Source: a virus. From it: a DNA stretch of 28,366 bases. The notes beneath the pieces are model-generated. The model ran no database searches. It had not been told where the DNA came from and saw only the letters and a program-made list of their open reading frames with translations. The stretch is taken from positions 1 through 28,366 of IMG/VR virus record IMGVR_UViG_3300028388_002847. One strand, given 5' to 3'. Shown in pieces: positions 1-28,366 of the stretch. Position 1 is the stretch's first letter; every line of letters begins with the position of its first letter. A program made the position numbers and the translations under genes.

Positions 1-66
1 GCCCAGGGGTACTACCGTGACCACCACGGGTGCCTCCGCCGGGTCAAGCCGAAGAGGAGGGGCTGA
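1..66 (+). CDS. C-terminal end of an upstream gene (partial)
   Basis: The frame open from base 1 encodes 21 residues ending in a basic tail (RRVKPKRRG) and stops at TGA 64-66. That stop overlaps the ATG of the next gene (TGATG), the coupling pattern used throughout this strand, which is the main reason to call it coding. The start lies outside the window and too little is present to assign a function. Confidence 0.45.
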   Translation, partial: AQGYYRDHHGCLRRVKPKRRG

Positions 67-230
67 TGGGCAAGGGCGACAAGCGCCGGGAGACCCAGGT
101 CCCCGACGAAGTGTTCCAGGCCGCATGGGAGCGGACTTTCGGAGCGGGCCTTAGTGCGCCCCAAGAGAAAGAAGATTCGACCGGCTCCAGGGAGGGGGCA
201 AAGGATGAGCAGACGAAACCAGCACGATAA
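66..230 (+). CDS. Small MGKGDKRR-type phage protein
   Basis: A 54-residue hydrophilic protein starting MGKGDKRRETQV, with a short amphipathic stretch (VFQAAWERTFG). Small phage proteins with this N-terminus and a W-x-R-x-F motif are common in phage replication regions, but I know of no defined role. The ATG at 66 is preceded by a strong GAGGAGG ribosome-binding site at 53-59 and overlaps the previous stop. An in-frame ATG at 30 is less likely because it lacks such a site. The last 26 nt overlap the phosphoesterase gene. The acidic, Gly/Ser-rich C-terminus is probably disordered. Confidence 0.7.
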   Translation: MGKGDKRRETQVPDEVFQAAWERTFGAGLSAPQEKEDSTGSREGAKDEQTKPAR

Positions 231-1563
231 CCCCATCGACCACCAGGCCATCCTGGCCCTACGCACGGATGGGCTGACCTGGAAGGAGGTGGCCGAGGTC
301 ACCGGCTACGAAGGGAAGCCCACGACCCTCTGCTCCGCCCACCACCAGTGGGTGAAGCGCCGCCATGAGGACGCCGCCGAGGCGACCCGCCAGGCCCGGG
401 ATCCGGAGGACACCCAGCTCAACGACCGGGACACCTACACCCGGACCCTGACCGGGAAGGAGCTGACCGGGCTCCAGTCCCTGGAGGACCTGAGCCTCTT
501 CTTCGACGTGAACCACGACGAATGGGAGATCTCCGACTTCGCCGCCAAGGGGAACACCTGGCAACAGAAGGCGAGGGGGGAGAAGCCCACCAACCTGCAC
601 CAGTACGAGATCCGGGCCAGGTTCCGCCGCAGGCAGGAGGTCCTGGAGCCGGTGATGGAGGAGGCGTTTCAGTCCGTCCTCCCCGCCCTCCAGGAGCTGG
701 ACCTCACCATCGAACCCAAGCCCCGGGCGAAGGGGCTGGTGGAGGGCCGGTTCCTGGCCGAGATCGCCATCCACGACTCCCATTTCGGGATGCTCTCCTG
801 GGCTCCGGAGACCGGGGAGGACTACGACCTCGCCATCGCGGAGTCCGACTACGTCCGGTCCGGGCACACCCTGGTGGAGACCGCCGCCCAGATCTACCGA
901 CCGGAGCGGTTCCTCTACGTCGTAGGCCACGACCTGGTCCACATCGACGGGATGGTGGACGGGAAGATCCCGGCCACGGCCCGGGGGACCCCCCAGGACT
1001 TCGACTCCCGGCTCCCCAAGGTCTACCGGACCGTGGTGGAGTCGGTGGTGCGGGTGGCCGCCTACGCCGCCACCTACGCCCCCGTGGACATCGTCATCGT
1101 CCGGGGGAACCACGACAAGAACATCTCCTTCTACATCGGGGAGACCCTCCGTTCGCTGTTCATGAACCACGAACGGATCCACGTCCAGAACGAGCCCCGG
1201 GACCTGGTCTTCTACTCCTACGGAGGGAACACCCTGGGCCTGACCCACGGGGAGAAGATCCTCCGGAAGAAGAACAACCTGGTGAACATCTTCGCGGACG
1301 AGTGTCCACCGGAGATGTGGATCAGCTCGCACAAGGGGCTCCGGGAGATCCACACCGGCCACTTCCACAAGCGGATGCAGGGTGGCTACTACCCCCGGGG
1401 CGACATGGACGAGGAGCGGGGCGTGACGGTTCGCGCCCTCCCCGGGCTCACCGCCACCGACGCCTGGCACAAGGAGCAGGGATACCGCCACCGCCGGGCG
1501 GCCACCCTCATGGTCTTCGAACACGAAGGAGGCGTGGCGGGCCTCCATGAGGTTACACCGTAA
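205..1563 (+). CDS. Metallophosphoesterase (calcineurin-like), N-terminal HTH-like region
   Basis: A 452-residue protein. The first ~60 residues (ILALRTDGLTWKEVAEVTGY) look like a helix-turn-helix. The C-terminal ~270 residues carry the ordered metal-binding motifs of calcineurin-like phosphoesterases: DSH (D191, H193), GHD near residue 240, GNHD near 302, THGE near 353 and GHFH near 390. These motifs bind two divalent metals, and relatives include Mre11/SbcD nucleases and cyclic-nucleotide phosphodiesterases. Its place beside RuvC-like, helicase and PD-(D/E)XK genes favours a nucleic-acid substrate, but this is inference. I chose ATG 205 because GGAGGG lies 8 nt upstream. GTG 154 has a weaker site and would overlap the previous gene by 77 nt. 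Confidence 0.85.
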   Translation: MSRRNQHDNPIDHQAILALRTDGLTWKEVAEVTGYEGKPTTLCSAHHQWVKRRHEDAAEATRQARDPEDTQLNDRDTYTRTLTGKELTGLQSLEDLSLFFDVNHDEWEISDFAAKGNTWQQKARGEKPTNLHQYEIRARFRRRQEVLEPVMEEAFQSVLPALQELDLTIEPKPRAKGLVEGRFLAEIAIHDSHFGMLSWAPETGEDYDLAIAESDYVRSGHTLVETAAQIYRPERFLYVVGHDLVHIDGMVDGKIPATARGTPQDFDSRLPKVYRTVVESVVRVAAYAATYAPVDIVIVRGNHDKNISFYIGETLRSLFMNHERIHVQNEPRDLVFYSYGGNTLGLTHGEKILRKKNNLVNIFADECPPEMWISSHKGLREIHTGHFHKRMQGGYYPRGDMDEERGVTVRALPGLTATDAWHKEQGYRHRRAATLMVFEHEGGVAGLHEVTP

Positions 1564-2081
1564 TGCCCAGAACGCCGAGACCCAAGTACCGGACCATCCG
1601 GGACCTCCTGGAAGACGCCGTTGCCCTGGAGGCACCGTTGGCAGTATATTGGTGCGAGCGCATGGCGCGAGGGGAAATCCCGGCACCGGATCTGATGAAG
1701 ATCGAAGCTGTGGAACAGCTCCACGCGGTCATGCTTCTATCCCAGATCCACCCCAACCTGTACTCACTCAGGGACGGGTTGGCCAGACGCCTCCTGAAGG
1801 AGGAAGAGAGGAAACGCGATGAGGAACGCGAGCGCAAGAGAGCTGAACGCCGAGATCGACCGCCGGTACGGGAACGTCGAAGCGTTCCTGGATCTGATCC
1901 GGGGAGCGATGAAGCGGACAGGGACCAGCCAGGCGGAGCTGGCACGTCGCTCTGGGCACAACCCGAGCCACATCTGCCGGTGGCTGTCGAAGAAGGACAC
2001 GACGCGGGTGGTGCCGACGCTGGAGACCCGGATGGTCCTGGCGGAGACGATGGAGGAGATCCTCCAGGAGCAGGCCAGTGA
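1563..2081 (+). CDS. Hypothetical protein, C-terminal half dual-coding with an HTH gene
   Basis: A 172-residue ORF starting at ATG 1563, which overlaps the phosphoesterase stop (TAATG). Residues 1-85 look like a real helical domain (TIRDLLEDAVALEAPLAVYW, then a highly charged KEEERKRDEERERKR helix). The remainder is Gly/Asp/Pro-rich and is largely an alternate-frame reading of the HTH gene at 1819-2085. Even so, its TGA at 2079-2081 overlaps the GTG start of the resolvase (GTGA), exactly the coupling used elsewhere in this operon, so the full-length product may be made. I do not recognise a family. No clear slippery heptamer for frameshifting into the HTH frame was seen. Confidence 0.6.
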   Translation: MPRTPRPKYRTIRDLLEDAVALEAPLAVYWCERMARGEIPAPDLMKIEAVEQLHAVMLLSQIHPNLYSLRDGLARRLLKEEERKRDEERERKRAERRDRPPVRERRSVPGSDPGSDEADRDQPGGAGTSLWAQPEPHLPVAVEEGHDAGGADAGDPDGPGGDDGGDPPGAGQ

Positions 2082-2085
2082 GTAG
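1819..2085 (+). CDS. XRE-like helix-turn-helix DNA-binding protein
   Basis: An 88-residue protein. Residues ~25-80 fit an XRE/Cro-type helix-turn-helix: IRGAMKRTGTSQAELARRSG supplies helices 1-2, and NPSHICRWLSKK the recognition helix. It probably binds DNA as a small regulator or replication accessory; the operator is not identifiable here. AGAGAGG lies ~6-8 nt before ATG 1819. The gene is nested almost wholly inside the preceding ORF in another frame, and its TAG overlaps the resolvase start. An internal ATG at 1912 would give a shorter protein beginning right at the HTH, but it would remove part of helix 1. Confidence 0.75.
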   Translation: MRNASARELNAEIDRRYGNVEAFLDLIRGAMKRTGTSQAELARRSGHNPSHICRWLSKKDTTRVVPTLETRMVLAETMEEILQEQASE

Positions 2086-2584
2086 AACAGTGATGGGGCT
2101 CGACCCCTCGCTGACTGCCACGGGGGTTGCTCTGCCCAACGGCGAGACCCGGATCATCGTGCCGGGGAAGTGTTGCAAACGAGGGATGCCCAGGCTCCGC
2201 CGCATCCGGGACGCCGTGATGGCGCTCGTCAAGGAGCACGACGTGAACCTGGTGATGATCGAAGGCTACAGCTACGGGAGCCGGTACAGCCACGCCCACA
2301 GCCTGGGCGAGCTGGGTGGTGTTCTCAGGCTGGCCATCTTCGAACACCCTGGCGTCGAGTACATTGATGTACCCCCTTCCTCGCTGAAGAAGTATGCGAC
2401 GGGCAAGGGGAACGCGAACAAGGAGCTGGTCCTGGTCAACGCGATCAAGCGTCTCGACTACAAGGGCCACGACAACAACGAAGCCGACGCCCTCTGGCTC
2501 CGGGCGCTGGGACTGGAGGTGGATGGCAGGCCGATGGTGGACCTGCCGAAGACCCACCTTGAGGCCCTGGACAAGATCGGCTGA
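2078..2584 (+). CDS. RuvC-like Holliday junction resolvase (RNase H fold)
   Basis: A 168-residue protein with the acidic catalytic pattern of RuvC-type resolvases. The first strand is GLDPSLTATGVA (D9), the central strand is VMIEGYSYG (E62), and the C-terminal helix is HDNNEADALWL (D132, D137). Phage proteins of this size cut four-way and branched DNA to resolve recombination and replication intermediates before packaging. It starts with GTG at 2078, overlapping the two preceding stops within eight bases, with a GGAG-type site about 8 nt upstream. It fits the adjacent helicase, nuclease and polymerase genes. Confidence 0.85.
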   Translation: MSRTVMGLDPSLTATGVALPNGETRIIVPGKCCKRGMPRLRRIRDAVMALVKEHDVNLVMIEGYSYGSRYSHAHSLGELGGVLRLAIFEHPGVEYIDVPPSSLKKYATGKGNANKELVLVNAIKRLDYKGHDNNEADALWLRALGLEVDGRPMVDLPKTHLEALDKIG

Positions 2585-2605
2585 CCACACCCGAGAGGTG
2601 AATCC

Positions 2606-2878
2606 ATGCTTCAAGCACGAAACGTCCCACTCCAGGATGTGAACGACGTGCGTGATCGGGCGGAGGCCGAGGCTTCCCAGTCCGAGTACGCACGGGGCGT
2701 CCTGGACACGCTCCTCTGGCTCAACGGCGATGCAGGGATGCCGTTCCAGATGGAGCCGCACCGCTTCACCCAGGCCGACCGCGAGGACGCGGGTCCGGTA
2801 CCTGGCACTCTCACCAACTACGGCCCCGTCGAAGACGAGGACCAGCTCGACCTGGACTTCGAAGACGAGGAGGAGTAA
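2606..2878 (+). CDS. Small acidic protein of unknown function
   Basis: A 90-residue protein with an N-terminal helical part (DVRDRAEAEASQSEYARGVLDTLLWL) and a strongly acidic C-terminus (EDEDQLDLDFEDEEE). No family is recognised. The acidic tail resembles those by which phage ssDNA-binding and accessory proteins contact partners, but that is only an analogy. GAGAGGTG lies just upstream of ATG 2606, and the next gene starts 2 nt after the stop. Confidence 0.7.
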   Translation: MLQARNVPLQDVNDVRDRAEAEASQSEYARGVLDTLLWLNGDAGMPFQMEPHRFTQADREDAGPVPGTLTNYGPVEDEDQLDLDFEDEEE

Positions 2879-2880
2879 CC

Positions 2881-3486
2881 ATGGCTTTCGTTCTGACGCG
2901 GAGCGGAGACCGATTCGAAGCAGGGGATCCGGAGAGCTTCATCCCGGAGATCCTTCCGGTGGCGCAGACGCTCGCCCGGATCCCCCGCTTCAATGGTCAC
3001 CACGACCACAACTACTCCGTCGCGCACCACAGCGTGGCTGGAGCGATGGCCCTGGAAGAGGCGGGGCGGGATGATGCCGCCCTCCTGTTCCTGGTCCACG
3101 ACGCCCATGAGACCATCCTGGGCGACATCCCCTCCCCGCTGAAGCGGCACCTGGGGGAGGACTTCCGGGCCTACGAGCGGCGGCTGGAGCGCCACTTCAT
3201 GGCCTCCCTGGCCGGGCCCGCTTTCCAGAACCCCGAAGCCCGCAAGGCCGTGAAGGTGATGGACCGGATCATCGTAGCCGCCGAGGCCCAGTGCCTGGGG
3301 GTGGACGATGGCTGGACCGAGGAGCGGGAGGAGGAGTACGAGCGGATCGCTCTGCTCCAGCCGGGCCCCTGGCCCTCCCAGTCCCTCATCCGTTCCCGGG
3401 TGGAGCTGGTGCTTGGGATGGACACCCACTTCACCGTCGGCCTCATGGCCACGATGTACCAGGAAATCGGACAGGACCATGAGTGA
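2881..3486 (+). CDS. HD-domain phosphohydrolase (YfbR/DatZ-like)
   Basis: A 201-residue protein of the HD superfamily. The metal ligands follow the YfbR/DatZ order: His in YSVAHHS (H49/H50), HD in LVHDAHE (H73, D74) and a distal Asp in MDRIIVAAEAQ (D128). The N-terminal pattern SGDRFEAGDPE...ARIPRFNGH is typical of phage members. YfbR is a 5'-deoxynucleotidase. DatZ of Z-genome phages removes dATP as a triphosphohydrolase so that 2-aminoadenine is used instead. The sequence places it in the fold but does not settle the substrate. PolA and a DUF5664 diphosphohydrolase in the same operon make a dATP-related role plausible. The C-terminus overlaps the helicase start by 8 nt. Confidence 0.85.
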   Translation: MAFVLTRSGDRFEAGDPESFIPEILPVAQTLARIPRFNGHHDHNYSVAHHSVAGAMALEEAGRDDAALLFLVHDAHETILGDIPSPLKRHLGEDFRAYERRLERHFMASLAGPAFQNPEARKAVKVMDRIIVAAEAQCLGVDDGWTEEREEEYERIALLQPGPWPSQSLIRSRVELVLGMDTHFTVGLMATMYQEIGQDHE

Positions 3487-4678
3487 CCTGCTCTACCCCT
3501 TCCAGCGGGAGGGGGTGGACTTCCTGAAGTCCCGCCGTCGAGCCTACCTGGGTGACGAGATGGGGCTGGGGAAGACGGTCCAGGCCCTCGTTGCCGCTCA
3601 TGAGCTGGGCCTGGAGAGCGTCGTGGTAGTTTGCCCCGCATCCCTGAGCGACAACTGGGTCCAGGAGGGGCGGGAGTGGGCCCCTGGTGTCGATGTCCAC
3701 GCGGTCTCCTACGACCGGGTCCGGATCGACGGGAAGTTTCCCCTGGAGAGCCCCCAGGCAGTCATCCTGGACGAGGCCCACTACATCAAGAACCCGAAGG
3801 CCAAGCGGACGAAGACCATCGTGAAGCTCCTGCCGAAGGCGGAGCGGGTCTGGCTCCTGTCCGGGACCCCGATGCCGAACGACCCCCGGGAGCTGTACGT
3901 CCCGGCGCGGATCCTGAACCCGGCGGGGACCCGAGGCTTCACCGCCTGGAAGTGGATGCACACCTTCTGCCAGGTGGTGGAGACGATGTGGGGGCTCAAG
4001 GTGGTGGGCGTCAAGAACGCGGGTAAACTGCGCGAAATTTTCCGGGAATCCTTCCGGGGACGGCGGCTGAAACAGGTTGCCCTCGACCTCCCGCCCTTGC
4101 GGATCACGACCCAGTCGCTTCCGAAACTGCGGGACCTCCCCTCCGAGGTAGCCGAGCTGGCCACCGCCATGGTGGAGGAAGAGGAGACCACCGAGGGTGC
4201 CTCGCGCCTCCGGCGTCTCCTGGGGGAGCTGAAGGCTCCGATGGTGGCCGAGCAGATCAAGGAGGAGATGAAGGACGGCCAGTACGACGCCATCGTCATC
4301 ATGGCCTACCACCGGTCCGTCCTGGACACGCTGGAGGAGGAGCTGAGGTCCCTGGGCGTGTCCCGGATCGACGGCTCCACCCCGGCGAAGAAGCGCCAGG
4401 AGCAGGTGGACTTGTTCCAGGATGGTAATAATGCTATCTTCCTGGGCCAGCAGACGGCGGCTGGTGTCGGTGTGACGCTGACCCGAGCCTCCGAGCTGGT
4501 CCTGCTGGAGCCGAGCTGGTCGCCGGAAGACAACAACCAGGCGATCAAACGGATCCACCGCATCTCGCAGGACGCCCCGTGTCGGGCGCGGATCTTCATG
4601 ATCCCAGACACACTCGACGCCAGCGTCATGGGGACGCTGGCACGGAAGACGCGAATGATACAGGAGGTAGGATTGTGA
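3479..4678 (+). CDS. SNF2-type DEAH helicase/translocase
   Basis: A 399-residue SF2 ATPase, smaller than cellular SNF2 proteins but typical of compact phage versions. It shows the Q-like YPFQREGVDFL start, Walker A GDEMGLGKT (residues 25-33), Walker B DEAH near residue 98, motif III LSGTP near 135, and a C-terminal RecA lobe ending with motif VI QAIKRIHRISQ. It resembles SMARCAL1-like translocases, so fork remodelling or branch migration alongside the RuvC-like resolvase is a reasonable inference. ATG 3479 overlaps the HD gene's stop and is chosen because homologous sequence begins there. Upstream codons in this frame are a shadow of the HD gene. The ribosome-binding site is weak, suggesting coupling. 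Confidence 0.9.
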   Translation: MSDLLYPFQREGVDFLKSRRRAYLGDEMGLGKTVQALVAAHELGLESVVVVCPASLSDNWVQEGREWAPGVDVHAVSYDRVRIDGKFPLESPQAVILDEAHYIKNPKAKRTKTIVKLLPKAERVWLLSGTPMPNDPRELYVPARILNPAGTRGFTAWKWMHTFCQVVETMWGLKVVGVKNAGKLREIFRESFRGRRLKQVALDLPPLRITTQSLPKLRDLPSEVAELATAMVEEEETTEGASRLRRLLGELKAPMVAEQIKEEMKDGQYDAIVIMAYHRSVLDTLEEELRSLGVSRIDGSTPAKKRQEQVDLFQDGNNAIFLGQQTAAGVGVTLTRASELVLLEPSWSPEDNNQAIKRIHRISQDAPCRARIFMIPDTLDASVMGTLARKTRMIQEVGL

Positions 4679-5010
4679 ACGCCAAGGAGATGGACCGGCT
4701 ACTTCGCCGCCACGAAAACCTCTCCCTTCAGGGAATGAATCTCCGCTTCGCTGTTCTGGACATCGCTGAGGACCTGTCGGCTGGGAGAACGTCACCCTCC
4801 CGCGCCGCGCAAGGTCTTCGGGACGCCGCAGAGCGATACTACCGGGAAGTCGGGATTCCCGAAGCCAATGAGATCTACGAGCGCCTGGTGGAGATCCGCT
4901 CTGACATCCTCCCCGTCGTAGACAACCATGAGGACAAGTTTGTCCGCCGGGATCTCAACCGGGCCCTGGGCAACATCGGTTGCCTCATGGACACGCTGAG
5001 GAGACTCTGA
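4675..5010 (+). CDS. Small helical hypothetical protein
   Basis: A 111-residue, largely alpha-helical protein with heptad-like charged segments (AQGLRDAAERYYREVG, EIYERLVEIRSDILPVV, RRDLNRALGNIGCLMDTLRR). No family is recognised. Translation starts at GTG 4675 in a GTGA overlap with the helicase stop, preceded by a near-consensus AGGAGGT at about 6 nt spacing, which decides the start. Its own TGA overlaps the nuclease ATG (TGATG). Because it sits between a helicase and a nuclease it may be an accessory subunit, which is inference. Confidence 0.7.
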   Translation: MNAKEMDRLLRRHENLSLQGMNLRFAVLDIAEDLSAGRTSPSRAAQGLRDAAERYYREVGIPEANEIYERLVEIRSDILPVVDNHEDKFVRRDLNRALGNIGCLMDTLRRL

Positions 5011-6221
5011 TGCCCCCCGGAAAGCACAGCCGCCTTGGCGGATCGAAGGCGAAGCGGTGGCGCAACTGCCCCGGCTCCGTCGCCATGGAAGACGGGATCC
5101 CGAGCGAGTCGAACGAGCACACCTCCCTGGGCACCGCCGCCCATGAGCTGGCGGAGGTCTGCCTGGTGGAGGGCCAGCGCCCCCACAACTACATCGGGGA
5201 CACGTTCGACGGCCAGGATGGCCGGGTCCATGTGGTGGACCAGGAGATGGCCGACGCCGTCCTGGAGTACACCGAATTCTGCGAGGAGCTGATCCACCAG
5301 GCCCAGGAGCGGGACGGTGAGGTCTGGGTGGAGAAGCGGTTCGACCTGAAGCCGCTGAACCCGCCCGAGCCCATGTTCGGGACCGCCGACTTCGTGGCCT
5401 GGCTTCCCCGGCATGAGTCGGACCTGAGCGTCCTTCACGTCGTGGACTACAAGAACGGTGTCGGAGTCGAGGTCCTCGCAGGTGGGAACGACCAGCTCCT
5501 CATGTACATCGGGGGAGCCCTCCTGGAGACCGGCAAGATGCCGGACATCATCCGGGCGACCATCGTCCAGCCCCGGCACCATCACTACGACGGCCCCCGA
5601 ACCTGGGAGATGACCACGGAGGAATTCAGCGAGCGGTTCCGGGCCCTCATGGCCGACGCCCGCCGCGCCTCCGAGGATGACGGGACCAGCCTGGAGCCCG
5701 GCGACTGGTGCCAGTTTTGCAAGGCCCGGCCCCACTGCCCGGCCCACATGAAGCTGGCCGAGGTCACCACCCAGATGGCCTTCGAAGTCCTGGAGCCGGA
5801 GGAGGAGCGCAAGCTCCCGGCACCGACCCGCTTGACCAAGGATCAGCATCTTGCCATCTTGGAAGTCGCTGACCAGATCGAAGACTGGATCCACGCGGTC
5901 CGGGAACACGTCCACGAAGCCCTGGAGGCGGGCGAGGAGTACGAAGGGTGGGCTCTCGCTGAGAAGCGAGCCTACCGGAAGTGGGAGGACGAGGATGCTC
6001 TCCTGGAGTATCTGAAGCGGAAGCGGATCCCGAAGAAGGTCTACGAGGTCCGCAAGCTCCCCTCCCCGGCCCAGCTTGAGCGGGCCCTGAAGACACGGGA
6101 CGAGGACTTCCCGGACCACCTGGTGGTCAAGCAGTCCTCTGGCACCAAGCTGGTCAGGGCGGACAGCGGTGCCAAGCTGGTCGATCCGCCCGTCTACCGG
6201 TTCTTCGAACCACAGTCTTAA
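5010..6221 (+). CDS. Cas4-like PD-(D/E)XK nuclease (DUF2800 type)
   Basis: A 403-residue protein with the signatures of phage DUF2800/RecB-like nucleases: GTAAHELAE (residues ~41-49, the His element), GTADFV (Asp near 126) and DYKNG (D146, K148). Four cysteines, C20 and C234-x2-C237-x5-C243, are arranged as in Cas4/AddB iron-sulfur nucleases. Such enzymes degrade or process DNA ends with Mg2+ during recombination. The last ~120 residues (PAPTRLTKDQHLAIL onward, with repeated charged helices) are typical of the DUF2800 C-terminus. It is directly followed by the ssDNA-binding protein gene, a common nuclease-SSB pair in phages. Confidence 0.88.
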   Translation: MPPGKHSRLGGSKAKRWRNCPGSVAMEDGIPSESNEHTSLGTAAHELAEVCLVEGQRPHNYIGDTFDGQDGRVHVVDQEMADAVLEYTEFCEELIHQAQERDGEVWVEKRFDLKPLNPPEPMFGTADFVAWLPRHESDLSVLHVVDYKNGVGVEVLAGGNDQLLMYIGGALLETGKMPDIIRATIVQPRHHHYDGPRTWEMTTEEFSERFRALMADARRASEDDGTSLEPGDWCQFCKARPHCPAHMKLAEVTTQMAFEVLEPEEERKLPAPTRLTKDQHLAILEVADQIEDWIHAVREHVHEALEAGEEYEGWALAEKRAYRKWEDEDALLEYLKRKRIPKKVYEVRKLPSPAQLERALKTRDEDFPDHLVVKQSSGTKLVRADSGAKLVDPPVYRFFEPQS

Positions 6222-6241
6222 CAGTCACCACGGAGGACACG

Positions 6242-6865
6242 ATGTCCAAGGTACTCACCACCCCCGAAGCCACTCTCAGCTACCCGAGTGTCTTCACCCC
6301 CCGGGCCATGAACGAGGGCGAGACGCCCAAGTACGAGGCGACCTTCGTCTTCGGGCCCGACGCCGACCTCACCGAGATCCGCCAGGCCATCCGGAAGGTG
6401 GGCCAGGACAAGTGGGGCGAGAAGTTTCAGGAGATGCTCAAGTCCGGCAAGGTCCGGCTCCCCCTCCGCATCGACTGGGAGGAGAAGGGCTACCCGGAGG
6501 ACTCCACGTTCTTCGCGGCCCGCTCCCACAACAAGCCCGGCGTGGTCAGCGTCTACCCGTCGGAGCACGACCCCAGCAAGCCCGCTCTCATCGAAGACGA
6601 GAGCAAGATCTACCCGGGGTGCATCGTGAAGGGCCTGGTGTCCTGCTACGCCTACACCAAGCCCCAGCCCGGGATCACCTTCGGGCTGGAGGGTCTCCAG
6701 AAGATCCGCGACGGCGAGCGGCTGGATGGCCGCGTGAACGCGCAGTCCGTCTTCGAAGTGGACGAGTCGGCCTTCGCCGCACTCGACAACGCCCTCGACT
6801 CCGACGAGGAGACCGAGGAGCCCTCCACCGAGAGCGATGACATCATGGCGATGCTTGGCGGCTGA
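6242..6865 (+). CDS. ssDNA-binding protein, DUF2815 type
   Basis: A 207-residue protein matching the layout of DUF2815 phage proteins. The N-terminus is LTTPEATLSYPSVFTPRAMN with EGETPKYEATFVF, the middle section is basic and aromatic (YPEDSTFFAARSHNKPGVVSV), and a YPGCIVKGLVSCYAY strand precedes the Gly-rich GITFGLEGLQKIRDG segment. The tail is acidic (DSDEETEEPSTESDD), as in OB-fold phage SSBs such as T7 gp2.5, where it contacts replication partners. The start has GGAGG about 6 nt upstream. The gene ends one base before the structured non-coding gap. Confidence 0.85.
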   Translation: MSKVLTTPEATLSYPSVFTPRAMNEGETPKYEATFVFGPDADLTEIRQAIRKVGQDKWGEKFQEMLKSGKVRLPLRIDWEEKGYPEDSTFFAARSHNKPGVVSVYPSEHDPSKPALIEDESKIYPGCIVKGLVSCYAYTKPQPGITFGLEGLQKIRDGERLDGRVNAQSVFEVDESAFAALDNALDSDEETEEPSTESDDIMAMLGG

Positions 6866-6917
6866 CCGCCGCTAACGCCTGGGGGGTGTTGACCGTGCCC
6901 CCGTCGCGTCCTGGCGG
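6866..6917 (+). other. Long interrupted hairpin after the SSB gene
   Basis: Immediately after the SSB stop, three consecutive helices stack: CCGCC 6866-6870 with GGCGG 6913-6917, ACGC 6875-6878 with GCGT 6906-6909, and GGGGG 6881-6885 with CCCCC 6898-6902. They are separated by small internal loops and closed by a ~12-nt loop. There is no U-tract, so it is not a classical intrinsic terminator. It may act as a transcript-end stabiliser or as the first part of a structured RNA locus. Confidence 0.5.
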
Positions 6918-6940
6918 TGTGAGCCCGCAACGGTCATTCG

Positions 6941-7020
6941 GGGGGCGGATATGGCTTCGACGGTTGGGAAGCCCGCTTGTCGGGACCGACCGGACCAGGG
7001 TTCGATTCCCTGCGCCTCCA
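6941..7020 (+). ncRNA. tmRNA tRNA-like domain without the mRNA-like domain (mini-tmRNA candidate)
   Basis: The 80-nt stretch folds as a tRNA-like domain. The acceptor stem is GGGGGCG 6941-6947 with CGCCTCC 7013-7019, including a G3-U70 wobble (6943/7017) and A73 at 7020. The T-arm is CAGGG-TTCGATT-CCCTG (6996-7012). As in tmRNA, there is no normal D-arm: TGGCTTCGACGG (6952-6963) matches the E. coli ssrA 5' element at 11 of 12 bases as I recall it, and GGAC (6992-6995) precedes the T-stem as in ssrA. Where tmRNA has pseudoknots and the tag ORF, there is only a helix, CGGTTGG 6961-6967 with CCGACCG 6986-6992, capped by CCCG-CTTGT-CGGG (6972-6984). No anticodon arm is present. G3-U70 and A73 are alanyl-tRNA synthetase identity elements. 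CCA is not encoded; the bases after A73 are CTA. Confidence 0.72.
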
Positions 7021-7025
7021 CTACA

Positions 7026-7077
7026 GCCCACCCCCACGCCCAGGATGGGCACGGTTGGGGAATCGCAGGGGGTGGGC
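7026..7077 (+). other. Three-way-junction RNA structure before the polymerase gene
   Basis: A perfect 10-bp stem, GCCCACCCCC 7026-7035 with GGGGGTGGGC 7068-7077, encloses two further hairpins. These are GCCCA-GGA-TGGGC (7038-7050) and CGGTT-GGGG-AATCG (7052-7065). It lies 6 nt after the tRNA-like domain and about 20 nt before the polymerase ribosome-binding site. It could be a leader that controls polymerase translation, a 3' stability element for the small RNA, or an origin structure; the sequence does not decide. Confidence 0.55.
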
Positions 7078-7106
7078 ACCTTCTTCCCTTGAGACCGGGA
7101 GAACCT

Positions 7107-9086
7107 GTGGTAATCAGTATCGACTTCGAAACGCGCTCGACGCTGAATCTCAGAAGGTCCGGCGTCTATCCTTATGCGATGCACCCGGACACCGATGTCT
7201 GGGTGATGGCCTACGCCGTGGATGACGGCCCCGTCGAGGTCTGGCGACCCGGCGACCCGGTCCCTTCCACTTTCCGGAATCCGGAAAAGGTGGACGAGTA
7301 CCGGGCCTGGAACGCGGAGTTTGAGCGGGTCATCTACGCCGCCATCCTGGCCCAGCGGTACGGGTTCCCACCGGTCCCCCTGGAGAAGTGGTTCGACACC
7401 GCCGCCCAGGCCGCCGCCATGGCCCTCCCCCGTGGACTGGGCCAGGCCGCCGAGGTCCTGGGTCTGAAGGAGCAGAAGGACTCCGATGGCCGGAGGCTGA
7501 TGCTCCAGATGGCCAAGCCCCGCCGCATCGAAGATGACGGCACCATCATCTGGTGGGACGTGCCGGAGAAGATGGAGCGCCTGGTGGCCTACTGCGTCCA
7601 GGACGTGGAGGTGGAGCGAGCCATCGGGAAGGTCCTGCCCCCGCTGTCCAAGAAGGAGCGATGGGTCTACATCATGGACCAGCGGGCGAACACCCGGGGG
7701 TTCCAGGTGGACCTGGAGCTGGTGGCCGCCGCCCAGGATGTCATGGGCGTGGAGATGGAGCGGGCCGGGGAGCGACTGGGGGAGATCACCGGCTACGAGG
7801 TCACCAAAGTGACAGATGTGAACGGGATCACCTCCTGGTTGAAGAACAACGGGCTCCCCGACCTGCCCAACCTCCGGAAGGACACGGTCCGGGATCTCCT
7901 GGAGGATGATAAGGTGGACGGCCCGGCCCGGGAAGTGCTCCAGATCCGGGCGGACACCGGGAAGACCTCCACAGCCAAGCTGGACGCCTTCCAGGCCGCC
8001 GCCGGGCCCGACGGACGGGTCCGGGGCACCTTCCTGTACCACGGGGCCTCCACGGGCCGCTGGAGCGGTCGCCTGGTCCAGCCCCAGAATTTCCCCCGGC
8101 CCGAGATGCGGGACCCGGAGAAGTACATCAGACCCATCCTGGAGGATGATGTCTGGCCCCCGAGCCACCCTGCCCCGGCCATCGTGGTGTCCTCCCTCCT
8201 CCGCTCCATGATCGTGGCGGGGCCGGGGAGGATCCTCCGGTCCGGCGACTACTCCCAGATCGAAGCCCGGGTGATCGCCTGGATCGCCGGACAGGAGGAC
8301 CTCCTGGATCTCTTCGCCCGGGGTGGGAAGGTCTACGAGGACATGGCCTCCACCATCTTCGACAAGCCGCTGGAGGAGATCGCCAAGGACTCCTTTGAGC
8401 GGCAGATCGGGAAGAATTCCATCCTGGGCTGTGGCTTCGGGATGGGAGCGGACCGCTTCGCTGACCAGGTCTGGGAGCAGACCGGGATCGTCCTGGACCG
8501 GGGAGACCCGGAGGAGGGACGCCCCGACATGGCCCAGAAGGTGATCGACACCTACCGGGCCAAGAACCACCGGATCAAGTCCTTCTGGGACGAGATCTAC
8601 TCCGCCGCCTACTCCGCCACCCTGCACCCTGGGAAGGCGTTCCACTGTGGGCGGGAGGGTTGCATCCGGTTCAAGGTCTACCAGGACGTGCTCTGGTGTA
8701 CGCTCCCGAGCGGGCGGCACCTGGCGTACTCCATCCCCCGGATCGAAGACCGCATGACCCCATGGGGCGAGATGCGCCCCACCCTCACCTACTGCGGGGT
8801 CACGGGCCCCGCCAGGAAGTGGAAGCGGGTGTCTACCTACGGCGGGCACCTCACCGAGAACGTGGTCCAGGCCATCGCCCGTGACTGCATGGCCGAGGCG
8901 TGGCTCCGCTTGGAAATTGCGGGCTACCCAATTATCATGACTGTCCACGACGAGCTGGTGGCCGAGCCCAGAGCGGGGCACGGATCCCAGGAGGAATTCG
9001 AACGCATCCTCGCTACTCGTCCTGCCTGGGCCCCTGACCTGCCCATCGCCGTAGAGGGCTGGGAAGGAGACCGGTACCGCAAATGA
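7107..9086 (+). CDS. Family A DNA polymerase with 3'-5' exonuclease
   Basis: A 659-residue replicative polymerase. The exonuclease motifs are SIDFETRS (D6, E8), AWNAEFERV near residue 70 and YCVQDVEVE near 163. The polymerase motifs are A, DYSQIEARV (D381); B, R432...K436...L440-G...F444 within RQIGKNSILGCGFGMG; and C, VHDEL (D615). The residue aligned with E. coli Pol I Phe762 is Leu and that aligned with Tyr766 is Phe. I chose GTG 7107, with GGGAG 5 nt upstream, because the open frame before it lies in the structured RNA gap. It resembles both ordinary phage PolA and DpoZ of 2-aminoadenine phages; motifs alone do not separate them. Its TGA overlaps the primase-helicase ATG. Confidence 0.92.
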   Translation: MVISIDFETRSTLNLRRSGVYPYAMHPDTDVWVMAYAVDDGPVEVWRPGDPVPSTFRNPEKVDEYRAWNAEFERVIYAAILAQRYGFPPVPLEKWFDTAAQAAAMALPRGLGQAAEVLGLKEQKDSDGRRLMLQMAKPRRIEDDGTIIWWDVPEKMERLVAYCVQDVEVERAIGKVLPPLSKKERWVYIMDQRANTRGFQVDLELVAAAQDVMGVEMERAGERLGEITGYEVTKVTDVNGITSWLKNNGLPDLPNLRKDTVRDLLEDDKVDGPAREVLQIRADTGKTSTAKLDAFQAAAGPDGRVRGTFLYHGASTGRWSGRLVQPQNFPRPEMRDPEKYIRPILEDDVWPPSHPAPAIVVSSLLRSMIVAGPGRILRSGDYSQIEARVIAWIAGQEDLLDLFARGGKVYEDMASTIFDKPLEEIAKDSFERQIGKNSILGCGFGMGADRFADQVWEQTGIVLDRGDPEEGRPDMAQKVIDTYRAKNHRIKSFWDEIYSAAYSATLHPGKAFHCGREGCIRFKVYQDVLWCTLPSGRHLAYSIPRIEDRMTPWGEMRPTLTYCGVTGPARKWKRVSTYGGHLTENVVQAIARDCMAEAWLRLEIAGYPIIMTVHDELVAEPRAGHGSQEEFERILATRPAWAPDLPIAVEGWEGDRYRK

Positions 9087-11497
9087 TCCGAGACGCCTAC
9101 GAGAAAGGATACGGGGACGCCATCATGCCGGTGATCCCCCCGGGAGCAGAGATCTCCCCGCACAGCCGCATCAGCCCCGCCGCCGTCGGGAAGATCCCCG
9201 GCACCTGGACCAAGGAAGGTTGGGTAGGGCTGAACCTGACCAAGCGACCCCCCATGAGCCTTGGGCAGGCGGAGGACTACGAGAAGCTGGGGTCCAGCTT
9301 CGGTCTCGCCGCCGACCGGTTCCCGGGGATCGACATCGACGTGGACGATCCGAAGCTGACGGTGGATCTCATCTCCACCTTCTTCAAGCTCCTGGGCGAG
9401 GGTCCGGTCCGCTACTCCAAGCCTGGCCGGGGGCTCATCGTGTACGCCAGTGGCGTACCCCTCCCCCGGATCCGCCTCACCCTGACCAGGGATGACGAGG
9501 ACTACGCTGTGGAGCTACTGGGCAAGGACCGCCAGTACGTCATCCAGGGGAAGCACCCGTCCGGGCAGGAGTACGGGTTCACCCCGAAGCACGACCTGGT
9601 CCCGGTGGAGGAGCTGGTCACCATCGACAAGGACCAGGTGATCGGGGCCTTCCAGCAGATTCAGACGGCCCTGGAGGAGAGGGGCTGGACCTGCGACATC
9701 CACGTTGAGGGCGCCCGGGAGGAGCGGGAGCTGGTTGACCAGGCGGACCTGAAGGCCCCCGACGCCAAGGCCCTCGCACAGGTCGTGAAGCAGATCCCCA
9801 ATCGGTACGATGACCGGGCCGACTGGATCCGGGTGGGCCACGGCATCAAGGCGGCCTCCCAGGACTTCCCGGAGATCGGGTTCCAGATCTGGGAGTGGTG
9901 GTCGAACCAGTGGGAAGGGGGTAACGAGCCGGAGGAGATTGCCCGCAACTGGGACCGGATGAAGTCCCCGTTCGAAGTCGGGTACGACTACCTCGTCGGC
10001 CTGGCCGGGGAGAAGGAGCGCCTGGCCCAGGACTGGTTCGAACCGGATCCCGAAGCCGTCCCCGAGGACGATCCGGAGCCCCTCTTCGTGGACAGCGAGG
10101 CCGCCTTCGGCACAGACCGCTGGGCCCTGGACCAGATCCAGGACGCCCTGGCCGGGTACCTCATCTACAACCCCCACCGTGGGGTCTGGATGATCTGGAA
10201 CGGGTTCCGCTGGGAGCCGGACGATGATGACCGGTCCCTTGACGTGATCGGGAACCTGCTCCAGGCTATGGGTCTCCGGCTCCTGGAGCGGGCGGACATG
10301 ATGTCCGACAAGGAGGGCAAGTCCCTCCGGGCCGCCGCGATCAAGTACCAGAACACCACCGGGATCCGCAACGTCAAGACCCTGGCGGAGAGCCGACTGG
10401 GCGTCTCCAACGGAGCCTTCGACGCGGACCCGATGAAGCTCAACACACCTGCGGGGGTGGTAGATCTCGTCTCTGGGGAGGTCTCACCTCCTTCACCGGA
10501 GGTCCTCGTTTCGAGGTCTACCACCGTCGCTCCCGCAGGCCGCTACGACCCCACCAGGGCACCGCTCTGGGAGGGGTTCGTCCAGGACCTGGCCGGGGGA
10601 GACCCCGCCATGGTCCGCTTCTTCCAGGACCTGTGTGGGTACTGCCTCACCGGAGACGTGAGCGAGAAGAGCCTCTACTACGTCTGGGGTGCCAACTCCG
10701 ACACCGGGAAGAGCACCTTCATCCGGATCCTCCAGGACATCATGGGGAGCTACTCCGACACGGTGCCGGTGAAGTCGGTGATCGGCGGAGGCGGCGGGGA
10801 CATCCCGGCGGACATCGCCAAGATCGCCGGGGCCCGGCTGGTGACCGCCACGGAGCCCAGCGCCAACCAGTCCTGGAACGAGGAGCGGGTGAAGGCCATG
10901 ACCGGGGGTGACCTCATCTCCGCCCGATTCTTGCACCAGAATTTCTTTGAGTATTACCCCACCTACAAGATCGTCATCGTGGGGAACCACGAACCGAACA
11001 TCGAAACGGCGGACGATGCTATGCTCCGCCGGGTGAAGATCGTCCCGGCCAACCACAAGGTCCCCCGGTCGAAGCAGATCGCGGACCTGTCCTCCCGTGT
11101 CCTGGAGGAGGAAGGGGAGCAGGTGCTCCGCTGGATGATCGACGGGTGCCTCCGCTGGACCCGGGATGGGCTCAAGCTCCCGTCCGCCGTGCAGGACGCC
11201 ACCGACGCCTACGCCGAGGACGAGTCCATCCTGGACCGCTTCGTGGAGGAGCAGTGTGTGGTGGAGGACGGAGCGTTCGTGAGCCGGGCCAAGCTCTACG
11301 AAGCCTGGCGGAATTTCTGCTACGCCCGAGGGGAGGAGCCTGGGCCCGAGAAGGGCTTCAAGCGAACCTTCGGACCCAAGGCCGCTGACCTGGGCCTGTC
11401 GAATCACCGTGACTTCGAAGAGGGTCAACAGCGGCGAGGCTACCAGGGGATCAAGCTCCTGGAGCACAACAACACCACCTTCAAGCCTGGAGGCTGA
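9083..11497 (+). CDS. PrimPol primase fused to SF3/D5-type helicase
   Basis: An 804-residue replication protein. Residues ~1-200 resemble a PrimPol domain (FPGIDIDVDDPKL, with D83 and D85 as likely catalytic residues; RYSKPGRGLIVYA; and YVIQGKHPSG with a conserved His). Residues ~240-300 look like PriCT-2 (DRADWIRVGHGIKAA...IWEWWS). The C-terminal half is a D5_N/SF3 helicase: Walker A GANSDTGKST (~536-545), a Walker B-like LVTATEP, motif C KIVIVGNHEP, and an arginine-finger region MLRRVKIVP. It would lay primers and unwind DNA for the adjacent polymerase. ATG 9083 is in ATGA overlap with the polymerase stop. Confidence 0.9.
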   Translation: MIRDAYEKGYGDAIMPVIPPGAEISPHSRISPAAVGKIPGTWTKEGWVGLNLTKRPPMSLGQAEDYEKLGSSFGLAADRFPGIDIDVDDPKLTVDLISTFFKLLGEGPVRYSKPGRGLIVYASGVPLPRIRLTLTRDDEDYAVELLGKDRQYVIQGKHPSGQEYGFTPKHDLVPVEELVTIDKDQVIGAFQQIQTALEERGWTCDIHVEGAREERELVDQADLKAPDAKALAQVVKQIPNRYDDRADWIRVGHGIKAASQDFPEIGFQIWEWWSNQWEGGNEPEEIARNWDRMKSPFEVGYDYLVGLAGEKERLAQDWFEPDPEAVPEDDPEPLFVDSEAAFGTDRWALDQIQDALAGYLIYNPHRGVWMIWNGFRWEPDDDDRSLDVIGNLLQAMGLRLLERADMMSDKEGKSLRAAAIKYQNTTGIRNVKTLAESRLGVSNGAFDADPMKLNTPAGVVDLVSGEVSPPSPEVLVSRSTTVAPAGRYDPTRAPLWEGFVQDLAGGDPAMVRFFQDLCGYCLTGDVSEKSLYYVWGANSDTGKSTFIRILQDIMGSYSDTVPVKSVIGGGGGDIPADIAKIAGARLVTATEPSANQSWNEERVKAMTGGDLISARFLHQNFFEYYPTYKIVIVGNHEPNIETADDAMLRRVKIVPANHKVPRSKQIADLSSRVLEEEGEQVLRWMIDGCLRWTRDGLKLPSAVQDATDAYAEDESILDRFVEEQCVVEDGAFVSRAKLYEAWRNFCYARGEEPGPEKGFKRTFGPKAADLGLSNHRDFEEGQQRRGYQGIKLLEHNNTTFKPGG

Positions 11498-11498
11498 C

Positions 11499-11864
11499 AT
11501 GGCACTGCCGAAACCCGCCACTGCCGTCTGGTATGTGTTCACCGCTCTGCTGGTGTCCACCATCTTCGTCACCCACCCCTTCTATGTGGGGATCGCGTTC
11601 GGCTTCTTCCTGGGGCCGGAGCTACTGGGGCTAATCACTCACGCCCCGGGTGACACCTACACCGAATTCACTCGCTGGAAGGTGACCGACGCCCCCGCCC
11701 GGTTCGGGTATGGGGTGATGGTCTCCGCCCTGGCCTACTTCCGGTTCCCGGAGCCCTTCAACATCTGGGCCAGCGTGATCCTTGCGGTCTGGCTCCCGGC
11801 CCATCTCGCGTTCCCCGGCGTTGAGCGGAAGCTCTGGGACCGGGTAAGGAGGATCTTCTCATGA
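11499..11864 (+). CDS. Small multi-spanning membrane protein
   Basis: A 121-residue protein with three to four hydrophobic segments: VWYVFTALLVSTIFV, FYVGIAFGFFLGPELLGLI, FGYGVMVSALAYF and IWASVILAVWLPAHLAF. It ends in a basic tail (ERKLWDRVRRIFS) expected on the cytoplasmic side. No family is recognised. GGAGG lies 5 nt before ATG 11499. It overlaps the next gene by ATGA. A membrane protein inside a replication/nucleotide operon could anchor replication, act in exclusion or be a holin-like protein; none of these can be shown here. Confidence 0.75.
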   Translation: MALPKPATAVWYVFTALLVSTIFVTHPFYVGIAFGFFLGPELLGLITHAPGDTYTEFTRWKVTDAPARFGYGVMVSALAYFRFPEPFNIWASVILAVWLPAHLAFPGVERKLWDRVRRIFS

Positions 11865-12466
11865 GCAACTGGAAGCCCACCAACAACCCGAAGGACGAGC
11901 TGGGGACCGCCAAGGCCCCGCTCCACCTCATCCCCAACACCGCCCTGGTGGCCATGTCGATGGCCTTCCTGGAGGGGCGGGAGAAGTACGGGCAGTACAA
12001 CTGGCGGATCACCGGGGTCCGGGCGTCGGTCTACCAGGCCGCCCTGCTCCGGCACATGATGGCCTGGTTCGACGGCGAGGACATCGACCCCGACTCCGGG
12101 CTCCCTCACCTCCACAAGGCCATCGCTTGCCTGGCCATCCTCATCGACGCGGACGTGCTGGGGGTGCTGGAGGATGACCGCCCGCCCAGGGCTCCCACGG
12201 CCCGGATGATGGAGTCCACGAAGGAGCTGGGTGAGCACATCCGGACGAAGCTGGCCGAGTACAAGCCCTTCCAGTACACCGAGCGGAACCGGCACGAAGG
12301 GCCGCAGGAGGATCCCGGCCCTATCCGGGACTTCTTCGACCCGCCCCTTGGGCAGACGCCGGTCCGCCATGAGCAGACCCGGGAGGCGATGGAGGCGATG
12401 GAGGACGAGGCCAACTACTACGCCGACTTCAACCCGGACGGGTCACCGAAGAGTCCCGGGGAGTAG
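11861..12466 (+). CDS. dATP/dGTP diphosphohydrolase-like protein (DUF5664, MazZ-like)
   Basis: A 201-residue protein whose first ~100 residues match the DUF5664 pattern: NPKDELGTAKAPLHLIPNTAL, REKYGQYNWR, YQAALLRHMMAWFDGEDIDPDSG, LPHLHKAIACLAILID. This domain belongs with all-alpha NTP pyrophosphatases. It is annotated as a dATP/dGTP diphosphohydrolase after phage MazZ, which converts dGTP to dGMP for 2-aminoadenine synthesis, but it also occurs in phages not known to modify DNA. Likely metal-binding acidic residues sit in the GEDIDPDSG segment. The C-terminal half is hydrophilic and not recognised. It is the last plus-strand gene and overlaps the convergent minus-strand gene by 24 bp. Confidence 0.8.
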   Translation: MSNWKPTNNPKDELGTAKAPLHLIPNTALVAMSMAFLEGREKYGQYNWRITGVRASVYQAALLRHMMAWFDGEDIDPDSGLPHLHKAIACLAILIDADVLGVLEDDRPPRAPTARMMESTKELGEHIRTKLAEYKPFQYTERNRHEGPQEDPGPIRDFFDPPLGQTPVRHEQTREAMEAMEDEANYYADFNPDGSPKSPGE

Positions 12467-15181
12467 CATCTCCTCGCCCCGCAGGACGTTGCCCAGTAGG
12501 CGGCGGAGTCCTGCGGGGCTGGTGTCCATCCCCCGCTGACGCGCCGTGTGGAGCACCTGGTCCGCCAGAAGCTCCTGGTACGTCCGGGTGGGGTTCGACT
12601 CCAGGCCGGTGAGCACACCACCGCCGGTCCACCGGGGGGCCTGGTAGGCCGCCGCAGAGGGCAGGCCGAACCGGTTGGCTCCCCGCTCGTAGATCTCCGA
12701 CACCGCCTGGTAGTCCGGCAGGTTCCGGATGGGTAGGGTGTTCTCCGCGTTCCGGATCTGCGCCGCCGTGAAGCCCGTCTCCGGGTTCAGTGCCAGCCGC
12801 CGCAGGTTCCGGTTGGCCATGACGTACTGCCAGATCCGACGCCGCTCATGGGTGTCGAGGGTGGCCATGGCGTTCCCGGCTCCCTGCCGGGCCTGGAAGT
12901 AGGACGGCGTCTTCCAGCTCGCGGCGTTGTAGTGAATGGCTCCGTCGCTCGACGGAAGCAGAAGCCCACGCTCCAGCCCTGTCTGGGCCGCGTCGAAGTG
13001 GCCCTGGGAGATCAGCGGCAGGTTGTCGGAGCCGGTGATCCTCCGGAAGGCGTCCCCGGCTTCCTCGTAGTCCGTGATGCCCCGCCGGTTCGCCCAGTTG
13101 ATGATGGACGCCAGGCTCATTTCGTTCGGGACGCTGTTCTGCGCCGACGCCGCCGAGCCGATGATGTTCCAGCGGCGGAAGAGGTCCGGGTCTCCCAGCT
13201 CCTCCGCAAACTGCCGCAGGCCCCCCAGCTCGTACCAGGGGCGACCGTCGAGCTGGGCCAGGCCACGGACCACGTCCGCGTCCAGGATGTTCCGGAGCCC
13301 TCTGGAGCGCCGCAGGGCGTCGAAGAAGGGCCTGGTTCTCGCCCTTGGGGCCGCCCGCTCCGCGTAGAGCGGGTCCACGGTGCCCGTGGCCTCCAGGCGC
13401 GGAGCCGCCGGGTCGAAGAGCCCGTAGGTCCGGTCGCTGGCGGTCATGTCCGTGGGCCGGACGTAGGGCGCACCCATCACAGGGGCGTTGAGGTCCGGCG
13501 GGGGCGGAGACGAGGGCGGCGTGAACGGTCCGGTCCCGCCACGGGGAGGCGGCGGGGCCATGAGGTCCGGCGGCGGCTCCACGTCATCGAACATCCCGAT
13601 GAGATGCCGGTCCGGGTCCGTGGTCATCACCACGCCCCGGGGGTCCCGCCAGGCCCCACCGCTCCTCCCTCCAGGCAGAGGCCCGGAGAAGCCCTCCGGT
13701 CCGGTTGGCTGGATCTCCCTGCCGTACATCGGGCGGATCTGGTGGCCGTAGGCCCGCTGGTAGCCAAACTCGTCCGTGAAGAGCCTCTGCGGGATCCCCC
13801 GCAGGCCCTCAGCGGCGTCCTCAGCGTAGCCCTGGGCCGTGAACGGGCTCTCCGTCGCCCAGAACTCCCCCTCCTTGGCCTGGGGGGTGTCGTACTCCTG
13901 GGTAGTCCCATGGTAGAGCGGGGTGTCCGTATCGTACCCGGACTCCCGGAGCCGCTGGATCCGGCCAGCGTCCCCGGTGGGGTAGTTAAGCTCTGCGACG
14001 TTGAAGTCCCGGTAGGGGCGGTTGCGGAGAGCGGCCTCCGGCCTGTCGTAGAAGCGGCTCTCGCTGTCGTACAGGTGGACGCCCTCGTAGGCCCGGTCAG
14101 AGCCCGAGGGGTTCCTGCCCGTCTCCCGGCCCGACGCCGGGCCCTGTCCCATGAAGGAGGGGTCCAGCTCCGTGACCTCCGGGTTCTCCACCGCATCGCT
14201 GTAGTGGCGGAGCGTCCGGGTCTCCGTGGGGCCCCGGGCGGAGATCTCCTCTCCCGCGTTCAGGTCGAAGATCGCGTCCTGGTTGTTCCGACGGGCGAGG
14301 CGCATCGCGGCGGCCCGCCCCTCTTCGGTGCGAGGGAAGGTCCGGGACACGTCGAGGACCACCACCTGGTCACCCTCCTCCAGGCCCAGCTCCGCGATCT
14401 CCTCCGGGGTGGCGTCCCGCCGCCAGGTCCCGATGTTGTTGGCGTCATCGGCCAGGTCATCCGCGAACCGCTCGTAGAAGCGGTAGAGGTCCTCGTCCGA
14501 CACACCGCCGTCCCGGGCCGGGACCACCATGTCATCTCCGTCCCGGACGGCCACGACGTAGTTGTCTGAGCCGAAGAGGTTCTGCCCCCGGGTGCTGAAG
14601 GTGGCCCCGCCGTTCCCGTTCCCGATGTCGAAGGCGGTGGCCTCCGAGATCTCCCGGTTCAGCTTCTGGAGGAAGTCGGAGCCCCGCTTCCCCATTCCGC
14701 CGGGAAGGAAGGGCAGGACGGCCAGAAGCTCCAGCCCCTTGCCAAGGCCCCCTTCCGCCTCAGCCATCCGGCCAGGCACCAGGGGGAGGTCCGCGCCCAG
14801 CAGGTCCGGCACCATGTCACCAGCGAAGCGGCCCAGGCTACCCTGAGCAGAGCCCTCGTCCGGGGCGATCTGCCCCGCCAGGCGCATCATGGCCTGCTCC
14901 GCCCGGCCTTCGCCGGGGAGGAAGCGAGCGAGACTGAGCGCACCGGATCCGATGCCCCGGAGGTAGTTGCCGTACCCCCTGGCCGGGTTCTCCGCCATCT
15001 CCCCGATGGCCCGGCCACCGAAGTCAGCGGCGGCGCGGGCGGCACCCGTGGTCAGGTCCGCCGCATCCCGGGTCCCTTCCAGGATCTGCTCGTATCCGGG
15101 GATCATCCGGGCGATGCGACGGATGTTCTCGCGGGTGGGCTCCAGTCCCATGGACCGGAGCATCTCAAGGATCTGTTCCAT
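12443..15181 (-). CDS. Large virion/ejection-type protein with ADP-ribosyltransferase-like motifs
   Basis: A 912-residue protein closing the late operon, in the position of T7 gp16-like internal proteins. Residues 1-170 are Ala/Gly-rich helices. Residues ~200-320 (NYVVAVRDGDDMVV, then ARRNNQDAIFDL) resemble a segment found in phage polyvalent proteins. Two ART-like starts follow: LRHYS at 324-328 with LDPSFMGQG, and LYHGTTQEYD at 422-431 with GEFWATESPFTAQGYA at 438-453. The second has the H-G-T and YA arrangement of ADP-ribosyltransferase folds. A Pro-rich linker (~536-565) leads to a helical C-terminus. Co-ejection into the host is inferred from context. ATG 15181 overlaps the previous stop (TAATG). 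Confidence 0.7.
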   Translation of the reverse strand: MEQILEMLRSMGLEPTRENIRRIARMIPGYEQILEGTRDAADLTTGAARAAADFGGRAIGEMAENPARGYGNYLRGIGSGALSLARFLPGEGRAEQAMMRLAGQIAPDEGSAQGSLGRFAGDMVPDLLGADLPLVPGRMAEAEGGLGKGLELLAVLPFLPGGMGKRGSDFLQKLNREISEATAFDIGNGNGGATFSTRGQNLFGSDNYVVAVRDGDDMVVPARDGGVSDEDLYRFYERFADDLADDANNIGTWRRDATPEEIAELGLEEGDQVVVLDVSRTFPRTEEGRAAAMRLARRNNQDAIFDLNAGEEISARGPTETRTLRHYSDAVENPEVTELDPSFMGQGPASGRETGRNPSGSDRAYEGVHLYDSESRFYDRPEAALRNRPYRDFNVAELNYPTGDAGRIQRLRESGYDTDTPLYHGTTQEYDTPQAKEGEFWATESPFTAQGYAEDAAEGLRGIPQRLFTDEFGYQRAYGHQIRPMYGREIQPTGPEGFSGPLPGGRSGGAWRDPRGVVMTTDPDRHLIGMFDDVEPPPDLMAPPPPRGGTGPFTPPSSPPPPDLNAPVMGAPYVRPTDMTASDRTYGLFDPAAPRLEATGTVDPLYAERAAPRARTRPFFDALRRSRGLRNILDADVVRGLAQLDGRPWYELGGLRQFAEELGDPDLFRRWNIIGSAASAQNSVPNEMSLASIINWANRRGITDYEEAGDAFRRITGSDNLPLISQGHFDAAQTGLERGLLLPSSDGAIHYNAASWKTPSYFQARQGAGNAMATLDTHERRRIWQYVMANRNLRRLALNPETGFTAAQIRNAENTLPIRNLPDYQAVSEIYERGANRFGLPSAAAYQAPRWTGGGVLTGLESNPTRTYQELLADQVLHTARQRGMDTSPAGLRRLLGNVLRGEEMLLPGTLR

Positions 15182-17268
15182 TAGAATCCGGGGTCGAAGT
15201 CAGAAGAGTGCTGGATGAACATCTGGCCAAGCAGGAACCGGTTCAGTGGGGAAGCGAGCCCCGCCGCCACGACGCCCTCCAGCTCACCGGAGCCGGGGAG
15301 AGGGCCACGGGCCCCGGGACGGATGAGGGCCTCCAGGGGCGCGGTGTCCCCGGCCATGAGGGCCTCCCCGATCTCCCGGGCCTTGAAGCGGTTCACGTCG
15401 TTCAGGTTCGTGAACCACTCCCCGACCTTCCGCATCCACTCCCACCGGTTCACGCCAGGGCGGCTCAGGACCTCCTTCATGTTCTCCAGGTCCTGGGACC
15501 GCATGGAGGTGAGGGAGTTGAGCCCGGCGTAGTTGTGGGTGGACTGGAACGCCTGCTCGCGCTGGATCACGGCCTGGAGCTGTTCCATCCCTCCCTCTCC
15601 GAGGATGGTCCGGAGCCACTCCTGCATCGCCCGAGCTTCGTTCACCATCTTGGAGCCCGCCGACCCGCCCGTGGGCGAGTCGATCAGCTTCTGCGACAGG
15701 CGGTCGATAGCCCCGGCCAGCACGGCCATCTGCTCCTGCGGACGGGCGTTGGCGAAGTCGTTGGCCAGGGCCCGCTGGAGCGTGAGGGGCGAGTTGTTCC
15801 CGCCGAGCTTCAGTCCGGCCTCGTAGGCGTTGGTCAGGGCGGACTGCTGGGCCCACAGCTCGTCGGCCCGTGCCACATCGTCCCCGAAGTCCTCGCCCAT
15901 CGCCTCCGTCAGGGCGGCGATCCGGCGCTGGAGCGACTCCTTGGCACCCAGGGGCGCTTCGGCGCTCCGCTCCATCCGCCCCAGAGCTTCACGCATGGCG
16001 TTCCGCAGGTACTGGATGTCGGAGAATCGGAGCGGGCGCTGGACCCCTCCGATGATCTCCTGGGCCGCGCCCATGAGAGCGGGGTCCTGGCGGAAGAGGT
16101 TCCAGATGGCGGGAGCCCCCTCGTCCAGGCGAAACTCCCCGAACGCCTCGTCCAGGGGCCCGTAGAATTCATCCTGGGCCCGGTTCCGTAGGGCGGCCAC
16201 CCACTCGTCCACCTTCCCGTTCACGGGGAGACCCTGGGCGTCCGAGATCTGGCGGAGGTCGTTGACGAGGCGGTCACCCCGCTCCGTAGCACGACCGGCC
16301 AGCCGCTGTGCGGTACTGCCTGGAGCATCCAGCGCCCCACCGGACAGCGTCCGAGCGGCGTGGATGGCCCGGCCTCCGGGGACCGGCGCGGCGTCAGCCA
16401 CGACAGCTTCCGGTCCGAGCACGTTGAGCCGCTCCGCGATGTCATCCGTCCCGACCTGAGCGTCCTCACTCAGCCAGCGGCGGAGGTAGCGCCCGGCCTG
16501 CTTCCGGCCCTCACGACTCCTGGCGGACTCGCTGAAGTACCGGTGGGCGCGGCGGAAGAGTCCGCCCCCGACGCGGGAGCCGACACCGAAGGCCATTCCA
16601 GCGGCCCCACCGAAGAGGCCACCACCAGCTCCGAGGGCGAGCCGGTTCCCCAGTCCCTCCCCCTCGCTGAACCCGAACACGGCACCGTCAACGGCCCCGG
16701 CGGCCCCACCACCAAGGGCGGCGGTGGCCATCGGGTTCATCCCCCGGGTCGCTCCGAAGCGGGCCCCCATTCCGGCCCCCGTCAGCATGAGAGGCATCGA
16801 AGGGATCATCTCAGCGGCCAGGCTCGCCCCGGGGTAGTCCTCGCGGAGCACCTCCCGGCGGGCCCGGATCCGGTTCCTCATCCCCTCGTCGTAGGAGGGC
16901 ATCGCCCCTTCCTGGCCCTGCATCACCGCCTGGGCCTGGCGCTGGGCCGCTCCCGGTCCGGCACCCATGGGCATACGGAGCCCGGCGATCTCGTCCGAGA
17001 ACGGGATCCCCCCGAGCATCGACTCACCGAAGCGGCGGAGCGGGCTCATGTTGGCCACCTCCGCCCTCGCACCCTCTTCGGTCTCCCGGTACTGGTCCGG
17101 GGTCATCCCGTTCTGGGCGAAGAAGACGAAGGTCCGGTAGTCAGGGAAGCCGAGCTGTTCCTGGACGTAGGCGTTCGCGTCCTCCAGGCCGAGCCCCTCC
17201 CGGCGGAGCCAGCCCCGAATCTGCGACAGGTACTCCTGCGCCTGCTCCTGCGTGATCTCCGGGTTCAT
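15181..17268 (-). CDS. Ejection/internal virion-type protein
   Basis: A 695-residue protein. An N-terminal helical region (EITQEQAQEYLSQIRGWL) is followed by a signature seen in phage DNA-injection proteins (RARREVLREDYPGASLAAEM). Next comes a long Gly/Ala hydrophobic section (~120-220, MLTGAGMGARFGATRG, AALGGGAAGAVDGAVFG) that could insert in membranes, and then ~450 residues of charged helices. Similar proteins are carried in podovirus heads and ejected to form the DNA channel; the match is by composition and context. I chose ATG 17268 because it gives an ATGA overlap with the preceding stop. The in-frame ATG at 17304 would overlap more and lies in a Pro/Gly-rich stretch. Confidence 0.75.
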   Translation of the reverse strand: MNPEITQEQAQEYLSQIRGWLRREGLGLEDANAYVQEQLGFPDYRTFVFFAQNGMTPDQYRETEEGARAEVANMSPLRRFGESMLGGIPFSDEIAGLRMPMGAGPGAAQRQAQAVMQGQEGAMPSYDEGMRNRIRARREVLREDYPGASLAAEMIPSMPLMLTGAGMGARFGATRGMNPMATAALGGGAAGAVDGAVFGFSEGEGLGNRLALGAGGGLFGGAAGMAFGVGSRVGGGLFRRAHRYFSESARSREGRKQAGRYLRRWLSEDAQVGTDDIAERLNVLGPEAVVADAAPVPGGRAIHAARTLSGGALDAPGSTAQRLAGRATERGDRLVNDLRQISDAQGLPVNGKVDEWVAALRNRAQDEFYGPLDEAFGEFRLDEGAPAIWNLFRQDPALMGAAQEIIGGVQRPLRFSDIQYLRNAMREALGRMERSAEAPLGAKESLQRRIAALTEAMGEDFGDDVARADELWAQQSALTNAYEAGLKLGGNNSPLTLQRALANDFANARPQEQMAVLAGAIDRLSQKLIDSPTGGSAGSKMVNEARAMQEWLRTILGEGGMEQLQAVIQREQAFQSTHNYAGLNSLTSMRSQDLENMKEVLSRPGVNRWEWMRKVGEWFTNLNDVNRFKAREIGEALMAGDTAPLEALIRPGARGPLPGSGELEGVVAAGLASPLNRFLLGQMFIQHSSDFDPGF

Positions 17269-18500
17269 CGTACCGTGTCCCCCTGGGCCCGGCGGCGGGC
17301 CCACTCTTCAGGCGAGAGGATGCCACCTCCGCCCTCGTCGTTACCCCAGCCCATGGACCGCTGGGCCTCTTCGATGGCCTCTTCCGAGGACGCACCCCGG
17401 TCAATGGCCCCGGCGTAGGCATGAGCGGTCCGCGCCAGGTGGCGCTCGTACCGGTTGGCGATCCGGGCCTGGAAGTCCCGCTCCTGGGGCGACAGCGGGA
17501 GCCCCGCCCGACGCTTGGTCATGAGCATGAGGACCCGCATCATCTCGCTCTTCTGCTGGCGCACCTCCGGCGAGTCTCCAGCCCGGGGGATGAAGATCAG
17601 AGCCGAGTTGGCGTACTCCGTGTCGTTGTACGCCGCACCCGTGGTCTGCCGGAGCCACGCCTCCCCGATGGGGATGGCCGCTCCGTAGAGGCGGCGGGCG
17701 CGGTCGCTCGACAGGTTCCCGGCGAGCCAGTTGCGGTACATCTCCCCTTCCAGCGGGAGCGGGTTCTCCACGAACTCCTCCACGATGGGGATGTTGAGCT
17801 GGAGCGCCTCCACGAACGACTGCGCCCGGCCCTCTGCGTCAGAGCGGGGGCGGGAGGTGTTGGCGTGGATCCGCTCCCACTGCCCGGTCAGGTTGTTCCG
17901 GAGGTAGGTCCCGGTGTCATCGGTGTAGGTCTGCTCGTCATCCGGCAGAGGCACCGAGCTGTACCGCTGGAACGCCGAGGTGGGGAAGTCGATCTCCGTC
18001 CTGGAGATCTCCTCCATCGTGTAGGGGTCCACGGCGATCCGGTACCGCTTTCCGTTCTCCGTCCGGGTGATGTACTGCGGGCGCTGAGAGGCCCGGCCAC
18101 CAGCCATCTGGGACTTGAGCACCTCCGAGAGAGTCCGGGCCGCTTCGATGTTCCCCGCCCCGATGGCGGTCATCATCATCCGGCCCAGGTTGTCCGGGGT
18201 CACTGGCCCCTTGGCCAGCTCCGCCAGCTCCATCTGGTTCTGCACGGCGAGCTGGTTCTGCTGAAACTGAGCGGCACCCGCCTTGGAGGCCATCATCCCC
18301 TGCGCGAGCAGGGAGAGGAAGTCCTGGTTGGGCTGGCCACCGGCCATCATCATGGCCAGGCCGCCCTGCTGGAGACCCTGGGCGAGAGCGTTCCGTCCCG
18401 CGCCCTCTCCGAGCCGGGGATCCGCCGGAGCGCCGTAGAGCCCCTGGAAGATTCGGCTCGCCGGTCCCTTGATCGAATTGAAGAGCCCGTCGATTGCCAT
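17265..18500 (-). CDS. Late structural protein, probable ejection protein
   Basis: A 411-residue protein starting MAIDGLFNSIKG with a Met/Gly/Ala-rich helical N-terminus (GGLAMMMAGGQPNQDFLSLLAQGMMA). Such starts are common among podovirus head-internal and DNA-transfer proteins. The middle holds a beta-rich YITRTENGKRYRIAVDPYTME segment, and the C-terminus is charged and helical. I cannot assign a defined family. It lies between a gp14/gp7-type protein and two large ejection-type proteins, equivalent in position to T7 gp15 or P22 gp20, which is inference from order. Confidence 0.7.
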   Translation of the reverse strand: MAIDGLFNSIKGPASRIFQGLYGAPADPRLGEGAGRNALAQGLQQGGLAMMMAGGQPNQDFLSLLAQGMMASKAGAAQFQQNQLAVQNQMELAELAKGPVTPDNLGRMMMTAIGAGNIEAARTLSEVLKSQMAGGRASQRPQYITRTENGKRYRIAVDPYTMEEISRTEIDFPTSAFQRYSSVPLPDDEQTYTDDTGTYLRNNLTGQWERIHANTSRPRSDAEGRAQSFVEALQLNIPIVEEFVENPLPLEGEMYRNWLAGNLSSDRARRLYGAAIPIGEAWLRQTTGAAYNDTEYANSALIFIPRAGDSPEVRQQKSEMMRVLMLMTKRRAGLPLSPQERDFQARIANRYERHLARTAHAYAGAIDRGASSEEAIEEAQRSMGWGNDEGGGGILSPEEWARRRAQGDTVR

Positions 18501-18506
18501 GGTGCC

Positions 18507-19259
18507 TTACCGGTAGTAGTCGCTGAACCAGCCGCCGGGCTGGGTGAGGTTGGTCTGCGGGGTGTACTGGAGCCCCGGGGACGCCAGCGCGTTCACTCCC
18601 CCGCTGGTGGCGTTGCCGAAGAGGCTCCTGCCGAGGGAGGATCCGAGAGCGCCGCCTGCGGGCCCGCCCATCATGAGGGTCCCGGCGAGCCCGAGCCCGA
18701 GCCCGGCGATCTGCCCGAAGGTGTTCCCGCTCTGCTTCTCCTTGGTGGTCTGCCCCGTCGGGCCGAGAGCCTGGTTCCGGAGCCCCACGGCCATCTGGGA
18801 CCGGAGGAAAGGCTCCATCATGGCCATGCGCTCCGCCTGCCTCTGCTGGGCCTGGTAGGAGAGGCCCTGGTTCACGGCGGTCTGCCACTGGTTGTTCAGG
18901 AGGTTCCCGAGGACGCTGGCGCGGCCCCGCTCGACCTCGCCCATCCCGACGGCCTCAGCCACTCCGTGGCGGGCGGAGCCGAAGGCCCCGGCACCCTGGG
19001 CGGCGTCGTTGGTCCGCATCCGGTTCATGTCCAGGGCCCGGTCGAACGACTGGTTCACCGGGTTCAGCACCTGGTCGAACCAGGGGTTCATGAACTGCAT
19101 GGCCTGGTCCTGGACGGACATCGTCTCCGGACCGTAGAGGTTCCCTTCCATCCCCAGGAGGGAGCGGGCACCGCTGGCACCGACGCCCCTGGTCCCGGAA
19201 ACGTACCGCTGGGAAGCGGGGTCGATTCGCTGGGTGGTGGTCTTACTTCCGCCGGACAT
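18507..19259 (-). CDS. Internal virion / DNA ejection protein (gp14- or gp7-like)
   Basis: A 250-residue protein with the N-terminus MSGGSKTTTQRIDPASQRYV, frequent among podovirus ejection proteins. Helical segments contain the recurrent GAGAFGSARHGVAEA motif and Gln-rich QQRQAERMAMM, followed by a hydrophobic Gly-rich segment (GQIAGLGLGLAGTLMMGGPAGGALG) compatible with membrane insertion. Proteins of this type leave the virion first and cross the outer membrane. ATG 19259 follows the upstream stop by one base (TGATATG). Confidence 0.75.
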   Translation of the reverse strand: MSGGSKTTTQRIDPASQRYVSGTRGVGASGARSLLGMEGNLYGPETMSVQDQAMQFMNPWFDQVLNPVNQSFDRALDMNRMRTNDAAQGAGAFGSARHGVAEAVGMGEVERGRASVLGNLLNNQWQTAVNQGLSYQAQQRQAERMAMMEPFLRSQMAVGLRNQALGPTGQTTKEKQSGNTFGQIAGLGLGLAGTLMMGGPAGGALGSSLGRSLFGNATSGGVNALASPGLQYTPQTNLTQPGGWFSDYYR

Positions 19260-19260
19260 A

Positions 19261-19644
19261 TCAGAGCCTCTTGGTTGCTATGATGGAATCTGTGGCCCAC
19301 CCGCCGTCGCGGAGGACCCGGCCCCAGCCGGGGCGACCGTACAGCCGGACCTCGTCGCACCCCAGCTCCCTCGCCAGGGCCGCGAAGTCCTCGTCCATAC
19401 TCACCACGGATTCCAGTCTACCGGCGGAGAGCCAGATCACGGCTCGCTTGAGGCCCGACGGGTAGTTGTTGATCTCCGTGACAGCCGCTCCGAGGCCGTC
19501 ATCACTCAGCCAAAGTTGGGCATCTCCTGTCCGGAGCGCCATTTCCACGTCCGCCAGGGTGTGGGTGCGCTCTCGCTCCAGGGACTTCTGGAGGTCAGCT
19601 TGGAGGGAGGTGGACAGGTCCAGGACTGAGTCCAGGCGTAGCAC
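19261..19644 (-). CDS. GNAT-like protein of the virion module (T7 gp13-like position)
   Basis: A 127-residue protein whose C-terminal part (LARELGCDEVRLYGRPGWGRVLRDGGW) follows the pattern of GNAT-like phage proteins located next to internal virion genes. A central beta pair (LKRAVIWLSAG) precedes it. Acetyl-CoA binding is not evident because the usual Q/R-x-x-G-x-G/A loop is not seen, so it may be a structural or assembly protein rather than an enzyme. The likely start is GTG 19644, three bases after the upstream stop, with only a weak GGGA-type ribosome-binding site. Confidence 0.65.
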   Translation of the reverse strand: MLRLDSVLDLSTSLQADLQKSLERERTHTLADVEMALRTGDAQLWLSDDGLGAAVTEINNYPSGLKRAVIWLSAGRLESVVSMDEDFAALARELGCDEVRLYGRPGWGRVLRDGGWATDSIIATKRL

Positions 19645-19647
19645 GGC

Positions 19648-19974
19648 TCAATCGTTCCCGCCCGAGATGGCGGGTTGTTCCGGAAGGCCCGGTAGGAAAG
19701 ACGAGGGGGTCACTCCGCCGTTCAGGCAGAGGAGCGGATTCAGCTCCTCGTCGGGGCCCAGAAACTGGTCCTGCACCAGGAGGCAGAGGACCGCATCCAG
19801 CTTCTGGCTGGTGCCACGGATGGCCTCCCGGTTGTCATGGATTGCGTCGGTATTTCTCTCCACCTTTATGGGCAGATCGCGGTAATCGCTGAACACGGCA
19901 CCGAGGGTGAACACGGTACCCGTCATGGCCAGGAAAGCCACGATCAGCTTCTTGATGTCGAGGTCTTTGAACAT
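19648..19974 (-). CDS. Small membrane-anchored protein, possible spanin or holin-like
   Basis: A 108-residue protein with one N-terminal transmembrane segment (KLIVAFLAMTGTVFTLGAVF, preceded by Lys). A polar, probably coiled-coil region follows (VERNTDAIHDNREAIRGTSQKLDAVL), then a Pro/Gly-rich tail with three cysteines in the C-terminal half. This topology fits an inner-membrane spanin-like or holin-accessory protein, but no family is recognised. No clear Shine-Dalgarno sequence precedes ATG 19974. It is the first gene after a regulatory gap, so it likely opens a sub-operon. Confidence 0.65.
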   Translation of the reverse strand: MFKDLDIKKLIVAFLAMTGTVFTLGAVFSDYRDLPIKVERNTDAIHDNREAIRGTSQKLDAVLCLLVQDQFLGPDEELNPLLCLNGGVTPSSFLPGLPEQPAISGGND

Positions 19975-19992
19975 GGTGGTGCGGGGTCCAAG

Positions 19993-20013
19993 ATAGGGTA
20001 CGGTCTACCCTAT
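19993..20013. promoter_or_regulatory. Perfect inverted repeat, operator-like
   Basis: ATAGGGTA (19993-20000) and TACCCTAT (20006-20013) form a perfect 8-bp inverted repeat around CGGTC, about 20 nt upstream of the minus-strand gene at 19974. It is AT-rich compared with its surroundings. An operator for a dimeric repressor is plausible, and the phage encodes an XRE-like HTH protein. A weak hairpin in RNA is an alternative. Confidence 0.5.
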
Positions 20014-20023
20014 GATACGACGA

Positions 20024-20054
20024 AGCCCCCGACGCATCCATAGCGCCGGGGGCT
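20024..20054 (-). terminator. GC-rich hairpin, terminator-like
   Basis: AGCCCCCG (20024-20031) pairs with CGGGGGCT (20047-20054). Three further pairs inside (CGC 20033-20035 with GCG 20043-20045) follow an A/C mismatch. It lies about 40 nt after the stop of the minus-strand gene at 20092-20505. On the minus strand it is followed by TCGTCGTATC rather than a clean T-run, so termination may be partial or factor-assisted. Confidence 0.5.
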
Positions 20055-20060
20055 ATTGCA

Positions 20061-20093
20061 ATCGCACGTCGATTGCACGTCGAATTGCACGTC
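20061..20093. repeat. Three tandem 10-bp direct repeats
   Basis: ATCGCACGTC (20061-20070), ATTGCACGTC (20072-20081) and ATTGCACGTC (20084-20093) recur at 11-12-bp spacing, close to one helical turn. The third copy runs into the stop codon of the 137-residue gene. Helically phased copies suggest a protein-binding array. Confidence 0.65.
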
Positions 20094-20505
20094 AGGCGGA
20101 GTCCCCCATGTCCACGATGGGGTCCAGGATCTCCAGGTCCACCAGCGTGAGCTGGCCCTGCTCCAGCAGGACCTCCACGGGGACCGGACTCACCTCCAGC
20201 TCCAGCTCCTCGTTGCCGAGAGTGTTCAGCCGGTCGATGTACTCCTCCGTCAGGTTCGCACCCTCACCCAGCTCCTCCCTGGCCTCGTCCAGGATGATCT
20301 CCTGGGCGGCCTGGAAGTCCTCGAAAGCGCCGTCCATCACCCGGACGAACCGGCGGATGGCCAGGAGCGCCCCCGGCGAGAGGGACCGCCGGTAGATCGG
20401 CTTCAGGTCCTCGTCGTAGAGGTTCGCGCCCTGGGGGCTGGTCCCGGACCGGATGGCCCGGAGGATGCCTACGACAGCTCCGTAGGTGGTGGTCCACTGC
20501 TTCAT
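20092..20505 (-). CDS. Hypothetical acidic protein of the late module
   Basis: A 137-residue protein. The N-terminal half is basic and helical (MKQWTTTYGAVVGILRAIRSG, LSPGALLAIRRFVRVMDGAFEDF). The C-terminal half is strongly acidic (NEELELEVSPVPVEVLLEQG, LVDLEILDPIVDMG). No signal peptide or membrane segment is seen and no family is recognised. The helix-strand layout could suit a chaperone or small virion protein. ATG 20505 overlaps the lipoprotein stop (ATGA), so the two are probably translationally coupled. Confidence 0.65.
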   Translation of the reverse strand: MKQWTTTYGAVVGILRAIRSGTSPQGANLYDEDLKPIYRRSLSPGALLAIRRFVRVMDGAFEDFQAAQEIILDEAREELGEGANLTEEYIDRLNTLGNEELELEVSPVPVEVLLEQGQLTLVDLEILDPIVDMGDSA

Positions 20506-20693
20506 CGGTTGTATCCTCCCTGTCGCTGGGATTCGTAGAGGGGGCGCTGGGTGTCATCCGGGATGGAGTCCGGAATGGTCCAGCGGATGCAGGCGTCCCG
20601 GTAGTTGCAGGGAACGTCTGCGGGAGCGGTGATGCTGTTGCCGCACCCGGCCAGGATGGCCGTCAGCGCGAACACGATTACGCCTCTTTTCAT
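20502..20693 (-). CDS. Small outer-membrane lipoprotein, o-spanin (Rz1)-like candidate
   Basis: A 63-residue protein with a lysine start (MKRGVIVFALTAILAGCG) giving a classic lipoprotein signal. The hydrophobic stretch ends in a lipobox, LAGC, with Cys at residue 17. The mature peptide would be about 47 residues, short and Pro-containing (SITAPADVP, IPDSIPDD), as in many Rz1-type outer-membrane spanins, although it is less proline-rich than lambda Rz1. It has two further cysteines (residues 29 and 35). A GGAG site lies 9 nt upstream of ATG 20693, and a promoter-like site lies just before it. A role in lysis or superinfection exclusion is inferred. Confidence 0.7.
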   Translation of the reverse strand: MKRGVIVFALTAILAGCGNSITAPADVPCNYRDACIRWTIPDSIPDDTQRPLYESQRQGGYNR

Positions 20694-20730
20694 CGTCGCG
20701 TTCTCCGTTAAAGTGAAGGCGTGGTGAGCT

Positions 20731-20761
20731 TTAATATTGCGTCTGCGGCACCAGAGGTCAA
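20731..20761 (-). promoter_or_regulatory. Sigma-70-like promoter for the lipoprotein gene
   Basis: On the minus strand TTGACC (20761-20756) is followed at 17-19 nt spacing by an AT-rich box read as AATATT or TATTAA (20736-20731). Transcription would begin about 30 nt before ATG 20693. This is among the few AT-rich patches of the window. The -35 element overlaps the stop codon of the preceding gene. A TTAAAG/CTTTAA inverted repeat (20708-20713, 20729-20734) lies across the start region. Confidence 0.5.
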
Positions 20762-21186
20762 CACCCTCCCTGGTTGGCGATACTGAAGTATTCGACCCCA
20801 TTGGTGTCGCACACATCGGACTCGTCGTTGGAGACCACCCGCACGTCCGCCGCCCCGAACCGGGTGTAGGGATAGAGGAAGCTCCCGTCGCTGGCCTCGA
20901 AACCACTGTAGTCGATGTCTTTCGTGTCGAAGGTGCCGGAGAACGTGCCCCAGTCCGTCCAGCTCCCCAGGGAGGGAGTCGAGTCAACGGTGGAGGTTCC
21001 GTACCGGTACTGAACCTTGTAGCCCGACGGGAGGGCCTGGTTCAGGGTAACGGAGAGCCGCATCTTGGTGAAGATGAGGAAGTCACAGTCCCCGTCGAGG
21101 AAGGTCCCCGTCATGGAGCTGACCACGGTGCCGGAGCATCCGCCCCCGGCTCCCCCACTCCCCATCATCGTCGGCAGAACGAACAT
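20758..21186 (-). CDS. Small virion-module protein of unknown function
   Basis: A 142-residue, mostly beta-type protein (YKVQYRYGTSTV, WGTFSGTFDTKDIDYSGF, VRVVSNDESD) with a Gly-rich N-terminus (MMGSGGAGGGCSG) and four cysteines, at positions consistent with disulfides. No family is recognised. Its start overlaps the fiber gene's stop (TGATG), so it may be a fiber-associated cap, chaperone or receptor-contact protein, by context only. Confidence 0.6.
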   Translation of the reverse strand: MFVLPTMMGSGGAGGGCSGTVVSSMTGTFLDGDCDFLIFTKMRLSVTLNQALPSGYKVQYRYGTSTVDSTPSLGSWTDWGTFSGTFDTKDIDYSGFEASDGSFLYPYTRFGAADVRVVSNDESDVCDTNGVEYFSIANQGGC

Positions 21187-24100
21187 CAGACGCTGTCTCC
21201 GACCAGGTTCACGAAGACCTCCGAGCCAGAACCGCTGGAGCCCTCGTACCGGGCCACCGACAGGACCGCGTGGGTCCCGTTGTCGATGGTGAACGAGGTC
21301 GAGGTGAGGCCAGAGCCCCGAGCCGTGGATCCGGACAGGGTGATGGTCCTGGTGGATCCGCTGGCGTTGTGGATCACCAGGAGATGCTGGCCGCCCACAG
21401 TCAGGTTCGTCGCCACGTTGATCGTGATGTTCGCGGTGACGTTGATGACCATCGTCTGGGTGTCCCAGGCCGGGGTGTAGGTCGAGGACTTCGACCCATC
21501 CCAGTGCGTGGACGGGTTGATGGTGTGGGTCAGCTCGTCCGTCCAGGACGCGGAGGTCCAGGGCGCGGAGACATCGTCAATCACCAGGATCTGGCCGTTC
21601 CCGGACACCGTGTCCCCGGCGTCCCCGACGAGATCGTTCGGCTGGATCGGACCCACGTTCACCCAGGCCGAGCCCGAGTAGCGCAGGAAGTCACCCCCGG
21701 CCAGGGAGGTGAGCGTTACGTCCCCGATGGAGCCCAGGCTGGAGGCCGCCGGGGCCGCGCCCCAGATGATCCCCCCGCCAGAGCTGTACTGGAGGACGTG
21801 CCCGTTCGTGGTTGGCGGGTTCAGGGTCGCCAGCTCGTCGGACGAGTTGAGGAAGATCAGCTTGTTGGCTCCGGTGTCGAACGCATCCAGACCAGAGAAG
21901 GTCACCGCCCCAGTGGCCCGGAGGGTGCCGCTCACATCCAGCTTGTGGGCCGGGCTGACGATCCCGATCCCCACCCGCTGGTCCGCCTCGCTGAAGTGGA
22001 CGTAAGTAGACCCGGCGCTGTCCTGGAAGTTGAAGTCCCCAGAGGTGGCCATCTGGAGCCGGGCCCTCAGAGTCGAGCCCGAGGCGTTCCGGTGCTCAAA
22101 GAGAATCTGCCCGGAGCCGCTGTCCGTGTACCACCGCTGATAGTGAGTGGTCTCCCCGGCGCTGGCGTACCACCTGTGGTCGTGGGAGAAGAGACGGGTG
22201 TAGTCCCACTCGACGCCAGATCGGATGGCTCCGAAAAGCTCCTGCGCCACAGAGGCGGCATCGTTCAGGGCGTCGATGAAGAGGTTGCCCCCGGTCATGA
22301 GGATCCGGGTGGTCTTCTCATCGGTGGCGGCGTCGGACTCAGTGATGCTGAGGTAGGGGGTGGTGTCCTCCAGCGACAGGCCCCCGTAGATGGTGCTGTC
22401 CCCCACTCTGGGGACGTACACCGGCTCCTGCTTGTTGTAGTTGAACCCGTAGACGTGGACGATCCGGTAGGAGGTGCTTGCGGCGGCCCCGAACGTGATC
22501 CGAACCTGAGTGGCGGCGTTGGAGCTGGTGGAGGTGTAGACGTGGTTGTGGACCTTCACGTTCGTCGTATCCAGCAGGGTAGTCCACGACCCGGAGTAGT
22601 AGATCTCGATTTTCAGGGAGGAGGGACGGAACCCGGCGGACCCGAAGACCACCCCGTAGTGCTGGCCCCAGGTGAAGTTGCGGGGGTGGTCGAACGTCAG
22701 CGTCTCAGCCGCCGTCTTGCTGACGAAGTCGCCCTTTCCGTTCGTGATCGTGTTAAGCTCAGAGTCGTTCAGGGAGGTGGCGGTGTACGAGGAGGTCCGG
22801 TTCGCCAGCCCCACGAAGTCGTTCGTCATCATCGGGTGGAAGGCGAACTCCGATTCCGGGGCCCCTCCGAGGATCCCCACGGCAGATCCGATGGTCCCCA
22901 TCAGCACCACATCGTCGCCCAGCTCGACAGACTGATTGGCGACGAGGAGCCGCTGGCCCCCTCCGGTGGTGATAGCGACTTGGTTCGCCCCGGGGCTGTA
23001 GAGCCCGGTGTTCCCGTCGCCCGTGAAGGCGAGGGCCGCCGAGCCCGTCGAACCGCTGTCCACGATCAAGCGCCCAGCCTGGAGGCTCCCCACCACGTCC
23101 ACGGTGCCGCTGGCGGTGATCTGCATCCGCTGAACGGCGTTCGTGTAGAACGAGATGTCTGCGGCATCAGTGGTCTGAAGGCGCAGGTCCCCGGTCCCCC
23201 TGTGAGCGATCTGGCTCTCAGTGTTCGGTCCGCTGTTGGTCCGGATAATCCGAAGTCCGTAGTTGGTGTAGGTCGTGTCCCCGACGAGGTCGATGAAGGC
23301 GTACCCGGAGCCGGTCCGCCCCTGCCCGATCTGGATGTAGGTGGAGGCGGTGCTGACATCGACGCCGACATTCAGGGCCGCCCCGACCTCAAGATTGCCC
23401 TCAAACTTGTTTCCGGTGACGAAGGTGTTCGCCACGTTCTCCAGGGCCACATACTTCCAGATCGTCCACGAACCGCCGCTGGAGGACCAGCCCCGGAAGG
23501 CGAGGGTGCTGGTGTCGCTGTTCCGGGGGACCACAAGCTGGGCTCCCACATCCGAAGGACTCCGCATGACCAGCATGGGGTCGTAGCCGGACCCGTTGCT
23601 GGGGTAGTTGGGCATCGTGTTGGTGTGGAGTCCGTAGACCCCCGCCTCCCGCATATCGTCCAGATCGTCCGTCGAGACGAACCGGTCGTACTGCACGATG
23701 TTCGTATAGGGCGTCTCCCCGAGGATGGTGTCGGCCAGCCTGTCCGGGGAAATCACCCCGGTCGTGATGTCCGTTCCGTCGATCCCCGACCAGTCCATGG
23801 TGGGCGGTCCACCGGGGGTGAGCTTCAGGAACGCCGAAGACCCGAGAGTCGCCCCGAGGTCGCCGGGGTCGATCTCCACCGGCACCCAGGCGGAGCCACT
23901 GTACTGGAGGAAGTCCCCCGAGGCCACCCCAGCCTCGCTCACGTTGTCCAGGTCCCCCAGGTCCCCGGAGACAGGAATCGTCGCCGCCCAGGTGAAGCCC
24001 CCGGCGGCGGAGTTGTACCGGAGGTAGTAGGTCGTGCTGTCCGCCGTGGGGGCGTTCAGGTACTTGACGGCATCCCCATCGGCCCCATCCCGGACGAGGA

Positions 24101-25988
24101 GCTGAGAGCCCGTGGCCGTGGGAGCGAGGGCCGCCCCGGACACGGAGAGGCCGTCGGTCGCGGTGAAGTCGAAGGCCCCGGAGATGTTCCCCGAGTACGC
24201 CGTGTCCACCATCCGAAGCCACGTCGGGGAGCCGTCGGTCGAGTTGTCATCCCGGACCCCCGTCCACAGCCGCCCCGCGTCCTCCAGGTAGAGGCCGTAG
24301 TAGCCAGCGGAGGTATCCCGCCGACCCACGGTCAGCCAGATCCCCTTGCTGGCCCCACTGGGCTCTCCGGTGGACGCAGAGGCGTTGACGAAGATCCGGG
24401 TCCCGGTCTCCCGGTCCCAGTCCGTGGCCGCCATCGTGGTGTACGTCTGGACGGACTGACCGATCTCCAGATCGTCCACCCTCATGCTGGTGAACCTGAA
24501 GGTCCCCGACGGAGCCGTCCCGGCGGCGATGTCGGAGATGTCCAGCGCCTCCCAAGTGGCCCGGAAGGGGCCGGAGAGCGTGATCTGGAGCACCTGGCCG
24601 ATCTGGGTGGCCGCCGACTCCGCGATGTGGTCCGTCGGCAGGACCCCGGTGTGGTTGGCCAGGTCCAGGTAGTACGAGGGGCTCTGGCCGTCCAGCGTGG
24701 CGGCGTCCAGGGTCCCGTCGATGTCTCCCCAGGTGAAGCCCCCAGCGGAGGAGTTGTACCGGAGGAAGTAGGTGTTGGAGTCCGCCGTCGGAGCGTTCAG
24801 GTACTTGACAGCGTCCCCGTCATTCTGGTCCCGGACCAGAATCTGGGATCCGGTCGCGGTGGGGGCGATGGCCGCCCCGGACACGGAGAGACCGTCGGTG
24901 GCCGTGAAGTCCCAGGCCCCGGTGATGTTGCCGGAGAAGGAGGGCAGGAGGTAGGACTGGAGGTCCGTGATGTCGGCCTCCGTGATCCCGGCCCAGTCCA
25001 TGGTGGGCGGTCCACCGGGGGTGAGCTTCAGGAAGGCGCTGGTGCCCAGGGTCGCCCCCAGGTCCCCCGGAGCGATCTCGTCGTTCACCCAGGCGGATCC
25101 ACTCCACAGGAGGAAGTCCCGGCTGGCCGCCGTCGTGATGGTCACGTCCCCGACATCGTTCAGCTCGTCGGGGGCGGGTACCGTGGTGCCCCAGGTGAAG
25201 CCCCCAGCGGAGGAGTTGTACCGGAGGAAGTAGGTGTTGGAGTCGGCGGTGGGCGGGTTGATGTACTTCACCGCGTCCCCGTCGTTCTGGTCCCGCACCA
25301 GGAGCTGGGAGCCCGTGGCGGTGGGAGCCACTGCGGCTCCAGACACGGAGAGGCCGTCGGTGGCCGTGAAGTCCCAGGCCCCGGTGATGTTGCCCGTGTA
25401 GGAGGCTGTCAGAGCGTCCGTGATCCCGTACCCGGCCACCGTGGTGGGCGTGGCGGTGATCTGGCTCCAGGCGATGCTCAGGGCCGCCTGGTGCTGGGTC
25501 ACAGCGGCCTCAGCGATCCGGTCAGCGTGGATGTCCTCCGCCCCGGTCAGGTCCCAGCGGATGTGCTCCGCCGCGACGAAGCCCAGGAGGGCGTCGTGGT
25601 CGATGGCCCCTTCGTGCTGGGTGACCGCACCCACCGGCACCTGGGCGTTGGCGATCTGCCCGGTAAGCTGGGTGAACGCGATACTCAGGGCGGCCTGGTG
25701 CTGGGTGACCATGGCCTCCGTCACCGACGCGACCGGGAACGAGAACGAGGTGGCCGAGCTGAAGTCGATGGCCACGGCGCTGGCGGTCACGGCCCCGTTG
25801 AAGGTGACCGAGCCGTCGAACGTCTGGGCACCTTCGAAAGTGAGGTCCGACGCGATGACTTCGATCCCTTCCGAGATGGCCGCGTCCAGGGACGCGATGG
25901 CCGACTCTACCGCCGCCCGAAACTGAGACTCGTTCTGGTAGTCGTACTGGTACTCAGGCCGGGGGAATCCAGTAAGGGGGACGCTCAT
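21186..25988 (-). CDS. Long tail fiber / receptor-binding protein with internal modules
   Basis: A 1600-residue fiber. The N-terminus (residues ~1-90) should attach to the tail. Residues ~90-180 contain fiber-type motifs (twice HQAALSIA, and IDHDALLGFVAAEHIRW). Three copies of a ~150-residue module begin GNI(T/S)GA(W/F)DFTATDGLSVSGAA near residues 199, 353 and ~597. They carry DGDAVKY(I/L)N, YNS(S/A)AGGFTW, a SGSAWV element and LTPGGPPTMDW; the second copy lacks the last part. A shorter related unit (GDFLRYSGSAWVNV) recurs near 1425. The rest is Gly/Ser/Thr-rich beta structure, typical of trimeric fibers. No peptidase S74 chaperone is obvious. ATG 25988 overlaps the previous stop (ATGA). Confidence 0.88.
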   Translation of the reverse strand: MSVPLTGFPRPEYQYDYQNESQFRAAVESAIASLDAAISEGIEVIASDLTFEGAQTFDGSVTFNGAVTASAVAIDFSSATSFSFPVASVTEAMVTQHQAALSIAFTQLTGQIANAQVPVGAVTQHEGAIDHDALLGFVAAEHIRWDLTGAEDIHADRIAEAAVTQHQAALSIAWSQITATPTTVAGYGITDALTASYTGNITGAWDFTATDGLSVSGAAVAPTATGSQLLVRDQNDGDAVKYINPPTADSNTYFLRYNSSAGGFTWGTTVPAPDELNDVGDVTITTAASRDFLLWSGSAWVNDEIAPGDLGATLGTSAFLKLTPGGPPTMDWAGITEADITDLQSYLLPSFSGNITGAWDFTATDGLSVSGAAIAPTATGSQILVRDQNDGDAVKYLNAPTADSNTYFLRYNSSAGGFTWGDIDGTLDAATLDGQSPSYYLDLANHTGVLPTDHIAESAATQIGQVLQITLSGPFRATWEALDISDIAAGTAPSGTFRFTSMRVDDLEIGQSVQTYTTMAATDWDRETGTRIFVNASASTGEPSGASKGIWLTVGRRDTSAGYYGLYLEDAGRLWTGVRDDNSTDGSPTWLRMVDTAYSGNISGAFDFTATDGLSVSGAALAPTATGSQLLVRDGADGDAVKYLNAPTADSTTYYLRYNSAAGGFTWAATIPVSGDLGDLDNVSEAGVASGDFLQYSGSAWVPVEIDPGDLGATLGSSAFLKLTPGGPPTMDWSGIDGTDITTGVISPDRLADTILGETPYTNIVQYDRFVSTDDLDDMREAGVYGLHTNTMPNYPSNGSGYDPMLVMRSPSDVGAQLVVPRNSDTSTLAFRGWSSSGGSWTIWKYVALENVANTFVTGNKFEGNLEVGAALNVGVDVSTASTYIQIGQGRTGSGYAFIDLVGDTTYTNYGLRIIRTNSGPNTESQIAHRGTGDLRLQTTDAADISFYTNAVQRMQITASGTVDVVGSLQAGRLIVDSGSTGSAALAFTGDGNTGLYSPGANQVAITTGGGQRLLVANQSVELGDDVVLMGTIGSAVGILGGAPESEFAFHPMMTNDFVGLANRTSSYTATSLNDSELNTITNGKGDFVSKTAAETLTFDHPRNFTWGQHYGVVFGSAGFRPSSLKIEIYYSGSWTTLLDTTNVKVHNHVYTSTSSNAATQVRITFGAAASTSYRIVHVYGFNYNKQEPVYVPRVGDSTIYGGLSLEDTTPYLSITESDAATDEKTTRILMTGGNLFIDALNDAASVAQELFGAIRSGVEWDYTRLFSHDHRWYASAGETTHYQRWYTDSGSGQILFEHRNASGSTLRARLQMATSGDFNFQDSAGSTYVHFSEADQRVGIGIVSPAHKLDVSGTLRATGAVTFSGLDAFDTGANKLIFLNSSDELATLNPPTTNGHVLQYSSGGGIIWGAAPAASSLGSIGDVTLTSLAGGDFLRYSGSAWVNVGPIQPNDLVGDAGDTVSGNGQILVIDDVSAPWTSASWTDELTHTINPSTHWDGSKSSTYTPAWDTQTMVINVTANITINVATNLTVGGQHLLVIHNASGSTRTITLSGSTARGSGLTSTSFTIDNGTHAVLSVARYEGSSGSGSEVFVNLVGDSV
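23791..23831. repeat. 41-bp exact direct repeat, copy 1 (fiber gene)
   Basis: Identical over 41 bases to 24994-25034. It encodes the FLKLTPGGPPTMDW junction of fiber modules. Identity at every third codon position implies recent duplication or gene conversion. Confidence 0.9.
24727..24782. repeat. 56-bp exact direct repeat, copy 1 (fiber gene)
   Basis: Identical over 56 bases to 25189-25244. It encodes the NTYFLRYNSSAGGFTWG segment of fiber modules 1 and 2. Flanking sequence diverges at synonymous sites immediately outside. Confidence 0.9.
24994..25034. repeat. 41-bp exact direct repeat, copy 2 (fiber gene)
   Basis: Second copy of the 23791-23831 repeat, about 1.2 kb away and in the same frame and orientation. 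Confidence 0.9.
25189..25244. repeat. 56-bp exact direct repeat, copy 2 (fiber gene)
   Basis: Second copy of the 24727-24782 repeat, 462 bp away and in the same frame and orientation. Confidence 0.9.
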
Positions 25989-27463
25989 CGGAGCCCGCCC
26001 ATCTCCACCTCAAGCGCGGGGGTCCCGAAGGTCCACCCGGTCGAGGTCTGCTCCACCCGGAGCCGCACAGACCGCCCCACGAAGCGCAGGGGGACCGGAT
26101 CGGTGATGGAGTAGGGTCCGTAGGCCGTCTCGTCGCCGGAGATCGTCAGGGCGGCGTACAGGGTCACCTGCACCCCGCCGGAGGTCCCGAAGTCCGGGAT
26201 CAGCTCCTGGACGTGCATCATGTAGTCGCCGCCTCCGAGCACGACCGGCCCCGACTCCGCGTAGGGCGTCGAGGAGCCGTAGGAGTCGCCCACCTCATGC
26301 CGGAAGATCTCCGACGTGTTGTCGAGCCACAGAGGCGTCGGGAAGGGGCCGGAATCGACTCCGGCGGAGCGGGCCAGCTCTCCCTTGCCCCAGGCACCGG
26401 TCACCACGTTGACGTAGACGTAGCGGTCGCAGTCCACCGATCCGGCGGACGGATAGAACCACCACACCTCGTTGAAGCGGGAGTTGGCCACCGCCCAGAT
26501 CTTCGACGCCTGGGTCTCGTTCATGTCCCCGAAGACGAAGTCCCCGACCTCGCTGGGGAGCGGCTGGGTGAACCCGTTGTACTGGAAGAAGCCCCGGCGT
26601 CCCATCCAGAACGCCTGGCCGTCCATCACCACCATCGACCGGCGGGAGATGGGCCCACAGGCCGACCCCACCTTGGCCACGTTGTAGACGAAGTTTCCGC
26701 CGACGTAGCGCAGGGCGAAGAGGTCCGTGTCGGTCCAGACCAGGGACTCCTTGGCGGAGCGGAGCCCGGCCATGATGGCCCCGGTCCCGGGGAGGATCCG
26801 CTCGTCGGAGGTGTTGTTCGTGGCGGGGGTCCAGTCCGTGATGTCATCCACGTCCGGCCAGCGGATCTTCCGGGGGTTGGAGTCCGCCCCCAGGGCGACG
26901 ATGTACTCCTCCGGCGTCACCAGGACCCCGACACAGCCCGTGGGGCTGTTCGTGATCGGGGCGGCGTTGGTCGCGGAGGCGTCATCACTCATGTCCCAGT
27001 AGAGCACCCGGCCATCGGCCAGGGAGACCGCGACCAGGTCCTCGCCGTAGTTGTCCAGGGACCAGGCGTTCGCCTCGTTCAGGAATTCGGTCGCCAGGTC
27101 CCCGACGCCGTAGAGCCCGGCACCGTAGTCTCCGACGCCGTAGCCGCCGGAGCTGTAACCAGCGTCGGCCTCACCAGCGGCCAGGTCGCCGGGCGCGATG
27201 TCGTTGGACCCGGAGGTGTCCACCAGGAACAGCTCCGTCGGCGTCCCCACCGCGAGGCGGGGGCGACGGTCTGCGTTGATGATCCAGGCGTGGGCCCCCT
27301 GGGGGACCGTGGTGTCCAGGTCGAGGAACGAGTCCCACCCACCAACCGCCCGCATGACACCATCGTGCCAGCGGACCAGGTTGGAGTCATACCACCGGCC
27401 CCTCGCATCCATACGGGTCGCGGGCCGGGTCACTCCAGGCGGTAGCTTCAGCGGGATCCTCAT
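25985..27463 (-). CDS. Head-tail closure / packaged-DNA stabilisation protein (P22 gp10-like)
   Basis: A 492-residue protein, close to the ~470 residues of P22 gp10. The start (RIPLKLPPGVTRPATRMDARGRWYDSNLVRWHDGVMRAVGGW) is characteristic of the phage stabilisation protein family. Beta-propeller-like blades follow (WIINADRRPRLAVGTPTELFLV; LADGRVLYWDMS; ESLVWTDTDLFALRYVGG; RSMVVMDGQAFWMG; FNEVWWFYPSAGSVDCDRYVYVNV). A Gly/Tyr-rich insertion (YSSGGYGVGDYGAGLYGVGD) lies near residues 103-122. Such proteins plug the portal after packaging and join the tail needle or fiber. The gene starts directly after the endolysin stop. Confidence 0.85.
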   Translation of the reverse strand: MRIPLKLPPGVTRPATRMDARGRWYDSNLVRWHDGVMRAVGGWDSFLDLDTTVPQGAHAWIINADRRPRLAVGTPTELFLVDTSGSNDIAPGDLAAGEADAGYSSGGYGVGDYGAGLYGVGDLATEFLNEANAWSLDNYGEDLVAVSLADGRVLYWDMSDDASATNAAPITNSPTGCVGVLVTPEEYIVALGADSNPRKIRWPDVDDITDWTPATNNTSDERILPGTGAIMAGLRSAKESLVWTDTDLFALRYVGGNFVYNVAKVGSACGPISRRSMVVMDGQAFWMGRRGFFQYNGFTQPLPSEVGDFVFGDMNETQASKIWAVANSRFNEVWWFYPSAGSVDCDRYVYVNVVTGAWGKGELARSAGVDSGPFPTPLWLDNTSEIFRHEVGDSYGSSTPYAESGPVVLGGGDYMMHVQELIPDFGTSGGVQVTLYAALTISGDETAYGPYSITDPVPLRFVGRSVRLRVEQTSTGWTFGTPALEVEMGGLR

Positions 27464-27808
27464 TCACTTGCTCTTCCCCCACCACGTCACGTCCACGGGG
27501 AACCCGTCGGCCTCCGTGGCTACGTCGAGGTGGATGTGCTTGTCGTAGATGCCGATGCGGCGAAACTTGGCGTACCGAGCCCCTTTCAGGATCCGGTCGC
27601 GGGTCTTCCCGTCGGTGCAGGCGATGTCCACCGCCTTCCCGATGTGGTGGGCGGACTTCTCCCCCTCCACGGGCTCGCGGTAGTCGGAGGTCACGACGAA
27701 CGGGACCTGGGCCTGGGCCCTGGCGAGGTCGAGCCGCGCCAGTAGCTCATGGTGGATCCGGTCCGGGTGGTCGAATTCATCCTCCTTGAAGTACCTGTAT
27801 CCCCACAT
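27464..27808 (-). CDS. M15-family peptidoglycan peptidase (endolysin)
   Basis: A 114-residue, single-domain zinc peptidase. Numbered from ATG 27808, it has the S-x-H-x-x-G-x-A-x-D signature (SAHHIGKAVD, residues 52-61) and the distal H-x-H element (KHIHLDV, residues ~90-96), the metal-binding set of M15 D-Ala-D-Ala peptidases such as phage L-alanyl-D-glutamate endopeptidases. TSDYREP is the usual preceding strand. It would cut peptide cross-links at lysis, released by the adjacent holin. I chose ATG 27808 (TGATG overlap, GGAGGAG about 8 nt upstream); a GTG one codon earlier is possible. It has no signal peptide, so it depends on the holin. Confidence 0.88.
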   Translation of the reverse strand: MWGYRYFKEDEFDHPDRIHHELLARLDLARAQAQVPFVVTSDYREPVEGEKSAHHIGKAVDIACTDGKTRDRILKGARYAKFRRIGIYDKHIHLDVATEADGFPVDVTWWGKSK

Positions 27809-28215
27809 CACGCTTTCTCCTCCGCCTTGAGGGCCTGCGCCACCTGGGGGATGACCTTCTCAGCACCCCTGGAGACCACATACCCACCGATCATGATCTG
27901 GAGGGTGTCCCACATCGGGGCCGGGATCTCCGCCCCCGTGACGAAAGCGTAGACGATGATGGCGGCGAACGCCAGTGCGGTGATGGGACGCCAGGTGGCG
28001 GTCAGCCAGTGCTCCGACTTCGCCTCCGCCTCCACGATGCGGGACTGCGCCTCCACAGCGGCCTTCTCCAGGTTGAGGGCTTCGGAAATGAGCCCCGCCT
28101 GGATGGTGAGAAGCCCCTGCTTGAGCGTGAGCTTCTCCTCGTCCGAGGTGTGGATGTCATCCACCAGGCCGAAGAGCTTCCCGAGCCCGTCTGTGATCTT
28201 GCTGAAGATGTCCAT
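27808..28215 (-). CDS. Holin, GTA-type 3TM family
   Basis: A 135-residue protein. A helical soluble N-terminus (KQGLLTIQAGLISEALNLEKAAVEAQSRIVEAEAKSEHWL) leads to TATWRPITALAFAAIIVYAFVTG and a second hydrophobic helix (WDTLQIMIGGYVVSRG), ending in a charged tail. The EAKSEHWL-TATWRPI junction is a hallmark of the 'holin of 3TMs' family first described from gene-transfer agents. It permeabilises the inner membrane so that the neighbouring endolysin reaches the wall. GGAG lies 7 nt before ATG 28215, which decides the start over a longer in-frame reading upstream. Confidence 0.85.
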   Translation of the reverse strand: MDIFSKITDGLGKLFGLVDDIHTSDEEKLTLKQGLLTIQAGLISEALNLEKAAVEAQSRIVEAEAKSEHWLTATWRPITALAFAAIIVYAFVTGAEIPAPMWDTLQIMIGGYVVSRGAEKVIPQVAQALKAEEKA

Positions 28216-28219
28216 GTCA

Positions 28220-28366
28220 TCACTCCAATTCCGTGCCGCCGTCGAGGCCGCCTCCGCCGCCTCCTCCGCCGCCACCTCCGAATTCTCCGCACCCGGGGTC
28301 CACCACCGGGAACGACTGCCACTCCGTGTCGAGGCCCGAGAACCCCCCGATGTCCACCGCCTTCCC
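28220..28366 (-). CDS. C-terminus of an upstream late gene with a Gly11 tract (partial)
   Basis: The frame open from the window edge encodes 48 residues ending at TGA 28222-28220, four bases before the holin start. Visible features are VDIGGFSGLDTEWQSFP, a run of 11 glycines and an acidic end (LDGGTELE). A poly-Gly hinge near a C-terminus is common in phage structural proteins, but the rest lies outside the window and no function can be given. Confidence 0.55.
   Translation of the reverse strand, partial: GKAVDIGGFSGLDTEWQSFPVVDPGCGEFGGGGGGGGGGGLDGGTELE

Follow-up and report, generated by a model that had tools for sequence, protein, structure and literature searches.

A phage RNA reduced to the tRNA-like domain of tmRNA has many viral relatives with strict alanine identity

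Results

A tmRNA without its mRNA-like domain

The 28,366-nt viral DNA analyzed here (IMG/VR record IMGVR_UViG_3300028388_002847, a linear fragment of 28.4 kb, hereafter the window) raises the question of what a phage would do with an 80-nt RNA that carries both ends of a tmRNA and lacks most of its middle. The element lies on the plus strand at 6941 to 7020, downstream of a gene for a Gp2.5-like ssDNA-binding protein (6242–6865, plus strand; phrog_112, E 6.6e-34) and upstream of a DNA polymerase gene (7107–9086, plus strand; phrog_17, E 3.4e-109). The GTG at 7107, read by eye, is the likely polymerase start and is preferred because a longer ORF from 6951 would overlap the RNA. Model R1, described below, gave no match in relatives of the window SSB (39% identity, L086–L088), which shows that this gene neighborhood does not always include the RNA. 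A perfect 10-bp inverted repeat, GCCCACCCCC/GGGGGTGGGC, is located between the RNA and polA at 7026–7035/7068–7077, and a scan found no terminator-like T-run there.

The Rfam tmRNA model RF00023 matched 6941–7023 (plus strand) with 65.7 bits, above its gathering threshold of 47 (E 1e-23). The match runs from the first to the last model position but lacks 308 of the 374 positions in between. R1, a covariance model derived from other phages, matched 6941–7020 with 65.3 bits (E 1.2e-15). The original prediction, that only the tRNA-like domain (TLD) of a tmRNA is left, had therefore placed both ends exactly. The 5′ strand of the acceptor stem (6941–6947) pairs with 7013–7019, as supported by the sequence and by covariation in relatives, and G6943 and T7017 form the G3-U70 pair. 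It is followed by a tmRNA-type D-region, GATATGGCTTCGA (6948–6960), identified in the RF00023 alignment. The tag ORF and pseudoknots of tmRNA are absent. The whole insert that replaces the mRNA-like domain (6961–6992) consists of a 7-bp, H2-like connecting helix with one G-U pair (6961–6967/6986–6992), supported by sequence and by covariation in relatives, and an inner hairpin seen in the sequence that caps it (6972–6975/6981–6984). The GAC at 6993–6995, part of the conserved GGAC, leads into a T-arm at 6996–7012, in which a 5-bp stem (6996–7000/7008–7012) closes the loop TTCGATT, as indicated by sequence, RF00023, and covariation. The 3′ acceptor strand and A73 occupy 7013–7020, with A7020 as A73. 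The alanine determinants G3-U70 and A73, which had been predicted to be kept, are thus both present. CCA is not encoded, and the genomic DNA continues with CTA after A73.

The element has no anticodon arm and is not a cloverleaf tRNA, as anticipated; RF00005 had no match in the window, and ARAGORN, suggested as a further check, reported neither a tRNA nor a tmRNA. Nor is it a permuted, two-piece tmRNA. Its halves stand in normal order and are joined by one helix, permuted tmRNA models stayed below threshold on the window, and only RF00023 reached it. No second or hidden mRNA-like piece, no complete or permuted tmRNA, and no SmpB gene were found elsewhere in this linear 28.4-kb record. With no tag frame, the element is not a tmRNA in the strict sense; structurally it is a TLD-only phage tmRNA of the DS6A type. 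Thermodynamic folding of the 80-mer is unremarkable (z −0.70), and energy folding predicts a different fold in the 244-nt intergenic context. The case for the element is therefore built on homology and covariation, not on folding energy.

Related elements form a broad, apparently viral class

The class was collected by four pattern scans together with R1, which was trained on 12 sequences from a single subgroup, without the window. This yielded at least 276 elements at no fewer than 274 loci, with at least 187 distinct sequences, nearly all on viral contigs. Single linkage at 80% identity divides them into at least 55 clusters, and the window element is alone in its own. The strict pattern run over IMG/VR retrieved 63 contigs, 62 of which share the architecture, the exception being a tRNA. 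When the window and three contigs from bacterial genomes, of which one is the same phage contig, are added, the result is a strict set of 43 distinct sequences. R1 recovers nearly all contigs fetched in the three further pattern scans, among the matches listed. It separates the class, since a few tRNA-Ala genes, which were set aside, scored only up to about 32 bits, and the full-length tmRNA of L083 gave no match at the threshold used. Between TTCGAC and GGAC, insert lengths concentrate at 28–31 nt although the patterns permitted about 14–46, a distribution unlike that of chance deletions.

Under stricter filters, bacterial samples from two phyla gave 1 match in 396 and 1 in 301, only the seed MAGs from the pattern scan, and a Prochlorococcus single-cell match sits on a contig that equals an IMG/VR contig in length and carries the same element; the class thus looks viral. 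SmpB was encoded in none of the 19 carrier records tested, and a full-length tmRNA accompanied the mini form in none of 18, implying that the mini-tmRNA must use host proteins.

A BLAST search of phages with the window element matched tmRNAs of Cellulophaga phages only, and these only at the 3′ end; they are full length where annotated. Representatives L028 and L023 led to Streptomyces phages, and L051, L019, L075, L022, and L001 found no TLD-only record. Several candidates were discarded. L027 is a tRNA and a false match; several pattern matches in genome contigs were judged by eye to be tRNAs, ordinary tmRNA 3′ ends, or unclear; and a 324-nt ARAGORN “tmRNA” in L015 and L048 has the same 3′ end as the TLD-only match and was treated as a chance 5′ extension. 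Two contigs each hold a pair of diverged TLD-like elements, both members with G3-U70 (L072:592–668 and 737–800; L133:5–81 and 1317–1392).

The three helices covary

The acceptor stem, the T-stem, and the connecting helix all covary strongly in alignments A4 and A3 (53 and 76 distinct sequences, respectively), which were fitted to the model structure and are somewhat biased toward it. In A4, which includes a few false matches, 94.6% of cells pair and 16 of 21 pairs have changed on both sides; its covariation score is 0.527, whereas shuffles give 0.113 and slid structures no more than 0.070. In A3, whose rows are loci outside R1 training, 97.6% of cells pair and the score is 0.672 against 0.122 for shuffles, with counts of double-change pairs and of pair types not clearly above shuffles. 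The compensatory changes in the acceptor and T-stems on which the original prediction had staked itself are thus present in both alignments, as is covariation of the helix at 6961–6967/6986–6992 that it had singled out. This covariation marks the element as a functional RNA. TTCGAC, GGAC, and most of the T-loop were fixed in all scan patterns, and their conservation is therefore no independent evidence.

The alanine identity pair is nearly invariant

G3-U70 is an established identity element for AlaRS (PMC3985003). It is present in 43 of 43 strict-set sequences, for which the acceptor lay outside the search pattern, and all seven acceptor pairs can form in every one of them. The relaxed patterns fixed U70 and A73, which leaves the strict set as the sole unbiased test of the alanine determinants; the relaxed sets are still informative in that the fixed U70 is partnered by G, not A. 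Among the matches listed, pair 3-70 is G-U in 191 of 194 aligned rows, the other three being a weak match, a permuted tmRNA, and an end-truncated match, and all 194 have A73. In the same rows, acceptor pairs 4, 5, and 6 each occur in at least four standard types with compensated changes. As G3-U70 is fixed while pairs 4–6 vary freely with compensation, alanylation appears to be under selection. Also among the matches listed, the base after A73 (position 74) is C in 174 of 187 distinct elements, and the full CCA is encoded in 69 of 276.

Carriers place the element in varied settings

Six named cultured Streptomyces phages (pSt2308, LuckySocke, GiJojo, Alone3, BRock, and Shaeky) carry the element, which is not annotated as tmRNA. 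The tRNA arrays of pSt2308, LuckySocke, Alone3, and BRock contain it after a tRNA-Val gene, with no tmRNA annotated, and in Shaeky it sits between tRNA-Phe and tRNA-Leu. In GiJojo, the mini-tmRNA is overlain by gp44 (L305:599–841), a hypothetical protein gene that was probably annotated in error. Compensated changes distinguish the acceptor stems of BRock, LuckySocke, and pSt2308. The T-stem of Alone3 is mismatched, and this element, the only clearly decaying copy seen among the matches listed, may be degenerating.

In other carriers, the element lies between a head-protease-type gene and the gene for the major head protein (L004 group), upstream of a portal gene (L038, L044, and L051), 0.45–0.6 kb from integrase genes (L014 and L023 groups), or, like the window element, in replication regions. 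Among the matches listed, 44 of 276 elements have a tRNA gene within 500 nt.

Pistol ribozymes above the Rfam cut-off were observed in three carriers (L015:6093–6154, minus strand; L037:706–767, plus strand; L022:1621–1716, plus strand). Those of L015 and L037 are on the same strand as the mini-tmRNA and about 0.1–0.2 kb upstream, a placement from which it is conceivable that they might trim its precursor. In a tRNA-rich region of L006, a gene of phrog_850, a phage RNA-binding protein family, lies about 3.5–5.1 kb upstream of the mini-tmRNA, and related genes occur in L002, L025, and L043. The L006 protein resembles those of the TROVE/Ro60 type.

Discussion

Relation to known TLD-only RNAs

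The original prediction knew of full tmRNAs in phages and of no TLD-only version. As a kind, the TLD-only phage tmRNA has in fact been known since 2009, and PMC4131195 gives the tmRNA of mycobacteriophage DS6A (tmID 11587) as “TLD only”. The likeness to DS6A, as that RNA is described, is that of a phage-encoded molecule consisting of little more than a TLD; the two differ in host and gene context, or these are not given, and it is for the DS6A type of molecule that inhibition is reported. According to PMC4131195, citing Mao et al. 2009, tmRNA is strongly inhibited by a molecule similar to the DS6A form whether or not it can be charged, possibly through titration of SmpB, and PMC11915505, citing the same work, reports that a TLD-only form inhibits endogenous tmRNA in E. 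coli. The breadth of the class and its strict alanine identity look new; a partial coverage of the literature, which is weak evidence, returned no report of either.

Tag-less mitochondrial tmRNAs of jakobids and the plastid forms of about 65 bp in Mallomonadaceae likewise have a TLD without a tag frame, but they are organellar, the mitochondrial genes are usually permuted, and their SmpB is nucleus-encoded in the same cell (PMC11915505). Full-length phage tmRNAs such as those of Cellulophaga phage Calle_1 and Enterococcus phage EfsSzw-1 share the TLD signature of the mini form, whereas they keep the mRNA-like domain and reach about 350–360 nt. A nearly identical layout is that of the Thermus thermophilus TLD construct crystallized with SmpB (PDB 2CZJ), in which the 5′ 25 nt and 3′ 34 nt are joined by a short loop (PMC3985003). 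That construct is man-made, whereas the phage RNA is natural and conserved.

A candidate competitor of host trans-translation

Our analysis favors, with some confidence, the view that this small RNA acts as a dominant-negative, alanylated competitor of host tmRNA in trans-translation. RNase P and host 3′ processing would cut the mini-tmRNA from the ssb-polA transcript, CCA would be added, and AlaRS would charge it by way of G3-U70 and A73. The RNA would then bind host SmpB and EF-Tu as tmRNA does, depriving host tmRNA of SmpB. Those copies that are charged may, in addition, move into stalled ribosomes and accept the nascent chain, which, without a resume codon, would be neither tagged nor released. 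The predicted outcome for this phage is a weakening of host trans-translation during infection.

This dominant-negative reading is supported by the tmRNA homology, the covariation, the fixed G3-U70, and the finding that the tested carriers encode neither SmpB nor a full tmRNA, as well as by the DS6A form, the inhibition reported for a similar molecule, and the nearly identical layout of the TLD-SmpB construct. Against it stand the unremarkable folding energy, the other fold predicted for the intergenic region, and the SSB relatives that lack the element.

The reported inhibition is independent of alanylation, and simple titration of SmpB thus does not explain the strict G3-U70. Pure titration would let this pair drift as pairs 4–6 do, and no such drift is seen. 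Charging with alanine therefore probably matters, and with it the delivery to stalled ribosomes by EF-Tu that we infer. More tentatively, TLD-only mini-tmRNAs as a whole could be widespread phage RNAs against trans-translation that are selected for alanylation and serve as false tmRNAs on the ribosome, through dead-end chain acceptance or repeated alanine addition, and not as simple SmpB sponges.

The alanine identity would equally suit a tagless rescue RNA, since such a molecule needs its charge. Alanylated TLD with SmpB would take the chain plus one or several alanines in stalled ribosomes and free them with other factors, as suggested for the tag-less mitochondrial tmRNAs, which co-occur with mitochondrion-targeted SmpB (PMC11915505). 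We consider this unlikely: without a stop codon, the release step is not obvious, and PMC11915505 and PMC4131195 describe a similar molecule that inhibits in E. coli and does not rescue.

The proximity of tRNA genes to part of the class bears on a different role. Arrays of tRNA genes in phages may serve against defenses directed at tRNA, and the RNA could be a decoy for another factor that acts on tRNA or tmRNA, such as a tRNA-targeting defense nuclease, leaving trans-translation unaffected. This is improbable, as such nucleases usually attack the anticodon arm, which is missing here, and the D-region and H2 are of the tmRNA type and point to SmpB.

The decoy role in trans-translation was one of three raised by the original prediction and stays plausible, whereas the other two, a processing signal and an ssrA relic, are disfavored by the strict G3-U70, by the occurrence of at least 55 clusters in many settings, and by the placement in tRNA arrays of some phages. 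A cis-acting fold for RNase P and RNase Z cuts in the ssb-polA transcript would agree with a position between two co-oriented genes, and a tRNA-like structure is expected to be an RNase P substrate. It is nonetheless highly doubtful, because processing enzymes do not need G3-U70, yet this pair is fixed while others drift, and because other phages place the element in tRNA arrays or between head genes. That the element is what remains of a captured ssrA gene or of an attachment site, as the frequent use of tmRNA genes as integration sites and the nearby integrases of the L014 and L023 groups might suggest, is very improbable and was rejected: compensatory evolution extends across at least 55 clusters, the two ends of the gene persist, linked by a helix that covaries and hardly changes in size, Alone3 is the one clearly decaying copy among the matches listed, and no integrase was seen near the element in the window.

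We found a single phage with a TLD-only tmRNA, DS6A, named in the literature; the same architecture is present here in at least 274 loci. The strict G3-U70 argues for an in vivo role of alanine charging, although the inhibition reported in E. coli needed none. With the alanine mark kept throughout, these RNAs most likely jam host ribosome rescue, and whether phages switch off or rewire this process is now directly testable.
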